A stretch of DNA of 64,000 nt from Immundisolibacterales bacterium (GTDB lineage: Bacteria; Pseudomonadota; Gammaproteobacteria; HK1): assembly GCA_026712715.1 (NCBI GenBank), contig JAPOPW010000023.1, positions 62,001 through 126,000 of the forward strand, in the 5' to 3' direction. Position numbers and translations under genes: made by a program. This document shows positions 1 through 64,000 of this stretch, one piece after another. The notes under the pieces were generated by a model. That model ran no database searches and was not told where the DNA came from. It was given only the letters and a program-made list of their open reading frames with translations. Numbering within the stretch: the first letter of the stretch is position 1; each line of letters starts with the position of its first letter.

Positions 1-568
1 GCAGCAGGGCGTCGACCCTTCCCTGCGCACCGAAGTGGACCGTTCCCCCTTCGGCCCGAATCCGCTCACAGAACAGATCGATGGCGCGCGGCGCATCGAG
101 CCATGCATCGCCGTAGGCGAGAAAGCCCTCTGCGCCCCGCGCAAATGTGACATGCGGCTCGAGGGTCCGCAAGCCGCTCTCATCGAGCGAGGTGACCGGA
201 GAATTCCATTCCCGCAGCCGCTCCACCTGCCCGCGCAACGCCCGCCGGCGGTCGTCGTCGTCCGGGTTGGCCCACGCGATCATGCCGGTGGGATGGAGCC
301 CGAGCCGCGCCTCTCCGAACTCACGGGCGAGCGAGCGGTAGTGCTCGACGCCGGCCGCGTTCAGGCGATGATAGTCCTCGCGGTCGGTCTTGGCCGTCGC
401 GTTGATCCAGGCGAAGCTCGCCCGGCTCGTTCCGCCGGTCTCGCCGGGCGCGGAGCCGACCGGCCCCGTGTCGAGAAGGGCGACCCGGAACCCGCTCCGG
501 GCGAGCGCGAAGGCGGTACCCGCGCCGATGACGCCGGCTCCGACGACGATCGCGTCGAATGCGCTCAC
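1..568 (-). CDS. FAD-dependent oxidoreductase (DAO family), 3' part cut by the window edge
   Basis: N-terminal part of a D-amino-acid-oxidase-type flavoprotein. Read on the minus strand from a GTG at 568, it opens with a hydrophobic strand and the dinucleotide-binding motif GAGVIGAGTAFALARSG, followed by LLDTGPVG, as expected for the FAD-binding Rossmann fold. A later segment (ETGGTSRASFAW) resembles the substrate/FAD region of DAO-type amine oxidases. Members oxidise amines, amino acids or N-methyl compounds; the substrate cannot be told here. No stop is reached before base 1, so the catalytic C-terminal half lies outside the window. The GTG start is chosen because it sits directly before the first beta strand; an upstream start is not excluded. 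Confidence 0.75.
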   Translation of the reverse strand, partial: MSAFDAIVVGAGVIGAGTAFALARSGFRVALLDTGPVGSAPGETGGTSRASFAWINATAKTDREDYHRLNAAGVEHYRSLAREFGEARLGLHPTGMIAWANPDDDDRRRALRGQVERLREWNSPVTSLDESGLRTLEPHVTFARGAEGFLAYGDAWLDAPRAIDLFCERIRAEGGTVHFGAQGRVDALL

Positions 569-638
569 TGCGAGGCCGGGAGTCGGGACGGGACTCGGTC
601 ATGCACGCGTGCCGTGCGCCGCGCAGGCTCGTTCATCG

Positions 639-1328
639 TCAGAATGGAACGTCAATCGCTTCGCAGAGGAAGCGCACGAATCGCGCCGAGTCGCGAATGC
701 GCGAAACGGCCAGATCGACAAATTCCGGCCCGAGCGCTTCCGCCAGCGGGAGCTCGTGGCCGGCGATGAAGTCCTTTCGCCTGAGGTCCTCGGCGAGCGG
801 ATGGTCCTTGGCGAACCCGCGCGGCATCGTCTTCAGGCTCTCCCCGCCGAGCCGGTAGCAGGACCGGAACGCCTCCTCGTCGCGGACCTCGCACCACCTG
901 TCCGGCTCCTCGTCGATGCGCGAGCGGATCATGAACAGGGCACCCGAATCCGGATGCCACATGCCGGCCCCCATGAATGCGCTCCCCGGCTCGAGATGGA
1001 CATAGAACCCGGGCGCGTGCACGTCACGGCCGAGGGCGTGGCGGAACTGGATTCCGACGTTGGTCTTGTAGGGGGTCTTGTCGCGCGAGAACCTGGTGTC
1101 CCGATGGACTCGCATCAGGGAGCCGCCCTGCTTGCGATCGTCCGCGCGGAAATGAGGGGAGATGGCGGCGAGCGCCGGGGCCATCTCCCGGATGAACGCA
1201 CGGGCGGGCTCGCGCACGGCATCCTCGTAGCGTTGCCGGTTCGCGTTGAACCAGTCCCGTTCGTTGTTCGAGCGGAGCTCTTCCAGGAATGCGGTCAAGG
1301 CGGTGCCGAAACCTCGAAAGTCGGTCAT
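639..1328 (-). CDS. DUF2461 domain-containing protein (TIGR02453-like)
   Basis: 229-residue protein that is full length for the DUF2461 family (usually about 220-230 aa). Typical family features are visible: an N-terminal helix ending in NNERDWF, the stretch MRVHRDTRFSRDKTPYK near residues 72-88, and an aromatic-rich middle with GFYVHLEPG. The biochemical function of the family is unknown. The gene starts at ATG 1328 and ends about 70 bp before the flavoprotein gene, on the same strand, so the two could be co-transcribed, though nothing links them functionally. Confidence 0.85.
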   Translation of the reverse strand: MTDFRGFGTALTAFLEELRSNNERDWFNANRQRYEDAVREPARAFIREMAPALAAISPHFRADDRKQGGSLMRVHRDTRFSRDKTPYKTNVGIQFRHALGRDVHAPGFYVHLEPGSAFMGAGMWHPDSGALFMIRSRIDEEPDRWCEVRDEEAFRSCYRLGGESLKTMPRGFAKDHPLAEDLRRKDFIAGHELPLAEALGPEFVDLAVSRIRDSARFVRFLCEAIDVPF

Positions 1329-1583
1329 TGGTGCTCGCGTACTCCAGTCCTCCGTGCCACTTTAGCAGAGGGGGCGGACGCCAAGCAGGCAAGAGACCGC
1401 CCCCACTGCGGTCGCCCGAGCCCAAGCGAAGCAGGGACCGTGAAGTGCAACGGCCCGGCGGCCTGAGTCGAGGAGGTTCCCGGGAGAACCACCCGCGACT
1501 TCGGGCCGACAGATGTCCGACCGCCTCACGATCGGTGTCTTTTTCGAGCGAATCCAGTGCCCGCGCGATTGAGCGGAGAGAAC

Positions 1584-1611
1584 AAAAAAAAGGGGCGACA
1601 TCCGCCGCCCC
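1584..1611 (-). terminator. rho-independent terminator of the candidate sRNA
   Basis: Read on the minus strand: GGGGCGGC, loop GGAU, GUCGCCCC (8 bp including one G-U pair), immediately followed by eight U. No minus-strand protein gene lies close upstream, which supports a dedicated small RNA. Confidence 0.8.
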
Positions 1612-1690
1612 GTCAACTACCGGGGTAAAACCCGATAGAGGGAGGAACCTTCATCGAAAAACATAATCAGTTGATAAAATTGAATTTTGC
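1584..1690 (-). ncRNA. candidate trans-acting small RNA with anti-Shine-Dalgarno motif
   Basis: Minus-strand transcription unit with no ORF but all parts of an sRNA gene. The promoter is TTGACG (1726-1721), a 17-bp spacer and TACAAT (1703-1698), placing the start near 1690. The RNA begins with an AU-rich unstructured leader, then has a UCCUCCCUCU tract (about 1645-1636) able to pair with Shine-Dalgarno sequences. Next is a 7-bp hairpin (UAUCGGG / CCCGGUA, loop UUUUAC; about 1638-1619), and finally a strong intrinsic terminator with eight U residues at 1584. Total length is about 107 nt. The AU-rich leader contrasts with the GC-rich surroundings. CCUCCUCCC-type motifs are known in several alphaproteobacterial sRNAs, but I cannot assign this RNA to a family. 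Targets are unknown. Confidence 0.7.
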
Positions 1691-1697
1691 GAGCCCG

Positions 1698-1726
1698 ATT
1701 GTAGTGAGCGGAATCAGGGCCGTCAA
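1698..1726 (-). promoter_or_regulatory. sigma-70-type promoter of the candidate sRNA
   Basis: On the minus strand, TTGACG (5 of 6 to consensus) is separated by exactly 17 bp from TACAAT (5 of 6). It is one of the best-matching promoters in the window and drives the short terminator-bounded unit at 1584-1690. Confidence 0.7.
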
Positions 1727-1875
1727 TCGATTTCGCCCCGTTCCTCATCTTGTTGCGAGCATGCAGATTCCGCCCGGGCCGGGACCGAGATCGCACGAAC
1801 GACCGGCCTGTCCGGCCAGGAGGCGTACGCTCCGGATGTCCGGTGTGTCCTCGTCGGGCCGGTCCGGGAGGCGGG

Positions 1876-1903
1876 ATGACAGCGCGCCGAAACGCGCTAT
1901 CAT
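1876..1903 (+). promoter_or_regulatory. probable promoter of the TRAP binding-protein gene
   Basis: ATGACA (1876-1881), 16-bp spacer, TATCAT (1898-1903). The spacer carries the inverted repeat GCGCG-N6-CGCGC, a possible regulator site. It would give a leader of about 100 nt before the start at 2009 and fires away from the sRNA promoter at 1698-1726. Confidence 0.45.
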
Positions 1904-2008
1904 CCCCGGTGACAGGGAGCTATGGCGCCCTCTTGAGCTTCGGAGCCGGTGACCGGAGACGGGAAGTCCTCGAAGTCCGAGAAGCAGTCGCACCATGGGA
2001 GTCGTACG

Positions 2009-3145
2009 ATGAGGCGCCGCCAGTTCCTCGCGACGGGACCGGCTGCCGGTGTGGCCATGGCGGGGGCCGCGGCCTCCGCCCCGGCGATCGGCCAGGGACG
2101 GAAGGAGCTCAAGCTCGTCACGTCGTTTCCGAAGAACTTTCCCGGGTTCGGCACCTCCGCGGCCCGGGTCGCGCGGCGTATCACTACCGCCACCGGTGGA
2201 CGGATCAACGTCCGGCTCTTTCACGCCGACGAGCTGGTCCCCGCGTTCGGCGTGTTCGATGCGGTGTCGGAGGGCACGGCGGAGATGTACTTCTCGCTCG
2301 AGTACTACTTCCCCGACAAGAGCCCCGCATTCAACTTCTTCACCGCCGTGCCGTTCGGCATGACCCACCTCGAGACCTGGGCATGGCTGATGCACGGGGG
2401 AGGCTACCGGTTGTGGAGGAATCTCCATTCCCAGTTCGGCATGGTCCCCTTCGTCGGTCCGTCGGCGGGCGCGAAGATGGGCGGCTGGTTCAACCGGCGG
2501 ATCGCGCGACTCTCCGATCTGCACGGGGTTCGGTTCCGCATGCCGGGGCTTGGTGGTGCGGTGCTGCGTGCCCTCGGGGTCAAGGTGGTCAACCTGCCGG
2601 CCGACCGGATCTTTGCCGCCCTGCATTCCGGCGCCATCGACGGGACGGAGTGGTTCGGTCCGTGGCACGACCTCGCGTTCGGGTTCCATCGGGTCGTCAA
2701 GCACTATCACTGGCCGGGGTTCCAGGAGCCGGGAACGACCTCGAGCTATGCGATCAACAAGTCTTTCTGGTCGAGCCTTTCGGCCGAAGACCGCGAGATC
2801 GTCCGGGCGGTACTCGAGGCCGAGGTGTTCGTGCAGAGCGTCGAGTACGACGGCCGCAGCCCGGGCGCCCTCGATACCCTCGTGAAAGAGTACGACGTGA
2901 AGGTGCACAAGTTTTCCGACCGGCTGCTCACCCAGATCGGAAAGATGTCGGCCGAGGTCGTCGATCAGGTGGGCACCGGCGATCCGGCCACCCAGGAAGT
3001 CTGGGACAGCTTCCGCGCGTTCCGCAAGACCGCCATCGGATGGTCCAGGGTCGGCCTGCAGGGCTACATGAACGCCCGTTCGCTGCCTTTCAAGTACGGC
3101 GTGTCGAGACCGAGACCGGCCCCGCCCGATCCGGCCACGCATTGA
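2009..3145 (+). CDS. TRAP transporter substrate-binding protein (DctP/TakP-like), orphan
   Basis: Periplasmic solute-binding protein of the DctP family, 378 aa from ATG 2009. The N-terminus MRRRQFLATGPAAG is a twin-arginine signal (RRRQFLA), and this places the start here and not at the in-frame ATG at 1949. Mature features match the TakP branch that binds 2-oxo acids and other monocarboxylates: SAGAKMGGWF, the arginine-containing FRMPGLGG, and GTEWFGPWHDLAFGF, in which the Trp/Glu region lines the ligand site. TakP-like ligand preference is an inference. No small or large TRAP permease gene adjoins it; the next gene is convergent. It must work with permeases encoded elsewhere, or act as a sensor-linked or orphan binding protein. 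Confidence 0.85.
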   Translation: MRRRQFLATGPAAGVAMAGAAASAPAIGQGRKELKLVTSFPKNFPGFGTSAARVARRITTATGGRINVRLFHADELVPAFGVFDAVSEGTAEMYFSLEYYFPDKSPAFNFFTAVPFGMTHLETWAWLMHGGGYRLWRNLHSQFGMVPFVGPSAGAKMGGWFNRRIARLSDLHGVRFRMPGLGGAVLRALGVKVVNLPADRIFAALHSGAIDGTEWFGPWHDLAFGFHRVVKHYHWPGFQEPGTTSSYAINKSFWSSLSAEDREIVRAVLEAEVFVQSVEYDGRSPGALDTLVKEYDVKVHKFSDRLLTQIGKMSAEVVDQVGTGDPATQEVWDSFRAFRKTAIGWSRVGLQGYMNARSLPFKYGVSRPRPAPPDPATH

Positions 3146-3179
3146 ATCGGCTCATTTCGGCCGGGCCGAGACCGTGCGG

Positions 3180-4604
3180 TCAGGCGCCGGGGTACTCCCG
3201 CTCGAGCTCGGCGATCCGCGCGCATACTTCGTGAACGAACTCCGGGTGGCGGATCGCCATGTCTCCCCAGAGGGCGGTGAGTCGTGCGAACTCTTCCTCG
3301 CGGCCGGCGCCGAGCAGCGGACGGATCATCGGCAGCTTCGGATCGACATAGTCGAATTCGAGACGTCCCGTCTCGAGATGGCGGAGAAATACGTACCAGC
3401 TCGCGACCGAAGTCAACGCCGAGCGAGGCACGATGCCGCGCGCGTAGCACTCGCGAATCGTGGGCAGCAGGAACACCGGAAACTTGCTGGCGCCGTCCAT
3501 CGCGATCCGGGAGATCCGGTCGGCGATGGATCGATTCAGGAAGCGTCTCTTCACCGATTCCCGATACGCGGGGAGATCGACCGGCGTCTGCGAATCGAGT
3601 GAAGGCAGGATCTCCGAAGCGGTCAGCTCATCGAAGAAGGCACTGAGCGCCGGGTCCCGCAGCGCCGCATCGTAGGTCTCGAACCCTCGCAATGCCGCGA
3701 GGTAGGCGAGGGCCAGGTGTCCACCGTTCAGGATCCGGATCTTCGCTTCTTCGTAGGGGCGGACCTCCGCGACGAGCTCCGCCCCGGCGGCCTCGAGCTC
3801 GGGGCGGGCCCCGCGGAATTCGTCTCCGATCACCCATTGCATGAAGCGCTCGCAATGAACCGTGAAGTCGTCGGCGATCCCGAATCGCTCCGCGACCTCG
3901 CGTGCGTGCCGCGGCTCCGGCCGGGGGGTAATCCGGTCCACCATCGAGCAGGGGAACGAAACGTGGTCGGCAATCCAGGATGCGAGCCCCGGGTCCCCGG
4001 CCGCGGACAGGTAGGCTCCGAGATTCCGCTCGAGCATCGTGCCGTTGTCGCGCAGGTTGTCGCAGCAAAGGACGGTCAGGGGCCGCCCGCCGGCGGCGCG
4101 GCGCTTGCCCAGCGCGGCCTGAAGGTAGGCGTACACCGAGCTCTTCCCGGTGCCTTCGAGCTCGGCCCGGATCTCGTGGTTGCCGAGGTCGAGGCCGCCG
4201 TCGTCGGCAAGACAATAGCCACTCTCGGTGACCGTCAGCGACAGCGCCTGCACACCGGCATCGGCCACGACGTCCTCGGCCCGCGCGGCTTGCCGGGACC
4301 AGTCGAGGAGCGCCTTGTGCGCCCGAACCTGACGAAACTCCGAGCCGCCATCCGGGCCATAGGACTTGACGACATACGCGCCCCCTCCGCCTTGCAGCCG
4401 CGCGATGTCTCCGGACTGCGCGGGCCGCAGGTTGACGCCGGCGATCGCCCAATCGAGGTCGCCCGTGCGTTCCATCAGGTCGTCGAAAAAGACGGCCTGG
4501 TGGGCGCGGTGAAACGCACCGACTCCGACGTGCACGACGCCAACTCGGGTCGCGTCCCGGTCGTAGGTCGTGCGCAGCAGGGCTGCCTCTCCCACCGGGT
4601 GCAT
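3180..4604 (-). CDS. mtlK: mannitol 2-dehydrogenase family polyol dehydrogenase
   Basis: Long-chain NAD(P)-dependent polyol dehydrogenase of 474 aa; the family is usually 460-500 aa. It oxidises mannitol to fructose or a related polyol/uronate pair in the cytosol. The Rossmann region shows VGVGAFHRAHQA (residues 26-37). The catalytic signature K-x4-N-x2-H is intact as Lys288, Asn293 and His296 in KIRILNGGH. Its neighbours make mannitol/arabitol more likely than fructuronate: a SmoS-like sorbitol dehydrogenase lies upstream on the same strand, and a sorbitol/mannitol ABC transporter is divergent. In Rhodobacter, mtlK belongs to the same smo polyol system. A gap of about 215 bp separates it from smoS, so it may have its own promoter; none was obvious. 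Confidence 0.85.
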   Translation of the reverse strand: MHPVGEAALLRTTYDRDATRVGVVHVGVGAFHRAHQAVFFDDLMERTGDLDWAIAGVNLRPAQSGDIARLQGGGGAYVVKSYGPDGGSEFRQVRAHKALLDWSRQAARAEDVVADAGVQALSLTVTESGYCLADDGGLDLGNHEIRAELEGTGKSSVYAYLQAALGKRRAAGGRPLTVLCCDNLRDNGTMLERNLGAYLSAAGDPGLASWIADHVSFPCSMVDRITPRPEPRHAREVAERFGIADDFTVHCERFMQWVIGDEFRGARPELEAAGAELVAEVRPYEEAKIRILNGGHLALAYLAALRGFETYDAALRDPALSAFFDELTASEILPSLDSQTPVDLPAYRESVKRRFLNRSIADRISRIAMDGASKFPVFLLPTIRECYARGIVPRSALTSVASWYVFLRHLETGRLEFDYVDPKLPMIRPLLGAGREEEFARLTALWGDMAIRHPEFVHEVCARIAELEREYPGA

Positions 4605-4819
4605 TACGCGGCCTTCTCCTCCTCGATGTCGGGAACGATGACCGTCGCGGTGCCGCGTACCTGGACTCCTTGAGGGGCCCCGACCCGTACAGTTGAGTCA
4701 AGTTTGCAAATCGGTTTCAGGAACGAAACGTACGAGGCTGCCACCGCTACGGAGCGGCCGGGTCTCGAACAGGGATGGGTGGCTTCGAACATGTCTCGTC
4801 GGTCCGGGGCACAGCCTCT

Positions 4820-5605
4820 CTAGCTGAGGACGTTTCCACCGTCGACATTGACGGTCTGGCCGGTCACGTATCGGGCCAGATCGGACGCGAGGAACAGGGC
4901 CACCCGAGCGATGTCGTCGGGTTCGCCCATTCGCCCCATCGGATTGGCATCGGCGACTTCGCGCTTCTTCTCGCCAATCTCGAGGCTTTCGAACCGCGCG
5001 AACAGGGCGTCGACCTCGTCCCACATCGGGGTGTCCACCACGCCGGGAGCGAGGGCGTTGACCCGGATGCCGTGCGGGGCCAACGCGAGCGCCGCCGACT
5101 GGGTATAGCTGATGACCGCCGCCTTGGACGCGCAGTAGTGCGCTACGAGCGCTTCGCCGCGACGCCCGGCCTGGCTCGCGAGATTGATGATCGACCCGCC
5201 GCGCCCCCGGCCGACGAGACCCCTCGCCATGGCCTGCATCACCCGGTACATCGCCCTAACGTTCAGTCCGAACACCCGGTGGTATTGATCGAGGCCGGCG
5301 TCGAGCACCGACCCCATGTCGAACAGCGCCGCGTTGTTGAGAAGGATGTCGGCCCCGGAGCTCTCGATGTCCTCGGCGCAGGCTTCGAGTTGAGCGTCGT
5401 CGAGCAGGTCGTAGGGCTTGAAGACGAGTGGCACCCGGGCGGCAAGCTCGCCGAGCGCATCGCTCATCGCGATGTCGGTCGCGATGACGTCGGCCCCCGC
5501 GTCGGCGAAACGAGCGCAGGTCGCGGCCCCGATCCCGCCCGCGGCGCCGGTCACCCAGGCTCTTCGCCCCTCGAGCGATGCCGGTCCAATGGCCGGCGGA
5601 CTCAC
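4820..5605 (-). CDS. smoS: sorbitol (L-iditol) dehydrogenase, short-chain dehydrogenase family
   Basis: SDR enzyme of 261 aa that interconverts sorbitol and fructose with NAD. The GTG at 5605 is taken as start because it precedes the first beta strand by about 15 residues; the longer in-frame extension upstream is not SDR-like. Visible motifs are the cofactor loop TGAAGGIG (19-26), NNA (90-92), and the catalytic Ser144, Tyr157 and Lys161 (YCASK). The regions SQAGRRGEALV, NALAPGVVD and the C-terminal TVNVDGGN strongly recall Rhodobacter SmoS. It sits upstream of mtlK and divergent from the smo ABC transporter, forming a polyol import-and-oxidation module. A perfect palindrome at 5823-5840 lies in its upstream region. 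Confidence 0.88.
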   Translation of the reverse strand: MSPPAIGPASLEGRRAWVTGAAGGIGAATCARFADAGADVIATDIAMSDALGELAARVPLVFKPYDLLDDAQLEACAEDIESSGADILLNNAALFDMGSVLDAGLDQYHRVFGLNVRAMYRVMQAMARGLVGRGRGGSIINLASQAGRRGEALVAHYCASKAAVISYTQSAALALAPHGIRVNALAPGVVDTPMWDEVDALFARFESLEIGEKKREVADANPMGRMGEPDDIARVALFLASDLARYVTGQTVNVDGGNVLS

Positions 5606-5822
5606 TCGAGCGCTCCGCAGGTCGGGACCACGACGAGCCTTTCCCGGCGGAACCGGCCGGACGCCATGGCCGACGCACGGGACAGGAACGAGATCGCCGA
5701 CGGCTTCGCCCGTGAGTGGCCCTCCGGGTTCGAATGGAACGCGATCGGCGCGGACAGCGTGTTCTTCGCGAGCAGGGCGTTCCCCCTCATCAGCGGAAAA
5801 TACGGGGGCAAGGCCCGGAAGA

Positions 5823-5840
5823 CCCTTTGCCGGCAAAGGG
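5823..5840. promoter_or_regulatory. perfect 18-bp palindrome, candidate operator of smoS-mtlK
   Basis: CCCTTTGCCGGCAAAGGG is identical to its reverse complement. It lies between smoS and a minus-strand TTGACA at 5874-5879, where an operator near a transcription start would be expected. No good -10 hexamer was found at the right spacing, so it could instead be a leader hairpin. Confidence 0.4.
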
Positions 5841-6197
5841 GCTCGAAGAAAAGGTCGCAGATGCGGATCTCCCTGTCAAGGCTCGGTCATCGACTCGGTC
5901 ATCGGGACGCGGGTAGACATGGCGCCGCATTGCGGGGTGAAGCCGTGACTTCGGGCAATGGCGAGAAGCGCAGCGCGGTGCGCTCTCTCGCCCGAATTTC
6001 GGCGCCGGCAACCCCTGCGATGCCTGAAGGATAACGAAACGGGAACCGACCCCCCCGAATCGCGCCACGCATCCCGAGAACCCGATCCCCAAGCCCGCAG
6101 GGCCCGTTTGCGTGCAGCGAGCGAAAATGACGCCAGGAACGCACTCCACGCGTCCACCGGGAGATTCCATCGCGGACCCGAACGCACCGGTTTTTGC

Positions 6198-6227
6198 TTG
6201 ACACCCGTAGAAATCGGCCTCTACCAT
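6198..6227 (+). promoter_or_regulatory. promoter of the smo transporter operon
   Basis: A perfect -35 hexamer TTGACA (6198-6203), 18-bp spacer, then TACCAT (6222-6227, 4 of 6). It predicts a leader of about 30 nt before the smoE start at 6266, which has a GGAGA ribosome-binding site 6-10 nt upstream. Confidence 0.6.
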
Positions 6228-6265
6228 CGCGCCTCCCACCCAACACCAGACTTGGAGAATCCATA

Positions 6266-7600
6266 ATGGGAGACTACGCCACGCCCTCCCGGGGCTTGTT
6301 CCGGTCGGCGGCTATCGGCCTTGTCGCCGCGAGTGCATTCGGTTCGCTCGCGGCAGCCGAAGAGCTGACCATCGCAACGGTCAACAACTCCGACATGATT
6401 GTCATGCAGAAGCTGTCGCCTCAATGGGAGGCTGCGACCGGACACACGTTGAACTGGGTCGTGCTCGAGGAGAACGTGCTCCGCCAGCGCGTCACGACGG
6501 ATATCGCGACAAACGGCGGCCAGTTCGACATCATTACCATCGGGGCATATGAGGCGCCGATTTGGGGAGCTGCGGGATGGTTGAAGCAACTTGACGATCT
6601 CGGCGAAGGCTACGACTACGACGATATCTACGAGAGCGTTCGAAATGGCCTCTCCGCAAACGGCAATCTTTACGCGGTGCCGTTTTACGCTGAAAGCTCA
6701 TTCACCTTCTACCGCAAGGATCTCTTCGAAGCCGCCGGCATCGAGATGCCCGATCAGATTACCTATGCACAGCTCGCCGAGTATGCGAAAAAGCTGCATG
6801 ATCCGGACAACGGAGTCTACGGAACCTGCCAGCGCGGCAAGGCCGGATGGGGTGAGAATATGGCCTTCGTCGGACCGATGGTGAACACCTTCGGCGGCCG
6901 GTGGTTCGACATGGACTGGAATCCGCAGCTTGACACTCAGCCATGGAAGGATGCGGTCAACTACTACGTGGACCTGATGAACAGCTATGGTCCCCCGGGC
7001 GCTTCGAGCAATGGCCACAACGAGAACCGGGCTCTGTTCGCCGACGGCAAGTGCGCCACATGGGTCGACGCGACCTCGGCAGCGGGCTTCATCTACAACC
7101 CGAACGAATCCACGGTTGCGGACAAGACCGACTTCACGGCGGCGCCGATCAACGTCACCGACAAGGGAGCCGGCTGGTTCTGGGCCTGGGCGCTCGCCAT
7201 CCCGAACAGTTCCGGCAAGGAAGCCGCCGCGAAGAGCTTCCTGGAATGGTCGACGTCGAAGGACTACGTGAAGCTCGTCGGCGAGACGGAGGGCTGGGTC
7301 GCGGCACCTCCGGGTACGCGGATGTCGACGTATGCCAATGAGATGTACGTCTCCGCGGCACCGTTCGCGCAAACGGTCGAGGCATCGATTCTGGCGGCGA
7401 ACCCTGCGGACGCCACCCTCGAGCCCGTGCCCTATACCGGTGTCCAGTTCGTGGCAATTCCCGAGTTTCAGGGAATCGGCACCTATGTCGGCAACCAGAT
7501 CTCGGCCGCCTTGGCGGGCACGATTTCGGTCGACGAGGCGTTGGCGAACTCCCAGTCGTTTGCGGTTCGTGAAATGACCAAGGCTGGATACATCAAGTAG
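6266..7600 (+). CDS. smoE: sorbitol/mannitol ABC transporter, periplasmic binding protein
   Basis: Family 1 extracellular solute-binding protein, 444 aa from ATG 6266 (GGAGA a few bases upstream). A Sec signal peptide covers about the first 30 residues, with likely cleavage after GSLAAA. The mature protein starts EELTIATVNNSDM, and the body carries typical sugar-binding-protein segments (YAVPFYAESSFTFYRKDLFEAAG, interrupted here for length). It delivers polyols to the SmoF/SmoG permeases. Function rests on the operon (two permeases and a SmoK-like ATPase) and on the divergent sorbitol and mannitol dehydrogenases. Codon use is visibly less GC-biased than in flanking genes, suggesting a different origin for the transporter block. 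Confidence 0.85.
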   Translation: MGDYATPSRGLFRSAAIGLVAASAFGSLAAAEELTIATVNNSDMIVMQKLSPQWEAATGHTLNWVVLEENVLRQRVTTDIATNGGQFDIITIGAYEAPIWGAAGWLKQLDDLGEGYDYDDIYESVRNGLSANGNLYAVPFYAESSFTFYRKDLFEAAGIEMPDQITYAQLAEYAKKLHDPDNGVYGTCQRGKAGWGENMAFVGPMVNTFGGRWFDMDWNPQLDTQPWKDAVNYYVDLMNSYGPPGASSNGHNENRALFADGKCATWVDATSAAGFIYNPNESTVADKTDFTAAPINVTDKGAGWFWAWALAIPNSSGKEAAAKSFLEWSTSKDYVKLVGETEGWVAAPPGTRMSTYANEMYVSAAPFAQTVEASILAANPADATLEPVPYTGVQFVAIPEFQGIGTYVGNQISAALAGTISVDEALANSQSFAVREMTKAGYIK

Positions 7601-7612
7601 CCGCATGGCCGG

Positions 7613-7646
7613 GAAGCGGGATCGCGCGAGCGCGCGATTCCGCTTC
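7613..7646 (+). other. strong intercistronic hairpin between smoE and smoF
   Basis: GAAGCGGGATCGCGCG pairs over 16 bp (one G-U) with CGCGCGATTCCGCTTC across a two-base gap. There is no U tract, so it is not a normal terminator. Such hairpins behind binding-protein genes often stabilise the upstream mRNA or attenuate downstream expression, giving an excess of binding protein over permease. Confidence 0.65.
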
Positions 7647-7678
7647 TTGCGGAAATTCCTTGTGCCAACGGTGGTGTG

Positions 7679-8551
7679 ATGGCAGCACGGCACGCAAGGG
7701 TGGCAGGCCGGCTGATGATATCGCCGGCGGTAGCGCTGCTTCTTTGCTGGATGCTCGTTCCGCTCGGACTCACGCTCTATTTCTCCTTTCTGCGTTACAA
7801 CCTCCTGATGCCCGGCATGGAGCAATGGACCGGGTGGACCAACTACTATTTCTTCTTGACCGATCCCAGCTTCTGGGATGCGATTCGAAACACGCTGACG
7901 TTGGTCATCGGCGTCCTGATCATCACCATCATTGGAGGCGTTCTGCTTGCGCTCCTGCTCGACCAGGAGATGTGGGGGCGGAATATAGTGCGTCTTCTGG
8001 TCATCGCGCCATTTTTCGTGATGCCCACCGTTTCGGCGCTGGTCTGGAAGAACATGTTCATGAATCCGGTGAACGGGCTATTTGCCCAACTTTCCGGGCT
8101 GCTGGGGCTGGAGCCGTTCGATTTCTTTGCGCACGCCCCGCTATCCTCGATAATTGCCATTGTTTCCTGGCAATGGCTTCCGTTTGCCACGCTGATTCTT
8201 CTTACCGCGCTCCAGTCGCTCGACCGCGAGCAGCTCGAGGCATCTGAAATGGACGGCGCCGGATCGATAAATCGCCTTCTTTTCATCGTGCTTCCGCATC
8301 TCGCCCGTGCGATCACCGTGGTGATTCTCATCCAGACCATCTTCCTTTTGTCGATCTTCGCGGAAATACTCGTCACGACGAACGGCGGTCCGGGGACGGC
8401 GACGACGAATCTGACATTCCTGGTCTACGCACAGTCGCTCCTGCAATTCGACGTGGGCGGAGGCTCCGCAGGAGGGGTGATCGCCATTGTCCTCGCCAAC
8501 ATCGTTGCCATCTTCCTGATGCGGATGATCGGCAGGAATCTGGACGCCTGA
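7679..8551 (+). CDS. smoF: sorbitol/mannitol ABC transporter permease 1
   Basis: Inner-membrane permease of 290 aa of the MalF-type sugar ABC family, with about six transmembrane segments beginning around residue 13. The cytoplasmic EAA loop that docks the ATPase is seen as EASEMDGAGSINRLLFIVLP. ATG 7679 is preferred over the adjoining in-frame GTG 7676. It follows smoE after a 78-bp gap containing a hairpin and lies 3 bp before smoG, so the permeases and ATPase form a tight operon. Confidence 0.85.
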   Translation: MAARHARVAGRLMISPAVALLLCWMLVPLGLTLYFSFLRYNLLMPGMEQWTGWTNYYFFLTDPSFWDAIRNTLTLVIGVLIITIIGGVLLALLLDQEMWGRNIVRLLVIAPFFVMPTVSALVWKNMFMNPVNGLFAQLSGLLGLEPFDFFAHAPLSSIIAIVSWQWLPFATLILLTALQSLDREQLEASEMDGAGSINRLLFIVLPHLARAITVVILIQTIFLLSIFAEILVTTNGGPGTATTNLTFLVYAQSLLQFDVGGGSAGGVIAIVLANIVAIFLMRMIGRNLDA

Positions 8552-8554
8552 GAC

Positions 8555-9385
8555 ATGGCCCGCGCAGTCCCCGCCCGCCGGAAGATGCTGACGACCATCC
8601 TTGGATGGGGGGTTGGTCTCACAATCTTCTTCCCGATCCTCTGGACGTTCCTGACCGGGTTCAAGACGGAGGCGGAAGCGATCGCCTCGCCACCGTCTTT
8701 CCTGCTGTTCGACTGGACTCTTTCCGCCTACGACGCGGTAAATCAACGCACGGACTATCTCAAGCATTTCTGGAATTCGGTCGTCATTTCGTTCGGGTCC
8801 ACCGGTCTGGGACTTCTGATTGCCGTTCCGGCGGCCTGGGCGATGGCGTTCGTGCCGGCCAAACGCACGAAAGATATTCTGATGTGGATGTTGAGCACGA
8901 AGATGCTGCCCCCCGTCGGCGTGCTTATTCCGATCTACTTGATCTTCCGCGACGCCGGACTGCTTGACACGCGTCTCGGGCTGGTCATCGTGCTCACGCT
9001 GATCAACCTGCCGATCATCGTCTGGATGCTCTTCACCTACTTTCGGGAGATTCCGGTCGACATTCTGGAGGCCGCTCGGATGGATGGCGCGGAGCTGAGG
9101 TCGGAAATCCTGTTCGTGCTGGTCCCCATGGCCGTGCCCGGTATCGCGTCAACGCTTCTGCTCAACGTGATCCTCGCTTGGAACGAGGCCTTCTGGACGC
9201 TCAACCTCACCGCTGCCAAGGCCGCTCCGCTGACCGCTTTCATTGCGAGCTTTTCCAGTCCCGAGGGTCTTTTCTATGCCAAGCTCAGTGCGGCCTCGAC
9301 GATGGCCATTGCCCCGATCCTGATCGTCGGTTGGTTCAGCCAGAAGCAATTGGTTCGTGGCCTCACCTTCGGGGCGGTGAAGTGA
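8555..9385 (+). CDS. smoG: sorbitol/mannitol ABC transporter permease 2
   Basis: Second inner-membrane permease of 276 aa of the MalG type. A first membrane helix follows the short basic N-terminus [10 protein letters not shown], further hydrophobic segments follow, and the EAA motif is [20 protein letters not shown]. It pairs with SmoF to form the channel. It sits 3 bp after smoF and 10 bp before smoK. Confidence 0.85.
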
Positions 9386-9395
9386 AGGGCAAGAA

Positions 9396-10400
9396 ATGGG
9401 CCTGATTACTCTGAAGAACGTCAGCAAGAGCTTCGATGACGTCGAGGTCATCCCGCCGCTCGACCTGGAGATCCGCGACGGCGAATTCGTAGTGTTCGTG
9501 GGACCGTCCGGCTGTGGCAAGTCCACGCTTCTTCGACTCATAGCCGGATTGGAGGACATCACCAGCGGGCGGGTCGAGATCGATGGAGTCGATGTCACCG
9601 AGGTCCCGCCCGCCAGGCGCCGTCTCGCGATGGTGTTCCAGTCCTACGCGCTTTATCCGCACATGTCGGTCCGAAAGAACATCGCCTTTCCGTTGCGGAT
9701 GGCAAAGCTGGACAAGGCCGAACAGAGCCGACGGGTTGAATCCGCGGCGCACGTGCTCAATCTCACCGAATACCTCGACCGGCGTCCGGGCCAGCTCTCG
9801 GGAGGTCAGCGTCAAAGGGTTGCGATCGGGCGAGCCATCGTGCGCGAGCCGGAGGCGTTTCTGTTTGACGAGCCCCTGTCGAATCTCGACGCCGCGTTGC
9901 GGGTCAACATGCGGCTGGAGATTTCTGAACTCCACCAATCCCTCAAGACGACGATGATCTACGTGACGCACGACCAGGTCGAAGCCATGACGATGGCCGA
10001 CAAGATCGTCGTGCTCCAGGCGGGAGTGATCGAGCAGGTCGGCTCACCGCTCGAGCTCTATCACAACCCTCGAAACCTCTTTGTCGCGAGCTTCATCGGG
10101 TCTCCGAAGATGAACTTCCTCCGCGGCGATGAAGCGGACAGGCACGGTGCGCACACGATCGGGATCCGGCCGGAACATATCCGGATATCCGCGAACGAAG
10201 GAGAATGGAAGGGCACGGTCGGGGTGTCCGAGCATCTCGGGGCCGATACGTTCTTCCATGTCCGGTGCGAGGAGCTCGGCGCAACGCTGACCGTTCGGGC
10301 CGATGGAGACAATCCGTTGCAGTATGGGGATTCGGTTCTCCTGGCCCCGGAGCTCGCCAAGCTTCAACGCTTCGATGCGGACGGATTGCGGATTACGTGA
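9396..10400 (+). CDS. smoK: sorbitol/mannitol ABC transporter ATP-binding protein
   Basis: MalK/UgpC-type ATPase of 334 aa that powers the polyol importer. Motifs: Walker [10 protein letters not shown] near residue 36, Q-loop [10 protein letters not shown], signature [14 protein letters not shown], Walker [14 protein letters not shown]-loop VTHDQVEA, then a C-terminal TOBE region with [11 protein letters not shown]. Length is slightly short for the family (about 330-370). Its stop codon (10398-10400) lies inside the first unit of the 57-bp tandem repeat, so the last residues are encoded by repeat-like sequence and the original C-terminus may have been trimmed or replaced. Confidence 0.88.
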
Positions 10401-10710
10401 CCAGTCTCCGCGAGGTCGAAGAGTGGCCGGCGCGAGCTCGATGTGGGAATTTCGTGACCAATCTGCGCGTGGTCGACGAACGGCCGGCGCGCGTTCGATT
10501 CCCGGACTGCGTGACCAATCTTCGTGTGGTCGACGAACGGCCGGCGCGCGTTCGATTCCCGGACTGCGTGACCAATCTGCGCGCGGTCGACGAACGGCCG
10601 GCGCGAGCTCGATTCCCGGACTGCGTGACCAGTCTTCGCGAGGTCGAAGAGTGGCCGGCGCGAGCTCGATGTGGGAATTTCGTGTCCAGTCTTCGCGCGG
10701 TCGACGAGAC
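10397..10710 (+). repeat. 57-bp direct tandem repeat array (five full units and one partial)
   Basis: Units start at 10397, 10454, 10511, 10568, 10625 and 10682 with GTGACCA or a one-base variant (the last is GTGTCCA). Two unit types occur. Type A has GAAGAGTGGCCGGCGCGAG and ends GATGTGGGAATTTC (units 1 and 5). Type B has GACGAACGGCCGGCGCG and ends GATTCCCGGACTGC (units 2-4). The order is A-B-B-B-A-partial. The period is a multiple of three, so several frames stay open across the array; I do not treat that as evidence of coding. The array begins exactly at the smoK stop codon and lies between smoK and the convergent larA-like gene. Confidence 0.95.
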
Positions 10711-10874
10711 GTACGGCGCGGCCAAGCGTCAAGGAAACCGAGCTCGCGTATCGTCGCGACGTCAGGAAACGGGTCCGCGCATGCCCCCACTCGGCGAACA
10801 GGGAAGGCGGACGCCGGAGATCCCGGAACCGCCGGCCTGAGGTCGACCGTTTCAATCCTCCCGGCTTACCGGGC

Positions 10875-12140
10875 TCAAGCGGCGCGCGGAATGACGTAGG
10901 GTCCCTCCGGAATCACCGCCACGCGGCGGTCACGGTGGCGCTCGATGCTGCGCGCGACCGCACGCTCCACCGAGGCCACGGACTCCACGCCGGTCAACGC
11001 GCGGTCGGCCGGAACGAGCCCCTCGCTGAAGAGCGAGATCCGCCCGCGCGCGAGCGAACGGGTCTGCATCTGCGTCTGCCACTCGTCGATGTCGGCGTTC
11101 GCCTTGCCGGAGATGGAAGCGAGGAACGCTTCCGGTCCCGCGTCGACGAGCCGGCGCTGGGCGGCGCGGTACTCCGCTGATCCGAGCCCTTCGGAGCACT
11201 CCGAGGCGACGACCAGGTCCCCTCCGTCTGCGAGCGCTCCGAGGGCGCCCACCATCCCCTTCACCGTCTGGTAGTACGTCTTGTCGAGCGGATAGCCGGC
11301 CGCGCTCGTCACGACCGTGGTGAATCGGCGCGGGAGCGCAACCTCGGCGTACCGGCGGACAAACGCCACCGCATCGAGGTGGCTCGTACGGCATTCGCCG
11401 AAGTTGACGAACGCGAGCCGGCGCTGGTCGTCGATCACCGTGTTGAGGGCGAGGGCGCCCCCGATCCGCTCGAGGATCTCGAGCTGCTCGCGGTGCAGCG
11501 GATTGCCGTCCAGCACGCAGTTGTCCGCGCACGGGTCGGACATGAAGCGGTGGTTGTGGAAGGTCGTGATCGTGTCGGCATGGGCGATACCGGGGGCGAT
11601 GACCTTCCGCCCGCCGGAGTAGCCGGCCATGAAGTGCGGCTCGACGAGCCCGGTCGCGATCCGCACGTCCGCCTCGACGAAACGCCGGTCGAGTCGAATC
11701 GGGGTTCCGCGGCGGGTGCAGCCGAGGTCGACGTGGTCGGCGGCGTCGCGCGCGTAGTGGTTCTCCACCCGGACGTGCTTGAGCACCCACGGGTCGCCCA
11801 CCACCTCCGCGAGCTCTTCGCCGAGGTTGGGACGGTGCAGGCCGGTCGCCACGAGCACGGTAACCGCATCGCGCGGTACCCCGGACCGTACCAGGCGCTC
11901 GACGAGGGGCTTGAGGAACAGCCGGTTCGGAACCGGGCGGGTGATGTCGCAGATGAGGATGCACGCCGAGCGCGCCCCCGCCGCCGCCGCGGCGAGGCCT
12001 CCCTGGTCGAGCGCCGCGGCGACTGCGGATTTCGCGTCCCCGATGACCGGCATCGGCGGCTTCTCGATCACCGTCGGCTCGCACCCGTCGGGCAGCCGAA
12101 CGTCAAGCCCGCCGCGCCCGTAGAGAATCTTGACTTTCAT
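10875..12140 (-). CDS. LarA-family protein (nickel-pincer lactate racemase superfamily, DUF2088)
   Basis: 421-residue protein of the lactate racemase family. Start chosen at ATG 12140 because the N-terminus MKVKILYGRGGLDV matches the family. Residues equivalent to the LarA active site are present: Arg68 in DITRP, His102 in GLHRP, His169 and Lys179 in EPHFMAGYSGGRK, the lysine that carries the nickel pincer cofactor in LarA. Family members racemise or epimerise 2-hydroxy acids and sugar acids, so the substrate is open. No larB, larC or larE maturation gene is in the window. It is convergent with the smo operon across the tandem repeats. Confidence 0.8.
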   Translation of the reverse strand: MKVKILYGRGGLDVRLPDGCEPTVIEKPPMPVIGDAKSAVAAALDQGGLAAAAAGARSACILICDITRPVPNRLFLKPLVERLVRSGVPRDAVTVLVATGLHRPNLGEELAEVVGDPWVLKHVRVENHYARDAADHVDLGCTRRGTPIRLDRRFVEADVRIATGLVEPHFMAGYSGGRKVIAPGIAHADTITTFHNHRFMSDPCADNCVLDGNPLHREQLEILERIGGALALNTVIDDQRRLAFVNFGECRTSHLDAVAFVRRYAEVALPRRFTTVVTSAAGYPLDKTYYQTVKGMVGALGALADGGDLVVASECSEGLGSAEYRAAQRRLVDAGPEAFLASISGKANADIDEWQTQMQTRSLARGRISLFSEGLVPADRALTGVESVASVERAVARSIERHRDRRVAVIPEGPYVIPRAA

Positions 12141-12353
12141 CTGTCCGTCAGCGCCTTCCATCGGTTGATTGTACGGCCGGACCGCCCGCTGGCCGGAATG
12201 GGGCGGCGGGTCGAGTCCGGACCGCCGGATGCCGACGCCGACTCCGGCCTCCCCGGGCCGCCCGCGTCGCCCGTTGCGGACCCGCGGAGCGGCGGACAGC
12301 AATCGACGCCGGGGTTCGGAGGGGGTCCGGCCCGCGCCGGGCCGGTTCGCTCG

Positions 12354-12379
12354 ACCGCCGGGCGAGCGCGCCCGGCGGT
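12354..12379 (-). terminator. GC-rich hairpin downstream of the fatty acid hydroxylase gene
   Basis: ACCGCCGGGCG, loop AGCG, CGCCCGGCGGT: 11 bp perfect stem starting 8 bp after the minus-strand gene's end at 12387. No U tract follows, so termination may need Rho, or the hairpin may act in mRNA protection. Confidence 0.5.
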
Positions 12380-12386
12380 GCGGGCC

Positions 12387-13403
12387 TCAGGTGGCGGCGG
12401 CCTGCCTGGCCCACCGGCGTTCGCGAAGTCTGCGCGTCATCCGTTCGTGGGCTTCCGGCGATCCGTCATGGAAGGTGCCCATCAGCTTGTCGATGATCGG
12501 GAGGCCGTCTCCGCCGTAGTTGCACTCGAAGTACCGATGGTGGAGAAAGTGCATGTAGGCGCCGATCTTGAGCCCCTTTTTTCCTTCCTTCCCGATCTCC
12601 TCGAATCCGGCATGCCCGGCCGCCGGCGAAAAGCCGAGGTGGCAGAGGTGGAACATGGCATGGAAGGGGTGCGATGCGATCACCCAGTGCACGATGACGC
12701 CGGAGAAGTAGAGCAGGTGCTCGATCGGGTGCATCGAGAGCCCCGACCACGGCCCGATGTTGACGTTGCGATGGTGAAGGTAGTGGGCGGCCCGATACAG
12801 CGGTTGCCAGTGCAGCAGGCGGTGCACGAGGTAGAAGTGAACCTCGCGGATCAGCGGGATCAGCACGATGAGGGCGATGAACCAGACCGGATTCGACGCC
12901 CACGAGATGAACGGAAGCATCTCGTTCGCGTATAGCCACCAGGTCACCGCTTCATAGGCGGTCCAGATCGTCACTCCGCTCGCGAGGGACCAGAACACGT
13001 TCTCGCGGACTTGTTTTCCGAAGTGGCGCGACTTGGCCTTGTCCGGGGGGAGCTGGGTCGAGTAGCGGTAGTCCGTTCCCTGGCCCTTCAACATGTAGAA
13101 CCAGAGGTGAAGGCCGCCGAAGTACAGGATCGTCAAGCCGAGGTTGCGGACGAAGATGAGGGCGATCCACCCCGGCTCGAAGGTCTTCATCGCCTCCATG
13201 GGCGGCAAGAAGAAGAACCACGCGATGAGTGCGAAGCCAAGGAACACGGTGTTCCACGGCCAGAGGTACCCGGGCCAGCCGAAGAGCCATTTGAGGCATC
13301 CGAGCAGTCGTGGCGGCCAGACCATCGGGGCCGGAAGCTGTTCGAGGTAGTTCGGGCTCCAGTTGCCTCGCTCGTCACGCGTCACCGCCGTGGGTTCGTC
13401 CAT
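12387..13403 (-). CDS. sterol desaturase / fatty acid hydroxylase family membrane protein
   Basis: Integral-membrane di-iron oxygenase of 338 aa. The start at ATG 13403 has a good ribosome-binding site (GGAGGCGAG). Several long hydrophobic helices are visible (from about residue 45), and the three histidine clusters of the family are present: HFYLVHRLLHW, HYLHHR and HFLHHR. Members hydroxylate or desaturate lipids, sterols or carotenoids using iron and O2; the substrate here is unknown. It is unusually tryptophan-rich near the N-terminus. A hairpin follows the gene and a plausible promoter lies at 13440-13468. Confidence 0.85.
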   Translation of the reverse strand: MDEPTAVTRDERGNWSPNYLEQLPAPMVWPPRLLGCLKWLFGWPGYLWPWNTVFLGFALIAWFFFLPPMEAMKTFEPGWIALIFVRNLGLTILYFGGLHLWFYMLKGQGTDYRYSTQLPPDKAKSRHFGKQVRENVFWSLASGVTIWTAYEAVTWWLYANEMLPFISWASNPVWFIALIVLIPLIREVHFYLVHRLLHWQPLYRAAHYLHHRNVNIGPWSGLSMHPIEHLLYFSGVIVHWVIASHPFHAMFHLCHLGFSPAAGHAGFEEIGKEGKKGLKIGAYMHFLHHRYFECNYGGDGLPIIDKLMGTFHDGSPEAHERMTRRLRERRWARQAAAT

Positions 13404-13826
13404 CGCTCGCCTCCGTCTCGGTGCGGTCTTCGGACCCTCCCAATACCATGACGATGGCGACGCGTCAACGAAGCGGGGTTCCCGACGGCGACTCGAATCG
13501 ACGGGAAGCACCGAAATTCGAACCGAGCCACACTCGCCCGTCGCGAATCGCGGTCGTGGGGGGCGTCCCTGACCGATTCGGCCTGCAGGGCCGGAAGGAT
13601 GCGCGCCGGTCGGACCGGATCGCAGCCGCAAGCCGGCGCAAGGGGATTCCCCGCGGTCCGGTCGGGCCGACGGCGCGCAATCCGGTTCCGGCCCGCCGGG
13701 GCCGATATCCTATTGCGCCCGCGCCTGCCGTCGCGTTCCAATGCATCCTTTCATCCCGCGCCGCCGCCCGGCGGCGCGGACGACCCGGCCGGACCGGCCG
13801 GCCGCTTTCCCACCCAGGAGCCCCAG
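13404..13826. other. 423-bp divergent intergenic region
   Basis: Lies between the hydroxylase (minus) and the SMP-30 lactonase gene (plus). Apart from the candidate minus-strand promoter at 13440-13468, I see no gene, repeat or clear operator. Confidence 0.6.
13440..13468 (-). promoter_or_regulatory. possible promoter of the hydroxylase gene
   Basis: Minus strand: TTGACG (13468-13463), 17-bp spacer, TATTGG (13445-13440). The -35 and spacing are good; the -10 matches only in its first three bases. It predicts a leader of about 30 nt. Confidence 0.35.
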
Positions 13827-14756
13827 ATGACGCAGTACCGCACGATTACCGACGGCCTCCTCTTTCCGGAAGGGCCGATCGCGATGCCGGACGGCACCGT
13901 GCTCGTGGTCGAGATCGGCCGCGGAACCCTCACCCGGGTGTTTCCGGACGGACGCAAGGAGATCGTGGCGGAGACGGGCGGCGGTCCCAACGGGGCGGCC
14001 ATCGGCCCGGACGGAAAGTGCTACATCTGCAACAACGGCGGGTTCAGGTGGCAGGTGGAGCCGAACGGCAACCGCCGCTCGATCGGCCAGGCGGACGACT
14101 ACGTGAGCGGCCGCATCGAGCGGGTGGACCTCGACACCGGGGCGGTCGAGGTGCTCTACGACTCGTGCGACGGGCGCCCCCTCAAGGGTCCGAACGACAT
14201 CGTGTTCGATCGCGAGGGCGGGTTCTGGTTCACCGACCTCGGAAAGGTGCGCGAACGCGAGATCGATCGCGGCGGCATCTACTACGCCCGCTCCGACGGA
14301 AGCCTGGTCCGCGAGGTGGTGCATCCCTTTCTCACCGCGAACGGCATCGGCCTCTCGCCCGACGAGAAGACCCTCTACGTGGCGGAGACGGAGGGCGCCC
14401 GGCTCTGGGCCTATGCGATCACCGGGGAAGGAGAGGTGGCGATGGAGCGGTTTCCGCCCTCTCTCAATGGCGGCCGGCTCGTCACCTGCGACGGCGGCTG
14501 GCAGCGCTTCGACTCGCTGGCCCTCGAGGCCTCCGGCAACATCTGCGTGGCCACTCTCATGACCGCCGGAATCACGGTGGCGAAGCCGCAGGGCGGGACC
14601 CTCGAGTTCGTCCCGTTCGACGACCCCTACACCACCAACATCTGCTTCGGGGGACCGGACCTCAAGACCGCGTTCGTGACGCTCTCGTGGGAAGGGCGCC
14701 TGGTCGCGATGGACTGGCCGCGTCCCGGTCTGCCTCTCAACTTCCTCAACACCTGA
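13827..14756 (+). CDS. SMP-30/gluconolactonase family protein
   Basis: 309-residue six-bladed beta-propeller lactonase. Start at ATG 13827, 7 bp after AGGAG. Typical features are the N-terminal LLFPEGPIAMPDG, the metal-site segments GPNGAAIGPDGKCYICNNGG (interrupted in function by the conserved Asn) and LKGPNDIVFDREGGFWFTD, and GIGLSPDEKTLYVAE. Family members hydrolyse sugar lactones with a divalent metal (Glu, Asn, Asn and Asp ligands). It may work in sugar-acid or polyol breakdown given the nearby smo and LarA-like genes, but no specific substrate can be assigned. A very strong hairpin follows. Confidence 0.85.
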   Translation: MTQYRTITDGLLFPEGPIAMPDGTVLVVEIGRGTLTRVFPDGRKEIVAETGGGPNGAAIGPDGKCYICNNGGFRWQVEPNGNRRSIGQADDYVSGRIERVDLDTGAVEVLYDSCDGRPLKGPNDIVFDREGGFWFTDLGKVREREIDRGGIYYARSDGSLVREVVHPFLTANGIGLSPDEKTLYVAETEGARLWAYAITGEGEVAMERFPPSLNGGRLVTCDGGWQRFDSLALEASGNICVATLMTAGITVAKPQGGTLEFVPFDDPYTTNICFGGPDLKTAFVTLSWEGRLVAMDWPRPGLPLNFLNT

Positions 14757-14809
14757 GTGCACGGCCCGCCGGTCGGCGCATCCCGGGCGGTGTCCGCGCT
14801 TCGGCCGTT

Positions 14810-14848
14810 CGGCAGGGCACGGTGCGCAGACCGCGCCGTGCCCTGCCG
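14810..14848 (+). terminator. long GC hairpin after the lactonase gene
   Basis: CGGCAGGGCACGG (14810-14822) pairs perfectly with CCGTGCCCTGCCG (14836-14848); inner bases extend the stem to about 17 bp. It lies 53 bp after the lactonase stop. There is no T tract, so it is a terminator-like element or mRNA-protecting hairpin. Confidence 0.5.
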
Positions 14849-14977
14849 GCGCCATCGTCTGCCCGCCGGTTGCGGTGGACCAGCCCGAACGCGGCGGCCG
14901 GCCCGCGCTCCCCGTGAGGTGGCAGTCGGCTTCCGACAACTCCGCCTGCCGCCCGGGACGCTGAGCGCGACATCGCG

Positions 14978-15874
14978 ATGAGGCTCTCGCGCCTCACCGG
15001 ACCCGAGCTCGCGATCGCGGTCTCCGGCGCCCTGTGGGGGATCTACTGGATTCCGGTGCGGTACCTCGAGGCACGCGGGTTCGGGGTCGTCTGGCTCACG
15101 CTCGCGGTCTTCGTGGTCGGACTCGTTCTCCTCGCGCCGCTGCTCGTCCGGTGGCCCGGCGGTCGCGCCGCATTCTCACCGCGAATGTTGGTGACGGGCC
15201 TTCTCACCGGGGGGGCGTTCATCCTCTACTCGATCTCGATCGCGCTCACCGAGGTCGTTTCCGCGATCCTGCTCTTCTATCTGAGCCCGGTCTGGGCGAC
15301 GGTGCTCGGCCGCCTCCTGCTCCGGGAACGCCTGACGGGCGCCCGGCTCACCGCCCTCGCTCTCGGGATTGGCGGGCTGTGGGTGGTGCTCGGCGGGGAG
15401 AGCGGCGTCCCGCTCCCGCGCAACGCGGGCGACTGGTTCGCGCTGACCGCCGGGGTCGCCTGGGCATTCGGAACGATTCGCGTGCACCAGGACGTCGCGG
15501 TCGCGCCGCTCGCGCACGTAACGGCTCTCTTCGTCGGTGGCACGGTGGCCACCCTGGTCGTCGCGAGCCTGCCGTTCGTTTCCGCGGGGCCGCCGCCGGC
15601 CGTCACCGCAGAGTCCGTGGTCATTGTCGTCGTCGTCGCCGCGTTGAGCGTCGCGAGCGCGCTGGGCATTCTGTGGGCGGTGCGGCTGGTCAGCCCGGGA
15701 CGTGCCGGATTGCTGATGATGATGGAAGTGGTGACCGGTCTCGCGACCGCCGCGGCATTCGCGGGCGAGCCCTTCGGCGCGGCCCAGATCGTCGGTTCGA
15801 TGCTGATCGTCGGCGCGGCCCTCGTCGAGGTGCTGCCCGCGACCGGCCGTCTTCCCGCCCGTCCCGACGGCTGA
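14978..15874 (+). CDS. EamA/DMT-family transporter
   Basis: 298-residue inner-membrane protein with about ten hydrophobic segments in two EamA repeats (first from about residue 9, second from about 150). The N-terminal helix carries SGALWGIYWIPVRYLE, typical of drug/metabolite exporters. LRERLTGARLTALALGIGG marks the end of the first repeat. It probably exports or exchanges small metabolites; the substrate is unknown. It follows the lactonase gene after 221 bp holding a strong hairpin, so it is probably transcribed separately. It is convergent with the GST gene. Confidence 0.85.
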   Translation: MRLSRLTGPELAIAVSGALWGIYWIPVRYLEARGFGVVWLTLAVFVVGLVLLAPLLVRWPGGRAAFSPRMLVTGLLTGGAFILYSISIALTEVVSAILLFYLSPVWATVLGRLLLRERLTGARLTALALGIGGLWVVLGGESGVPLPRNAGDWFALTAGVAWAFGTIRVHQDVAVAPLAHVTALFVGGTVATLVVASLPFVSAGPPPAVTAESVVIVVVVAALSVASALGILWAVRLVSPGRAGLLMMMEVVTGLATAAAFAGEPFGAAQIVGSMLIVGAALVEVLPATGRLPARPDG

Positions 15875-15994
15875 ACGCGCCCGTCTTCCGCGTGGGGCCG
15901 GGGTTCCCGCTACCTCGGTGGAATCGAAGGACCCTCGTCCTCTCCGGGAGCCGCGTCGAGATCGGTCCGCCGCGACGGCAATGCTCCCGGGCGA

Positions 15995-16630
15995 CTATCC
16001 GTTCGCGGGCCGTACGACTCCTTCCGGCGCGGGGTTCATCGGGACATGTCCCGCCAGGTTCGCGACCCGCTCGAGCCAGCGGCCGACCGCGGGGTAGTCC
16101 GCGAGGTCGAACCCGCCTTCGTCCGCCACGTGGGTGTAGGCGTAGAGCGCGAAGTCCGCGATGCTGACCTCGCTGCCCCCGAACCAGTCCGAGCCAGCGA
16201 GATGGTGCTCCATGACGGCAAGCGCGGCCCGTCCGCCCGCCTGCCGGGCGGGGAGCTGCGCGCGCTGGTCATCGGTCATCTCCAGGTGCTGAATCCAGTG
16301 ACGCGCAACCGCGATGCAGGGCTCGTGGCTGTACTGCTCGAAGAACATCCACTGCAGGACGCGGGCGCGGGCGAGGCGGTCGGACGGAAGAAAGGGAGAG
16401 TCCTCCGCCAGATAGAAGAGGATCGCGTTGGACTCGGCGAGGCAGGTCCCGTCTTCCAGCTCGAGCACCGGGATGCGGCCGTCGGGGTTCTTGACGAGGA
16501 ACTCCGGCGTCCGCGTCTCGCCCTTCAGGATGTCGACCTCGATGCGTTCGTAGCTGCGCCCGAGGTGCGCGAGGAGCAGGCGCGGCTTGTATCCGTTGCC
16601 GGACAGGTGGTTGTCGTAGAGACGAATCAT
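15995..16630 (-). CDS. glutathione S-transferase family protein
   Basis: 211-residue cytosolic GST. The start at ATG 16630 gives MIRLYDNHLSGNGYKPRLLL, matching the thioredoxin-fold N-terminal domain; the longer in-frame upstream extension does not. The glutathione-binding NPDGRIPVLELEDGTCLAESNAI (cis-Pro, then the E-S pair) is intact around residues 49-71. The C-terminal helical domain starts near residue 86. Function could be thiol-dependent detoxification or isomerisation; no substrate clue from the neighbours. Confidence 0.85.
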   Translation of the reverse strand: MIRLYDNHLSGNGYKPRLLLAHLGRSYERIEVDILKGETRTPEFLVKNPDGRIPVLELEDGTCLAESNAILFYLAEDSPFLPSDRLARARVLQWMFFEQYSHEPCIAVARHWIQHLEMTDDQRAQLPARQAGGRAALAVMEHHLAGSDWFGGSEVSIADFALYAYTHVADEGGFDLADYPAVGRWLERVANLAGHVPMNPAPEGVVRPANG

Positions 16631-16869
16631 CGGTGTTCCCCACAGCGTCTCGGATACGCCGGGAGGACAGGGTAACGGAGACGGACGGCGCTCTTCGACC
16701 GAGTACCGCCGCAGCTTCGCCCGGGCCGGGGCCCGCATCGCATAGAGATGCAGGGCGCCGCGCCGCAGTGGTGCGGGATTGCGCGCGCCACGGCACCCGG
16801 GTTCGGGAAGCGTCCCGGCCTGCCGTGTATGGCAGCCGCCGCCCGAGGTTGCGGCGCCTATAATCGGAC

Positions 16870-17280
16870 ATGAACCGCGCGGCCATCTTGCAGCGTCTGA
16901 ACGAATTCTTCGCCGAGTCTGCGGGCCCCGACCTCATTGCCGCATGGCTTTTCGGGAGCTTCGCACGAGGGGAGGCGCGAGCCCGGAGCGATGTCGACGT
17001 CGCAGTCCTCCATCGAAGCACGCCCGATGCGACGTTCGACACTCTTCCCCTGCGGCTCGAGGGCGAGATCGAACGCGTGCTCCGGCGCACGACCCAAGTC
17101 GTCGCGATGAACCGGGCGCCGGCCGATCTGCGGGTCCGCGTGCTCCGTGACGGCGTGCTGCTCGCCGACCGCGACCCGCCGTTGCGGATCCGGTTCGAAG
17201 TCCAGACCCGCAACGAATGGTTCGACCTCCAGCCGATTCTGCGCGAGTACCGGCGCCTTCCGATGAGACCGGTCGAGTGA
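16870..17280 (+). CDS. mntA: MntA-type nucleotidyltransferase antitoxin
   Basis: 136-residue minimal nucleotidyltransferase. The catalytic pattern GS-x10-D-x-D is seen as Gly29-Ser30 (GSFARGEARARSDVDVAV) with Asp41 and Asp43. In characterised MntA/HepT pairs this enzyme adds AMP units to a HepT tyrosine and thereby inactivates the toxin. The gene overlaps the HEPN gene by 4 bp (GTGA), the normal arrangement for this module. It follows the divergent GST gene by about 240 bp. Confidence 0.85.
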   Translation: MNRAAILQRLNEFFAESAGPDLIAAWLFGSFARGEARARSDVDVAVLHRSTPDATFDTLPLRLEGEIERVLRRTTQVVAMNRAPADLRVRVLRDGVLLADRDPPLRIRFEVQTRNEWFDLQPILREYRRLPMRPVE

Positions 17281-17693
17281 CCGATCCGGAGCTGCTCGCA
17301 AAACGGCTCGCGGTCATCGAGTCGTGCGTGCGCGAATTGCGGGAGCTGGCGCGACCGGAAGCCATCGTGTCCGACGTGCGGGAGGCACGGTTCGTAGAAC
17401 ACACGCTCCAGCTCGCCCTGCAGGCGACGCTCGACACGGCGTCGCACATCGTGTCGGATGAGCGCCTCGGCGAGCCGCGCACCAATCGCGAGCTGTTCGA
17501 TCGTCTCGAACAGGCCGGGTGGATCGAGCCGCCGCTCGCCGGAACGCTTCGTGACATGGCCGGATTTCGGAACATCCTCGTGCATGGCTACGACACGGTC
17601 GATCTCGCGGTCGTGCGGGACGTCGTGGAGCATCGCCTCGACGACCTGCTGCGGTTCGTGGATTCGATCCGCCGGCGCGAGCGCGAATCGTGA
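17277..17693 (+). CDS. hepT: HepT-type HEPN ribonuclease toxin (DUF86)
   Basis: 138-residue all-helical HEPN protein starting at GTG 17277 within the mntA stop. The RNase motif R-x4-H-x-Y is intact as Arg98, His103 and Tyr105 in RNILVHGY; in studied HepT proteins the tyrosine is the site AMPylated by MntA. Together with mntA it forms a toxin-antitoxin or phage-defence module. The translational overlap suggests coupled synthesis. Confidence 0.85.
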   Translation: MTDPELLAKRLAVIESCVRELRELARPEAIVSDVREARFVEHTLQLALQATLDTASHIVSDERLGEPRTNRELFDRLEQAGWIEPPLAGTLRDMAGFRNILVHGYDTVDLAVVRDVVEHRLDDLLRFVDSIRRRERES

Positions 17694-17790
17694 AACCGCC
17701 CGCCGAAGCAAGAGCGTCGAGGCGCAGGCCATCCATGACCCGGTACAAGGCGGGATTCCGAGGTCGTTGTCGCCTGGAGGCGGAGAACGG

Positions 17791-18996
17791 ATGAACGGTC
17801 TGGAAGAATGGACGAGCGGTCTGGAGGCGGTGATGTCCCCGATTCCGGAGCGCGAGGCGGCGGCGGTCGAGGCGGCGCGTGCATTCGCCCGCGAGGTCAT
17901 CGAGCCCAACGCGGTGGCGTGGGACGAAGCGGGACGGGTGCCGGCGCAGGCATTCCGCGAGGCGGCGGGGCGCGGGCTCTGCGGGCTGACGGTGCCGGAG
18001 GCGCTCGGAGGGCGCGGTCTCGCAATGCCCGCGATGGCGCTCGCGGTGGAGGCGTTCGCGTCCGCGTGCATGGCGTCCGCGTTCTCGTTCGTGGTGCACA
18101 ACAACCTCGCCCGAAACCTCTCCCGGAACGGGACCCCGGCCCAACAGTCCCGCTGGCTGCCGTCCCTGATTGCGGGGGAGCGGATCGGAGCGTTCCTCCT
18201 CACCGAACCGCAGGGCGGGAGCGATGCCGCGGCCATCACCACCACCGCGCGGCGGGACGGTTCCGCCTGGCGGCTCGACGGAGTGAAGGCGTGGGCGAGC
18301 AACGCGGCGGGCGCCCACCTCCTCAGCGTGTACGCGCAGACCGATCCTTGCGCACGGTGGCGCGGCATCGCCTGTTTCCTCGTCGAGGCCGACGCCCCCG
18401 GGGTCGTCCGTGAGCCGGCATATCGCCTGCTCGGCGGCCATGCCGTCGGGGCCGGCGGATTCCGCTTCGACGGGTGTCGGGTGAATGCGGACGCCGTCCT
18501 GCTCGGTCCCGGAGACGGCTTCAAGGCGGCGATGGCGGGGATCGACTTCGCGCGGGTCAATGTCGCCGCCATGTGTTGCGGGATGCTCGGGCGCTCGCTC
18601 GACACCGCGCTCGGCTTCTCGGCCCGCCGGCGCTCGTTCGGAAGGACGACCCTCGAGCACCAGGGTCTTCAGTGGCTGCTCGCGGATGTCGCGACGGACC
18701 TCGAGGCGGCACGCCTCCTCACCGCGCGCGCCGCCGCGCTCCTCGACGGCGGCGGGGACGGCCACACCCTCGCCGCCGCGCACGCGAAGAAGTTCGCGAC
18801 CCGGGCCGCCCTCGCCCGCATCGGCGACTGCATGCAGGCGATGGGCGCGCCGGGACTCCTGACCGAGCACCCGCTCGCGCGTCATCTCGCGTGCGCGAAG
18901 ATGGCGCAGTACCTCGACGGCACGACCGAGATCCAGAACGTCGTGATCGGGCGCGCCATCGCGCGCGGCCCCCTGGCGGACTCCGGCGCGAGCTGA
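17791..18996 (+). CDS. acyl-CoA dehydrogenase
   Basis: 401-residue FAD enzyme. Start at ATG 17791 with GGAGGCGGAG just upstream; the longer in-frame opening overlaps hepT and is not ACAD-like. Visible parts are the N-terminal helical domain, the FAD/substrate segment LLTEPQGGSDAAA, and the C-terminal AQYLDGTTEIQNVVIGR. In short- and medium-chain enzymes the catalytic Glu lies in Y-E-G-T; here the aligned position is Asp (L-D-G-T). Asp also occurs there in some ACAD branches. Chain length and substrate are unknown. It lies about 250 bp upstream of the unrecognised 534-aa gene. Confidence 0.85.
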   Translation: MNGLEEWTSGLEAVMSPIPEREAAAVEAARAFAREVIEPNAVAWDEAGRVPAQAFREAAGRGLCGLTVPEALGGRGLAMPAMALAVEAFASACMASAFSFVVHNNLARNLSRNGTPAQQSRWLPSLIAGERIGAFLLTEPQGGSDAAAITTTARRDGSAWRLDGVKAWASNAAGAHLLSVYAQTDPCARWRGIACFLVEADAPGVVREPAYRLLGGHAVGAGGFRFDGCRVNADAVLLGPGDGFKAAMAGIDFARVNVAAMCCGMLGRSLDTALGFSARRRSFGRTTLEHQGLQWLLADVATDLEAARLLTARAAALLDGGGDGHTLAAAHAKKFATRAALARIGDCMQAMGAPGLLTEHPLARHLACAKMAQYLDGTTEIQNVVIGRAIARGPLADSGAS

Positions 18997-19243
18997 CCTC
19001 GGACGGAACCCCGTGCGCGCGTGCGCGCGGCGGGGAATGGATTGCGCCGCCGGCGCGAGACGCATGGAGCGCCGCGGCCGTGCCTCGGGTGCGGCCGGCC
19101 GGTGGCCGGTCCGCCCGTTCGGCGCCTGGTGGTCGAATGGGTCCCGATTGGGCGTTCGCGCGGCCCCCCGGCCGCAATTCGAGGCGATTCGATGGCAGAC
19201 TTGACCGGTTGCCGGATTCGGAGCCCGGAAAAGGAGGAACAGC

Positions 19244-20848
19244 ATGAGTGAAGCGCCGGTTGCAGACCGACCCGCGCCCGTGTCGGAGCGTTACGCCGCC
19301 CTCGAGGAGCGGATCCTCGACCGCGATCAGATTGGCGCGAGCGAGGTCTACTACGACCTCTTCCGCGAAGGCCGTCCGCTCGAGGAGATGCTGCTCGAGG
19401 CGGTCCGCATCCACGGCCCCTACACCCACGTGCCGTATCACGAGCGCATCGACGACGGGTTCGTCAACTTCGTCAACAACGACCACTGCCTGCTCAGCGC
19501 CCGGGCGACCCTCAACCTGGTCAAGCTCCTGCCACCCGAAGCGGCCGGCCTCGCGATGGCCCAGACCATCTGGTACATCCCGACCGGCCTCGACATCTGG
19601 AACCAGAAGATCCTGAAGGCGCCCGGGCACTACGCGCGCGGCGGGAAGCTGCCCGCCGGTCCGCCGCCCGCGCCGGTCGTCCACTGGCCCGACCAGGAGC
19701 CGGAGCCCCTCGAGGGGTCGCTTCGAGAGCGGCTCGGGCACTGGCTCACCCTCGTCCAGCGGGGCAACGTCCTCGAGGCGTACCGGGTGTTCCTCGGCCT
19801 CATGGAAGAGCCCGGGCACCGGCGCGAGGTGCTCGCCGAGCTCGTCTTCGCGGGCCTCATCGACGTGCAGGACCGCATGCTCCACAACCGCTCGTACACC
19901 ACCGGCCACAAGAGCTACCGGGCGCGCTCCACCGTCGAGCTCGGCGACGCGATCGGCTGGGACCGCGCGCATCCGGTCCTCTATGCCGGGGCGCTCGACA
20001 TGGCGGTCGGACCGCGCTGGTACTCGACCTACGAGATGGCGTGCAACGCGATCACCGTCTACATCGAGGAGGATCGGATCTCCGCCATCCCCTACGCGGG
20101 GACGACCGAGCGCGAGCGCGCGCTCATGGCGAACTCCGAACCGATGAGCGCGAAGGAGACGAGCGACCTCGTGCATCGTCTCATCCGCGAGCCCGAGCCG
20201 GCCGGCACCGAGCGCATCGCGGAGCTCCTGCGGGCCGGGAAGCGGCTTTCGGACCTCCTCGACGCGATTCGGATCGGCGCCGCCCAGGCCGTCATCGAGA
20301 CCCGGAATCCCAACAATTTCTCGATGTCCCAGCACTGCTACCAGTACGCCAGCACGCACGGCTGGTTCATGGAGAACTTCTCCCACCGGCACCAGGTCAA
20401 GCTCGTCTTCCTCGCCGCCGCGTTCCTCGAGCGGACCGCCCACCACCAGGCCCATACCGGAGACATGCAGCCGGTCGAGATCGAGGCTCCGACCGGGGCG
20501 GACCGTCTCGCGCCCGGGGCGGTCCTCGACCGGATGGAGGAGGCCATCGTCGCCGTCGACATCGAAGCGAGCGAGGCATGGACGAGGGCCTATCTCGACA
20601 GCGGCGCGGACCGCGAGCCGCTCATCGAACGGCTCGCGCTCGCCGCCTGCCGCACGGGGAACGACCCCCACAACCAGGAGATCGCGCAATGCATGCTCGA
20701 GGACTGCGTGCGCGGGCGAACCGCCGATCCCGAGCGGGTGCTCATCGCTTGCGCCCACCATACCGCGGGGCATCGCAAGTACGGTGATTTCCTGGAGGCG
20801 GGCCGCCGCTACGGAGCCGCGTTCGGCATCCCCGCCCTCTCGCACTGA
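19244..20848 (+). CDS. unrecognised 534-aa protein, predicted all-helical and histidine-rich
   Basis: I do not recognise a characterised family. Start at ATG 19244 has a strong AAGGAGG site. There is no signal peptide or membrane helix. The sequence looks largely helical, with two halves separated near residue 145 by a Pro-rich linker (GPPPAPVVHWPDQEPEP). Conserved-looking clusters are VNFVNNDHCL, QTIWYIP, RNPNNFSMSQHCYQYASTHG, ENFSHRHQVK and CAHHTAGHRKYGDF. The segment DAIRIGAAQAVIETRNPNNF faintly resembles the helical domain that follows Rieske domains in some ferredoxin-like proteins; that is a weak inference. It sits between an acyl-CoA dehydrogenase and an M81 metallopeptidase on the same strand. 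The many His residues would fit a metal site. Confidence 0.8.
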   Translation: MSEAPVADRPAPVSERYAALEERILDRDQIGASEVYYDLFREGRPLEEMLLEAVRIHGPYTHVPYHERIDDGFVNFVNNDHCLLSARATLNLVKLLPPEAAGLAMAQTIWYIPTGLDIWNQKILKAPGHYARGGKLPAGPPPAPVVHWPDQEPEPLEGSLRERLGHWLTLVQRGNVLEAYRVFLGLMEEPGHRREVLAELVFAGLIDVQDRMLHNRSYTTGHKSYRARSTVELGDAIGWDRAHPVLYAGALDMAVGPRWYSTYEMACNAITVYIEEDRISAIPYAGTTERERALMANSEPMSAKETSDLVHRLIREPEPAGTERIAELLRAGKRLSDLLDAIRIGAAQAVIETRNPNNFSMSQHCYQYASTHGWFMENFSHRHQVKLVFLAAAFLERTAHHQAHTGDMQPVEIEAPTGADRLAPGAVLDRMEEAIVAVDIEASEAWTRAYLDSGADREPLIERLALAACRTGNDPHNQEIAQCMLEDCVRGRTADPERVLIACAHHTAGHRKYGDFLEAGRRYGAAFGIPALSH

Positions 20849-20945
20849 CTTCCCGCCCTCGGGCACCGAGGTGGAACGGCCCGGACCGGATGGTGCCGGC
20901 CCGTGGCTCCGATACCGATGAACGAACACGAATGGAGGTAGAGGC

Positions 20946-22481
20946 ATGACCCGCGTGGTCCTCGCGATGATGAAGCACGAGACGAACACGTTCTCGCCGG
21001 TTCCGACCGATCTGGCCCGGTTCGCGAAGGGGGCGGAACGTCCCATCGAGGGCGAGGCGGTGCTCGCGGCATACCGGGGTACCGGCTCGTGCATGGCGGG
21101 GTTCATCGACGTGGCGGAGGCGGCGGGGGCGGAGCTCGTGCCGTCCATCGCGGCCAGCGCGCCCCCGAGCGGGCCGGTCCAGAGCGCGGCTTACGAGCAC
21201 ATCTGCGACGCGATTCTCGCGACGGTCGCGGGCGGGTGCGACGCGATCCTGCTCGACCTGCACGGCGCGATGGTGACCGAGCGGCACGAGGACGGCGAGG
21301 GCGAGCTGCTCGTGCGCATCCGGGCGATCGCGCCGGACGTCCCGATCGGGGTGACCCTCGACATGCACGCCAACCTCTATCCGGCGATGACGGACAACGC
21401 GGACGTCGTCGCCGGATACCAGACCTATCCCCACATCGACTATCACGAGACCGGGGTGCGCGCCGCGCGGCCGATCTTCGCCATGCTCCGGGGCGAGGCG
21501 CGGCCGGTCACGGTCTGGGGCAATCGGCCGATGCTCCCGCACGTCATGCGGCAGGGAAGCGGCGATTTCCCGAACCGCGAGCTGCAGGGCAAGGCGCGCG
21601 AGATGGAGGAGGAGGGCGCGCTCGCCGTCAGTCTCTTCACCGGGTTCCCGCATGCCGACATCTCCAACGCGGGCCTGAGCTGCGTGGTGGTGACGGACGG
21701 CGATCGGGCGGCGGCCGAGGAGATGCGCGACGAACTCCTCGACTTCGCGTGGACCAACCGCGACGCGTTCGTGTACCGGATCGAGCCCCTTGCGGACTCC
21801 ATCGCCCGTGCCCGGGACGCGGCGGACGGAGCCGGCGCGGAGGGGGCGGCGGCGCCGCATCCCGCCGCCCGGGGCGACGGCCCGGTCATTCTCCTCGATC
21901 ACTACGACAACGCGGCGTCGGGCGGGACGATGGACTCGATGACCGTCCTCGGGGCGATCGCCGAGGCGGAGCTCGACGACGTCGCGGTGTTCGCGATCCA
22001 CGACCCGGGGGCGGTGCGCGAGCTCATCGCGGCCGGCATCGGGGCCGAGACGACGGTGATGCTCGGCGGCAAGATCGACATGCCGGCCATCGGCATGGCC
22101 GGCGAGCCGCTCGAGGTCACCGGCCGGGTCAAGCTCATCTCGGAGGGACGGTTCCGCAACCTCGGTCCCGCCGGAACCGGGATCGAGATGAACATGGGAC
22201 CGACGGTGGTGCTCGACACCGGCCGGGTCGAGATCGTGGTCATCTCGCGGCACCACGAGCCGAACGACCTCAACTGCTTCCTGAGCCTCGGGATCGACCC
22301 CGGCAAACGGCGCTTCCTGATGCTGAAGAGCCGCATCCACTACCGGGCCGGTTTCGCGGACATCGCCCGCGACGTGCTCGAGTGCGCCGGCACCGGGGTG
22401 TGCACCTCCGACTACGACATGCTCGACTTCCGCAACGTCCGCCGTCCCATCTATCCCCTCGACCGCATCAACGAGCCCTGA
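20946..22481 (+). CDS. M81 family metallopeptidase (MlrC-like)
   Basis: 511-residue protein of the microcystinase C/M81 family, full length. Start at ATG 20946 after GGAGGTAGAGGC. Family motifs visible are the N-terminal MMKHETNTFSP, LLDLHGAM (near residue 100), TLDMHANL, and PHIDYHETG with the metal-binding Asp/His residues. The C-terminal half (IHDPGAVRELIAAG, then GPTVVLDTGRVEIVV) is the usual second domain. MlrC cleaves linearised microcystin peptides, but most homologues act on unknown small amide or peptide substrates. There is no signal peptide, so it is cytosolic. Confidence 0.88.
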   Translation: MTRVVLAMMKHETNTFSPVPTDLARFAKGAERPIEGEAVLAAYRGTGSCMAGFIDVAEAAGAELVPSIAASAPPSGPVQSAAYEHICDAILATVAGGCDAILLDLHGAMVTERHEDGEGELLVRIRAIAPDVPIGVTLDMHANLYPAMTDNADVVAGYQTYPHIDYHETGVRAARPIFAMLRGEARPVTVWGNRPMLPHVMRQGSGDFPNRELQGKAREMEEEGALAVSLFTGFPHADISNAGLSCVVVTDGDRAAAEEMRDELLDFAWTNRDAFVYRIEPLADSIARARDAADGAGAEGAAAPHPAARGDGPVILLDHYDNAASGGTMDSMTVLGAIAEAELDDVAVFAIHDPGAVRELIAAGIGAETTVMLGGKIDMPAIGMAGEPLEVTGRVKLISEGRFRNLGPAGTGIEMNMGPTVVLDTGRVEIVVISRHHEPNDLNCFLSLGIDPGKRRFLMLKSRIHYRAGFADIARDVLECAGTGVCTSDYDMLDFRNVRRPIYPLDRINEP

Positions 22482-22583
22482 TTCCGTCTCGCGCGGCGCA
22501 CCTCCTCCGGCCCGCGGGGCAAGGAAGCGGAAGACCTTCGAGACGGTCGCGGCGCGGCCGGCCGCATGCCGTTTCGAATCGGA

Positions 22584-23549
22584 TCAGGCGCCGACCGCGC
22601 GCAGGAGCAGGTCGACGTTGCGAAGCCCCTCCTCGCCGTCGACCTCGGGCTCGCGGTCCTCCTCGACCGCGAGCACGAAGTCGCGCACCTCGTCGACGTA
22701 GGGGTTGCGCACCGGGAAGTCGAACTCGCCCCGGTCGGTCCAGATGCGTCCGTCCCCGTCGTAGCCGAAGGTCTCCTCGCAGATGGCCCATCCCTCCTCC
22801 CCGTAGACCTCCATGCGCTTCGGCGAGACGAACTGCATGGAGGTGCAGATCTCGGCCGTCGCGCCGTTCTCGAAGTGAAGGACGAGGACCGCGGTCTCGT
22901 CGTGAGCGCTGTTCCAGACCGAGTTGTCGATGACGCCATGCAGGGTGCGAACTTCGCCGGCCTCCGGCTGCATGAACCAGCAGACCTGGTCGATGCAGTG
23001 GGGCCCGACCCCGCCGAGGCTCCACCAGCGGCCGACCTCGGGCGAAGCACGCCAGTTGGAGGCGTCCGGCTGGCGCTGGGTCCAGTTGACGCGCATGTGG
23101 CGGATGGTGCCGAAGCGTCCCGCGCGGGCCTCTTCCGCGAGGGCCCGGTGCCCGGCGTGCCAGCGCATGTGGAAGGCCACTCCGAGCTTGACTTCCGCAT
23201 CGCGGCACGCATCCACCAGGGCGCGTCCGTCCGCCCGATCCGTGACCATGGGCTTCTCCGCGAAGACGTGCTTGCCCGCGCGAGCCGCCGCTATCCCCTG
23301 CGCGGCGTGGATCTTGTCCGGAGACGCGATGATGACCGCATCGAGCTCGGGGTCCGCGAGCACCTCGTCGAGGTCGTCGTGGGCGGGAACCGGGGAAGCC
23401 GCGCCGTGCCGGGCGGCGAAGTCCGCGGCCCGCCCGCGGTCACGCGAGAGCACGCTCCAGAGCCGCGCCCCCTCCGCCTCGGTCACGGCGGGAGCAAGCT
23501 GGTTGTCGGCGATCCGCCCGGTGGCGATCATGGCGAAGTTGACGGTCAT
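22584..23549 (-). CDS. Gfo/Idh/MocA family NAD(P)-dependent oxidoreductase
   Basis: 321-residue sugar/inositol dehydrogenase-type enzyme. The N-terminal Rossmann motif reads ATGRIAD, with Ala where many relatives have the first Gly. The family EKP motif is present (AGKHVFAEKPM, residues 89-99), followed by a C-terminal alpha/beta domain with GGVGPHCIDQVCWF containing the catalytic His/Asp region. It probably oxidises a sugar, cyclitol or sugar acid. It is convergent with the M81 gene and divergent from the DapA-family gene, with an inverted repeat between the divergent pair. Confidence 0.85.
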   Translation of the reverse strand: MTVNFAMIATGRIADNQLAPAVTEAEGARLWSVLSRDRGRAADFAARHGAASPVPAHDDLDEVLADPELDAVIIASPDKIHAAQGIAAARAGKHVFAEKPMVTDRADGRALVDACRDAEVKLGVAFHMRWHAGHRALAEEARAGRFGTIRHMRVNWTQRQPDASNWRASPEVGRWWSLGGVGPHCIDQVCWFMQPEAGEVRTLHGVIDNSVWNSAHDETAVLVLHFENGATAEICTSMQFVSPKRMEVYGEEGWAICEETFGYDGDGRIWTDRGEFDFPVRNPYVDEVRDFVLAVEEDREPEVDGEEGLRNVDLLLRAVGA

Positions 23550-23869
23550 CGTGGCTCCCGATGCGGATGCAGGTGAAGCGGGCCGGACCCGCGCGCGTCG
23601 AGGCGGGCGGACCGGAGCCCGGACGAGCGGTGCATTCTAAACGGGCCGGGCGCGGCGCGATCCGGTGCGGATGCCGCCGCGCTACGGGTTCGCGGCGGGA
23701 AGGACGGGGTCGAACTGACCGGAACCGATCGAAAACGATCGGAAACGGTGGGCCGGGCCGGGCGACCGGTGAAGCGATCTCGACGCGGATGCGAGTGGGC
23801 GCTAGATTAGCCGGATCCGCGAGCGAAACCGCCGCCGGCGCTTCCCGGCGCAGAAGGAGAATTTCCGCG
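23550..23869. other. 320-bp divergent intergenic region
   Basis: Contains no ORF of note. The only clear structure is the inverted repeat at 23725-23742. Confidence 0.6.
23725..23742. promoter_or_regulatory. inverted repeat, candidate operator
   Basis: CCGATCG-AAAA-CGATCGG, perfect 7-bp arms, in the divergent gap between the Gfo/Idh/MocA and DapA-family genes. The location suits a shared regulator site; no regulator gene adjoins. Confidence 0.4.
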
Positions 23870-24817
23870 ATGGGTGACGACAATCTCTTCTCCGGCGTAA
23901 TCGCGCCGGTTCTCACTCCCTACGATGCGAACCTCGATCCGGACCCGGCCCGGTTCGCGGACCACGCGGCGTGGCTGCTCGAGGACGGCTGCACGGGACT
24001 CGCTCCATTCGGCACCACCGGAGAGGCCCTGTCTCTCGGTCTCGCCGAACGGCGCCGGCTGCTCGACGCCCTGCTCGAAGCGGGCATCGATCCGGCTCGC
24101 CTGATGCCGGGGACCGGGCTGTGCTCCATCCCGGACACGGTGGAGCTTTGCCGCCATGCGGTGGAAGCCGGCTGCGGCGGGGGCATGGTGCTGCCGCCGT
24201 TCTACTTCAAGGGAGTGAGCGACGACGGAGTGTTCGAGCACTTCGCCGAGGTCATCGACCGGATCGCCGACGCGCGGCTTCGCATCTACCTCTACCACAT
24301 CCCGCCGCAGGCGGTGATCGGGTTCCCGGTCGAGCTGGTGGGGCGCCTCATCGATGCGTTTCCTGGTGTCGTGGTGGGACTCAAGGACAGCTCCGGAGAC
24401 TGGTCCTACACCGAAGCCCTGCTCGCCGCGTACCCGGGATTCCGGGTCCTCTCGGGCTCGGAGACCTTCCTTCTCGACAACCTTCGCCACGGCGGCGGCG
24501 GCTGCATCACCGCGACCGGCAACGTCAACGCCCGCCGCATCCGCGGGGTCTACGACGCCTGGCGGGCCGGCAACGAGGATGCGGACGAGCTCCAGGCGGG
24601 GATCTCCGCATTGCGCGCGTGCATCCAGGCGAAGCCGGTGATCCCGGCCATGAAGCAACTCGTCGCACACTACCGGGACGACCCGGGCTGGGCGGCCGTG
24701 CGTCCGCCGTTCCGGATGCTCCCGGCGGCCGACGGTGCCGAGCTCCGAGCGGCGCTCGAAGGAGACCACGGATACGCCCCCGCCTTCCCCCGCACCGAAC
24801 CGGCCCGCGTGGCCTGA
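23870..24817 (+). CDS. DapA/NanA-family lyase (dihydrodipicolinate synthase-like)
   Basis: 315-residue class I aldolase-type TIM barrel. Start at ATG 23870 with AGAAGGAGAA upstream. Motifs: GTTGEALSL (pyruvate carboxylate site) near residue 46, YLYHIPP with the catalytic Tyr, and Schiff-base Lys in VGLKDSSGD near residue 170. The family includes DapA, N-acetylneuraminate lyase and 2-keto-3-deoxy-sugar-acid aldolases. Next to a Gfo/Idh/MocA gene and a dioxygenase, a catabolic aldolase is more likely than lysine biosynthesis. Confidence 0.85.
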   Translation: MGDDNLFSGVIAPVLTPYDANLDPDPARFADHAAWLLEDGCTGLAPFGTTGEALSLGLAERRRLLDALLEAGIDPARLMPGTGLCSIPDTVELCRHAVEAGCGGGMVLPPFYFKGVSDDGVFEHFAEVIDRIADARLRIYLYHIPPQAVIGFPVELVGRLIDAFPGVVVGLKDSSGDWSYTEALLAAYPGFRVLSGSETFLLDNLRHGGGGCITATGNVNARRIRGVYDAWRAGNEDADELQAGISALRACIQAKPVIPAMKQLVAHYRDDPGWAAVRPPFRMLPAADGAELRAALEGDHGYAPAFPRTEPARVA

Positions 24818-24944
24818 GCGGCGCGCCGGAGCGTCGTCGCGCGATGATCCGTGGTCGGCATCAGTGCTCCGATCCGGGGCCGGCACGCCGCGACCACGGA
24901 TGCACGCCGGGCTACCGGCTCACGGGTACGGGCGGGTGACGACG

Positions 24945-25814
24945 ATGGAGGTGCGCCCCATCCACGGCGGATTCGCCCGCGAGGTTTCCGGGCTCGAGCT
25001 CTGGCGCGAGCTTCCCGATCCCATCCTCGCCGCGCTCCGCGACGCCTGGACCCGCCACGGGGTGCTGGTATTCCGGCGCCAATCGCTCTCCGAAGCGGAG
25101 TACGCCGCCTTCGGCCGGCACTTCGGCGAACTCGACGTGACCGTGCGCCCGGACTGGGGGTCGCGCCATCGCTCCGGAGTCATCCACATCTCGAACATGC
25201 GCGACGGAACGGGCGAGTCCATCGGCGGGCTCGGCGCGGGCGAGCTCGACTGGCACACGGATCAGAGCTACGTCGCGAACCCCTCTACCGGCAGCATGCT
25301 CTACATGGTGGAGATGCCGCCGGACGGAGGCCGCACGTACTGGGCGAACCTCAAGCTCGCGTGGGAGGCCCTGCCCGAGGCGACGAAGCGCCGGATCGAG
25401 CCGCTGCACGTGGTCTACGACTACCTGCTTCGCCAGTCCACCTACGACGACGAGGCGCCGATGTCGAAGGAGCTTCGCCGCCGGACCCCACCCGTCGCGC
25501 ACCCGCTCGTCAACATCCACCCGATGACGGGCGAGAAGGCGCTCTATCTCGATCCGGTGACCGCGGCCGGGATCGAAGGCTGGCCGGAGGACGAGAGCCG
25601 GAACCTTCTCGGCGAAATCCGCGCGCACGCGGTCCGGCCCGAATTCGTGTACGCCCACGATTGGCGGATCGGCGACGTCGTCATGTGGGACAACGGGTTC
25701 CTGATGCACCGGCGCGACGAGTTCGATTCCGCCGCGCTCCGGTGGCTCAAGCGCACCACCTTGTACCTCCCCCCCGAACGCCACATCGTCCCGCCGTCCC
25801 ATTTCGTGACGTAA
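24945..25814 (+). CDS. TauD/TfdA family alpha-ketoglutarate-dependent dioxygenase
   Basis: 289-residue non-haem Fe(II)/2-oxoglutarate dioxygenase. The iron triad is visible as His104 and Asp106 in DWHTDQSY and His255 in LMHRRDEF; Arg270 in KRTTLY should bind 2-oxoglutarate. Start taken at ATG 24945; a GTG nine bases upstream is possible. Family members hydroxylate taurine, phenoxyacetates, betaines and other small acids. The stop codon is followed after one base by an IS1380 transposase remnant, so anything once downstream has been lost or displaced. Confidence 0.88.
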   Translation: MEVRPIHGGFAREVSGLELWRELPDPILAALRDAWTRHGVLVFRRQSLSEAEYAAFGRHFGELDVTVRPDWGSRHRSGVIHISNMRDGTGESIGGLGAGELDWHTDQSYVANPSTGSMLYMVEMPPDGGRTYWANLKLAWEALPEATKRRIEPLHVVYDYLLRQSTYDDEAPMSKELRRRTPPVAHPLVNIHPMTGEKALYLDPVTAAGIEGWPEDESRNLLGEIRAHAVRPEFVYAHDWRIGDVVMWDNGFLMHRRDEFDSAALRWLKRTTLYLPPERHIVPPSHFVT

Positions 25815-25815
25815 C

Positions 25816-25998
25816 CGCCTGTACTTCTCCTCCTTCGCCTATGTGTTGATGCAGTCACTTCGAGCACTCGGCGCCCAGGGCACCGAGCTGGCCCGCGCTC
25901 AGTGCTCCACCCTGAGGCGGAAGCTGTTGAAGGTCGGGACACGGATCCGCATTACGGCCCGTCGGGTGTGGCTGTCGTTCTCCCAGGCCTATCCCTAA
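25816..25998 (+). pseudogene. IS1380-family transposase remnant (C-terminal 60 residues)
   Basis: Reading from 25816 to a TAA at 25998 gives LYFSSFAYVLMQSLRALG, then GTELARAQCSTLRRKLLKVG and RIRITARRVWLSF, the conserved C-terminus of IS1380-type DDE transposases. There is no start codon or catalytic N-terminal domain; the fragment begins one base after the dioxygenase stop. No terminal inverted repeats could be identified. It is a dead relic marking an old insertion. Confidence 0.85.
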
Positions 25999-26387
25999 GC
26001 CAGGGTCTTTGCTGAGGTGCTGGCGAACCTGCAACGAGAACCGCTATGGCGTGGGCCCGGATAGCTTGACCACCCCTGCATCGCATTGACCGAACACCGG
26101 CGCGACGCCGAGGTCGGCGCACGCCCGCAGTTCGCAATCCAGGTCAATGTGGCCCGGTGAACCGGCAACAAACGCTCCTGAAACGGTCCGAACACCCTGC
26201 GAGCGTAGCGCCGAACGGACCACGACGCGTATCGCGAACCAATCCGCGTCCAGTACCAGCAGAATGAACTCCATATCCCAAATCGGTGACGGATGCGGGC
26301 TAAACGTGGCTCTTCATCTTTCTTGGCGCGAGAATTCTCCTGTTGGTGAGTGGAAATCGAACGTTGCCTCCGCCCCGAGGTCCGGAG
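25999..26387. other. gene-poor, lower-GC scar region next to the IS remnant
   Basis: No recognisable gene. A minus-strand frame at 26274-26044 could encode 76 aa (starting MEFILLVLDADWF) but lacks a convincing ribosome-binding site and resembles nothing I know. Composition is less GC-rich than neighbouring genes, so this is probably part of the inserted or decayed mobile DNA. Confidence 0.45.
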
Positions 26388-27800
26388 TCAGAGCGCGGGG
26401 GCGAGGGACGAGAAGCCGGTCGCCTCCTCGTAGGCGGCGGCTGCCCGGAACAGGGTGGCTTCGTCGAAGGGGCGGCCCGCGAGCTGGAACGAGCAGGGCA
26501 GTCCGTTGGCGGTGAAGCCGCACGGCATCACGATGGACGGGCAGGTGAGGAAGCTGATGGGGAGGGTGCAGCGTACGATGCCGGCGATGATCCGGGTGAA
26601 CTCGCGCGACGCGCCGACATCGGTCTCCTCGATGGTCGGGACGGGAATCGCCATCGCCGGCAGGTGCAGGACGTCGCAGGCCCCGAACACCTGCTCCACG
26701 AAGTCGGCGACGATGCGCGGCCGGAGCTGGAGCGCCCGCAGGTACCAGGTGACCGGCGTTGCGAGGCCGGGCAGGATCCGGGCCCGGACCTGGGGGCCGT
26801 AGTCGCCGGCGCGGCCCGCGAGCCAGTCCGCGTGCAGGGTCGCCGCCTCCGAGGTCTGGACGATGTGCTGAAGGTGCGCGATGTGCTCGTGGTGGGGCAC
26901 GGTGACCTCGACGACTTCCGCCCCGAGCCCCTCGAGCTCCCGGAGCGAGCCGTCGAGCAGGGACTTCACCTCGGTGGCCACCGTGTCGTGGTAATAGTTC
27001 CGGGGCACCCCGACCCGGAGCCCGCGGATGTCGGGGGCGAGCGTCGCGGCCTCGTAGTCCGGCACCGGCAGCGGGCTGCTCGTCGCGTCCTCCTGATCGT
27101 GCCCCGCGATGACCCCGAGGAGGCGCGCCGCATCGCGCACCGTGCGGGTGAGAGGGCCTGCGTTGTCGAGCGAGAACGAGAGGCCCATCATCGCGTGGCG
27201 GCTCACCCGGGTCTGGGTGGGCTTGATGCCGACGAGGCCGTTGGCGGCGGCGGGGAGGCGTACCGAGCCGCCCGTATCCGACCCGAGCGCGCCGAAGACG
27301 AGGCGGGCGGCCACCGAGGACCCGGAGCCGCTCGACGAGCCGCCGGAGATGTGCGCGAGGTTCCAGGGATTGCGGCACGCTCCAAAGTGCGCGTTGTGTC
27401 CGGTGGGACCGTGCGCGAACTCCGAGAGGTTGAGCGCGCCGATGTCGAGCGCGCCGGCCGCGTCGAGCCGGGCGAGGACGGTGGCGGTGCGGTCCGGCAC
27501 GAAGTCGCGCCGGATCTTCGAGCCGCAGGTGCACACGACCCCCGCCCGGTAGAACATGTCCTTGTGGGCGAGGGGCACGCCGTGCAGCGGCCCCGCTTCG
27601 GTTCCGGCCGCGAGCGCCCGATCCGCGGCGTCGGCCCGGGCCAGCGCTTCGTCCGGGTCGAAGCGTATGAAGCAGTTGAGGTCGCCGGCATGGCGCTCGA
27701 TGCGCTCGACGCAGGCGGCGGTGACCTCGCGCGAGGAGAGCTCTCGGGAGCGGATGCGCTCCGCCGCATCGCAGAGGGACAGCTCCGCCGGCGAGGTCAC
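26388..27800 (-). CDS. amidase (amidase-signature family)
   Basis: 470-residue hydrolase with the complete Ser-cisSer-Lys triad: Lys80 (AHKD), cis-Ser155 (GGSSSGSG) and nucleophile Ser179 (DTGGSVR). Family members cleave small amides, biuret-type compounds, aryl amides or Gln in GatA. A small acidic protein is encoded immediately upstream with a 4-bp ATGA overlap, like GatC next to GatA or AtzG next to AtzE, which suggests a two-subunit amidase. The substrate is unknown. Confidence 0.88.
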   Translation of the reverse strand: MTSPAELSLCDAAERIRSRELSSREVTAACVERIERHAGDLNCFIRFDPDEALARADAADRALAAGTEAGPLHGVPLAHKDMFYRAGVVCTCGSKIRRDFVPDRTATVLARLDAAGALDIGALNLSEFAHGPTGHNAHFGACRNPWNLAHISGGSSSGSGSSVAARLVFGALGSDTGGSVRLPAAANGLVGIKPTQTRVSRHAMMGLSFSLDNAGPLTRTVRDAARLLGVIAGHDQEDATSSPLPVPDYEAATLAPDIRGLRVGVPRNYYHDTVATEVKSLLDGSLRELEGLGAEVVEVTVPHHEHIAHLQHIVQTSEAATLHADWLAGRAGDYGPQVRARILPGLATPVTWYLRALQLRPRIVADFVEQVFGACDVLHLPAMAIPVPTIEETDVGASREFTRIIAGIVRCTLPISFLTCPSIVMPCGFTANGLPCSFQLAGRPFDEATLFRAAAAYEEATGFSSLAPAL

Positions 27801-28039
27801 GGCGCGTCTCCGTCCGCGCCGCCTTCTCCCGCCCCGGGAGCGAGCCGTCGCATCAGGGTCACCGTCTCGGATGGCTCGGCGTCGAAGCGGGGTCGGTCGG
27901 CGAGGGCCGCGAGGGTCCGCCTGGTGTTGGCGAGGAGGTTGGTCACGCGCTCCGCGTCGCCGTCGTCGAACTCCGCATCCTGGGTGGCGAAGACAAACTC
28001 CGCGAGGGCTGCGGCGCCCACCTTGGTCGAATCTGTCAT
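27797..28039 (-). CDS. small GatC/AtzG-like amidase partner protein
   Basis: 80-residue acidic protein starting at ATG 28039 and overlapping the amidase start by 4 bp. Sequence and size fit the GatC/AtzG (DUF4089-like) pattern: a helical N-terminus, then a short helix with LLANTRRTLAAL, then an extended acidic C-terminus with ETVTLMRRL that could wrap round the amidase. The assignment rests mainly on gene position and general layout, not on strong motifs. In AtzE/AtzG and GatCAB the small subunit is needed for folding or activity. Confidence 0.6.
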   Translation of the reverse strand: MTDSTKVGAAALAEFVFATQDAEFDDGDAERVTNLLANTRRTLAALADRPRFDAEPSETVTLMRRLAPGAGEGGADGDAP

Positions 28040-28138
28040 TCCCGTCCCGTCAGCATTGCTGCAATCGACCGAAGCATATCCCATACGCTCGTGCTCCATC
28101 GCACTCTGTTTCCGTCTGGGTGACCGTCCGTGCAATCT

Positions 28139-28182
28139 GCAACCGTCATCAGTTGCGAAATTCCTTTCGATGGGTCTATCCT
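28139..28182 (+). promoter_or_regulatory. hicAB promoter with overlapping inverted repeat
   Basis: TTGCGA (28153-28158), 18-bp spacer, TATCCT (28177-28182), 35 bp before hicA. An inverted repeat GCAAC-N8-GTTGC (28139-28156) overlaps the -35 element and is a natural candidate for autoregulation by the HicB DNA-binding domain. Confidence 0.45.
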
Positions 28183-28217
28183 GCGTCGGTCAGGGACGAC
28201 GGAGAGCGGTTGGCACG

Positions 28218-28472
28218 ATGACGAGAAGAGACAAGCTTGTCCGTCGCTTCCGTACTCGGCCCAGGAATTTCGCGTGGGAGGAGTTGGTCCGTTTGCTGGC
28301 GGGTGTCGGCTATGTGGAGGCTCGATCCGGTGCAACCGACGGCTCCCGGCGCCGCTTCGTCCATCCCGATGCGCCCGCGATCAGCCTTCACCGGCCCCAT
28401 CCCGGCAACATCGTGAAGATGTACACGATTGACGAGGTCCTGCGCCTTCTGACCGAGGAAGAGCTGATATGA
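28218..28472 (+). CDS. hicA: HicA-family toxin
   Basis: 84-residue HicA-type double-stranded-RNA-binding-fold ribonuclease, slightly longer than the usual 60-80 aa. The core GYVEARSGATDGSRRRFVHP and ISLHRPHPGNIVKMY fit the family. The usual catalytic His in G-S-H is replaced by Arg (GSRRRF, 42-47), a variant also seen in a branch of HicA proteins; His49, His58 and His61 remain nearby. The gene overlaps hicB by 4 bp (ATGA). Confidence 0.85.
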   Translation: MTRRDKLVRRFRTRPRNFAWEELVRLLAGVGYVEARSGATDGSRRRFVHPDAPAISLHRPHPGNIVKMYTIDEVLRLLTEEELI

Positions 28473-28819
28473 GCGATCTGCTGGAGCATCGCGGTTATCT
28501 CGGTTCGGTTCTCTACAGCGACGCGGATGAGATCTTCCACGGGCGCCTCGAGTTCATCCGCGACCTCGTGACGTATGAAGGCGCGGACGCGAGGAGCCTG
28601 AAACGCTCATTTTGCGAAGCCGTGGACGACTACCTGGAAATGTGTCGGAGCGAAGGACGCGAGCCTGACCTTCCGCTCAAGGGCAGCTTCAATGTGCGTC
28701 CGGGGCGCGAGCTGCACCGCCGGGCCATGTTGTACGCCCGCCGGGAAGGAATCAGCCTCAATGCCGTGGTCACCCACGCCTTGCGCCGGATGCTGGGGGG
28801 GCAGGGGACCGGCGCATGA
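28469..28819 (+). CDS. hicB: HicB-family antitoxin
   Basis: 116-residue partner of HicA. The N-terminal part is the partly degraded RNase-H-like HicB fold (YLGSVLYSDADEIFHGRLEF), with SFCEAVDDYLEMC in the middle. The C-terminal 35 residues (LHRRAMLYARREGISLNAVV) form a ribbon-helix-helix-type DNA-binding domain that would repress the operon. It overlaps hicA by 4 bp. Confidence 0.88.
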   Translation: MSDLLEHRGYLGSVLYSDADEIFHGRLEFIRDLVTYEGADARSLKRSFCEAVDDYLEMCRSEGREPDLPLKGSFNVRPGRELHRRAMLYARREGISLNAVVTHALRRMLGGQGTGA

Positions 28820-28894
28820 TGTCCGCGCGGCTTGCATGCGGCTCGCAAGACGGTTGGAATGCGCGTGGCCGAGTCAGGGCGAGGAGAGGGACAG

Positions 28895-29905
28895 GTGCGG
28901 ATCGCGGTGGTCGGAGCGGGGGCGATGGGCGGCTCCTACGGGGGGATGCTCGCAATCACGGGCGAAGACGTGAGTCTCGTCGATGCACGGGGCGACCACG
29001 TCGAGGCGATTCGCCGCGACGGCCTGCGCATCTCGGGCGCATTCGGCGAGCACGTCGTGCGCCTGCCCGCGGCCCGCGGCGCGGAGGGGCTCGAGCCGGC
29101 CGGCGGAGGTTGGGCCGACCTCGTGGTCGTCTTCACCGACACCAACGCGACCCGGGACGCGGCGCGGGCCGCCGATCATCTCCTCGCCCCCACGGGGTGC
29201 GCGATCACGTTCCAGAACGGGATCGGCAACGTCGAGACGCTCCAGGCGGAGCTGGGGGCGGAGCGGGTGCTCGGCGGCTCCAGCATGTGCAGCGCGCTCG
29301 TCGAGGCGCCCGGCCACGTGGTGATGACCCACCGCGGCCCGACCTCGATCGGTGAGCTCGACGGCCGCCGCACGAACCGCCTGCAACGGGTGGGCGCGGC
29401 GCTCGAGCGGGCCGGCTTCGAAGTTCACGTCAAGGACGACATCAACGCCCGGATCTGGACCAAGTTCATCGTCAACAGCGCGATCAACGCGCTCTGCGCC
29501 ACGACCGGGCTTCGCCTCGGCGAGGTCTCTCGCCTCCCCGAGATGGATGCCCTCCAGGACCGGGTGCTGGACGAGGCGTTCGCCCTCGTCCGGACCAAGG
29601 AGATACCCGTCGAGGAGGCGGACGTGCGGGCGGGGATCAAGCGCAGTTGCCGGCTCAAGTTCAGCCGGCCCTCGATGCTCCAGCACGTGGAGGCGGCCCG
29701 GCGGACCGAGATCGACGCGATCAACGGCGCCCTCGTCCGCGAGTCGCACCGTCTCGGCCTGGCCGCCCCCTACAATGAGGCCCTCACCGCGCTCCTCAAG
29801 GGCCGCGAGCGCGACGCCATCCGCCGCCGCGAGAACCCCGACCTAGACTACGGCGCGTGGGAGGCCGAGGTGGCGGCGGAAGAAGAGCGGCAGACCGCGA
29901 CATGA
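28895..29905 (+). CDS. ketopantoate reductase (PanE/ApbA) family protein
   Basis: 336-residue NAD(P)-dependent reductase. GTG 28895 is chosen because it follows GAGGAGAGGG and starts directly with the Rossmann motif VRIAVVGAGAMGGSYGG; the longer ATG start adds an unrelated leader. Further family features are TFQNGIGNVETL and the catalytic-Lys helix KDDINARIWTKFIVNSAINALCA (broken up here for reading). The role may be 2-dehydropantoate reduction or reduction of another 2-oxo acid; with no pan genes nearby a catabolic paralogue is likely. Confidence 0.85.
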   Translation: MRIAVVGAGAMGGSYGGMLAITGEDVSLVDARGDHVEAIRRDGLRISGAFGEHVVRLPAARGAEGLEPAGGGWADLVVVFTDTNATRDAARAADHLLAPTGCAITFQNGIGNVETLQAELGAERVLGGSSMCSALVEAPGHVVMTHRGPTSIGELDGRRTNRLQRVGAALERAGFEVHVKDDINARIWTKFIVNSAINALCATTGLRLGEVSRLPEMDALQDRVLDEAFALVRTKEIPVEEADVRAGIKRSCRLKFSRPSMLQHVEAARRTEIDAINGALVRESHRLGLAAPYNEALTALLKGRERDAIRRRENPDLDYGAWEAEVAAEEERQTAT

Positions 29906-29996
29906 CCGTTTCCGGCCACCCTTCGGCGCAGCGTGACGGGCGCCGTCGCGGACCGAGGCGCTATCGTTTGCGTCGCGGGCGCACGGAGGCCGGGAC

Positions 29997-30413
29997 ATGG
30001 CTCTGACCCGAAGGGATGTATTGCGGCTCGGCGGCGCCGCGGCGGCCGCGATGCTGCCCTGTGGTGCGCAGGCGGCCTCGAACCGCGTGGAGGAGGCCAT
30101 CGCGCAGTTCAGCGGGGGCGCGACGCCGCGCGATGGCGGCGTGGTGCTCGAGGTGCCGGAGATCGCCGACAACGGCGGCGCGGTTCCGGTTCGGGTCGCC
30201 GCCGAGGGGGCGAGGCGCATCGCCCTCTTCGCCGACGGCAACCCGAGTCCGGGGGTCGTCGTCTTCGCTTTCGGAAGTCTCGCGACGCCCGCCGCCTCGA
30301 CTCGTATCCGCCTCGCCGGGAGCCAGAACGTGATCGCGGTGGCGGAATTGGCGGACGGCACGTTTCGCAAGACCACCCGGGCGATCGTGGTGACCGCCGG
30401 CGGCTGCGGTTGA
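29997..30413 (+). CDS. soxY: thiosulfate oxidation carrier protein SoxY
   Basis: 138-residue periplasmic sulfur carrier. A twin-arginine signal is visible (MALTRRDVLRLGG). The mature domain is the SoxY beta sandwich, and the protein ends TAGGCG with Cys137 as the sulfur-binding residue. Most SoxY proteins end GGCGG; this one lacks the last glycine because the stop follows GGT directly. It lies 10 bp before soxZ, its obligate partner. Confidence 0.9.
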   Translation: MALTRRDVLRLGGAAAAAMLPCGAQAASNRVEEAIAQFSGGATPRDGGVVLEVPEIADNGGAVPVRVAAEGARRIALFADGNPSPGVVVFAFGSLATPAASTRIRLAGSQNVIAVAELADGTFRKTTRAIVVTAGGCG

Positions 30414-30423
30414 GGAGGGAGGC

Positions 30424-30756
30424 ATGGCGCGACCCACCCCACGGGTACGGTTTCCGAAATCGGTGACGGCGGGCGTTCCCTTCCGGGTCAGGACCCGGAT
30501 CACCCATCCGATGCACACCGGGCTGCTCCACGACCGCGACGGAAAGCCCGTGCCGCGCCGGATCATCAACCGTTTCTCGGTTCGCTTCGACGGCGAGGTC
30601 GCGATCTCCGTCGAACTCGAGCGCGCGGTGTCGGCCGATCCCTACTTCGAGTTCGAGATGGCCGTCCCGGAGTCGGGCGAGCTCGAATTCGAATGGGTGG
30701 ACGATGACGGGTCAATATACGGTCTCAGCAAACGGGTCTCCGTCAATCCGGGCTGA
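30424..30756 (+). CDS. soxZ: thiosulfate oxidation carrier complex protein SoxZ
   Basis: 110-residue partner of SoxY, full length. The start has GAGGAGGGAGG upstream. Typical features: PRVRFPKSVTAGVPFRVRTR-type opening, ITHPMHTGL, PRRIINRF and the C-terminal GLSKRVSVNPG. It has no signal peptide and is expected to be exported with SoxY by the Tat system. It binds SoxY and holds it for SoxAX, SoxB and SoxCD, none of which are in the window. Confidence 0.92.
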   Translation: MARPTPRVRFPKSVTAGVPFRVRTRITHPMHTGLLHDRDGKPVPRRIINRFSVRFDGEVAISVELERAVSADPYFEFEMAVPESGELEFEWVDDDGSIYGLSKRVSVNPG

Positions 30757-30820
30757 CCGGCGAAGCCGTCCCCGGGTGGCGGCCCGTTGGGCACGCCCCG
30801 TTTGCGCCTTCGCGGACGGA

Positions 30821-31582
30821 GTGCCGTCGAGCGAGGGCGCCCGGGGAAGCCGGGTCCGTTCAGCCGTCGCATCGGCACCTGGCGTTTCCGGACTTCTCGT
30901 CGCAGTCCTGCTGTCGGTTCTCCCGGCCGCCGGCGCAGGGAGTGCGGATGCGGAGCGCGGCAAGGCGCTCTACGGCCAGTGCAAGCGCTGCCACCAGGCG
31001 GGAAGCGGCGCGGGGCATCGAATCGGCCCGCACCTCAACGACGTCTTCGGCCGGCCGGCCGGCTCGCTCACGGATTTCGAATATTCTCCGGCCATGAAGG
31101 CGGCGGGTTCCGGCGGCCTCGTCTGGAACGAGGCGACGCTCGAAGCGTTCCTTGCCGATCCGCGCGCGCTCGTGCCGCGCTCGCGCATGAGCTTCGCCGG
31201 CATGGAGGGAGCGGGCGACCGGGCGGACCTTCTCGCCTGGCTGCGCGTCTTTTCCGGCGCGGGGTCCGACCTGCCACCCGCGGAACCGACCGCGACCCCC
31301 GAGGAATACGGCCTCGACCCGCGGCTCCTCACCATACCGGGAGATCCCGAGTACGGCGCCTACCTCGCGGGCGAATGCACCACCTGCCACCGCGGGGACG
31401 GCGCCGCCGAGGGTATCCCCTCCATCACCGGATGGCCGCGCGACGACTTCGTGCTAGCCTTGCAGGCATACAAACGCGGCAAGCGGGTGCACCCGGCCAT
31501 GCAGCTTGTGGCGGGGCGCCTTTCGGACGAGGAGATCGCCGCCCTCGCGGCGCATTTCAGCCGCGACGAGGATCAACCATGA
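30821..31582 (+). CDS. soxE: dihaem c-type cytochrome (SoxE / flavocytochrome c haem subunit-like)
   Basis: About 253-residue periplasmic cytochrome with two haem c sites: CKRCH (54-58) and CTTCH (186-190). The first domain resembles cytochrome c2/c552, with Met ligand candidates in RSRMSFAGM; the second resembles the FccA haem domain. A hydrophobic export signal (GLLVAVLLSVLPAAGAG) precedes the first haem domain. The start is uncertain: GTG 30821 is chosen, but an in-frame ATG at 30704 inside soxZ is possible. It overlaps the flavoprotein gene by 4 bp (ATGA) and should carry electrons from it. Confidence 0.8.
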   Translation: MPSSEGARGSRVRSAVASAPGVSGLLVAVLLSVLPAAGAGSADAERGKALYGQCKRCHQAGSGAGHRIGPHLNDVFGRPAGSLTDFEYSPAMKAAGSGGLVWNEATLEAFLADPRALVPRSRMSFAGMEGAGDRADLLAWLRVFSGAGSDLPPAEPTATPEEYGLDPRLLTIPGDPEYGAYLAGECTTCHRGDGAAEGIPSITGWPRDDFVLALQAYKRGKRVHPAMQLVAGRLSDEEIAALAAHFSRDEDQP

Positions 31583-32886
31583 GACAGGAAGAACGCGACA
31601 TGAATCAGCAAGGTGATCGTAGCGGACTGAGCCGCCGCCGGTTTCTCGGGTCCGCGGTCGCCGCGTCGACGGTGCTGTCGGCGCCCGCCGTATTGGGGAA
31701 GGCCCGCCCGCGGGCGGTCGTCGTGGGCGGCGGAGCGGGTGGTGCCACCGCGGCGCGCTACATCGCCAGCGATTCGAAGGGTGCGGTGGACGTGACGCTC
31801 GTCGAACCGACCCGCAACTACTACTCCTGCTTCTTCTCGAACCTCTACATCGGCGGGTTCCGCGACTTCGCGTCCATCGGGCACAGCTACGGAGCCCTGG
31901 CCGCGAGGCACGGGATCAACGTCGTGCACGACTGGGCGGTCTCCGTCGATCGCGACCACCGGAGCGTGGGGCTCGCCGGCGGGGGCAGCCTCTCCTACGA
32001 CCGCCTCGTGCTGTCGCCCGGCATCGACTTCCGCCCGGAGTCCGTTCCGGGTTGGGACCTCACGCAGCAGAACCGCATGCCGCATGCCTACAAGGCCGGC
32101 TCGCAGACCCAGCTTCTCCGGGCGCAGATCGAGGCCATGCCGCAGGGCGGCGTCTATTGCATGGTGGCGCCGCCCAACCCCTTCCGCTGCCCGCCGGGGC
32201 CCTACGAGCGAATCTCGATGGTGGCCCATGTCCTGAAGGGGGCCAACCCGACGGCAAAGATCCTGATCGTCGATCCGAAGGAGAAGTTCTCCAAGCAGGG
32301 GCTGTTCGAGGACGGCTGGCAGCGTCATTACCCCGGCATGATCGAACGCATCGGTCCGGAGTTCGGCGGCGACCGGGTGGAGGTGCGGCCCGATTCCATG
32401 GAGGTGGTGGTCGACGGCGAGGCGATGAAGGTCGACGTGTGCAATGTCATCCCGGCCCAGCAGGCGGGCGGCATCGCAGCGCTCGCGGGCATCACCAACG
32501 AGGGCGGCTGGGCGCCGGTGGTGCCGCATACCATGCAGAGCCGGGCGGACGAGAACATCCACGTGCTCGGTGACGCCTCGCAGCAGGGCGACATGCCGAA
32601 ATCGGGGTTCTCGGCCAACAGCCAGGCGAAGGTCTGCGCCATGGCGGTGCGCGGGGCGCTCACCGGCTCGAAGGTGTTTCCGGCCCGCTTCTCCAACACC
32701 TGCTGGTCGCTCATCGGCACCCACGACGGGGTCAAGGTGGGTGCTTCCTACGAGGCGACCGACGAGAAGATCGCCAAGACGGACGGCTTCATCTCCAAGA
32801 CCGGCGAAAGCGCCGAGCTCCGCAAGGCAACCTACGAGGAGTCGCTCGGCTGGTACGACGCGATCTCCGAGGACATGTTCGGCTGA
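31579..32886 (+). CDS. soxF: sulfide dehydrogenase flavoprotein (flavocytochrome c / SoxF)
   Basis: 435-residue FCSD flavoprotein. A Tat signal is seen at SRRRFLG (18-24) and the FAD Rossmann motif VVVGGGAGGATAARYI follows. Cys84 in NYYSCFFSN matches the cysteine covalently bound to FAD; Cys204 in FRCPPGPYE and Cys375 in SNTCWS match the redox disulfide. So all three key cysteines are kept. ATG 31579 overlaps the cytochrome stop; ATG 31600 with AGGAAG upstream is an alternative. It oxidises sulfide or sulfane sulfur and passes electrons to the dihaem cytochrome. In Paracoccus the SoxF homologue helps reactivate SoxYZ. Confidence 0.9.
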   Translation: MRQEERDMNQQGDRSGLSRRRFLGSAVAASTVLSAPAVLGKARPRAVVVGGGAGGATAARYIASDSKGAVDVTLVEPTRNYYSCFFSNLYIGGFRDFASIGHSYGALAARHGINVVHDWAVSVDRDHRSVGLAGGGSLSYDRLVLSPGIDFRPESVPGWDLTQQNRMPHAYKAGSQTQLLRAQIEAMPQGGVYCMVAPPNPFRCPPGPYERISMVAHVLKGANPTAKILIVDPKEKFSKQGLFEDGWQRHYPGMIERIGPEFGGDRVEVRPDSMEVVVDGEAMKVDVCNVIPAQQAGGIAALAGITNEGGWAPVVPHTMQSRADENIHVLGDASQQGDMPKSGFSANSQAKVCAMAVRGALTGSKVFPARFSNTCWSLIGTHDGVKVGASYEATDEKIAKTDGFISKTGESAELRKATYEESLGWYDAISEDMFG

Positions 32887-32929
32887 GTCCGGCGCCCGCG
32901 GCTTGCTTCCGGGGGCCGGCCCGGCGGCG

Positions 32930-33955
32930 CTACCGGCCGGCGAGGGCCGCCCCTGCGACCCTTGCCGACGCGGCCATGGCGGCGAGGGTGAGCAGGGCGG
33001 CGAAGCTGGCGGTCGAGACGCCGGAGAGTCCGGCGCCGACCGTGCAGCCGCCCGCGAGCACGCCGCCCACCCCCATCATCACCGCCCCGGCGAGGTAGCG
33101 CCCGGTCTGCCGCGGTCCTTCCAGGCTCTCCCAGCGGAAGTCGCCGGCCACGAGGGCGGCGGCCAGGCTGCCGGCGATGACCCCCGCCACCAGGCCGGTC
33201 CCGAAGCCGGCCGGTATCGACGTCGCCGCCACCGTCCAGAACAGGGTGTCCGCCATCGGTCCCGTAAACCCCAGTGACTGCAGGGGAATCGGATCGAAGT
33301 CGTCCAGGAGCACGAACCCCGTCCCAATCCAGCCAAGGGGCACCAGAAGCCCGATCGCCCCCGCCATCGCGACATGAGAGGCCCGCGCGCCCGAGCGGAG
33401 TGAGAAGACCGCCGCGGTGAAGGCGAGGCCGAGCGGCCAGACTTCACTCCCCGGGAGGGCGGTGAGCGCGGCCGCTCCATCGCCGGGGATCTTCGCGGCG
33501 CCGAGCGTCTCGCGAAGCGGCGCGAGCACGCCCTTCATCGTCGCGTGCGCGGTCACCGCAAAGACGACGAGGACGAGCAGGGCGCGCAGGTTTCCGCCAC
33601 CGGCCAGCACCGTGAGTCGCGAGACGCAGCCCCCGGCCAGCACCATCCCGGCTCCGAAGAGCGCACCGCCGACGAGCGCGGACACGACCGGGAGGTCCGG
33701 GGCGAGGAACCGGTGCGCCTCGAACGAGACGAGGCCGGCGGCGACGGCCAGCCGGGTCCCGGCAATCGCCGTCGCAAGCCCCATCACCCACACGCCGAGG
33801 GCCGGGAGGCAGTCGCGCCATTCCCCGACGAGGCTCCGGCGCAGGCAGAACGCGCTGCGCTGCGCCAACCCTCCATAGAGGAACCCCAGCCCGAGACCGA
33901 GCAGAACGGAAGCCCCGAGCGGCGTCAGCTCCTCGAATCCCAGCGACTCGTACAT
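32930..33955 (-). CDS. YeeE/YedE (TsuA-like) sulfur-compound transporter
   Basis: 341-residue inner-membrane protein with about nine hydrophobic segments in two related halves. The family's conserved cysteine sites are present: GLAQRSAFCLRR, MVLAGGCVSRL and LAGGCTVGAGLSG. In TsuA such cysteines pass thiosulfate through the membrane by hydrogen bonding. It is convergent with the soxYZEF genes, so it probably moves thiosulfate or another sulfur compound linked to Sox chemistry. Confidence 0.85.
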   Translation of the reverse strand: MYESLGFEELTPLGASVLLGLGLGFLYGGLAQRSAFCLRRSLVGEWRDCLPALGVWVMGLATAIAGTRLAVAAGLVSFEAHRFLAPDLPVVSALVGGALFGAGMVLAGGCVSRLTVLAGGGNLRALLVLVVFAVTAHATMKGVLAPLRETLGAAKIPGDGAAALTALPGSEVWPLGLAFTAAVFSLRSGARASHVAMAGAIGLLVPLGWIGTGFVLLDDFDPIPLQSLGFTGPMADTLFWTVAATSIPAGFGTGLVAGVIAGSLAAALVAGDFRWESLEGPRQTGRYLAGAVMMGVGGVLAGGCTVGAGLSGVSTASFAALLTLAAMAASARVAGAALAGR

Positions 33956-34296
33956 GTCTTCACCGTCTCCTCCGGACCGCCCGGCCGGGCTTCGCCCGGC
34001 TCACCGGACGAACTCGGGTCGCCGTCAGCCGCGTCGTGGCGAGCGACGGCCGGCGAGGAAGGACTTTACCGAATGCGGGCCTCGAGGGTACCTCCAGGGT
34101 ATTGAAGCGGGATCCGGTCATGGGAATTGGAGGCCGGATGACGTTTCGTAACTGCGATGGTTGCGGATGGAGCCAGCGCATGGGCCCCTGGTTGCGTGGG
34201 GCTCTCCCGTCCTCGCCGCTCATCGCGGCATTTTAGCGAACGGACGAACTATAATTCGCGGCGTAGCCGCGGCCCGTTCCTGTCGGACACATCGCC
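33956..34296. other. 341-bp divergent intergenic region with a consensus -10 element
   Basis: No gene seen. A perfect TATAAT at 34250-34255, 41 bp before the PQQ dehydrogenase start, may be its -10 element, but no good -35 lies at the right distance; an activator-dependent promoter is possible. Confidence 0.4.
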
Positions 34297-36249
34297 ATGA
34301 ATCGATTGGTCGCTTCAGCCGCCCTCGTGTTTGCCGGCCTCGCAGGGGCCCGGGAACCGGGCGCCATGATCGAGTGGCCGCATGTCGGCTCCGAGCCCGC
34401 GCATACCAAGTATTCCGCAGTGGACGAAGTCACGGCTGCGAACGTCGGCGAGCTGGAGATCGTGTGGACATGGGAGCCGGACGAGATGCCCCTCGAGGAG
34501 TACGGCACCCGTCCGGGGCCCTTCCAGGCAACGCCCATCATGGTCGACAACGTCCTGTACCTCTCCACCATGTACACCCGGGTGGCGGCCCTCGACGCGG
34601 AGACCGGCGCCCCACTTTGGACCTTCGATCCCAAGGTCTACGAAGGGGGACCCAAGGGGACGGGTCCGAGGGGGTTCAGGCACCGGGGCATCGCCTGGTG
34701 GAGCGACGGCGACGACGCGCGCATCTTCCTCAACAGCCGCGACCGGCTCTACGCGATCAATGCCGCGACCGGTGAGCCGGACCCGCGCTTCGGCGGGAGC
34801 GGGAGCGTTCTGCTGACCGAGGGCCACGGCCGTCCGGTGTCCCGCTTCGAGTTCGGCCAGACCTCGCCGCCGGTGGTGTTCGAGGACCTGGTGATCGTGG
34901 GCAGCCGCATTCCCGACCGGTTGCAGCGCAAGTTCGACCCGCCGGGAACCGTGCAGGCGTTCGACGCTCGCACGGGCGAGCGCCGCTGGGTCTTCTTCAC
35001 CATCCCGCAATCGAGCGACGCCTTCGGCGCGGACACCTGGGAGGACGAGTCGTGGCGCTACACCGGCCACGCGAACGTCTGGGGGCTGATGTCTCTTGAT
35101 GCCGAGCGCGGGTTGCTCTACGCGCCGACGAGCACCCCGAGCAGCGACTACTGGGGAGGGCGCCGGCTCGGGGCGAACCTCTTCGCCGAATCGCTGGTGT
35201 GCCTGGATGCGCGCACGGGCGAGCGGCGGTGGCACTTCCAGACCGTGCATCACGGGGTGTGGGACTACGACCTGGCCGCGGCGCCGAACCTCGCGACGAT
35301 CACGGTGGGAGGGCGCGAAATCGACGCGGTGGCGCAAGTGTCCAAGAACGGCTTCACGTACGTGTTCGACCGGGTGACGGGCGAGCCGGTGTGGCCCATC
35401 GAAGAGCGCGCGGTCGACACGGCGACGGATGTGCCGGGCGAGGTGCTGCATCCGACGCAGCCGTTCCCGACGAAGCCGCCGCCGATCAGCGCGCAGGGCG
35501 TGTCGCTCGGGGACGCGAACGACCTCACACCGGAAATCCACGCGCTCGCGGTCGAGGAGATGAAGCGGTTCCGCCTCGGTCCGTTGTTCACCCCGCCGAG
35601 CCTTCAGGGGACGCTCCAGCGCCCGGGCGCGAGCGGTGGCGCGAACTGGGGCGGGGCGGCATTCGACCCCGAGACCGGGTGGCTGTTCGTGCGCACATCG
35701 GAAGATGCCGACACCAACCAGGTGTGCGTGAACGCGGGCGACGACCGGCAAGTCGACGTCGAGTACAGCAACAACTGTCCCTACGGGGCGACGGTTCTCA
35801 TGTTTCGCGAAGCCGACGGTCCGGGTGCCGCGGAGACCCCGGAGAGCGGACTCGGCCCGATCCCGCTCGTCAAGCCGCCATACGCGCACCTGGTGGCGAT
35901 CGACCTCAACGCGGGCGAGATCGCGTGGAAGGTGCCGTTCGGCGCGGGCAGCCCCGACGTCCGCGAACACCCGCTGCTCCGCGGCGTCGATCTGCCGGAA
36001 CGGCTGGGCACGCGCGGCAACTCCGGCCCGATGGTGACCGGCGGCGGCCTCGTGTTCGTCGGTGGCGGGGCTCCGTACCTCTATGCGTTCGACAAGGCGA
36101 CGGGGGCCGAGGTCTGGCGTGGCGCAACGACGTTCCGGGCCCACGCGAACCCGATGACCTACCGCGCGCGGTCGGGAAGGCAGTTCATCGTCATCGCGAC
36201 GGGAGGAGGGTCCGACGCCGCGCTCGTCGCCTTCGCGCGCGCCAGGTAA
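34297..36249 (+). CDS. PQQ-dependent dehydrogenase (membrane-type quinoprotein glucose dehydrogenase-like)
   Basis: 650-residue eight-bladed propeller quinoprotein. A short N-terminal signal (MNRLVASAALVFAGLAGA) sends it to the periplasm; the membrane helices of the Gcd N-terminus are absent. Repeated propeller motifs include AALDAETGAPLW, FDARTGERRW, CLDARTGERRW, VFDRVTGEPVWPIEER and AFDKATGAEVW. The segment HHGVWDYDLAAAPNL is typical of the soluble GDH/alcohol dehydrogenase-like branch. It oxidises sugars or alcohols using PQQ and Ca2+. No PQQ biosynthesis or cytochrome gene is next to it. Confidence 0.88.
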   Translation: MNRLVASAALVFAGLAGAREPGAMIEWPHVGSEPAHTKYSAVDEVTAANVGELEIVWTWEPDEMPLEEYGTRPGPFQATPIMVDNVLYLSTMYTRVAALDAETGAPLWTFDPKVYEGGPKGTGPRGFRHRGIAWWSDGDDARIFLNSRDRLYAINAATGEPDPRFGGSGSVLLTEGHGRPVSRFEFGQTSPPVVFEDLVIVGSRIPDRLQRKFDPPGTVQAFDARTGERRWVFFTIPQSSDAFGADTWEDESWRYTGHANVWGLMSLDAERGLLYAPTSTPSSDYWGGRRLGANLFAESLVCLDARTGERRWHFQTVHHGVWDYDLAAAPNLATITVGGREIDAVAQVSKNGFTYVFDRVTGEPVWPIEERAVDTATDVPGEVLHPTQPFPTKPPPISAQGVSLGDANDLTPEIHALAVEEMKRFRLGPLFTPPSLQGTLQRPGASGGANWGGAAFDPETGWLFVRTSEDADTNQVCVNAGDDRQVDVEYSNNCPYGATVLMFREADGPGAAETPESGLGPIPLVKPPYAHLVAIDLNAGEIAWKVPFGAGSPDVREHPLLRGVDLPERLGTRGNSGPMVTGGGLVFVGGGAPYLYAFDKATGAEVWRGATTFRAHANPMTYRARSGRQFIVIATGGGSDAALVAFARAR

Positions 36250-36380
36250 CCGGACTTGCGCACCTCGAACCGAGCCGCCGCCCGGGGTTGAAGGTCGAGG
36301 ATCCGCATCAATCGAAGAAGTCGGTCCGCATTGCTCGTTGGCACGTCGGGACCGCCAGCCAGCGCGGCGGAAACGGGCGG

Positions 36381-36992
36381 TCAGTCGGGCCGCAGCATCT
36401 CGAACACGGTTTCGACCGAGGTGTAGTCCATGTAGCCGAGGCGGGCGATCGGCCGGTAGGCGGCCATGTCCACCATCCCCTCGCGGATGATCCGGTCGTC
36501 GATGTGGGTGCCGACGACCTGGCCGATCACCAGGTTGTTCTCGACCTTGGGATGGTCGCTCGGAAGCCGGAGACGGGTGAGGAAGCGGCATTCGAGGCTC
36601 ACCGGCGCTTCCAGAATTCGCGGCGCCCTGACGTGCACCGATGGAGCCGGAGTGAGGCCCGCGAGGGCGAACTCGTCGACGGACGGGTCGACGTGCGCGG
36701 AGGTCTCGTTCATCGCGTCGCGCAGGTCGTACCCCGCGAGGTTGACGACGAACTCGTTGGTCTGCTCGATGTTGCGCAGGGTGTCCTTGCCGCCGCCATT
36801 CGGGCGCGGGTTGTTGGGCGCGAACACGATGGTCGGCGGCCGGTCCGCGCATGCGTTGAAGTAGCTGAACGGGGCGAGGTTCGGCACTCCGTCGACGTCC
36901 ACGCTGCTCACCCAGGCGATGGGACGGGGCGCGACGAGGGCCTTGAACGGGTTGTGCCGAAGACCGTGCTTGCGTCGATCGTCGAAGAACAT
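36381..36992 (-). CDS. flavin reductase family protein (DIM6/NTAB, FMN-binding)
   Basis: 203-residue split-barrel flavin reductase-like protein. Typical segments are KALVAPRPIAWVSSVD near residue 17, APFSYFNACADRPP, TLRNIEQTNEFVVNL and the C-terminal RLGYMDYTSVETVFEM. Members reduce FMN with NAD(P)H to supply oxygenases or bind FMN for other roles. The neighbours do not reveal an oxygenase partner. It is convergent with the PQQ dehydrogenase. Confidence 0.85.
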   Translation of the reverse strand: MFFDDRRKHGLRHNPFKALVAPRPIAWVSSVDVDGVPNLAPFSYFNACADRPPTIVFAPNNPRPNGGGKDTLRNIEQTNEFVVNLAGYDLRDAMNETSAHVDPSVDEFALAGLTPAPSVHVRAPRILEAPVSLECRFLTRLRLPSDHPKVENNLVIGQVVGTHIDDRIIREGMVDMAAYRPIARLGYMDYTSVETVFEMLRPD

Positions 36993-37083
36993 CGCTTGCC
37001 TCGGGTGGCTCGGGGGAGGCGCCGCACTATCGGGGCTCGGCCGCGTGCGGTCAACTCGGCCCGAGTCTTGCGCGGGGGGCGGT

Positions 37084-37443
37084 TCAGGGGTCGAGGAGCT
37101 CGGCGATCCTCTCGGGCGGTCGTCCGACCACCGCTCGGTCGCCGCGGCGCACCACGGGGCGCTGCATCAGGATCGGGTTGGCGGCGATCGCCGCGACCAG
37201 GTCGTCTTCGGAGGTGTCGGGCGCAGCAAGACCGAGCTCGCGGTACGGCGCCTCGCCGCTTCGAACGAGGTCGCGCGCGCTCATTCCGAGAGTGGCGAGA
37301 AGCTCGCGCAACGCCTCCGCGTCGAGCGGCGTCTCCAGGTACTCGACGACTTCCGGCTCGACCCCGCGATCATGGATGAGCGCAAGGGCGGCGCGCGACT
37401 TGCTGCACCGGGGGTTGTGATAGATGACGATCGAATCGGGCAC
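37084..37443 (-). CDS. arsC: arsenate reductase (glutaredoxin-dependent ArsC)
   Basis: 119-residue thioredoxin-fold reductase. The catalytic pattern H-x3-C-x3-R is intact as His9, Cys13 and Arg17 (HNPRCSKSR). PILMQRPVVRRGDRAVVGRPPE, the C-terminal arsenate-binding segment, is also present in shorter runs. GTG 37443 is the start, with GGAG 8 bp upstream and a family-typical N-terminus (DSIVIYHNP). It reduces arsenate with glutathione and glutaredoxin. No ars regulator or efflux pump gene adjoins, so a role in other thiol chemistry is possible. Confidence 0.88.
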   Translation of the reverse strand: MPDSIVIYHNPRCSKSRAALALIHDRGVEPEVVEYLETPLDAEALRELLATLGMSARDLVRSGEAPYRELGLAAPDTSEDDLVAAIAANPILMQRPVVRRGDRAVVGRPPERIAELLDP

Positions 37444-37598
37444 GGCGACAACTCCGGCGGCGAGGGTTCGGATGCGGCCGGCGCGCGGCCCCGACCCCCT
37501 CTGACCGTCACCGGCGGCCTTCCCCACTTCGGGAGGCCGGGTCGAGACGCGGGACGGTCGCGGCGGGTTCCGGCTCGACGGCTGAGCGGGTCCGGCGC

Positions 37599-38315
37599 TC
37601 AGAAGCGGCGGGGCGCGAGGCCCGACTGGAACCAGGTCACGAAGCTCACGAAGTCGTAGACCGGGAGCCCGACCGCCTCCGCCACGTCCGCGGAGTACGG
37701 ACACATGTTGGTGCACTCGAGCACGATGGCGCCGACTTCCGGGTGTTCCTCGACGAGGCCCCGCGCGCTGTCCACCACGTCCCGGCGCGCGAGGTCTACG
37801 TCGAGCTCCGCTTCGTCGTCCAGGATGACGCGCGTGAACTCCCGGCCATGGTCGGTGCCCGCGACCGGCGCGTCGAGGGGCGCACCGGAGAGGGCGAGGT
37901 GTCGCTCCGTGAGGGAGGCCTGCGAGATGGTGAGGATGCCGGCCCGCTTGTCGGGCGGCAGCAACGCATCGACGGCGGCCACCTGCATGAGCGATGACGT
38001 CGCGACCGGCACCCCGCAGGCGCGCGTGAGCTCCGCCTGTTGGAGGGCGAGGAAGCCGCAGCTCGTGGTAAGCCCGTCGGCGCCGATGCGAACGAGCTCC
38101 CGTCCCGCTTCGACGAAGGCGTCGAGCAGGCCGGTGCCGCCCTGGCGCACGACCCGGTCCGGAGAGGCATCGGCCACGATCCGGTAGAGCACGGGAAAGG
38201 GCCACGTCGCGGCGTTGCCGACATCGCCCGGAATGCGCGGGAAGCGGGTCTCCAGCATCAGGATCCCGACGCTCGCGCCGTATACCGACTTTCCGCCCCG
38301 TTTCACCGTCTTCAC
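37599..38315 (-). CDS. Asp/Glu racemase superfamily protein
   Basis: 238-residue protein of the aspartate/glutamate/hydantoin racemase fold. The two catalytic cysteines of the fold are visible in TTSCGFLAL (near residue 85) and LECTNM (near residue 200). Members racemise acidic amino acids or hydantoins, or isomerise maleate. The start overlaps the end of the upstream CMD gene by 4 bp, so the two are coupled. Confidence 0.85.
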   Translation of the reverse strand: MKTVKRGGKSVYGASVGILMLETRFPRIPGDVGNAATWPFPVLYRIVADASPDRVVRQGGTGLLDAFVEAGRELVRIGADGLTTSCGFLALQQAELTRACGVPVATSSLMQVAAVDALLPPDKRAGILTISQASLTERHLALSGAPLDAPVAGTDHGREFTRVILDDEAELDVDLARRDVVDSARGLVEEHPEVGAIVLECTNMCPYSADVAEAVGLPVYDFVSFVTWFQSGLAPRRF

Positions 38316-38755
38316 GAGCCCTCCCCCCCGGCCGGTTCCTCGTCCGTCTCGATTTCGGTGTCAAGGTCGTCGAGCGCCCGCTTCGCGACCCGGAACGCCT
38401 CGAGGCCGACCGGCATGCCGCAATAGAGGGCAGCCTGCAGCAGCACCTCCCGGATCTCGTCCCGGCTCGCGCCGTTTCGCACCGCCCCCGCGACGTGCGC
38501 CCCGAGCTCGTCGAGCTTTCCCTGCGCGGCGAGGTACGCGATGCTGAGGAAGCTCCGGGTCTTGAGGGGAAGGCCGGGTCGCGACCATACCTCGCCCCAG
38601 CCGAACTCCACCGCGATCTGCTGGATGGGAAGCAGGAACGGATCGTCCTGCGCCCGGGCGAGCGAGCGCTCGACGTGCTCGCGGCCGAGCACCTCCCGGC
38701 GAAGCGCGAGCCCCCGTTCGAAGCGGTCGTTCCTCTCGAATCGCGAATCCGTCAT
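38312..38755 (-). CDS. carboxymuconolactone decarboxylase (CMD/AhpD-like) family protein
   Basis: 147-residue small helical protein. Start at ATG 38755 with GGAAC upstream; longer upstream frame is not CMD-like. The family core is RSFLSIAYLAAQGKLDELG followed by EIREVLLQAALYCGMPVGLEAF. A single Cys (ALYCGMP) is present, so it resembles the PcaC-type decarboxylase branch more than the C-x-x-C AhpD peroxidase branch. It overlaps the racemase gene by 4 bp (ATGA), pointing to a shared pathway. Confidence 0.85.
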   Translation of the reverse strand: MTDSRFERNDRFERGLALRREVLGREHVERSLARAQDDPFLLPIQQIAVEFGWGEVWSRPGLPLKTRSFLSIAYLAAQGKLDELGAHVAGAVRNGASRDEIREVLLQAALYCGMPVGLEAFRVAKRALDDLDTEIETDEEPAGGEGS

Positions 38756-38977
38756 GTTCCCGTTCCTCGCGGAGCACGCCATCGTCGGATCGTAACCGTG
38801 AATGCCGTCCGCCACCGCCTCCGTTGTCTCGACTGCCCTCTTTCCGGCGTTCCCTCCTCGCGGACGTCCGCGAAGTGCGCGGCCACTCGCCCCGCCGAGC
38901 TTGCGGTGGTGGGGCTTGCCGGCGTCCGCCCGTTCGCGCACCATCGTCCGCGGTCCCGATCCGGAATAGCGGCCTGC

Positions 38978-40177
38978 ATGGACCTCGATTACCAGCCCGA
39001 CGCCCCGCGCGCGCTCGACGGCGTGCGGGTGCTCGACATCTCCCGCCTCGTGGCGGGGAACGCGAGTACCCACGTGCTCGCAGACCACGGCGCCGAGGTC
39101 GTCAAGATCGAGGACCCGGCTCGCGGCGACGCGCTCCGGGAATGGACCTCGGCCGGAGTTGCGTGCTCGTGGAAGGTCTATGCGCGCAACAAGAAGAGCG
39201 TCGCGCTCGATCTCCGAAGCGAAGCCGGGCGCAAGGCGCTGCTCGACCTCGTGCCGAGCGCCCGGGTGCTGGTCGAGAACTTCCGGGCCGGCGCGCTCGA
39301 GCGCATGGGGCTCGGCCCGGACACCCTGCTTGCCCGCAACCCCGATCTGATCGTCGTTCGCGTGAGCGGCTACGGTCAGACCGGACCCTACGCCGGCAAG
39401 CCCGGATTCGGTACGCTCGTCGAAGCGATGTCCGGCTTTGCGTACAAGAACGGCTTTCCCGACAAGCCACCGGCCCTCCCGCCGCTCGCGCTCGCCGACA
39501 TGGTGGCGGGGCTCTACGGCGCGTTCGGGGTCATGGTGGCGCTCCGGGAAATCGAGCTCAAGGGCGGCGGAGGCCAGGTGATCGACCTCTCGCTGCTGGA
39601 GCCGCTCGTCTCGATCCTCGGCCCCGACGCCGCAATCCACAGCGCGACCGGCGAGGCGCCCGTGCGGGTCGGAAACGCGTCCAACACCACCTCGCCGCGC
39701 AACGCCTACCGGACGAGGGACGGCGAGTGGATCGCCATGAGCGGCTCCATGCAGTCGATGGCGATGCGCATCTTCCGGGCCATCGGCCGGGCCGACATGT
39801 GCGACGATCCGCGTTACGCCACCCCTCCGGCGCGTTCCGCGCACCGCGAGGAGGTCGACGCGATCGTCGGCGGCTTCATCGCCGGGCGCACCCTCGCCGA
39901 GGCGATGGAGGTCTTCGACCGGGAGGAGGTGACGGCGGGGCCGATCTACTCCGCCGCGCAACTGAAGGAAGACCCCCACGCGCGCGAGCGCGGGGTCCTG
40001 GTCAACCTTCCCGACCACGAGCTCGGGCGGCTGCCGATGCACAACGTCATCCCGCGCCTCTCGCGAACCCCGGGCGCGATCCGGACTCCCGCGCCCGCGC
40101 TCGGCGCGCACAACGAAGAGGTCCTCGGCAGTCTCGGCCCGGACCGCGCGCAGCTCGAGGAGGAGGGTGCGAAATGA
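38978..40177 (+). CDS. class III CoA-transferase (CaiB/BaiF/Frc family)
   Basis: 399-residue type III CoA-transferase, full length. Start at ATG 38978. Family signatures: LDISRLVAGNASTHVLADHGAEVVKIE at the N-terminus (several residues apart from the usual P-G motif), NKKSVALDLRSEAG, VENFRAGALERMG, VSGYGQTGPYAGKPGF and the catalytic Asp in LALADMVAGLYGAF. Its downstream neighbour overlaps by 4 bp and is a CitE-like lyase, so the pair would activate an acid to its CoA ester and then cleave or form a C-C bond, as in citramalyl-, malyl- or methylmalyl-CoA pathways. Confidence 0.88.
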   Translation: MDLDYQPDAPRALDGVRVLDISRLVAGNASTHVLADHGAEVVKIEDPARGDALREWTSAGVACSWKVYARNKKSVALDLRSEAGRKALLDLVPSARVLVENFRAGALERMGLGPDTLLARNPDLIVVRVSGYGQTGPYAGKPGFGTLVEAMSGFAYKNGFPDKPPALPPLALADMVAGLYGAFGVMVALREIELKGGGGQVIDLSLLEPLVSILGPDAAIHSATGEAPVRVGNASNTTSPRNAYRTRDGEWIAMSGSMQSMAMRIFRAIGRADMCDDPRYATPPARSAHREEVDAIVGGFIAGRTLAEAMEVFDREEVTAGPIYSAAQLKEDPHARERGVLVNLPDHELGRLPMHNVIPRLSRTPGAIRTPAPALGAHNEEVLGSLGPDRAQLEEEGAK

Positions 40178-41058
40178 GTCTTCCCGTCTGGCGGTCGCAG
40201 CTCTTCATTCCGGCGACGGCGGAGCGGTTCATCGCCAAGGGGCCGGAGGTCGGGGCGGACGCGCTGATCCTCGACCTCGAGGACTCGGTGGCGGCGAACG
40301 CCAAGGCGTCCGCCCGGGCGGCGGCCCCCGACATCGTGCGCGGATTCGCGGCCCGCGGCATCGACACCCTGGTGCGCATCAACCGGCCCTGGCGGCTCGC
40401 GGTGCGCGACCTCGAGGCGGTCGTCGGACCCCAGCTCACCGCGCTCCTTTGCCCGATGGTGGACAGCGCGGAGCATGTCGTCGCGCTCGCCGAGACGGTT
40501 GCGGAGCTCGAGGCCGAACGCGGCATTCCGGCCGGCCGGATCCGGCTGGTCCTCGCGGTCGAGACCGCGAAGGGCTATCTCAACCTGCGCGCAATCGCCC
40601 ATGCCGACCCGCGCACCGTTGCGCTCTCGCTCGGGTCGGAGGACTTCGGTCTCTCCATGGGCATGACCCCCGACGAGGAGACCCTCTTCGGCCCGAAGCA
40701 GCAGTTGGTGGCCTGCGCGAACGAGGCGGGGCTCCTGCCGATGGGTTTCGTCGGGTCGATCGCCGAGTTCCGCGACGTCGAGCGTTTTCGACGCATCGTC
40801 CGGCGCTCGAAGAAGATGGGCCTTCGCGGAGCCACCTGCATCCACCCGAACCAGGTTCGGGTCTGCAACGAGGAGTTCGGACCGAGCGAGGCGGAGCTCG
40901 AGGAGGCGCGCCGCATCGTCGCCGCCTATGACGAGGCGCTGGCTCGAGGCGACGGCGCGATTTCCGTGGACGGCAGGATGGTGGACGTGCCGGTCGCCGA
41001 GCGCGCGCGAGTGGTGCTGCGCGTCGCCGAAGCCCTGGCCGCCCGCCAGGCCCGCTGA
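40174..41058 (+). CDS. HpcH/HpaI aldolase / citrate lyase beta-like (CitE) protein
   Basis: 294-residue TIM-barrel C-C lyase. Start ATG 40174 overlaps the CoA-transferase stop (ATGA). Motifs: RSQLFIPATAERFIAKG at the N-terminus, ADALILDLEDSVA with the metal-facing acidic residues, LVRINRP, VETAKGYLN (Mg2+-binding Glu), LGSEDFGLSMG and CIHPNQV. CitE-like proteins act on malyl-CoA, methylmalyl-CoA or citramalyl-CoA. Paired with the transferase it probably catalyses degradation of a branched dicarboxylic acid. Confidence 0.88.
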   Translation: MSLPVWRSQLFIPATAERFIAKGPEVGADALILDLEDSVAANAKASARAAAPDIVRGFAARGIDTLVRINRPWRLAVRDLEAVVGPQLTALLCPMVDSAEHVVALAETVAELEAERGIPAGRIRLVLAVETAKGYLNLRAIAHADPRTVALSLGSEDFGLSMGMTPDEETLFGPKQQLVACANEAGLLPMGFVGSIAEFRDVERFRRIVRRSKKMGLRGATCIHPNQVRVCNEEFGPSEAELEEARRIVAAYDEALARGDGAISVDGRMVDVPVAERARVVLRVAEALAARQAR

Positions 41059-41164
41059 CCCTCGCCGACCGTCCCGCGCCCGGTTGCCGCCGGCCCGATC
41101 TGGTGGCGCCGCCGGGCATGGGGCAGAATCGCCCGACTGACGAATGAGGGGAGCGGGAGGGTTC

Positions 41165-42592
41165 ATGAGCACGAGCTTCATCGTCGTCGCCAAGCGCGAC
41201 TGTCCGACCTGCGAGCTCGTGCAGCCGGTGCTCCGCGAGATCGCCGCGAGCGGCGCGGGGCTCACCGTCTACACCCAGGACGACCCGACGTTTCCGGACG
41301 GCCTCGATGCCGTGGACGACCGCGCCCTCGAGCATTCGTGGCGCCTCGACATCGAGACGGTGCCGACCCTGATACGCCTCGATGGCGGCACGGAGGCCGA
41401 GCGCACCGTCGGCTGGGACCGGACCGAGTGGGAGCGGGTGACGGACCTCGGCTCGCTCGGCCCGGATCTCCCCGCCTTCCGGCCGGGCTGCGGCTCGAAG
41501 AGCGTCGACCCCGGCATGGAGGAGATTCTCGAGGTCGCGTTCGGCTCGCCGCCTCTCGCGGCCCGCGCCATCGAGGTGGCTTCCCCGGAGGACGAGCACG
41601 AGCTCTGCTTCGCGCGGGGCTGGAGCGACGGACTGCCGGTGGTGCCACCGACCCCGGTCCGGGTGCTTCGCATGCTGAAGGGCACGACCCGCGACCCGCA
41701 GGAGGTCATCGGCGCGATTCCCCCCGACAACGCCCCGTGCACGGTCGAGAAGGTCGCGATCAACGCGGTCCTCTCCGGCTGCAAGCCGGAGTACCTGCCG
41801 GTCGTCCTCGCGGCCGTGGAAGCGGCCCTCGATCCCGCGTTCGCGATGCACGGCCTTCTCTGCACCACGTATTTCTCGAGCCCGATGGTGATCGTGAACG
41901 GCCCTGTCGCGCGCCGCATCGGCATGAACTCGGGGGTGAACGCCCTCGGCCAGGGCAACCGGGCGAACGCGAGCATCGGCCGTGCCCTTCAGCTTCTCAT
42001 CCGCAACGTCGGGGGCGGGGTGCCGGGGGGGATCGACCGCGCGACCCTCGGCTGGCCGGGCAAGTACACCCTTTGCTTCGCGGAGGACGAATCGGATCCG
42101 GACTGGCCGCCCCTGAGCGTCGAGCGCGGCCTCGCGCCGGGCACCTCCGCGGTCACCCTCTTTGGCGGCGGGGGCCTGAGCCCGAACATGGACGAGGGAT
42201 CGCGCACCCCCGAGTCGCTCGCCCGCTCCCTCGCGTTGACCCTCAACTCGGTCGGGCACCCGAAGCTCGTGAAGAGCTTCGACGCCTTCCTCGTCCTCTC
42301 CCCCGAGCACTGGCGGATCTTCAAGGAAGGGGGCTGGGACAAGGCCCGGATCAAGGCCGGGCTCGAGGCCGCGACGGCGCGCCCCGGAACGGAGCTCGTG
42401 CGCGGCGCCGGTGGGGTCGACGCGGGCGTGCGGTCCGAGCTCGTCGAGGAATCGATGACCAAGTTCCGCGACGGAGGACTGAACATCGTCCGCGCCGGTG
42501 GCGAGGCGGGCCTCATGAGCGCCGTCATCGGGGGATGGGCGGCGAGCGGCGCCCGCGGAACCGTCCCCGTCACCCGGGAGATCGGGCGCTGA
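41165..42592 (+). CDS. thioredoxin-domain protein paired with the UGSC selenoprotein
   Basis: 475-residue two-part protein. ATG 41165 has GGAGGGTTC upstream and is preferred to the ATG at 41144. Residues 1-95 form a thioredoxin-like domain with redox motif CPTC (13-16) and cis-Pro67 (TVPTLI). The rest (about 105-475) is a large domain I cannot name. It contains GCGS (108-111), Cys148, Cys192 and Cys206 (LSGCKPEYLPVVLAAVEA), and the Gly/Asn-rich GMNSGVNALGQGNRANASIG. There is no signal peptide. The gene precedes the UGSC selenoprotein by 122 bp on the same strand; the obvious inference is that its dithiol reduces or otherwise serves the selenoprotein. Confidence 0.82.
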   Translation: MSTSFIVVAKRDCPTCELVQPVLREIAASGAGLTVYTQDDPTFPDGLDAVDDRALEHSWRLDIETVPTLIRLDGGTEAERTVGWDRTEWERVTDLGSLGPDLPAFRPGCGSKSVDPGMEEILEVAFGSPPLAARAIEVASPEDEHELCFARGWSDGLPVVPPTPVRVLRMLKGTTRDPQEVIGAIPPDNAPCTVEKVAINAVLSGCKPEYLPVVLAAVEAALDPAFAMHGLLCTTYFSSPMVIVNGPVARRIGMNSGVNALGQGNRANASIGRALQLLIRNVGGGVPGGIDRATLGWPGKYTLCFAEDESDPDWPPLSVERGLAPGTSAVTLFGGGGLSPNMDEGSRTPESLARSLALTLNSVGHPKLVKSFDAFLVLSPEHWRIFKEGGWDKARIKAGLEAATARPGTELVRGAGGVDAGVRSELVEESMTKFRDGGLNIVRAGGEAGLMSAVIGGWAASGARGTVPVTREIGR

Positions 42593-42614
42593 TCGGCCCG
42601 GCAACCCTTTTTCC

Positions 42615-42650
42615 CGCGCCGCGCCGCGCCGCGCCGCGCACGCACGCACG
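42615..42650 (+). repeat. short simple repeats before the selenoprotein gene
   Basis: Five CGCGC pentamers (about 42615-42639) run into ACGC tetramer repeats. The tract lies 60-100 bp upstream of the selenoprotein start and could be slippage-prone. Confidence 0.7.
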
Positions 42651-42714
42651 AACGTGCTTCCGAGGCGCCCGCGAATCCAGGACCCGGCAGAACCCCCACG
42701 GAGGAAACGACACG

Positions 42715-43245
42715 ATGAACGAAGGCATCCGGCTGCTCGACCCGACCGCGGAGACTTCTGCGGTCCGGCGCGAGCGACGTCCACCCCCACCGTCCCTCGA
42801 CGGCCTCACCCTGGGGCTGCTCGACATCGGCAAGGCCCGCGGCAGCACCTTCCTCGATCGGATCGAGTCGCACTTCGCCGATCGCGGCCTCACCGTGAAG
42901 CGCTACGCCAAGCCCACCAACGCCCGCACTGCGCCGGTCGACCTCGCGCAGACCATCGCCGAGGAGGTCGATGTCGTCGTCGACGCGTTGTCCGATTGAG
43001 GGTCGTGCACATCGTGCAGTTTGCATGACATGCTCGACCTCGATGAGCGCGGCATCCCCGGCGTCATGATCGCGACCACCGCGTTTCAGGAGGCCGCGGC
43101 CGCGCAGTCCGCTTCCCTCGGCTACGAGCCCGCGATCGTGTGGGTCCCCCACCCGATCCAGAACCGCACGGACGAGGAGCTCCTGGCCATCGCGGACGAA
43201 GCGATGGGAGAAATCGTGGAGAAGCTCACTCCGGCCCCCGCCTGA
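42715..43245 (+). CDS. UGSC-family selenoprotein (in-frame TGA read as selenocysteine)
   Basis: One gene of 176 residues with a single internal TGA at 42997-42999. Start ATG 42715 follows GGAGGAAAC. The frame runs up to VVVDALSD, then TGA, then GSCTSCSLHDMLDLDERGIP with no further stop until 43245. The motif is therefore Sec95-Gly-Ser-Cys98, with Cys101 beyond, exactly the pattern that names the UGSC (seleno)protein family. The fold looks Rossmann-like: the selenocysteine follows a hydrophobic strand (DVVVDALSD) and the next strand is GVMIATTAF. A hairpin suited to a bacterial SECIS begins 2 nt after the TGA. Selenocysteine plus a nearby Cys suggests a thiol/selenol oxidoreductase. The chemistry is unknown. 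SelA, SelB, SelD and tRNA-Sec must be encoded elsewhere. Confidence 0.85.
43002..43029 (+). promoter_or_regulatory. candidate bacterial SECIS hairpin
   Basis: GUCGUGCA (43002-43009) pairs over 8 bp (one G-U) with UGCAUGAC (43022-43029); the 12-nt loop is CAUCGUGCAGUU. It starts just after the selenocysteine codon at 42997-42999, within the coding region, as bacterial SECIS elements do. The loop begins only 10 nt after the UGA, closer than the usual E. coli range, so a second smaller hairpin at 43031-43049 should be considered too. Confidence 0.5.
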
Positions 43246-43312
43246 AGCTCGGGATCATGAGCCGGCAAGGCAGCTCGACGATGCCGGCGTTCGGCCGGGC
43301 GGGAGGGGGGTC

Positions 43313-44281
43313 GTGACCGTACGGGTGCCGATGAGCGTCATCGGCGGATTCCTCGGAGCGGGGAAGACCACGCTCCTCAACCGCGTCCTCGCCGGCCGCC
43401 ACGGGGTCCGCTACGCGGTGCTGGTCAACGACTTCGGCGAAATCAACGTCGATGGCGACCTCGTGGCCGCCCATGGCGGCGACACGGTCACGTTCGCGAA
43501 CGGATGTGTCTGCTGCACCATGGGCGACGACCTCGTGGGCGCGCTCGACCGCCTGCTGGACGGTGGCCGTCCCCCGGACCAGGTCCTCGTCGAAGCGAGC
43601 GGGGTCGCGGACCCGTCCGCGATTGCGGACGTCGCGACCCTGCACCCCGGTCTCGCGCGCGATCTCGTCGTCGTCCTCACCGACGCGGAGACGGTCCGTT
43701 CCCGCCACGAGGACGAACGGCTCCGGGACACCGTCGACCGCCAGCTCGCCGCCGCCGACCTCCTTGTCCTCAACAAGTGCGACCGGGTCACGGACGGGGA
43801 GCGCGAGACGGCCGAGGCGTGGCTGCGCGATCGCTCCGGCGCCCCGGTCATCCGCACGACGAGCGCGGACATCCCGATGGAGCTCCTGGCCGCGGCCCCG
43901 GTCGACCCTCCCGCCCGGTCCGCGCCCGAGGGTGCTCCCGACCACTACCACCAGTTCCGTTCCCGCTTCGTGCCTTGCCCGGACCCGATCGACCCGGACC
44001 GCCTGCGCACCGCCTGCGAGGCGCTGGCGCCCCGGCTGCTCCGCGCCAAGGGGTTCGTCATTGTGCACAAACCGGGGCCGGGCCCGGATCCCGAGCCGGA
44101 GTGGATGGTCGTTCAGGTGAGCGGGAGGGCCGTCGAGGTAGCGCCCTGGACTCCTCCTGCCGATCGGGCGTCCCCGTCCCCCGGCGTGGTCTTCATCGGA
44201 CTCGACGAGCTTCCTCCCACGGAGGAGCTCCGCGCCGCAGTGGACCGGGCGTCGGCTCCGAACCCGCCCGGACATACCTGA
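43313..44281 (+). CDS. CobW/COG0523-family GTPase (metallochaperone)
   Basis: 322-residue G3E GTPase from GTG 43313. Walker A is GGFLGAGKTT (11-20), the metal-binding CxCC motif is GCVCCT (64-69), the acidic EASGVADP switch follows, and the guanine-specificity NKCD is present. The C-terminal CobW domain has YHQFRSRF and no His-rich tail. COG0523 proteins insert or deliver Zn, Co, Ni or similar metals. It lies 67 bp after the selenoprotein gene on the same strand, which hints that the redox pair or a partner enzyme needs a metal. Confidence 0.88.
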   Translation: MTVRVPMSVIGGFLGAGKTTLLNRVLAGRHGVRYAVLVNDFGEINVDGDLVAAHGGDTVTFANGCVCCTMGDDLVGALDRLLDGGRPPDQVLVEASGVADPSAIADVATLHPGLARDLVVVLTDAETVRSRHEDERLRDTVDRQLAAADLLVLNKCDRVTDGERETAEAWLRDRSGAPVIRTTSADIPMELLAAAPVDPPARSAPEGAPDHYHQFRSRFVPCPDPIDPDRLRTACEALAPRLLRAKGFVIVHKPGPGPDPEPEWMVVQVSGRAVEVAPWTPPADRASPSPGVVFIGLDELPPTEELRAAVDRASAPNPPGHT

Positions 44282-44495
44282 CCCCGCGGCCGCCGCGAGC
44301 CGCTTCCCGACCGGTTCGTGCCGTTAGTTCCGGAACGCCTGCAGTCCGGAACGGCGGGTCGAGACCCCGACCTGGGCCGGTCCGCGGCCTTCGGCCCGCG
44401 AATCGACGCACCCGGCTCGCGGGAAGCCGGGGCCTGGCTCCGATTCCGGATGGTCTTCCCGCGTTCCGGCGGGCGGCGCCGAGGCGCGGCCTCCC

Positions 44496-46139
44496 TCAGC
44501 CCGCTCCGATCTCGGAATTGGGGAAGACGCGCCCGCCGACGACGGTGCCCCACACCGGGACGTCGCGAAGCTTCGCCGGGTCCACGGCCAGCGGATCGTC
44601 CTCGAGAATCGCGAAGTCCGCCCGCTTGCCGCACTCGATCGAGCCGATCTCCGTGTCCAGCTTGAGGGTGAACGCGGCGCCGATGGTGACCGCGTGGAGC
44701 GCGTCCGCCACGCTCACCCGCTCCCCGGTGCCGAGCACCCGCCCCGTCGAAGTCTGTCGGTTCACCGCGCACCACGCCGTGAACAGGGGCGCGAGGTGGG
44801 TCACCGGGGCATCGGAGTGGATCGAGTACGCGACCCCGAGACGCTGCGCGCTCCCCGCCGCGTCCATGCGCTCCGCCCGCTCCGGGCCCATCGTCAGCGC
44901 GTAGTGCTGGTCGCCCCAGTAGTAGAGGTGGTTGGCGAAGAGGTTCGCGCAGATCCCGAGTCGCGCCATGCGCCGGAAGTGGGCGTCGTGGGCCATCTGG
45001 CAGTGCTGGAGGGTGAAGCGGGCGTCCGGATCGGGAGCGCCCTTCAGCACCGTCTCGATGGCGTCGATCGCCGCCTCCGTCGCCTGGTCGCCGTTGGTGT
45101 GGATATGCACCTGGAGCCCCGCCCGGTGGTACGTCCCGAGAATGTTCGGCATCTCGTCGGGGTCGATGTACCACAGGCCGTTCTCGGCCCCGTTGTAGTA
45201 GCCGGGGTGCTTGAGCCGGGCGGTGAACCCCTGGATCGAGCCGTCGAACACCAGCTTGACGAGCCCGTAGCGAAGTCGCTCGTTGCCGCGTGGAATCAGC
45301 GACCTGACCCATTCGACCCCGTCGGCCGCGGGGCGCGACATGCCGATGAACGCGGGCACGATGCGAAGCGGGTAGCCGTCGTCGGAGGTGGCCGCGATCT
45401 GGCCCGCCACGGTCTCCTCGGGCAGGTCGTTGGCGAGGTCCGTCGCGGTGGTGACCCCCGCGATCTGCGCCGAGCGGGCGAAGCGCCACAGCCCGCGCGG
45501 ATCGCCGAAGGCGATGCCCCGGTCGCGTCCCGCCGCCCGGTAGAGCATCGACCGCAGCACCGGACCCTGGAGCTCGCCGGTCGGCTCCCCGCCCGCATCC
45601 TTCATCACCCCCATCACGTTGGTGTCCCGGCTGACGCCGGCCCGCCGCATGAGCTCGTGGTTCGCGTTGATGATGTGGCCGCTCTGGTGCAGCACGAGGA
45701 CCGGGCGCGTGGTCGACACCCGGTCGAGGTCGGAGGCGACCATTCGCCGTCCGCCGAAGAAGAGGGGGTCGAGACCCCAGGCCAGCAGCGGCTCGTCAGG
45801 ATCGGCGATCGCCCGCTCCGCCTCCTGCAGCCGTCCGACCACCTCGTCGATGGACGCGAGCCCGGGGTGGACGACCCGGTCCGGGTCCGTCCGGTCATAG
45901 AAGCCGACGTAGGTCTCGTCCCAGCCGCTCCCTTCGCGGCTGTGGCAGTGGCCCTCCACCAGACCCGGCATGATGACCTTGTCCGCGAAGCGGTCGTCGA
46001 CCTCGTGCGGACCCCAGCCCGCGAGCTCCTCGAGGGTGCCGGCGCCGAGGATCCAGCCGTCGCGGACCGCGACGTGGCTCACCACCGGGCGGCGGACGTT
46101 CATGGTGATGATCTTGCGCGCGGGATAGATGGTGTACAT
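44496..46139 (-). CDS. amidohydrolase family protein (YtcJ-like)
   Basis: 547-residue metal-dependent hydrolase, full length for the YtcJ/AepA branch. Features: the N-terminal beta sandwich, first metal motif HCHS in MPGLVEGHCHS (about residues 58-68), GDQATEAAIDAIE after the His-x-His pair IHTNGD, IHSDAPVTHLAPLF with the catalytic Asp, and the C-terminal GSIECGKRADFAILEDDP typical of amidohydrolases. It cleaves amide or related bonds in small molecules. It lies about 100 bp after the dipeptide-type ABC transporter operon on the same strand, so it may act on the imported compound. Confidence 0.87.
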   Translation of the reverse strand: MYTIYPARKIITMNVRRPVVSHVAVRDGWILGAGTLEELAGWGPHEVDDRFADKVIMPGLVEGHCHSREGSGWDETYVGFYDRTDPDRVVHPGLASIDEVVGRLQEAERAIADPDEPLLAWGLDPLFFGGRRMVASDLDRVSTTRPVLVLHQSGHIINANHELMRRAGVSRDTNVMGVMKDAGGEPTGELQGPVLRSMLYRAAGRDRGIAFGDPRGLWRFARSAQIAGVTTATDLANDLPEETVAGQIAATSDDGYPLRIVPAFIGMSRPAADGVEWVRSLIPRGNERLRYGLVKLVFDGSIQGFTARLKHPGYYNGAENGLWYIDPDEMPNILGTYHRAGLQVHIHTNGDQATEAAIDAIETVLKGAPDPDARFTLQHCQMAHDAHFRRMARLGICANLFANHLYYWGDQHYALTMGPERAERMDAAGSAQRLGVAYSIHSDAPVTHLAPLFTAWCAVNRQTSTGRVLGTGERVSVADALHAVTIGAAFTLKLDTEIGSIECGKRADFAILEDDPLAVDPAKLRDVPVWGTVVGGRVFPNSEIGAG

Positions 46140-46237
46140 GGTGAGGTCCGTCAGTAAGAAATGGAGGCGGTCGCCGGAAACCGGGGGTCGGACCCGGTTT
46201 CAGCGTGTGGGAAGGATCGCGGGCATGGGCATGACGG

Positions 46238-47263
46238 TCAGTGGGTGCGGGTGGCGTCCGCGCCGATCGGTTCCCCCGCGCGGTGGCAGGCGACCCGGTG
46301 GTCCGGTTCGTGGGCGACGAGCGGCGGGGTCTCGCTGCGGCAGCGCTCGATCGCGATCGGGCACCGCGACGCGAAGCGGCAGCCCTGCGGCGGATCGATC
46401 GGGCTCGGCGGGTCGCCGGTGATGAGGATCCGTCCGGCGCGCGAATCAAGGGTGGGATCGGCGGACGGCACCGAGGAGAGGAGCGCTCTCGTGTACGGGT
46501 GCAGCGGCCGGGTGAAGAGCCGCACCCGCGACGCCTGCTCCACGATGCGCCCGGTGTACATCACCGCCACCTCGTTGCACATGTGCTGGACCACCCCGAG
46601 GTCGTGCGAGATGAAGAGGTAGGTGAGCCCGTGCTCGCGCTGCAGGCGCCGGAGGAGGTTCAGGATCTGGGCCTGCACGGCCACGTCGAGGGCCGACACC
46701 GGCTCGTCGCAGATGACGAGCTTCGGCCGCGAGGCAATCGCCCGGGCGACGCCGAGGCGTTGGCGCTGGCCCCCGGAGAACTGATGGGGAAAGAGGCGCT
46801 CCTGCTCGGGGCGCAGGCCCACGTCGCGGAAGAGCTCCGCGACGCGGCTCGCCCGCTCGGCCGGCGAGTCGATCCCCAGCCGGTCGAGGGGCTCGCGCAC
46901 GACGTCGCGCGCCCGCAGGCGCGGATTGAGCGACGAGTACGGGTCCTGGAAGATGAACTGGACGTTGCGGCGCTGCTGGCGTAGCGCCTCGCCTTCGAGG
47001 GAGAGGACGTCGACCCCGTCGATCTCCACGTGGCCCCGGCGGGCCGGGATGAGCCGCGCCGCGGCAAGCGCGGTGGTGGACTTGCCGGAGCCCGACTCCC
47101 CGACCAGGCCGAGGGTCCGCCCGGGGGCGATCTCGAACGAGACCCCGTCGACCGCGTAGAGCTGCGAGGGCTTGGCGAAGAGACCCTCGCGCTTGACCGA
47201 GAAGCGGACCTCGAGGTCGCGAACCTTGAGGACCGGACGTCCGGAGGCCGACACGGCGCTCAT
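46238..47263 (-). CDS. dipeptide/oligopeptide-type ABC transporter ATP-binding protein (DppF-like)
   Basis: 341-residue ATPase. Start at ATG 47263, overlapping the end of the DppD-like gene. Motifs: Walker A GESGSGKST, Q-loop FIFQDPYSSLNPR, signature FSGGQRQRLGVARA, Walker B LVICDEPVSALDV, H-loop ISHDLGVV. The C-terminal oligopeptide-type extension with Cys-rich GCRFASRCPIAIERC is present, as in OppF/DppF. It forms the ATP-driving heterodimer with its neighbour. Confidence 0.88.
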   Translation of the reverse strand: MSAVSASGRPVLKVRDLEVRFSVKREGLFAKPSQLYAVDGVSFEIAPGRTLGLVGESGSGKSTTALAAARLIPARRGHVEIDGVDVLSLEGEALRQQRRNVQFIFQDPYSSLNPRLRARDVVREPLDRLGIDSPAERASRVAELFRDVGLRPEQERLFPHQFSGGQRQRLGVARAIASRPKLVICDEPVSALDVAVQAQILNLLRRLQREHGLTYLFISHDLGVVQHMCNEVAVMYTGRIVEQASRVRLFTRPLHPYTRALLSSVPSADPTLDSRAGRILITGDPPSPIDPPQGCRFASRCPIAIERCRSETPPLVAHEPDHRVACHRAGEPIGADATRTH

Positions 47264-48267
47264 GCCGGGCCGGCTTCGGGATGCCAGCAGGCCGCCTTGT
47301 GCCACCCTCCGCTCCCGCGCAGGAGGGGCTGCTCGCTCCGGCATCGGTCGCTCACCCGCGGGCAGCGGGGCGCGAAGAGGCAGCGCTCCTGCCCGAACTC
47401 CGCGAGCGAGGGCACGATGCCGGGGATCTCCAGAAGGTCCTCCGGCTCGTCGGACACCTCCGCATGGAGGTGCGGCACGCTCGCGATGAGTCCCCGGGTA
47501 TAGGGATGGTGCGGCTCGCTCAGGATATCGCGCACCGGGCCTTCCTCGACCATGCGGCCCGCGTACATGACCACCACCCGCTCGGTCATCTCCGCCACCA
47601 CTCCCATGTCGTGGGTGATGAGGATGATGGCGGTCCCCGTCTCCTCGCGAAGCGCCTGCAGCAGATCGAAGATCTGCGCCTGCACGGTGACGTCGAGGGC
47701 GGTGGTCGGCTCGTCGGCGATGAGGATGCGGGGCCGGCACGCGAGCGCGATCGCAATCATCACCCGCTGGCGCATGCCGCCCGAGAGCTGGTGCGGGTAG
47801 TCGTGAGCCCGCCGGCCCGGGAGGGGGATGCTCACCGAGTCGAGCAGCTCGACGGCCCGCTCCCAGGCGGCGCGGCGCCCGAGGTCCTGGTGGCGGCGAA
47901 GCACTTCCGCGATCTGCTCCCCGATGGTGTAGACCGGGTTGAGGGAGGTCATGGGCTCCTGGAAGATCATCGAGATCGAATTGCCCCGGATGTCTCGCAG
48001 ATGCGCGTCGGAGGCCCGGGTGAGATCTTCGTCCGCGAACAGGATGGATCCCCCCGCGAACCGTCCGGGCGGCGAGGGGACGAGCCCCATGATGGCGAGC
48101 GCGGTCATGGACTTGCCGCATCCGGACTCCCCCACGAGTCCGAGGGTGGCGCCCGCGTCGAGGTCGATGGAGAGGCGATCGAGCACCGGCACCGTGCCGT
48201 CGCGGGTGGCGAACTCGACGGTGAGGTCGCGCAGGCTGAGGAGCGGCCCGGAGTGCGGCTCGCTCAT
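47260..48267 (-). CDS. dipeptide/oligopeptide-type ABC transporter ATP-binding protein (DppD-like)
   Basis: 335-residue ATPase. Walker [11 protein letters not shown]-loop [13 protein letters not shown], signature [14 protein letters not shown], Walker [14 protein letters not shown] and H-loop ITHDMGVV are intact. The C-terminal [16 protein letters not shown] belongs to the OppD/DppD cysteine motif. It overlaps genes on both sides by a few bases, so translation of the operon is coupled. Confidence 0.88.
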
Positions 48268-49160
48268 CGCTCGCGAAGCTTCGGGTTGAGCGCGTCGTTG
48301 AGGCCGTCGCCCACCAGGCTGATCGCGAGCACGGTGACGAAGATGAAGAATCCCGGGAGCGCGACCGTCCAGCCCGCGTCCAGGATGTAGGGTCGGTTGG
48401 ACCCGATGATCTGCCCCCAGCTCACCACGTTGGGGTCGCTCAGGCCCAGGAACGAGAGCCCCGCCTCGAAGAGGATCGCGCTCCCCACCATGAGCGCGGC
48501 CTGGACCACGATCGGAGGAAGGGCGTTCGGCAGGATCACGATCAGCATGAGCCCGAGGTCCCGGGCTCCGGACGAACGCGAGGAGGTGACGTATTCCATC
48601 TCCCGGAGACGCAGGAACTCCGAGCGCGTGACCCGGGCGACGGCGGTCCAGCTCACGATCCCGATCGCGAAGGTGACCATCGCGAGCGACGCTCCGAAGA
48701 GGGCCACCAGCACCATCGAGAAGAGCAGGGTCGGCAACACCTGGAAGAATTCGGTGATGCGCATGAGCGCCTCTTCCACCCAGCCCCGGTAGTACCCCGA
48801 GAGCGCCCCGATGGAGACCCCGATGAAGACGGAGAGCAACGCGGCGGAGAGTCCGACCGCGAGGGTCACCCGCCCGCCGTTGACGACACCTGCGAAGAGG
48901 TCGCGCCCGAGGTAGTCGGTCCCGAAGACGAAGCCATCCGCGCCGGGCTCGGAGAACGGGGCCCACACCATCTCGTACGGGTCGACGGTGTAGACGTACG
49001 GCCCGACGAGGGACCCCACGACGATGATCGCGAGGGTGACGAGCCCGGCCACCGCGGTGTGGTTGCGGAAGAACATCCCCGCCGCTTCGGCGAGGGGGTG
49101 TCGGGCCTTCGCGACTTCGAGCCGGTCGCCGTCGAGCACCGCCGCGGAATCGGTGGCCAT
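48264..49160 (-). CDS. dipeptide/oligopeptide-type ABC transporter permease (DppC-like)
   Basis: 298-residue inner-membrane permease with an N-terminal helix near residues 36-56, the family marker GTDYLGRDLFAGVVNGGRV split over a turn, and five further helices. The EAA-type loop is EFLRLREMEYVTSSRSSGA. It pairs with the DppB-like permease, whose start lies 5 bp upstream in the operon. Confidence 0.87.
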   Translation of the reverse strand: MATDSAAVLDGDRLEVAKARHPLAEAAGMFFRNHTAVAGLVTLAIIVVGSLVGPYVYTVDPYEMVWAPFSEPGADGFVFGTDYLGRDLFAGVVNGGRVTLAVGLSAALLSVFIGVSIGALSGYYRGWVEEALMRITEFFQVLPTLLFSMVLVALFGASLAMVTFAIGIVSWTAVARVTRSEFLRLREMEYVTSSRSSGARDLGLMLIVILPNALPPIVVQAALMVGSAILFEAGLSFLGLSDPNVVSWGQIIGSNRPYILDAGWTVALPGFFIFVTVLAISLVGDGLNDALNPKLRER

Positions 49161-49164
49161 CGTG

Positions 49165-50148
49165 CTAACCCCGGTGCCCGATCCGGATGCGGGGATCGAT
49201 AAGGCTGTAGACGAGGTCGGTCACGAGGTTCGCGACGATCACCACGAGCGACGAGAAGAACAGGATCCCGAGCACCATCGGGGCGTCGCGGGCGGTGATC
49301 GACTGGAAGGCGAGGGTGCCGAGCCCCGGCCAACTGAAGACCGTCTCGACCAGCACTGCGCCGGACACGATACCGGAGAACTGGAGCCCCGCGAGGGTCA
49401 CCACCGGGCCGAGGGCATTCCGGAGGGCGTGCTTGTAGACGACCTGGAACTCCGAGAGCCCCTTCGCCTGGGCGGTGCGCACGTAATCCGTGCCAAGGAC
49501 GTCCAGCATGCTCGCGCGGGCGAGCCGGCTGTAGAGGGCGAGGAAGATCGACGCCAGGGTCACCATCGGGAGGAAGAGGTGGTAGAGCACGTCGAGGGTC
49601 TTCACGAACCACCCGCCCTCGACGGTGACGTCGATCATGCCGGCTACCGGGAAGACGGGAAAGATCGAGCAGAAGAGGATGATGAGCATGATGCCGGTCC
49701 AGAAGACCGGGGCCGAGAATCCGAGGAGCGCGAAGATGGTGACCCCGTGGCTCAGCAACCCGTTCGGATGGCGCGCAGCGATGACCCCGAGGACGGTCCC
49801 GAGCATGATCGCGAGCACCTGCGCGCTCAGGACGAGGAGCAGGGTCGCGGGGAGCCGCTCGAGGAGGAGCTCCGTCACCGGCTGATTGAAGAAGAACGAG
49901 TAGCCGAGGTCCCCCCGCGCGAGCTTGCCGACGTAGGCGAGGAGCTGCTCGTGGAAGGGGCGGTCCAGGCCGTAGTCGCGCCGGATCTGGGCCATCACCT
50001 CCGCGTCGGCGCCCCCCATGTCGCCCGCGATGGTGTCCGCGACGTCCCCCGGCGCGTTGTGGATCAGGGTGAAGTTGAGGACGAGGACGGCGAGGAGGAG
50101 GGCAAGCCCGTTGCCTCCGCGCCGCACGAGAAGGGTGAGGACACTCAT
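49165..50148 (-). CDS. dipeptide/oligopeptide-type ABC transporter permease (DppB-like)
   Basis: 327-residue inner-membrane permease with six predicted helices. N-terminal family features are VLNFTLIHNAPGD and QIRRDYGLDRPFHEQLL. The EAA loop is LDVLGTDYVRTAQAKGLSE, followed by HALRNALGPVVTLAG. It is separated from the binding-protein gene by about 205 bp containing two strong inverted repeats. Confidence 0.87.
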   Translation of the reverse strand: MSVLTLLVRRGGNGLALLLAVLVLNFTLIHNAPGDVADTIAGDMGGADAEVMAQIRRDYGLDRPFHEQLLAYVGKLARGDLGYSFFFNQPVTELLLERLPATLLLVLSAQVLAIMLGTVLGVIAARHPNGLLSHGVTIFALLGFSAPVFWTGIMLIILFCSIFPVFPVAGMIDVTVEGGWFVKTLDVLYHLFLPMVTLASIFLALYSRLARASMLDVLGTDYVRTAQAKGLSEFQVVYKHALRNALGPVVTLAGLQFSGIVSGAVLVETVFSWPGLGTLAFQSITARDAPMVLGILFFSSLVVIVANLVTDLVYSLIDPRIRIGHRG

Positions 50149-50183
50149 GGCGCTCGCTCGCGGAATGCCCGATCAGCTTGCCA

Positions 50184-50335
50184 CAATATTTCCCCGATGT
50201 TCGTCGCGAGGGAATCCGGCGCGAGATTGCGAGCGAGTCGGCGTACGCGGCAGGACATCGGGGAAATGTTGCGGCCTGGCGGCGCCCCCGGACGGGAGCA
50301 CCGCCGCGACCGCCCGCCGCGCGAGGCGGCGGGCG
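50184..50335. repeat. palindromic element and hairpin between binding-protein and permease genes
   Basis: Outer arms CAATATTTCCCCGATGT (50184-50200) and ACATCGGGGAAATGTTG (50255-50271) match over 16 of 17 positions and enclose about 54 bp. A second perfect hairpin, CGCCCGCCGC - GCGAG - GCGGCGGGCG (50311-50335), lies directly after the binding-protein stop. The first looks like a dispersed palindromic or MITE-like unit; the second like a transcript-end or attenuation hairpin. Confidence 0.7.
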
Positions 50336-50353
50336 GATCGTGCCGCGATCGGA

Positions 50354-51934
50354 TCACTCGGGCCGGACGTAGATCTCGTCGAGCGGCGAGGAGGTGCCCC
50401 AGATGGTCTTCGGCGGGTTGCCGATGCGCTTGCTGTAGACCGTGTGGTAGGGCAGCGTGTGCACCCAGTAGACGGGCAGCTCGTCTGCGAGCAGCTTCTG
50501 GACGTCGGAGTAGATCGCCCTGCGCTTCTCGGCGTCGAGCTCCCTTCCGCCGAGGTCCAGCATCTCGTCGACCTTGGGGTTGGCATAGCCCTGGGTGTTC
50601 GACCAGATGACCCCCTTCTTGATGTTGGTGCTGAGATAGGTGCGGTGCACCCCGATCACGGGGTCGCCCCAGTTGAACACCACGTCCCAGGTGAGGTCGA
50701 ACTCGTGGTTGGAGACGCGCTTTGCCCAGGACGGGAAGTCCGGGGAGGCCCGCACCGTCATGTCGATGCCGATCTTCTTGAGCTGTGGCTTGAGGTACTC
50801 CGCGTGCGGACGGGTGAATGCGCTCCCGAAGTCGACGGTGAGCGGGAAGCGCATGCCGTCGGCCCCGCGCTCGTAGCCCGCCTCGTCGAGGAGCTGGTTC
50901 GCCTTGTCGATGTCGAGGTCGTAGGGCTCGACGTCCGGCTCGTAGAAGATGCTCCCGGGGTGGAAGCCGGTCCGCGCCTCGGTGGGGGCGCCGAGGAGCA
51001 GCGCGTTGATGATGAAGTTCCGGTCGACGGCGTAGGCGATCGCCCTGCGCACGGCCGGATCGCTGGTCGGTTCCCGCTGGTGGTTGAAGGCGAGCCACAC
51101 GAGCGGTCCGATGGCCGCGTACCCCTGGTCGGTCACGACCAGTTGGTCGTTCTCCTTCATGCGGGCGAGCTCGCGGGGATTCGCCTCGAAGGTTGCGAGC
51201 AGCGTCTCTCCCTTCTCCACCGCGATGGTGCGCGACGACGGGTCCTTGATGATCCGCATGATGATCCGGTCGACGTAAGGCCGCCCCTCGATGAAGAAAT
51301 TCTCGTTGCGCTCGAGGATGATGTGCTGATCGCGCTTGAACTCGACGAATTTGAACGGGCCGGACCCCACCACGTCTTCGGAATTGCGCGGGTGGCTCTT
51401 CGGGTCCTGGCCGTCGCCGTAGATGTGCTCCGGAATGATGGACAGGAGCTGCGAGGACATCGCGAGGAGCAGGGCCGGATGCGGCTTCGAGAGCTTGATG
51501 ACGGCGGTGAGGTCGTCCGGCGTCTCCACGCTCTCGACCGGCGCCATCATCGTCTTGAATGGATGGTTTGCCTTCACCGTCATGATCGAGAAGGCGACGT
51601 CGCTCGAGGTGATCGGATGGCCGTCGTGAAAGGTGGCGCCTTCGACCAGCTTGAGGGTCACGGTGAGGCCGTCGTCGGAGATGTCCCACTCGCGCGCGAG
51701 ATAGGGGTGCGGGTTCCAGTTCTCGTCGAAGCGAAGCGGGGTGGCGAAAAGCTGAGCCCCCGGCTGTCCGGTCCAGATCCCGGACTGCACCGCCGGGTTG
51801 AGGTGGCGCGGCGTGCCGCCCATCGACCAGATGAGGGTGCCGCCGCGGGTCGGCTCCTCGGCGGATACCGAGGATGCGGCGACCGCAAGCATGGCGATCG
51901 CCGCGTATCGAAAGGTCTTCCGTATCGGTCTCAT
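50354..51934 (-). CDS. dipeptide/oligopeptide-type ABC transporter substrate-binding protein (DppA-like)
   Basis: 526-residue SBP_bac_5 family protein. ATG 51934 has a perfect AGGAGGAAA site and a clean Sec signal (KTFRYAAIAMLAVAASSVSA, cleaved before EEP). Mature features: NPAVQSGIWTGQPGAQLF, LAREWDISDDGLTVTLKL, TFHDGHPITSSDV and WSNTQGYANPKVDEMLD. It is the first gene of the minus-strand operon. The ligand may be a peptide, opine, amide or other solute; the nearby amidohydrolase suggests an amide-containing compound. Confidence 0.88.
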   Translation of the reverse strand: MRPIRKTFRYAAIAMLAVAASSVSAEEPTRGGTLIWSMGGTPRHLNPAVQSGIWTGQPGAQLFATPLRFDENWNPHPYLAREWDISDDGLTVTLKLVEGATFHDGHPITSSDVAFSIMTVKANHPFKTMMAPVESVETPDDLTAVIKLSKPHPALLLAMSSQLLSIIPEHIYGDGQDPKSHPRNSEDVVGSGPFKFVEFKRDQHIILERNENFFIEGRPYVDRIIMRIIKDPSSRTIAVEKGETLLATFEANPRELARMKENDQLVVTDQGYAAIGPLVWLAFNHQREPTSDPAVRRAIAYAVDRNFIINALLLGAPTEARTGFHPGSIFYEPDVEPYDLDIDKANQLLDEAGYERGADGMRFPLTVDFGSAFTRPHAEYLKPQLKKIGIDMTVRASPDFPSWAKRVSNHEFDLTWDVVFNWGDPVIGVHRTYLSTNIKKGVIWSNTQGYANPKVDEMLDLGGRELDAEKRRAIYSDVQKLLADELPVYWVHTLPYHTVYSKRIGNPPKTIWGTSSPLDEIYVRPE

Positions 51935-52186
51935 GAGATTTCCTCCTGGCAATGCGGGACTTCGTCTCGGAAGAGGGGCGGGAGCGATCCGGCCCATGAT
52001 TCGGAGTATTTCACACTTCGCTTGCAGTCGATCCACCGGAATCGCCCGCGTTGCCCGCGCATTCCGCCCCGGCCATTCGGCACCAGGGAGTATCCGCATT
52101 AACGTTGCGTGTCTTCAGGCACGCGTGCGTCGGAATCGGTCTCGAATCCGACGCGATGGACGAGGAATGTGCGCGCTCGAAACCGG

Positions 52187-53698
52187 CTATGGCATCGCGA
52201 TGCGGCGCCCGGCGCCGTCCGGGGTGCCGAGGGGTGCCTGGGCGGCGGCGATCGCCGCGAGACGCGCCGCGATTTCCGGCGCGGCGGGGGCGGCCCGTCC
52301 GGCCGCGGTGTCCACGTGCAGCAGCATGTGCTCCGCGGTCGCGAGCTCGGCGCCGCGCCGGGGTTCCGCCCCCTCCTCGCGTGGTCCCCCGCCCGTGTCG
52401 TGAAACATGCGATGGAAGAGTTGCACGCGCTTCTCGTCGCTCCCGAGGACCTGCGTCGTCACCGTGACAGATTCGCCCCCCGCCACCTCCCGGAGGTGCC
52501 GGATGTGGGTCTCGACGGTGTAGAAGCTCCGCCCGGTCGCCATGTACCCGTCGTCCGCCCCCGCGAAGCGCAGCAGCGCGTCCGTGGCGTCCCCGAACAC
52601 CTGGAGGTAGCGGCTCTCGGTCATGTGGTTGTTGAAGTCCACCCACTCCGGATCGACCCGCGCCGCATGGAGCGCGAGAGGCCGGGCGAGGTCGTGGTTC
52701 TTCGAGCGCGCCGCGCGGTGGGCGCGGGAGAAGAGCTTCGCTTCCCAGGCGCGAAGGGTCGCCCCGGCACCGTGGTCGTGGACGCGAAGTCCCTGCATCA
52801 CCGAGACGAGGCAGTCGTCCCGGAGCCGGACGAGCTCACGGATGGTGCGTCCGGCCGCCTGCGCGTCCGATTGCGTCGTGATCCGGGCCGCGAGGTCTTC
52901 CGTCAGCTCCGGACCCTGGAGATGCGACCAGGGGAGCGCGAGGGTCGGGGCGAACTGCTCGAGGAAGTGCTGCATGCCGGCCTCGCCGCCGGCGAGGCGG
53001 TAGAGAAGGAACGTGCCCATGACGCTCCACCGGAGCCCCGGGCCGAAGGCGATCGCCTCGTCGATCTGCTCCGCGGTCGCAACCCCGTCGCGAACGAGGT
53101 GCAGGGCTTCGCGCCAGAGCGCCTCCATGAGCCGGTCGGCGATGAAGGCGTCGGTCTCCGCCTCGAGCACCAGGGGGTGCATGCCGACGGCGCGGTAGAC
53201 GGCGGCGGCCCGATCCCGGGCTTCGGACGAAGTCGCGTCCCCGCCGACCACCTCCACGAGGGGCAGCAGGTAGACCGGGTTGAAGGGATGGCCCACCAGA
53301 ACCCGCTCCGGCGCGGTGCAGTCGGCCTGGAGGCGGCTCGGAAGGAGGCCCGAGGTCGACGAGGCGATGACCGCTTCGGGAGGAGCCGCCCGGCTCGCCG
53401 CCGCCAGCAGGGCGCGTTTCACCTCCTCGCGTTCGGGCGCGCTCTCCTGGACGAAGCCGGCGCCGGCCACCGCTTCGTCGACGTCCGCCGCGAACTCGAT
53501 TCGCCCCGGCGGCGCCGGAGGAGCGAGAGTGAGCCGGGCGCAGGCGCGCTTCGCGTCCTCCAGCGCCCCGGCGACGCGTTCGGGCGCGCGCGGGTCGGGG
53601 TCGTGGATGCGGACGTCGATGCCGTTCACCGCGAACCGCGCCGCCCATCCGGCGCCGATGACGCCGGTCCCGACAAGGGCGACCCGCCGAACCTCCAC
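52187..53698 (-). CDS. lcdH: L-carnitine dehydrogenase fused to a thioesterase domain
   Basis: 503-residue fusion. GTG 53698 is chosen because GGGAGG lies 8 bp upstream and the protein then starts with VEVRRVALVGTGVIGAGWAA (3-hydroxyacyl-CoA dehydrogenase-type Rossmann). GHPFNPVYLLPLVEVVGG (near 140-157) and DAFIADRLMEALWREAL are typical of carnitine 3-dehydrogenase. From about residue 340 a hot-dog thioesterase domain follows (VDPEWVDFNNHMTESRYLQV). In the known route 3-dehydrocarnitine is converted to betainyl-CoA, which the thioesterase releases as glycine betaine. The cleavage enzyme (BKACE type) is not in the window. Some proteobacteria carry the same fusion. Confidence 0.82.
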   Translation of the reverse strand: MEVRRVALVGTGVIGAGWAARFAVNGIDVRIHDPDPRAPERVAGALEDAKRACARLTLAPPAPPGRIEFAADVDEAVAGAGFVQESAPEREEVKRALLAAASRAAPPEAVIASSTSGLLPSRLQADCTAPERVLVGHPFNPVYLLPLVEVVGGDATSSEARDRAAAVYRAVGMHPLVLEAETDAFIADRLMEALWREALHLVRDGVATAEQIDEAIAFGPGLRWSVMGTFLLYRLAGGEAGMQHFLEQFAPTLALPWSHLQGPELTEDLAARITTQSDAQAAGRTIRELVRLRDDCLVSVMQGLRVHDHGAGATLRAWEAKLFSRAHRAARSKNHDLARPLALHAARVDPEWVDFNNHMTESRYLQVFGDATDALLRFAGADDGYMATGRSFYTVETHIRHLREVAGGESVTVTTQVLGSDEKRVQLFHRMFHDTGGGPREEGAEPRRGAELATAEHMLLHVDTAAGRAAPAAPEIAARLAAIAAAQAPLGTPDGAGRRIAMP

Positions 53699-53748
53699 CG
53701 TGTCGCCTCCCTCGCGCTCGATGCCGAAACCCATGGACGTCCGGCCGG

Positions 53749-54183
53749 TCACGCAAGCTGATCGGGGTCGACGACGTAGTCCGCCATTCCTTCCTTGAGC
53801 TCCTCGGTGAGCGGGGTGGACTTTCGCGTCTCGAGGTCGAAGTAGACCATCACGATCTCGGTCGTCGCCGCGAGGTCGCCGGTCTCCGTGTTGGTCATCC
53901 GATGGCGAATGTTGAGCGATTTCGTGCCGATGCGGGTGATCGCGCTCTCGATCCGGACCAGGCTCCCGGGCGACTGCTCCCGGATGAAGCGTATGGTGTG
54001 CTGCGCATCGACCAGGGTGGCGCCCTGCTCGTGCATGTCGTGCGATCCGAATCCGAGCATGGACAGGAAGTGGAACGCGCCGATGTCGAACATGCCGACG
54101 TAGTGCTGAACGTTCATGTGTCCGAGGTGGTCGCAGTGCCAGGGATACACCACCGCACGTCCGGTCTCCGTCCATCCGCTCAT
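53749..54183 (-). CDS. acyl-CoA thioesterase, 4-hydroxybenzoyl-CoA thioesterase type
   Basis: 144-residue hot-dog-fold enzyme. Start at ATG 54183 with GGAGAGAGAAACG upstream. The opening VVYPWHCDHLGHMNVQHYVG carries the catalytic Asp and H-x-N of 4HBT-type enzymes. It lies 50 bp upstream of the carnitine dehydrogenase fusion on the same strand, so the operon has two thioesterase domains, perhaps for different acyl-CoA intermediates. Confidence 0.85.
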   Translation of the reverse strand: MSGWTETGRAVVYPWHCDHLGHMNVQHYVGMFDIGAFHFLSMLGFGSHDMHEQGATLVDAQHTIRFIREQSPGSLVRIESAITRIGTKSLNIRHRMTNTETGDLAATTEIVMVYFDLETRKSTPLTEELKEGMADYVVDPDQLA

Positions 54184-54208
54184 CGTTTCTCTCTCCGTGC
54201 AGGGCATT

Positions 54209-54237
54209 CGTACCGCGCCGGGAATATCCCGGGTACG
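54209..54237. promoter_or_regulatory. nested inverted repeat in the divergent gap
   Basis: Outer CGTACC (54209-54214) / GGTACG (54232-54237) and inner CGGGA-ATA-TCCCG (54219-54231). It lies 26 bp upstream of the thioesterase start and is a candidate operator for the carnitine operon or the divergent FIST gene. Confidence 0.35.
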
Positions 54238-54411
54238 CCGATCGCGATCCTCGCAGATGCGATGCGGCTCCGTCGAAGCGCCGGGTCGCTCGCGGGCCGG
54301 AGCCGGATGGTTCGACCCGGAACCGAGCGCGGTCGCCGGCCTTGATCGTCGCGGGCGGCCCCTTTACGGTGCCTGGAGGCAGGGCACCGAGGCCATGCCG
54401 GAGGAATTTCG

Positions 54412-55551
54412 ATGTCCTTGCCCATGCCCGCCGCCGGCGGCCGGCCGTTCGCGGCGGCGGTCGCCCTCGGCCGCGACTGGCGCGCGCTCTCGGCCGAGAT
54501 CGGCACCCGGCTCGCGGGCGCCGACGGGCGGCTCGGCATTCTCTATGCCGCCGAAGCGCTCGCGCCGCATCTCGACGAGCTCTCCGAAGCGTTGCGGCGT
54601 CGCACCGGCGTGCCGGACTGGGTAGCGGCCGTCGGCTACGGCGTGATCGCATCCGGCGAAGAGCACTACGGCGAACCGGGGGCGGCCGCGCTCGTGGTCG
54701 ACCTGCCGGAGGATGGCTATCGGCTCTTCGCGGGGGGGCGCGACGCGGGCTCCGGCCTCGCCGCCGAGGAGCGGGACTGGCTCGCGTCGGCCGGCATGCC
54801 GCTCGCGCTCGCCCACGTCGATCCGCGCCACCCGGACGCGGCGAGCGCGGTGGAGCACCTCGCGGCCGGCACGGGCGGCTTCCTGGTGGGAGGCCTCACC
54901 GCCGCGGCCGGGGACGCCCCGCACCGCGCGGGCGGCGCCACCGGATGCCTGAGCGGGGTCGCGTTCTCGCCGGCCGCGCTCGAGATGACGACCGCCCTCA
55001 GTCAGGGCTGCACCCCGCTCGGAAAGGCCCGCACGGTGACCCGGGGCCAGGAGAACATCCTCATCGAGCTGGACGGACGCCCCGCCCTCGATGCCTTCAT
55101 CGAGGACATCGGCGAAGAGCTCGCGGCGGATCTCCGCCGGGTCGGGGGCCTCATCTTCGCCGCGCTTCCGGTGGTCGGCTCGGACACCGCCGACTACACG
55201 GTGCGCAACCTGACGGCGATCGATCCTGCGAACCGGGTGATCGCGATCGCCGAAACGGTGCCGGAAGGCGGCCGGGTGCTGTTCTGCCGGCGCGACCGCG
55301 AGAGCGCGGTGCGGGACATGCGCAGGATGACGGAGGATCTCAAGCGCCGGGTGGGCGACCGGACGATCCGCGGCGGGGTCTACGTCAGTTGCGCCGCGCG
55401 GGGGCCGAACCAGTTCGAGCCACCGGAGCGCGAGACGGAGATCATCCGCGACGCGCTCGGGGAGTTCCCGATGGTGGGGTTCTTCGCCAACGGGGAGCTC
55501 AGCCGGGACCGGATCTACGCCTACACCGGCGTGCTGACCTTGTTCCTGTGA
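54412..55551 (+). CDS. FIST domain protein (FIST N and FIST C)
   Basis: 379-residue soluble sensory-domain protein. The N-terminal FIST half covers roughly residues 10-200, with GFLVGGLTAAAG and CLSGVAFSPAALEMTTALSQGCTPLGK at the junction (shown in parts). The FIST_C half ends VSCAARGPNQFEPPERE and FPMVGFFANGELSRD. FIST domains bind small ligands such as amino acids upstream of signal transduction; here the protein is stand-alone with no kinase or GGDEF domain. It lies 40 bp before the amidase gene and could be co-transcribed. Confidence 0.85.
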   Translation: MSLPMPAAGGRPFAAAVALGRDWRALSAEIGTRLAGADGRLGILYAAEALAPHLDELSEALRRRTGVPDWVAAVGYGVIASGEEHYGEPGAAALVVDLPEDGYRLFAGGRDAGSGLAAEERDWLASAGMPLALAHVDPRHPDAASAVEHLAAGTGGFLVGGLTAAAGDAPHRAGGATGCLSGVAFSPAALEMTTALSQGCTPLGKARTVTRGQENILIELDGRPALDAFIEDIGEELAADLRRVGGLIFAALPVVGSDTADYTVRNLTAIDPANRVIAIAETVPEGGRVLFCRRDRESAVRDMRRMTEDLKRRVGDRTIRGGVYVSCAARGPNQFEPPERETEIIRDALGEFPMVGFFANGELSRDRIYAYTGVLTLFL

Positions 55552-55591
55552 ACGTGGCGCGCAGGAGCCGAACGAAGGGGGAACGACGACG

Positions 55592-56863
55592 ATGACGACA
55601 CGGCCGAACGAACTGACCGCGGTGGAGGCCGCTCGGCGCATCGACGCGGGCGAGCTCACCGTCGAGGCGCTCGTGCGCGCGTGCCTCGATCGAATCGAGG
55701 AGCGCGAGCCCGACATCGCGGCGTGGGCCCACCTCGATCGCGAGCAGGTGCTCGATGCCGCGGTCGCGCACGACGGCTCGGGGCCGATGCACGGGGTGCC
55801 GGTCGGGGTCAAGGACATCGTGGACACGGCGGATGCCCCCACCACGTACGGATCCCCCATCTACCGCGATCACTGGCCGGAAACGGACGCGGTCTGCGTC
55901 AACCGCATCCACGCGGCGGGCGGCATCGTCCTCGGCAAGACGGTGACGACGGAGTTCGCGGCACGCTACCCGGGCCCGACCCGCAACCCGCACGATGTCC
56001 GCCACACGCCGGGCGGCTCGTCGAGCGGCTCCGCCGCAGCGGTCGCCGATTGCATGGTGCCGCTCGGAATCGGCACCCAGACCGCGGGATCGGTAATCCG
56101 GCCGGCCACCTTCTGCGGGGTGTACGGGTACAAGCCGACGTTCGGCCTGCTCAGCTTTTCGGGGGTCCGGCACTACGCGGAGAGCGTCGACACCCTCGGT
56201 TGCATGGCAAGGTGCGTCGAGGATCTCGCGTTCTTCCGCGACGTGCTCCTCGGGGTCGAACCCGGTGATCTGGAGCCGCATGCCGGGCGGCTGCGCCTCG
56301 GGTTCTGCCGCACCCATCACTGGGAAGAGGCGGACGAGGCGACGCGGTCCTCGCTCGATGACGCGGCGAAACGGCTCGCGGCGGCCGGGGTGTCGGTCGA
56401 GGACGTGAACCTGCCGCGCGGACTCGAGGACAGCCTGGATGTCTACAACCTCCTGCAGCAGTTCGAGGGGGCGCGGTGCCTCGGTCCCGACCACGAATCC
56501 CACCCCGATCTCCTGTCGGTGGACGCGCGCGCGCTCCACGACCTGGGGATGGCGGTCGAGGCGGACCGCTATCGGGAGGCGCTCAGGCGGTTCCACGGAT
56601 GGCGGGTCGCGGTCGACGAGGCGTTCGCAGGCTACGACGCGGTGCTCACCCCGAGCGCAGCGGGCGAAGCCCCCCGCGGGCTGCGCTTCACCGGCGACAT
56701 CGCATTCAACTACCTGTGGACCGCGCTCCACCTGCCGGCGGTCACGATCCCGGCGTTCCGCGGGCCCCAGGGCCTTCCCGTCGGGGCGCAGCTCGTCGCT
56801 CCGCGCCACGAGGACGATCGGCTGCTGAGTGTCGCGGCAAGGGTTGCGCAGCTCCTCGCCTGA
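55592..56863 (+). CDS. amidase (amidase-signature family)
   Basis: 423-residue amidase with the full triad: Lys74 (GVKDIVD), cis-Ser143 (GGSSSGSAAAV) and Ser167 (QTAGSVIRPA). The sequence ends with the family's ALHLPAVTIPAF region and AARVAQLL. It is shorter than the 470-aa amidase at 26388-27800 and has no small partner gene. It sits between the FIST gene and the complete TRAP operon, so it may hydrolyse an amide of the acid that the transporter imports. Confidence 0.87.
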   Translation: MTTRPNELTAVEAARRIDAGELTVEALVRACLDRIEEREPDIAAWAHLDREQVLDAAVAHDGSGPMHGVPVGVKDIVDTADAPTTYGSPIYRDHWPETDAVCVNRIHAAGGIVLGKTVTTEFAARYPGPTRNPHDVRHTPGGSSSGSAAAVADCMVPLGIGTQTAGSVIRPATFCGVYGYKPTFGLLSFSGVRHYAESVDTLGCMARCVEDLAFFRDVLLGVEPGDLEPHAGRLRLGFCRTHHWEEADEATRSSLDDAAKRLAAAGVSVEDVNLPRGLEDSLDVYNLLQQFEGARCLGPDHESHPDLLSVDARALHDLGMAVEADRYREALRRFHGWRVAVDEAFAGYDAVLTPSAAGEAPRGLRFTGDIAFNYLWTALHLPAVTIPAFRGPQGLPVGAQLVAPRHEDDRLLSVAARVAQLLA

Positions 56864-56999
56864 TCGGGCGCGGACGCCTTCCAGGGCGCGGCCGCGCGTG
56901 GCGGTGCGGCGGGGGGTCTGATAGATTCGAGCCGAACTTCGGAGCGCGTGGCGATCCGCGCGCTTCGGCCAACCGAGCACCACCACGAGGAATCGAAAC

Positions 57000-58004
57000 A
57001 TGCTCAATGCGGCGAAACTCACCGCCGCTGCCGTCGCGTCGGCAGCACTTGCGGCCGCCTCCCTGACCGCCCCCGCCCGGGCGGCCACCGAGTGGGACCT
57101 TCCCCTCGCCTGGCCGGACGGCAACTTCCACGTCGAGAACGTGAAGACGTTCGCCAAGGTGGTCAACCAGGTCACCGGCGGCGAGGTCACCATCAACGTC
57201 CACGCCGGCGGTTCCCTCGGGTTCAAGGGCCCCGAGATGCTGAACGCGGTTCGCGACGGTCTCGTTCCCATCGGGGACGTGCTCCTCAACCAGCAGGTCG
57301 GGGAGCGGAAGATCCTCGGCCTCGAGGCCCAGCCCTACCTCATCACGGACCTCGACCAGCTCGCGATCTTCCACCGGCACTTCCGGCCCGCCGTCGAGAA
57401 GGTGGCCGCGGAGTACAACCAGAAGGTCCTCTACATGGTGCCGTGGCCGCGCCAGTACGTGTACACGAAGGTGGACGCCAAGGGCGTGGCGGACCTCGCC
57501 GGCATCAAGATCCGCACCTACAACAACACCACCACGGAAATGTTCAACCGGGTCGGGATGACCTCGGTGCAGCTTCCCTGGGGCGAGGTGGTGCCGTCGC
57601 TCGCCGCCGGTACCATCGATGCCGTCACCACCTCGGCGAGCTCCGGGGTGGACGGCAAGTTCTGGGAGTTCCTCGGCTACATGTACCCGACGAGCCACGT
57701 CTGGTCGTCGAACATGGTCTCCGTGAACCTCGATGCCTGGAACGCCCTGACGGACGGGCAGCGGTCCGCCATCGAAGCGGTGGCCCGGATGCTCGAGCCC
57801 GTGTTCTGGCAGGTCAGCAAGGCCGAGGACGCGGCGAAGGCGAAGATCCTGAACGACAACGGGGTCGCGATGGCCGAGGTGTCGGCGCAGATGCTCGCCG
57901 ACATGCAGGCCGCGACCAGCGAGATGCTGGCCGAGGCGCTGGCCGAGCTCGGCGAAGAGGGGCCGGCCATCATCGACGGCTTCTTCCAGGAAATCGGCCG
58001 CTAG
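57000..58004 (+). CDS. dctP: TRAP transporter substrate-binding protein (DctP family)
   Basis: 334-residue periplasmic receptor. GAGGAATCG precedes ATG 57000. The Sec signal ends near LTAPARAAT. Family elements: GGEVTINVHAGGSLGFKGPEML near 60-80 (in parts), the ligand-carboxylate Arg in GIKIRTYNN, VQLPWGEVVPSLAAGTIDAVTTS and SHVWSSNMVSVN. It feeds the DctQ-DctM membrane pair encoded directly downstream. The ligand is probably a carboxylate; no closer call is possible. Confidence 0.88.
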   Translation: MLNAAKLTAAAVASAALAAASLTAPARAATEWDLPLAWPDGNFHVENVKTFAKVVNQVTGGEVTINVHAGGSLGFKGPEMLNAVRDGLVPIGDVLLNQQVGERKILGLEAQPYLITDLDQLAIFHRHFRPAVEKVAAEYNQKVLYMVPWPRQYVYTKVDAKGVADLAGIKIRTYNNTTTEMFNRVGMTSVQLPWGEVVPSLAAGTIDAVTTSASSGVDGKFWEFLGYMYPTSHVWSSNMVSVNLDAWNALTDGQRSAIEAVARMLEPVFWQVSKAEDAAKAKILNDNGVAMAEVSAQMLADMQAATSEMLAEALAELGEEGPAIIDGFFQEIGR

Positions 58005-58096
58005 CGGGTTTCGGCTCCGGTTCCGGCTGCGGCGGATCGCCCCGTCGGAGCCGGGGTCCGGTCCGGACCATCGCAGCGGTCGAAGGGTCCGGCGCG

Positions 58097-58630
58097 GTGT
58101 CCGCCCTCGCGCGAGTCCTGGCCGGGCTCGATGTCCTTTCGCGGGCCTGCGGCTACGTGGCCGCGGTGCTGGTGGTCGGGATCGCGGCCCTCATCCTCGC
58201 CGAGATCTTCTGCCGCACCGTCCTCAACATCAGCCTCTCCTTCGCCTGGGAGTACAGCGCGTACTTCCTCGCGGTCTCGATCTTCCTCGCCGCGGCGTTC
58301 ACCTTGCGAACGGGCGGGCACGTCCGGGTGATGCTGCTCTCGCAGAGCGTTCCCCCCCGGGCCGCCCACTGGCTCGACTTCGCCGCCACCCTGGGCGGCA
58401 TCGTCGTCGCCGGCTGGCTCGCGTGGTCGCTCGCCGCGTTCGCGTGGCAGTCGTGGGCGACCGGCAGCACGTCAGCCACCATCGACGAGACGCCCCTCGT
58501 GATTCCGCAGGCGGCGATGGCCTTCGGAGCGGTGCTCCTCACCCTGCAGCTCGTCGCTCGGATGATCCGGTTGCTCGCCGGCGATCCGCCCGAGGACGAA
58601 GAGGCCCGGCGGGACTTCGGGGTGGGATGA
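58097..58630 (+). CDS. dctQ: TRAP transporter small permease (DctQ)
   Basis: 177-residue small TRAP subunit from GTG 58097. Four hydrophobic segments are visible (about 20-40, 52-72, 92-115, 138-158) with the conserved EIFCRTVLNISLSFAWEYS region. It lies 4 bp before dctM. It bridges the binding protein and the large permease. Confidence 0.83.
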   Translation: MSALARVLAGLDVLSRACGYVAAVLVVGIAALILAEIFCRTVLNISLSFAWEYSAYFLAVSIFLAAAFTLRTGGHVRVMLLSQSVPPRAAHWLDFAATLGGIVVAGWLAWSLAAFAWQSWATGSTSATIDETPLVIPQAAMAFGAVLLTLQLVARMIRLLAGDPPEDEEARRDFGVG

Positions 58631-58634
58631 GCCG

Positions 58635-59939
58635 ATGACCGTCCTCGCGGCCGGAGTCGTCCTCGCGGTGCTCGCCGTCGGGCTCGGACTCGGCGTGTGG
58701 GTCGGGCTCGCGCTCTTCGCGCCGGGGCTCGTCGGCCTCGGCGTCTTTCGCAGCATGCCGATCGAGAAGCTGCTCGCGCAGCTCACCTGGAACGTCACCA
58801 CCACCCCGGAGCTCATCGCGCTGCCGCTGTTCATCCTGATGGCGGAGATCCTGTTCCACTCCCGCCTCTCGGCCTCGCTCTTCGCCGGGCTCGCGCCTTG
58901 GACGACGCGCCTCCCGGGGCGGCTGCTGCACGTCAACGTGCTCGGATGCACGATGTTCGCGGCGATCTCCGGCTCCTCCGCCGCGACCACCGCGACGGTT
59001 GGCCGCATCACCCTGACGGAGCTGCTTCGCCGCGGCTACGACCGCGACCTTGCGATGGGCTCGCTCGCCGGCGCCGGCACCCTCGGGTTCCTCATCCCGC
59101 CGAGCATCATCCTCATCATCTACGGCGTGCTCTCCGAGACGTCGATCCTCAAGCTCTTCATCGCCGGGGTCATTCCGGGGCTCCTGCTCGCCTTCCTCTA
59201 CATGACCTGGCTCGGATTCCGCGCCACCTTGAATCCCTCCGTCGCGCCGGACGAGTCCGAGAACTTGAGCTTCGCGGAAAAGGTGATGGGCCTCCGGCAC
59301 CTCGCGCCGGTGGTGTTCCTGATCCTCGCCGTCCTCGGCTCGATGTACGGCGGGTTCGCGAGTCCTTCCGAGGCGTCCGCGGTGGGGGGGCTGGGAGCGC
59401 TCATCGTGAGCGCCGCGCAGGGGACGCTCACCCGCGAGACGATCCGCAAGGCGAGCCTCGGGGCGGTGCGCACGGTGAGCATGATCGGCCTCATCGTGGC
59501 GGGTGCCTATTTCCTGTCCATCGCGATGGGCTTCCTCGGCGTTCCGCGGATGATCGCGCACGAGATCGTGGCCCTCGAGCTTTCCCCCATCGCCCTCATC
59601 GTGATGCTGCTCGTCTTCTACGCCATCCTCGGCTGCGTGCTCGAGGGCATGTCGACCATCGTCATGACCCTGCCGATCACCCTGCCGCTCGTGCAGGCGG
59701 CGGGGTTCGACAAGATCTGGTTCGGCGTGTTCCTCGTGGTCGTGGTGGAGATGGCCCAGATCACCCCCCCGGTCGGCTTCAACCTGTTCGTGATCCAGGG
59801 GATGACCGGGGAGCGCATCGGCCGCATCGCCATCGCGCCCCTGCCGTTCTTCCTGATCATGGTGGGGCTCGCCCTGCTCATCACCTTCGTTCCCGAGGTG
59901 GTGACCTTCCTTCCGGACACCATCCGGCTCAACAACTGA
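58635..59939 (+). CDS. dctM: TRAP transporter large permease (DctM)
   Basis: 434-residue large permease with about 12 hydrophobic segments. Family signatures: PLFILMAEILFHS, the hairpin-loop GSSAATTATVGRI, GTLGFLIPPSIILIIYG and QITPPVGFNLFVIQG. Sodium-driven transport of the DctP ligand is expected. It completes the dctPQM operon. Confidence 0.9.
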   Translation: MTVLAAGVVLAVLAVGLGLGVWVGLALFAPGLVGLGVFRSMPIEKLLAQLTWNVTTTPELIALPLFILMAEILFHSRLSASLFAGLAPWTTRLPGRLLHVNVLGCTMFAAISGSSAATTATVGRITLTELLRRGYDRDLAMGSLAGAGTLGFLIPPSIILIIYGVLSETSILKLFIAGVIPGLLLAFLYMTWLGFRATLNPSVAPDESENLSFAEKVMGLRHLAPVVFLILAVLGSMYGGFASPSEASAVGGLGALIVSAAQGTLTRETIRKASLGAVRTVSMIGLIVAGAYFLSIAMGFLGVPRMIAHEIVALELSPIALIVMLLVFYAILGCVLEGMSTIVMTLPITLPLVQAAGFDKIWFGVFLVVVVEMAQITPPVGFNLFVIQGMTGERIGRIAIAPLPFFLIMVGLALLITFVPEVVTFLPDTIRLNN

Positions 59940-59990
59940 CCGGCCCGCGGGGGCGCACCGCGCCGCGCCCCGTTCGAGGAGATTCGAGCC

Positions 59991-60881
59991 ATGCCCGCGC
60001 CCGCTGCCCCCGCCCGCATCGAGCCGATCACCGGCCGTTACGTGCACCTCGAGCTTGCCGGCCGTCCCCACCGCGTCTACTTCGAGGAGGCGGGAAGCGG
60101 CGTCCCGCTCGTTTGCCTGCACACCGCGGGGGCGGACGGGCGCCAGTACCGGCACCTGATGACCGACGGCGCGGTCACGGACCGGTTCCGGGTCATGGCC
60201 TTCGACATGCCCTGGCACGGGAAGTCCTTCCCGCCCGCCGGATGGCGCGACGAGGAGTACCTCCTCACGTCCGAGTCGTACGCGGAGCTGATCCTTGCGT
60301 TCTGCGAGGGGCTGGCCCTCGAACGACCGGTGGTGATGGGCTGCTCGATCGGCGGCCGCATGGCCCTCTACCTCGCCCTCCACCACCCCGATCGCTTCCG
60401 GGCCATCGTCGGGCTGGAGGCGGCCGACTTCCAGCCCCGGGGCTGGTACGAGCTCGACTGGCTGCACCAGCCGGACGTCCACGGCGGCGAGCTGTGCGCC
60501 GCGATCGTTTCCGGGCTGGTCGGCCCGGAGAGTCCGGACGAGTACCGGTGGGAGACGCTGTGGCAGTACATGCAGGGCGGTCCGGGGGTGTTCCGCGGCG
60601 ACCTCTGGTTCTACCGGGTCGACGGAGACCTGCGCGACGACACGCACCGGATCGACACCGGCCGGTGTCCCCTCTACCTCCTCACCGGAGAGTACGACTT
60701 CTCCTGCACGCCGGAGGACAGCCGGCGGACCGCAGCCGCGATCGAGGGCGTGGAGGTGACGGTCTTGGAGGGTCTCGGCCACTTTCCGATGAACGAAGAT
60801 CCGGAACGGTTCCGCCGCTACTTGCTGCCGGTACTGGAAGAGATTGCCGGGCCGGGCGGCCCCGAACACGGCCGGACCTGA
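59991..60881 (+). CDS. alpha/beta hydrolase
   Basis: 296-residue alpha/beta-hydrolase. The nucleophile elbow is GCSIGG (Ser119), the acid is likely the Asp in TGEYDFSCT near residue 235, and the His is in LEGLGHFPM near 262. The oxyanion region HTAGADGRQ follows the first strand. Family roles include ester, lactone or C-C hydrolysis. It follows dctM by 51 bp and could act on the imported solute. Confidence 0.87.
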   Translation: MPAPAAPARIEPITGRYVHLELAGRPHRVYFEEAGSGVPLVCLHTAGADGRQYRHLMTDGAVTDRFRVMAFDMPWHGKSFPPAGWRDEEYLLTSESYAELILAFCEGLALERPVVMGCSIGGRMALYLALHHPDRFRAIVGLEAADFQPRGWYELDWLHQPDVHGGELCAAIVSGLVGPESPDEYRWETLWQYMQGGPGVFRGDLWFYRVDGDLRDDTHRIDTGRCPLYLLTGEYDFSCTPEDSRRTAAAIEGVEVTVLEGLGHFPMNEDPERFRRYLLPVLEEIAGPGGPEHGRT

Positions 60882-60981
60882 CCGCGTTCTCGTCTGCCGC
60901 CGCTGCCCTCCGGCCCCCCCGTCGGGCTTCGTCCCCTGCCGCGATGCACGACCTGCCGGCCCGCCCCGCACGAGGGAAGAA

Positions 60982-62208
60982 GTGAGCGGAGCAACCGGCG
61001 CGGGCCCGGCGGCCTCTTCGCGTTCCGGCCCCTGGGCGCCGCTGGTCGCGACCCTCGCTCTGCAGACCCTCGCCACCATGGCCGCGTACTCGATGCCGGC
61101 GGCCGCCCCGGAGGTCGGGCGCGGCCTCGGAGTCGAGCCGGCCCTCGTGGGGGTGTTCATCTCCTGCGTCTACGGGGTGGGGATGATCTCCGCGCTCCTC
61201 TCGCCCTCGGCCATCCGGCGCTTCGGAGCGGCCCGCACCGGGCAGTTCACGGTGCTGGCGACCATCGCCATGCTCTTCGCCGCGGGGAGCGGCAACCTCG
61301 GGCTCGTCGCGGCGAGCGCGGTGATTCTCGGGCTCGGCTACGGGGCGACGGCGCCGGTGGCGACGCATCTCATCGTGCCCCGGACGCGGCCGGGGCAGCT
61401 CAACCTCATCTTGTCCATCCGCCAGATCGGAGTGCCGCTGGGCGGCACCCTGGCCGGCCTCCTCGTCCCGCCCATGGTGCTCTACTTCGGCTGGCCGGCG
61501 GCGCTGCTCGTCCAGGTGGTCCCGGCCCTCGCGCTCCTCCTCGTCATGCAGGCGCCGCGCGCCCGGTGGGACGCCGACCGGTCGCCGTCGGCGCGGCTGG
61601 GGCTTCGGGGGGCGCTCGGGCCGCTGCGCCTGCTGCGCACGGACCGGGCGGTGCGGAACCTCACGTTCGCGACGTTCCTCTACGCCGGGATCCAGCTCTG
61701 CTTCATCGCCTTCCTGGTCGTTCACCTCACGTCGGGGGGCGTGGCGGACCTCGTGCGCGCCGGCCAGGCGCTCGCCGTGTTCCAGGTGAGTGGGGTGGTC
61801 AGCCGGCCGATCTGGGGCGTGATTGCGGACCGCTGGACCGGGGCCCGTGTCCTGCTCGTCCTGCACGGTCTGATCATGGCTGCGGCGACCGCGGCGGCCG
61901 GCCAGTTCTCACCGGACTGGTCGTTCGTCGCCGTCCTTTTCGTGTGCGCGGTGGCCGGCACCACCGCGAGCGGATATACCGGCATCGCCTACGGCGAGTT
62001 CGCGCGCATCGGCGGTGCCCGCCGCATCGAGGCGACCGCGCTCGGATCGGCCGCAATGTTCCTCGGGGTGATGGTGCTGCCGTCGCTCTTCGGCCTCGCG
62101 ATCGCGGCCGGCGGCGGCTATCCGCTCGCCTACGGCGGGGCGGCCGCACTGGCTCTTGCCGGCGCGTTCGCCCTGCTCGCCCCCCGCCGCCCGCGCCCCC
62201 GGCCCTGA
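60982..62208 (+). CDS. major facilitator superfamily transporter
   Basis: 408-residue inner-membrane protein from GTG 60982, with GAGGGAAGAA upstream. About 12 hydrophobic segments in two halves separated by a basic loop near residue 195. The N-terminal half has RRFGAARTGQF between helices 2 and 3 and SIRQIGVPLGGTLAGLL; the second half has GVIADRWTGARV, the equivalent loop motif. Probably an exporter or carboxylate carrier; the substrate is unknown. Confidence 0.86.
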   Translation: MSGATGAGPAASSRSGPWAPLVATLALQTLATMAAYSMPAAAPEVGRGLGVEPALVGVFISCVYGVGMISALLSPSAIRRFGAARTGQFTVLATIAMLFAAGSGNLGLVAASAVILGLGYGATAPVATHLIVPRTRPGQLNLILSIRQIGVPLGGTLAGLLVPPMVLYFGWPAALLVQVVPALALLLVMQAPRARWDADRSPSARLGLRGALGPLRLLRTDRAVRNLTFATFLYAGIQLCFIAFLVVHLTSGGVADLVRAGQALAVFQVSGVVSRPIWGVIADRWTGARVLLVLHGLIMAAATAAAGQFSPDWSFVAVLFVCAVAGTTASGYTGIAYGEFARIGGARRIEATALGSAAMFLGVMVLPSLFGLAIAAGGGYPLAYGGAAALALAGAFALLAPRRPRPRP

Positions 62209-62276
62209 CCGGCCACCCGACCATGCGCCCTGAAACGCACCGCCCGCGTCCGGCGACGACCTCGTCTACGTTGGTC

Positions 62277-62290
62277 TTGACGTACGTCAA
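62277..62290. promoter_or_regulatory. perfect 14-bp palindrome, candidate operator
   Basis: TTGACGTACGTCAA, identical to its reverse complement, in the gap between the MFS gene and the flavoprotein gene. It contains a TTGACG -35-like hexamer on both strands, so a bound regulator could block promoters directly. Confidence 0.45.
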
Positions 62291-62449
62291 TATCGGCGTA
62301 CGAGTCCTGGAATCGTGAACGGGTCGGGTCGAATCCGGCCCGGTCCGTGAGTTGTACGGCGCTCGTCGCCGGACTTCGCCGGCGGCCCTGCCGATATCAT
62401 TCTGCTCCGCTCGCGGGTCCGTGGGGCCCGCGAGAGAGATGACGTACGA

Positions 62450-63964
62450 ATGGAACCCCGGAACGTGTCGGTGGACGGAACTGACGGACTGGCGAAGCTC
62501 GAGGCTGACCTCGCGCGGGACTTCGAACGCCTGAATCATCCCCCGGCCGACTGGGTCCCGCCCCGGGTCGGATCGGACGGTCGGCGGATGACGGATGTGC
62601 TGATCGTCGGCGGGGGCATGTGCGGGCTGGCCGCGGCGTTCGCCCTACGCCGGCTCGGGATCTCGAATCTCCGCCACGTCGACCGGAGTCCCGAGGGGCG
62701 GGAGGGTCCCTGGCGTACCTACGCACGCATGGAGGTCCTGCGCTCGCCCAAGCACCTGACGGGTCCCGTGCTCGGTCTTCCCGGACTCACTTTCCGGGCC
62801 TGGTGGGAGGCGCGCGGGAACGACTGGGAGGGGCTCGGCCGCATTCCGCGGACGGTCTGGATGGACTACCTCGACTGGTACCGCCGGGTCACGGGGGCCC
62901 GGATCGAGAACGGGGTCGGGGTGGTCGCGCTCGAGCCCGGGGCGCGACATGAGCCGGCGGCCGGGCGGGGATCAGGGCCGGGGCCGGGGGCAGGAACCGG
63001 AACGGCGGGCGTTCGGGTGCGGCTCCGGAACGCGGACGGAAAGGGGTCGCTTCACGCCCGCCGCGTCGTCCTCGCGACCGGTCGCGAGGGACAGGCCGCG
63101 CCTCGGGTTCCGCGGCCGTTGGCCCCTTTCGTGGGGGGACCGGTCCTGCACAGCTCGCAGGACATCGACTTCGCCGCGCTGCGGAGCCGCAGGGTCGTGG
63201 TGATCGGGCTCGCCGCGTCCGCCTTCGACAACGCCGCCACCGCCCTCGGGGCGGGAGCGGCCGAGGTCGTCCTCGTCGGCCGCGCCCCGGCCCTCCCGCG
63301 CCTCAACAAGATGAAGCAGACCGTCTATCCCGGCTTCACCCACGGCTTTCCGGACCTCCCGGACGCGGAGAAGCTTCGACTCCTCGACCACGTGGTCCGC
63401 TTCCGGATCGCCCCCCCGCGCGACTCGGTGCTGCGGATCGCTTCGAGTCCGAAGGCGCGCCTCATGCTGGGGACGGAGATCCTCGGCGCGACCGGGCACG
63501 GCGACGCGCTCCGGCTCGAGACCACGAAGGGGGCGCTCGTCGCCGATCGGGTGATCCTAGGTACCGGCTTCGCCTTCGACCTCGGCGCGCCGCGCGAGCT
63601 CGCGGCGCTGTCGCCCGAGATTCTGCGCTGGCGCGACCGGGTGCCGGAGGCGAAGGGCGAATGGGGCGAGAGCCCCTATCTCGCTCCCGACTTCTCCTTC
63701 TCGCCGCGCGCGGGATCGGACATCGTCGGGCTCGAACGCCTGCACTGCTTCACGCACGCGTCGCAGCTCAGCCTCGGCAACCTCGCCAACGACATTCCCG
63801 CCGTCTCCGAGGGCGCCGAGCGGCTCGCCCGCGGCATCGCCGCATCGCTCTACGTCGAGGACCGCGAACACCACTGGGAACGCCTTCGGGAATACGCCGA
63901 GCCGGAGCTCTTCGGCGACGAGTGGCCGGGTCTCGACACTTGGTGGCCTCCCGTTTCGCGGTAA
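62450..63964 (+). CDS. flavin-containing monooxygenase-like FAD/NAD(P)-binding protein
   Basis: 504-residue flavoprotein. An N-terminal 45-residue leader is followed by the FAD Rossmann motif DVLIVGGGMCGLAAAFALRR near residues 49-68, PWRTYARMEVLRSPKHL, a second dinucleotide site VVVIGLAASAFDNAATAL near 246, and ILGTGFAFDLG near 366. The two Rossmann sites resemble SidA/FMO-type N- or S-hydroxylases and HpyO-like enzymes. It probably oxygenates a small N- or S-compound using NADPH. The GTG-rich, Gly-Pro repeat near residues 171-184 (GRGSGPGPGAGTGT) is a low-complexity insertion between the two domains. Confidence 0.82.
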   Translation: MEPRNVSVDGTDGLAKLEADLARDFERLNHPPADWVPPRVGSDGRRMTDVLIVGGGMCGLAAAFALRRLGISNLRHVDRSPEGREGPWRTYARMEVLRSPKHLTGPVLGLPGLTFRAWWEARGNDWEGLGRIPRTVWMDYLDWYRRVTGARIENGVGVVALEPGARHEPAAGRGSGPGPGAGTGTAGVRVRLRNADGKGSLHARRVVLATGREGQAAPRVPRPLAPFVGGPVLHSSQDIDFAALRSRRVVVIGLAASAFDNAATALGAGAAEVVLVGRAPALPRLNKMKQTVYPGFTHGFPDLPDAEKLRLLDHVVRFRIAPPRDSVLRIASSPKARLMLGTEILGATGHGDALRLETTKGALVADRVILGTGFAFDLGAPRELAALSPEILRWRDRVPEAKGEWGESPYLAPDFSFSPRAGSDIVGLERLHCFTHASQLSLGNLANDIPAVSEGAERLARGIAASLYVEDREHHWERLREYAEPELFGDEWPGLDTWWPPVSR

Positions 63965-64000
63965 CGGACGACCCCTGCGGTTCGGCCTGCTCGCTCGTCT

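Follow-up and report, generated by a model that had tools for sequence, protein, structure and literature searches.

AbcR1 and AbcR2 of Brucella, Agrobacterium, and Sinorhizobium are described as small RNAs (sRNAs) of ~100 nt in which short single-stranded CU-rich motifs pair with mRNAs, and the passages of the source drawn on here place CUCCCA within the first hairpin and GUUCCC between that hairpin and the second (PMC5461406). For NfeR1 and the alpha-r14 RNAs, the corresponding passages of a second source describe an anti-Shine-Dalgarno (anti-SD) motif in unpaired regions and a block of translation at the start site, the alpha-r14 RNAs having three hairpins with an identical CCUCCUCCC in the unpaired region of each (PMC10746234). 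The predicted RNA considered here is like the AbcR RNAs in its size of about 100 nt and in its CU-rich motif, GUUCCUCCCU, which precedes its middle hairpin, but this sequence contains neither motif exactly as given for AbcR in those passages, and the order of the motifs differs. Among Rfam matches at E values up to 5, no AbcR family appeared. The RNA likewise shares an anti-SD-type CU-rich motif with NfeR1/alpha-r14 but, set against the arrangement given in the passages cited, has a single shorter motif (one CCUCCC) and two hairpins. It is an RNA of ordinary kind and a new candidate with no known relative, which we read, with a probability of roughly one half, as a lineage-specific trans-acting sRNA transcribed from a sigma70-type promoter, whose CU-rich seed would cover Shine-Dalgarno sequences.

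The locus and the predicted transcript

The window (the whole 64-kb stretch of DNA analysed) comes from an assembly with a total length of 5,054,291 bases (82 contigs), where a search for a 16S rRNA gene found none. The small-RNA signals lie on the minus strand of the window, in the middle of an intergenic gap of ~620–680 bp. The downstream neighbour encodes a DUF2461 protein (639–1328, minus strand; PF09365, E 3.7e-65), the nearest named relative of which, at 79% identity, belongs to a MAG labelled 'uncultured Pseudomonadales bacterium', a match that is not proof of kinship. The divergent neighbour is dctP (2009–3145, plus strand, with its ATG at 2009), which encodes a TRAP solute-binding protein (PF03480, E 2.2e-36) with neither DctQ nor DctM adjoining, and the earlier description of an orphan TRAP binding-protein gene is borne out by a Pfam scan of 47 of the 49 gene calls in the window, where the sole DctM lies ~55 kb off beside another DctP. 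This second DctP (57000–58004, plus strand) and the DctM (58635–59939, plus strand) thus form a TRAP transporter set at 57000–59939, 55 kb from the orphan DctP.

Each neighbour has a promoter-like box of its own. Directly upstream of the DUF2461 gene, TCTGCTA-A-T is kept in all three aligned genomes, reading TCTGCTAAAGT in the window, TCTGCTACATT in a sister species of the same genus (G002), and TCTGCTACAGT in L010, one of 80 DUF2461 loci gathered for comparison; ahead of dctP, a GCGGTATCAT-like box with TATCAT is common to the window, the sister species, and G001 (3/3). The small RNA therefore lies between two independently conserved promoter-like regions. On the plus strand, a promoter-like site ATGACA-16-TATCAT precedes dctP at 1876–1903, its -10 region common to three genomes. 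A 13-nt inverted repeat (1365–1409, 92% complementary, arms 19 nt apart) is found at the DUF2461 promoter-like region; the gap contains one unrelated inverted repeat and no direct repeats, and an origin of the RNA in a mobile element was rejected.

The predicted promoter consists of a -35-like hexamer TTGACG (1721–1726) and a -10-like hexamer TACAAT (1698–1703), which the scan scored together at 10 of 12 positions with a 17-nt spacer. From a start placed ~7 nt past the -10, the transcript would extend over ~108 nt (1584–1691) through an AU-rich 5' part (1648–1691), the CU-rich, anti-SD-like UUCCUCCCUC (1638–1647), a middle hairpin of 8 bp with a 6-nt loop (1617–1638), and a terminator stem-loop of 8 bp, seven of them G-C, with a 4-nt loop (1592–1611), ending in a tail of eight Us (T8 in the DNA; 1584–1591). 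The sequence-only reading had listed this promoter (TTGACG-17-TACAAT, 1726–1698), the CU-rich motif, the middle hairpin, and the eight-U intrinsic terminator, and all four are present on the minus strand as it had them. Its 107-nt AU-rich transcript agrees in length with the ~108 nt deduced here, and the term 'AU-rich' holds mainly for the first 40 nt and not for the whole, since the predicted transcript has a G+C content of 45% by letter count, against roughly 60–73% in most neighbouring stretches of 100 bases.

The middle hairpin (29 nt, 1614–1642; -11.6 kcal/mol, z -3.50) was more stable than all 200 of its shuffles, and the last 62 nt, counted from the motif, fold comparably well (z -3.45, 1 of 200 shuffles as good). 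For the transcript as a whole the gain is modest (z -1.89, 7 of 200 shuffles as good), and the 80 nt ahead of the terminator are not clearly better than their shuffles (z -0.94, 33 of 200 as good). Two folds compete: in the minimum-energy structure UCAACUG, close to the 5' end, pairs with the sequence that flanks the middle hairpin on its 3' side, and in the centroid structure that hairpin forms; ensemble pair probabilities are 0.76–0.85 for the middle hairpin, 0.16–0.19 for the long-range helix, and 0.99 for the terminator. Within the whole-transcript ensemble, UUCCUC is unpaired with a probability of 0.77–0.99 and the next C, C, U, and C of the motif with probabilities of 0.21, 0.53, 0.63, and 0.19, so that the free part of the putative seed is UUCCUC and CCUC is partly engaged. 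By itself, the anti-SD motif is a weak signal of near-chance frequency: of 2412 tiles each 107 nt long, 116 (4.8%) contain CCTCCC; when the transcript body was shuffled 2000 times, CCTCCC turned up in 2.6% of the products and TCCTCCCT in 0.2%; and the 62 occurrences of CCTCCC in the window are no excess over a shuffle mean of 76.

The layout of promoter, transcript, and terminator is beyond chance. A strict scan, with cut-offs fixed once the case was already in view, called a promoter at 10 or more of 12 matches, a terminator at a stem of 6 bp or longer with six or more Ts among eight, and a pair where the two lay 40–300 nt apart; in the 64-kb window it yielded three promoters, one terminator, and a single pair, which is the RNA locus. 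The same scan returned no pair in 40 dinucleotide shuffles of the window, and none, with 13 terminators, in the 380,890 bases of 93 comparison loci (G+C of at least 60%, taken from the host and other genomes, some overlapping each other). A separate scan of 1501 bases gave two promoter-like sites (0.1 expected) and, by a looser rule for terminators, two terminator-like sites that overlap each other (1.4 expected). The terminator has no other gene to serve on the minus strand from 1328 up to dctP. This absence, the anatomy described above, and the separate promoter-like box of the DUF2461 gene together lend good support to a small, free-standing transcription unit, and we consider it quite probable that the predicted unit is a real one.

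Distribution among relatives and alternative readings

The sequence-only reading had proposed conservation in relatives as a check, and would have taken a lack of conservation of the promoter-hairpin-terminator layout as a refutation only in combination with a lack of any transcript from this strand. Neither DNA search, nor pattern search, nor a covariance model, nor synteny with the sister species revealed conservation of the RNA, and the layout shows none as far as tested. BLAST found no relative of the RNA in 16 relatives (genomes of the family, which are all of the order compared), and a DNA search of three genomes of the genus and 17 of the family or order returned only the window itself and one 23-nt piece of terminator (G008). 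A single-sequence covariance model and a motif-plus-terminator pattern each matched one of 17 genomes, the window's own. Across the class (369 genomes), where the best two candidates per genome were scored, at least four other genomes gave matches of 26–38 nt at E of at most 0.001; two of these are terminator hairpins and two are AT-rich leader pieces in other contexts, and they were rejected as homologs, leaving no credible relative in the 368 other genomes among the candidates so scored. The RNA had no match in plasmid and phage records, three patterns had none in viral contigs, the host genome holds no second copy, and the 12-nt RNA motif is absent from all compared loci save those that cover the position of the RNA itself. 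The locus has, between genes, a predicted promoter of its own and a predicted intrinsic terminator, as is expected of trans-acting sRNAs that end at a terminator; a conserved seed or structure, likewise expected of the kind, was not found among the relatives searched.

In the sister species, dctP and the DUF2461 gene are divergent across a gap of ~460 bp. The RNA aligned with this syntenic gap scores 10.0, with 174 of 500 shuffles as good, which is no significant similarity; together with the promoter and 3' flank it scores 13.0 (18 of 500 shuffles as good), the extended match being confined to the 3' arm of the terminator and beyond. A decayed remnant of the RNA in this gap is possible. A similar DctP in G001 and a DUF2461 gene in G007 each stand beside other DNA, and the RNA motif is absent from both stretches. 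As far as seen, the RNA appears to be lineage-specific.

The same observations bear on whether the unit has any function. A promoter and a terminator may have arisen in the intergenic gap without selection, yielding a real but functionless transcript, and the missing relatives in the 16 genomes, the missing RNA in the syntenic gap, and the chance-level frequency of the motif would all be in keeping with this. Against it, a good promoter, a structured body, and a perfect terminator were jointly unmatched in the 40 shuffles and 93 loci, and young sRNAs are often lineage-specific. On balance, a functionless transcript seems rather unlikely.

A further reading takes the RNA as an attenuated 5' leader of the DUF2461 gene, which lies on the same strand, with the terminator (1611–1584) stopping most transcripts and some unspecified signal permitting read-through. 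The existence of two competing folds, with UCAACUG bound to the 3' side of the middle hairpin in the minimum-energy one, speaks for a leader, but the terminator forms with a pair probability of 0.99, against only 0.16–0.19 for the rival helix. Moreover, the terminator ends 255 nt ahead of the ATG of the gene, a separate promoter-like box stands directly before the gene in three genomes, and the sister species has the gene without the RNA, all of which makes a leader improbable. A tiny mRNA or dual-function RNA is more doubtful still: a 15-codon ATG frame (1617–1664, minus strand), which would encode the 15-aa peptide MFFDEGSSLYRVLPR, covers the seed and the middle hairpin, but the letters upstream of it (CAATTTTATCAACTGATT) contain no Shine-Dalgarno sequence, an ATG frame this long is chance-level (9.8% of 2000 shuffles), and no relative was found in which coding constraint could be compared.

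Known small-RNA families

A search for known sRNA families, likewise proposed by the sequence-only reading, found no Rfam family at gathering cut-off in the whole window. The best match, to suhB/mmgR (RF00519), scored 23.9 bits (E 0.013 for 701 bases), short of the 41-bit cut-off; AniS and anti-hemB gave weak Rfam matches only, and membership in either was rejected. Like the predicted RNA, suhB/mmgR is small, with two hairpins and a GC-rich terminator with eight Us. The two differ in that the score remains under the cut-off and that CUCCCU is out of register, the CUCCCU of the family consensus aligning with ACCCCGGU and not with the CU-rich motif of the RNA. With the same model, unrelated terminators in relatives score 22–31 bits, and none of the 17 genomes of the host's taxonomic family has a match above the cut-off. 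Its status as best match notwithstanding, a divergent member of this alphaproteobacterial family is very improbable, given the unmet cut-off, the misalignment of the family's single-stranded CUCCCU with that of the RNA, and the scores of those unrelated terminators.

Weak suhB matches in relatives were read at 21 loci and set aside, the interpretable ones being terminators of other genes or coding DNA. At three loci from two of these genomes (L123, L139, and L130; G009 and G010), CU-rich runs such as CTCCTCCCC stand directly ahead of a terminator hairpin. These runs look like mRNA ends, and a CU-rich run followed by a terminator is possibly a recurrent arrangement of mRNA ends in the relatives.

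The CU-rich motif as a putative seed

Under the reading of the RNA as a lineage-specific trans-acting sRNA, the housekeeping-type sigma70 promoter at 1726–1698 would drive synthesis of a ~108-nt RNA ending at the strong intrinsic terminator. The middle hairpin would stabilise the body of the RNA, and the terminator hairpin with its eight-U tail would provide a 3' end suited to Hfq-type chaperones. The seed, UUCCUC(CCUC), would be presented in a loop and pair with the Shine-Dalgarno regions of mRNAs encoded elsewhere, blocking ribosome binding. The predicted seed can simply form base pairs with strong Shine-Dalgarno sequences. Provided that the unit is real, trans-acting base-pairing through the CU-rich stretch is somewhat favoured.

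Target prediction, which had also been proposed as a check, was carried out through a genome pattern search and duplex energies, and no favourite emerged. The genome has 27 sites of the pattern GAGGGAGG-N4-11-ATG and 15 of its reversed counterpart, and ten of the 27 precede an open frame of at least 200 aa (two of the ten run off their sequence stretch); with these counts and only ten long frames, no target set stands out. Judged by eye from the protein sequences, some of the ten long frames encode dehydrogenases, and others a binding protein of the polyamine (spermidine/putrescine) type, a protein like ammonium transporters, and a fatty-acid CoA ligase (L161), whose site carries the longer GAGGGAGGAA. 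Pairing of the 16-nt seed region with the start of the DUF2461 gene, at -12.3 kcal/mol, is average among 49 called starts spanning -9.0 to -21.0, energies that ignore folding and refer to roughly called gene starts, that of dctP being misplaced.

The small-RNA gene of the sequence-only reading stands as a predicted transcription unit backed by its anatomy, and its proposed role as a regulatory sRNA acting by the CU-rich motif is plausible. We place that role at plausible because the motif is common by chance, its middle is partly paired, no target stands out, and no conservation was found. Tentatively, and well short of even odds, the RNA could be pictured as a newly arisen anti-SD sRNA of a single species, which arose as a gain of ~150 bp (the gap measures 620 bp here and ~460 bp in the sister species) flanked by two conserved promoters and which adjusts the expression of genes for uptake and metabolism in a solute-scavenging bacterium, in the manner of AbcR or NfeR1 without common descent. 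The locus provides a good-quality predicted sRNA candidate in an uncultured species. If transcribed, it would add one more case of young lineage-specific sRNA genes appearing between conserved genes, and would suggest that a CU-rich seed directed against Shine-Dalgarno sequences has been used independently, outside the rhizobial AbcR/NfeR1 families.

Elsewhere in the window, genes for SoxY, SoxZ, and a protein resembling flavocytochrome c sulfide dehydrogenase follow one another on the plus strand (29997–32886) and, with a member of a sulphur-transport family encoded on the minus strand (32930–33955), make up a small sulfur-oxidation locus; a strong GAGGAGGGAGG precedes the ATG of SoxZ.

Follow-up and report, generated by a model that had tools for sequence, protein, structure and literature searches.

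The window examined here, the whole stretch of 64,000 nucleotides, contains a gene that raises two questions: whether it ends at an in-frame TGA or is read through as selenocysteine (Sec), and what the resulting protein would do. The frame opens with an ATG at 42715, meets a TGA at 42997-42999 (codon 95), and then stays open until the TGA at 43243-43245. The original prediction had taken this GGAGG-led frame, with the residues G-S-C-T-S-C following the TGA, as a hidden gene of the UGSC selenoprotein family, and all of these elements were read in the sequence as claimed. UGSC is listed among the commonest selenoprotein families of aquatic metagenomes in PMC2398784, and it has been without a known function since it was first described. 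The features of the gene are as follows.

42700..42704, plus strand: GGAGG ribosome-binding site of the UGSC gene, read directly
42715..43245, plus strand: UGSC family selenoprotein gene, 176 residues, Sec at residue 95 and a candidate resolving Cys at residue 98
42997..42999, plus strand: in-frame TGA, read as selenocysteine (U95) from the HMM alignment across it and from the TGA or Cys codon found here in the homologues read
43000..43040, plus strand: bacterial SECIS-like hairpin, apical stem 43012-43018 paired with 43022-43028, loop GUU at 43019-43021

The joined protein, with a calculated mass of 18.8 kDa when Cys takes the place of Sec, matched the Pfam UGSC model (PF24696) over residues 7-172 (E 1.2e-39, 136.6 bits against a cut-off of 25) and the NCBIfam model NF041046 (135.1 bits against a curated cut-off of 125). 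Both matches exceeded the curated cut-offs across the TGA, which confirmed the family identity, and because one HMM alignment crosses the TGA, a single domain spans it. The window gene is therefore a further member of the known UGSC family, and the protein itself shows no difference from that family. Third codon positions took most of the substitutions on both sides of the TGA; in the comparison with the relative L039, the counts at the three codon positions were 5/1/21 upstream and 3/4/22 downstream.

Homologues with Cys aligned at residue 95, which the original prediction had also looked to, were found in several groups. L038, from another proteobacterium, was 48% identical and had CGSC at the same place, and CGSC was also present in haloarchaeal plasmid copies (L085, L089, L090, and L098), in Arthrobacter (L087), and in Embleya (L088). 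Sec and Cys thus replace each other at residue 95, where relatives have either a TGA or Cys. The same TGA recurred in independent loci, so it is genuine and not the sequencing error that had been considered as a possible flaw. A decayed UGSC gene of the CGSC form was observed at L037 (G277:C6, about 12789-13246); it has a frameshift, and one of its codons is TGA in place of the Trp of its relatives.

Bacterial SECIS elements are hairpins that lie shortly after the UGA and carry a G at the first loop position. Directly after the TGA of the window gene, the RNA was predicted to fold at -22.4 kcal/mol (z -3.56), no shuffled sequence folded as well, and the GUU loop began 19 nt past the UGA, with G at its first position. 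Across 37 distinct Sec sequences, 96.5% of the cells of the apical stem were paired, and shifted registers scored far lower. One stem pair showed a compensatory change from C-G to G-C in 5 of the 37 sequences, and the same five also changed Cys to Trp. The loop codon, the eighth counted from the TGA, had the form NGT: in a larger set, it was AGT in 27/27 Sec genes with Ser there and TGT or GGT in Sec genes with another residue, and AGT made up 3/108 of the Ser codons of the window genes. In the Cys homologues, this position was TCG, TCC, TGC, or another codon, the signature of the Sec genes was absent, and the hairpin was weaker in most, though not all, of these genes. Two divergent subfamilies departed from this pattern: in L064 and its relatives, the stem had moved by one base and the hairpin was still strong, and the variants of L019 and L057 folded poorly.

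The genome of the window (5.05 Mb, 97.9% complete, and 4.96% contamination as listed) was then considered for the selenium machinery, on whose presence the original prediction depended. Contig C80 carried a full selA (546 bits) adjoining selB (414 bits), and contig C66 carried a tRNA-Sec (72.5 bits) about 1.5 kb from selD (292 bits), so that all four components were present, each above its curated cut-off. The family search brought the UGSC genes of this genome to five, and every one of them had a single internal TGA; the four others are given below.

Elsewhere in the same genome (G000), four further UGSC genes: L017 at C77:20323, L018 at C29:3934, L019 at C10:7615, and L021 at C5:88198

Five copies of one selenoprotein family in one genome is an unusual number. 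In the genome's own order, UGSC was found in 8/17 genomes, with one TGA in all 23 copies listed. In another proteobacterial order (that of G139; family f65, genus g145; for example, L109-L138), UGSC was found in 75/76 genomes, usually with 3-5 copies per genome and with the TGA in every match listed. A scan of the genome collection with the single UGSC protein recovered close relatives only, mostly labelled as gammaproteobacterial MAGs.

A true stop at this TGA, in a gene that is decaying or split or whose downstream part is untranslated, would agree with the ordinary table 11 reading, which ends there, and decay did truly occur in the relative L037, with its frameshift and its TGA at the Trp position. 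We find this explanation scarcely credible, since it conflicts with the purifying selection downstream of the TGA, with the recurrence of this TGA across the five paralogues and in proteobacterial orders that are far apart, with the Cys codon in haloarchaea, and with the hairpin signature together with the full Sec machinery. From sequence comparison, we believe that the UGA at 42997 is most likely decoded as selenocysteine by SelB and tRNA-Sec, helped by the hairpin that follows it.

The second question, that of function, leads to the neighbouring genes, of which the following are relevant here.

37602-38315, minus strand: gene of the Asp/Glu/hydantoin racemase family (PF01177; NF005679), with a conserved counterpart beside UGSC in L042
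38999..40174, plus strand: CoA-transferase of family III (CaiB type; PF02515, E 2.7e-114), upstream of UGSC
40171..41055, plus strand: HpcH/HpaI or CitE-like CoA-ester lyase (PF03328, E 2e-37), overlapping the end of the CoA-transferase gene
41165..42592, plus strand: partner gene, with an N-terminal domain of thioredoxin (Trx) fold carrying CPTC (about residues 1-95) and a UGSC-partner domain (41582-42589)
43313..44281, plus strand: CobW-type GTPase, a possible metallochaperone (PF02492, E 1.4e-44), just downstream of UGSC

Short CGCCG and CGCA repeats were observed at 42611-42650, between the partner and UGSC genes. The original prediction had paired UGSC with a thioredoxin-domain protein. 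This pairing was confirmed; what stays constant, however, is the C-terminal domain of that protein, since many partners have no Trx domain. In the window, the Trx fold of the N-terminal domain was supported by a VIA Z of 8.6 over 81 residues. The C-terminal domain, of about 340 residues, had no credible Pfam or NCBIfam match, no Pfam family was common to all of the 21 partner members scanned, and a PDB sequence search with the partner gave nothing convincing. The partner model was of moderate quality (pLDDT 77), and its C-terminal domain, searched only when joined to the Trx domain, gave no usable fold match.

The partner domain was present at 17/17 of the UGSC-surrounding loci examined and lay within about 1.4 kb of UGSC in 36/37 further loci, and this adjacency extends from proteobacteria to haloarchaea in almost every locus examined. 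Fusions of UGSC to the partner were found in two paralogue groups of this genus (L018/L029 and L021/L031), which accounts for 2/4 of the further copies in the same genome, and in L086. Among 398 Pseudomonadota genomes, the partner profile and the UGSC model found exactly the same 5, each with the partner at the UGSC site; since the partner profile was built from UGSC loci, the informative part of this result is that no orphan partner copy appeared. Adjacency, fusion, and co-occurrence in the sequence data thus show a partnership of UGSC with a conserved domain. A fusion of UGSC to a conserved domain called Unknown_1 was reported from the GOS metagenomes (PMC2398784, Figure S1A), in passages that describe the fusion and not a general adjacency. 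Unknown_1 could be the same domain as that of the partner.

Three further observations concern the partner. The L086 fusion (5815-7500) is a Sec-type UGSC on the IncP conjugative plasmid of Acidovorax sp. T1 (NZ_CP021650.1), and the public annotation of this record gives a hypothetical protein at 5815-6105, ending at the TGA. The partner gene beside the decayed UGSC of L037 is still open. Two tandem or flanking partner paralogues accompany one UGSC at L089 (4642-7341), L090 (4818-7480), and L035 (6122-8639), which suggests that the partner may be heteromeric in some lineages.

In the window, the genes stand on one strand in the order CoA transferase, CitE-like lyase, Trx-partner, UGSC, and CobW GTPase. 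The CitE-like lyase recurred at L029 and L090, and the order in Halorientalis was DUF6282, LLM, CoA transferase, CoA ester lyase, partner, UGSC, and partner. CoA transferases were also near L030, L037, L085, and L089; acyl-CoA ligases, enoyl-CoA hydratases, or acyl-CoA dehydrogenases were near L028, L029, and L037; and LLM flavoenzymes were near L034 and L043. Neither CaiB nor CitE was seen beside the close orthologue in L042; the link is thus recurrent but not fixed, and the assignment to a CoA pathway is weak. In Arthrobacter, the run trxB-trxA-partner-UGSC fits both the Trx domain fused to the partner in the window and the thioredoxin supply of glycine reductase.

The GTPase raises the idea that UGSC and its partner bind or insert a metal, with Sec and Cys as ligands and the neighbouring CobW protein as metallochaperone. 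Conserved Cys residues occur in both UGSC and the partner, and CobW lies immediately downstream of UGSC in the window and beside it in the closest relatives (L039, L042, and L045). At the other loci examined, no CobW gene was seen adjoining UGSC, and we consider a metal-handling role improbable.

The fold of UGSC has been called likely thioredoxin-like in the GOS selenoproteome paper (PMC2398784), a statement that was repeated in PMC13188914. The AlphaFold2 model made from 21 sequences had a mean pLDDT of 92.4 and the order E32-37, H43-56, E60-65, H75-84, E87-93, H96-111, E116-121, H122-135, E140-144, and H153-171. In this model, Sec95 follows the third strand and stands at the N-terminal end of the third helix, a position that would favour the selenolate. 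Foldseek and VIA searches with the model returned flavodoxins, corrinoid-binding domains, and similar alpha/beta folds, none of which stood out; the top VIA row, 8s7v_H, had a Z of 12.4 where a de novo protein reached 11.4, a margin too narrow to assign UGSC to a family. A PDB sequence search with UGSC gave nothing convincing. The model points to a flavodoxin/Rossmann-like fold with five strands alternating with helices, and the earlier guess of a Rossmann-type segment fits it better than the published thioredoxin-like one. The model speaks against a thioredoxin fold for UGSC, since it puts Sec after the third strand, whereas the beta-alpha-beta-alpha-beta-beta-alpha fold of thioredoxins has its active-site motif after the first. 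UGSC has the UxxC spacing in common with the Trx-like and Prx-like selenoproteins, whereas its predicted order of strands and helices and the place of its Sec differ from those of the Trx-fold selenoproteins.

These results bear on whether UGSC could be a general thiol or selenol oxidoreductase of thioredoxin-like fold, a peroxidase or disulfide reductase, with the partner as a carrier of protein or small-molecule substrates. The U-x-x-C motif, the Trx domain with TrxA and TrxB nearby, the fold suggested in PMC2398784, and a peroxidase activity reported for GrdB, going by a title cited in PMC3091704, would all agree with it. However, the pLDDT 92.4 model places Sec after the third of five strands that alternate with helices, the Foldseek and VIA rows are flavodoxin/Rossmann-like, and a stress or repair enzyme is not expected so often near CoA transferases, CoA lyases, and acyl-CoA ligases. 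We consider an oxidoreductase of this kind plausible yet unlikely.

A different relationship appeared when UGSC was compared with the selenoproteins of D-proline and glycine reductase. PrdB sequences (Sec or Cys) were taken from the plasmid records L091-L096 and aligned with GRDB-family relatives (alignment A7). In hhalign, the UGSC alignment (A6) matched A7 with P 1.7e-5 and a probability of 78% over 69 columns, with Sec placed on Sec; this is a single-pair comparison, with hhalign probabilities of 73-78% over about 70 residues. When the four motif columns were masked on both sides, the register was unchanged (P 3.9e-4). The real score was 42.1, compared with a best of 20.6 in 100 column shuffles, 19-20 for reversed profiles, and at most 22.4 for 18 unrelated families drawn from the neighbourhoods. 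A 44-sequence UGSC profile gave P 3.1e-5 against PrdB/GrdB. An earlier comparison of UGSC with GRDB, using six Cys-type sequences, had been weak (P 0.0017, probability 15%), and the signal was clear only once real PrdB sequences were used. We believe with moderate confidence, on this sequence evidence, that UGSC and the Sec domain of PrdB/GrdB are distant homologues.

The motif of UGSC reads U-G-[ST]-C and leads into a helix and then a G-I-P-containing strand, a pattern reminiscent of PrdB. UGSC and the PrdB/GRDB family have the U/C-G-x-C motif aligned in register, placed where a beta strand gives way to a helix, and a similar GIP-containing segment follows it in both. The thioredoxin electron supply of glycine reductase (PMC3091704) may be another likeness. 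UGSC is shorter, lacks the C-x-x-C-H histidine, and occurs outside Stickland fermenters. PF07355 was absent from the matches up to E 10 in all 21 UGSC members, and at the position of the His that is invariant in A7, UGSC has Thr, Ser, Met, or Cys; for both reasons, UGSC is not a member of PF07355. The genome of the window also encodes, at L067 (G000:C50:98006-98413), a member of the GRDB family (PF07355) that has no in-frame TGA. The comparison of the partner with PrdA, for which three PrdA sequences only were used, gave P 0.61, no sign of a relationship, and so lends no support to a pyruvoyl mechanism.

Taking the partnership, the predicted fold, and this kinship together, we propose that UGSC and its partner form a thioredoxin-fed, two-component selenoenzyme reductase that serves in small-acid catabolism and works like D-proline reductase, a reading to which we give a probability of about 60%. 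The reaction type and the electron supply are argued by analogy. For PrdB, it has been proposed that the selenolate attacks a substrate carbon and that a Cys then resolves the product to an Se-S bond, and a thioredoxin route has been described for glycine reductase (PMC3091704). By this analogy, UGSC would be the small catalytic subunit and the partner domain, encoded just upstream, the second subunit. The partner would hold a small carboxylic substrate, of which an electrophilic atom would be attacked by the selenolate of Sec95 at the helix N-terminus, and Cys98 would resolve the product to an Se-S bond. Thioredoxin, here probably the Trx domain fused to the partner, would re-reduce this bond, and the product would enter CoA-dependent catabolism, a step suggested by the repeated presence of CoA transferases, CoA-ester lyases, and acyl-CoA enzymes near UGSC.

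More broadly, UGSC and its partner could represent an unrecognised class of two-component reductases, Sec-dependent in many bacteria and Cys-dependent in haloarchaea and some Actinomycetota, which would have the catalytic domain in common with D-proline and glycine reductase, use a different substrate-binding subunit, and reduce small acids outside Stickland fermenters. We put forward this wider claim tentatively, at a little short of even odds.

The hairpin, the five UGSC copies, and the kinship to PrdB/GrdB did not appear in the original prediction. New for the UGSC family are its fivefold presence in a single genome, the constant partner domain, the predicted alpha/beta fold, and the kinship to PrdB/GrdB, by which UGSC is probably linked to the Prd and Grd reductases both in evolution and in mechanism; the functional reading of UGSC with its partner is new within the literature searched. 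Standard annotation loses the UGSC gene, of which the Acidovorax plasmid record ending at the TGA is a clear case. The constant partner, the predicted fold, and the likely kinship to a studied selenoenzyme make the function of UGSC testable. The five copies in this genome, together with the presence of UGSC in 75/76 genomes of one order, suggest a sizeable selenium-dependent metabolism that has gone unrecorded.
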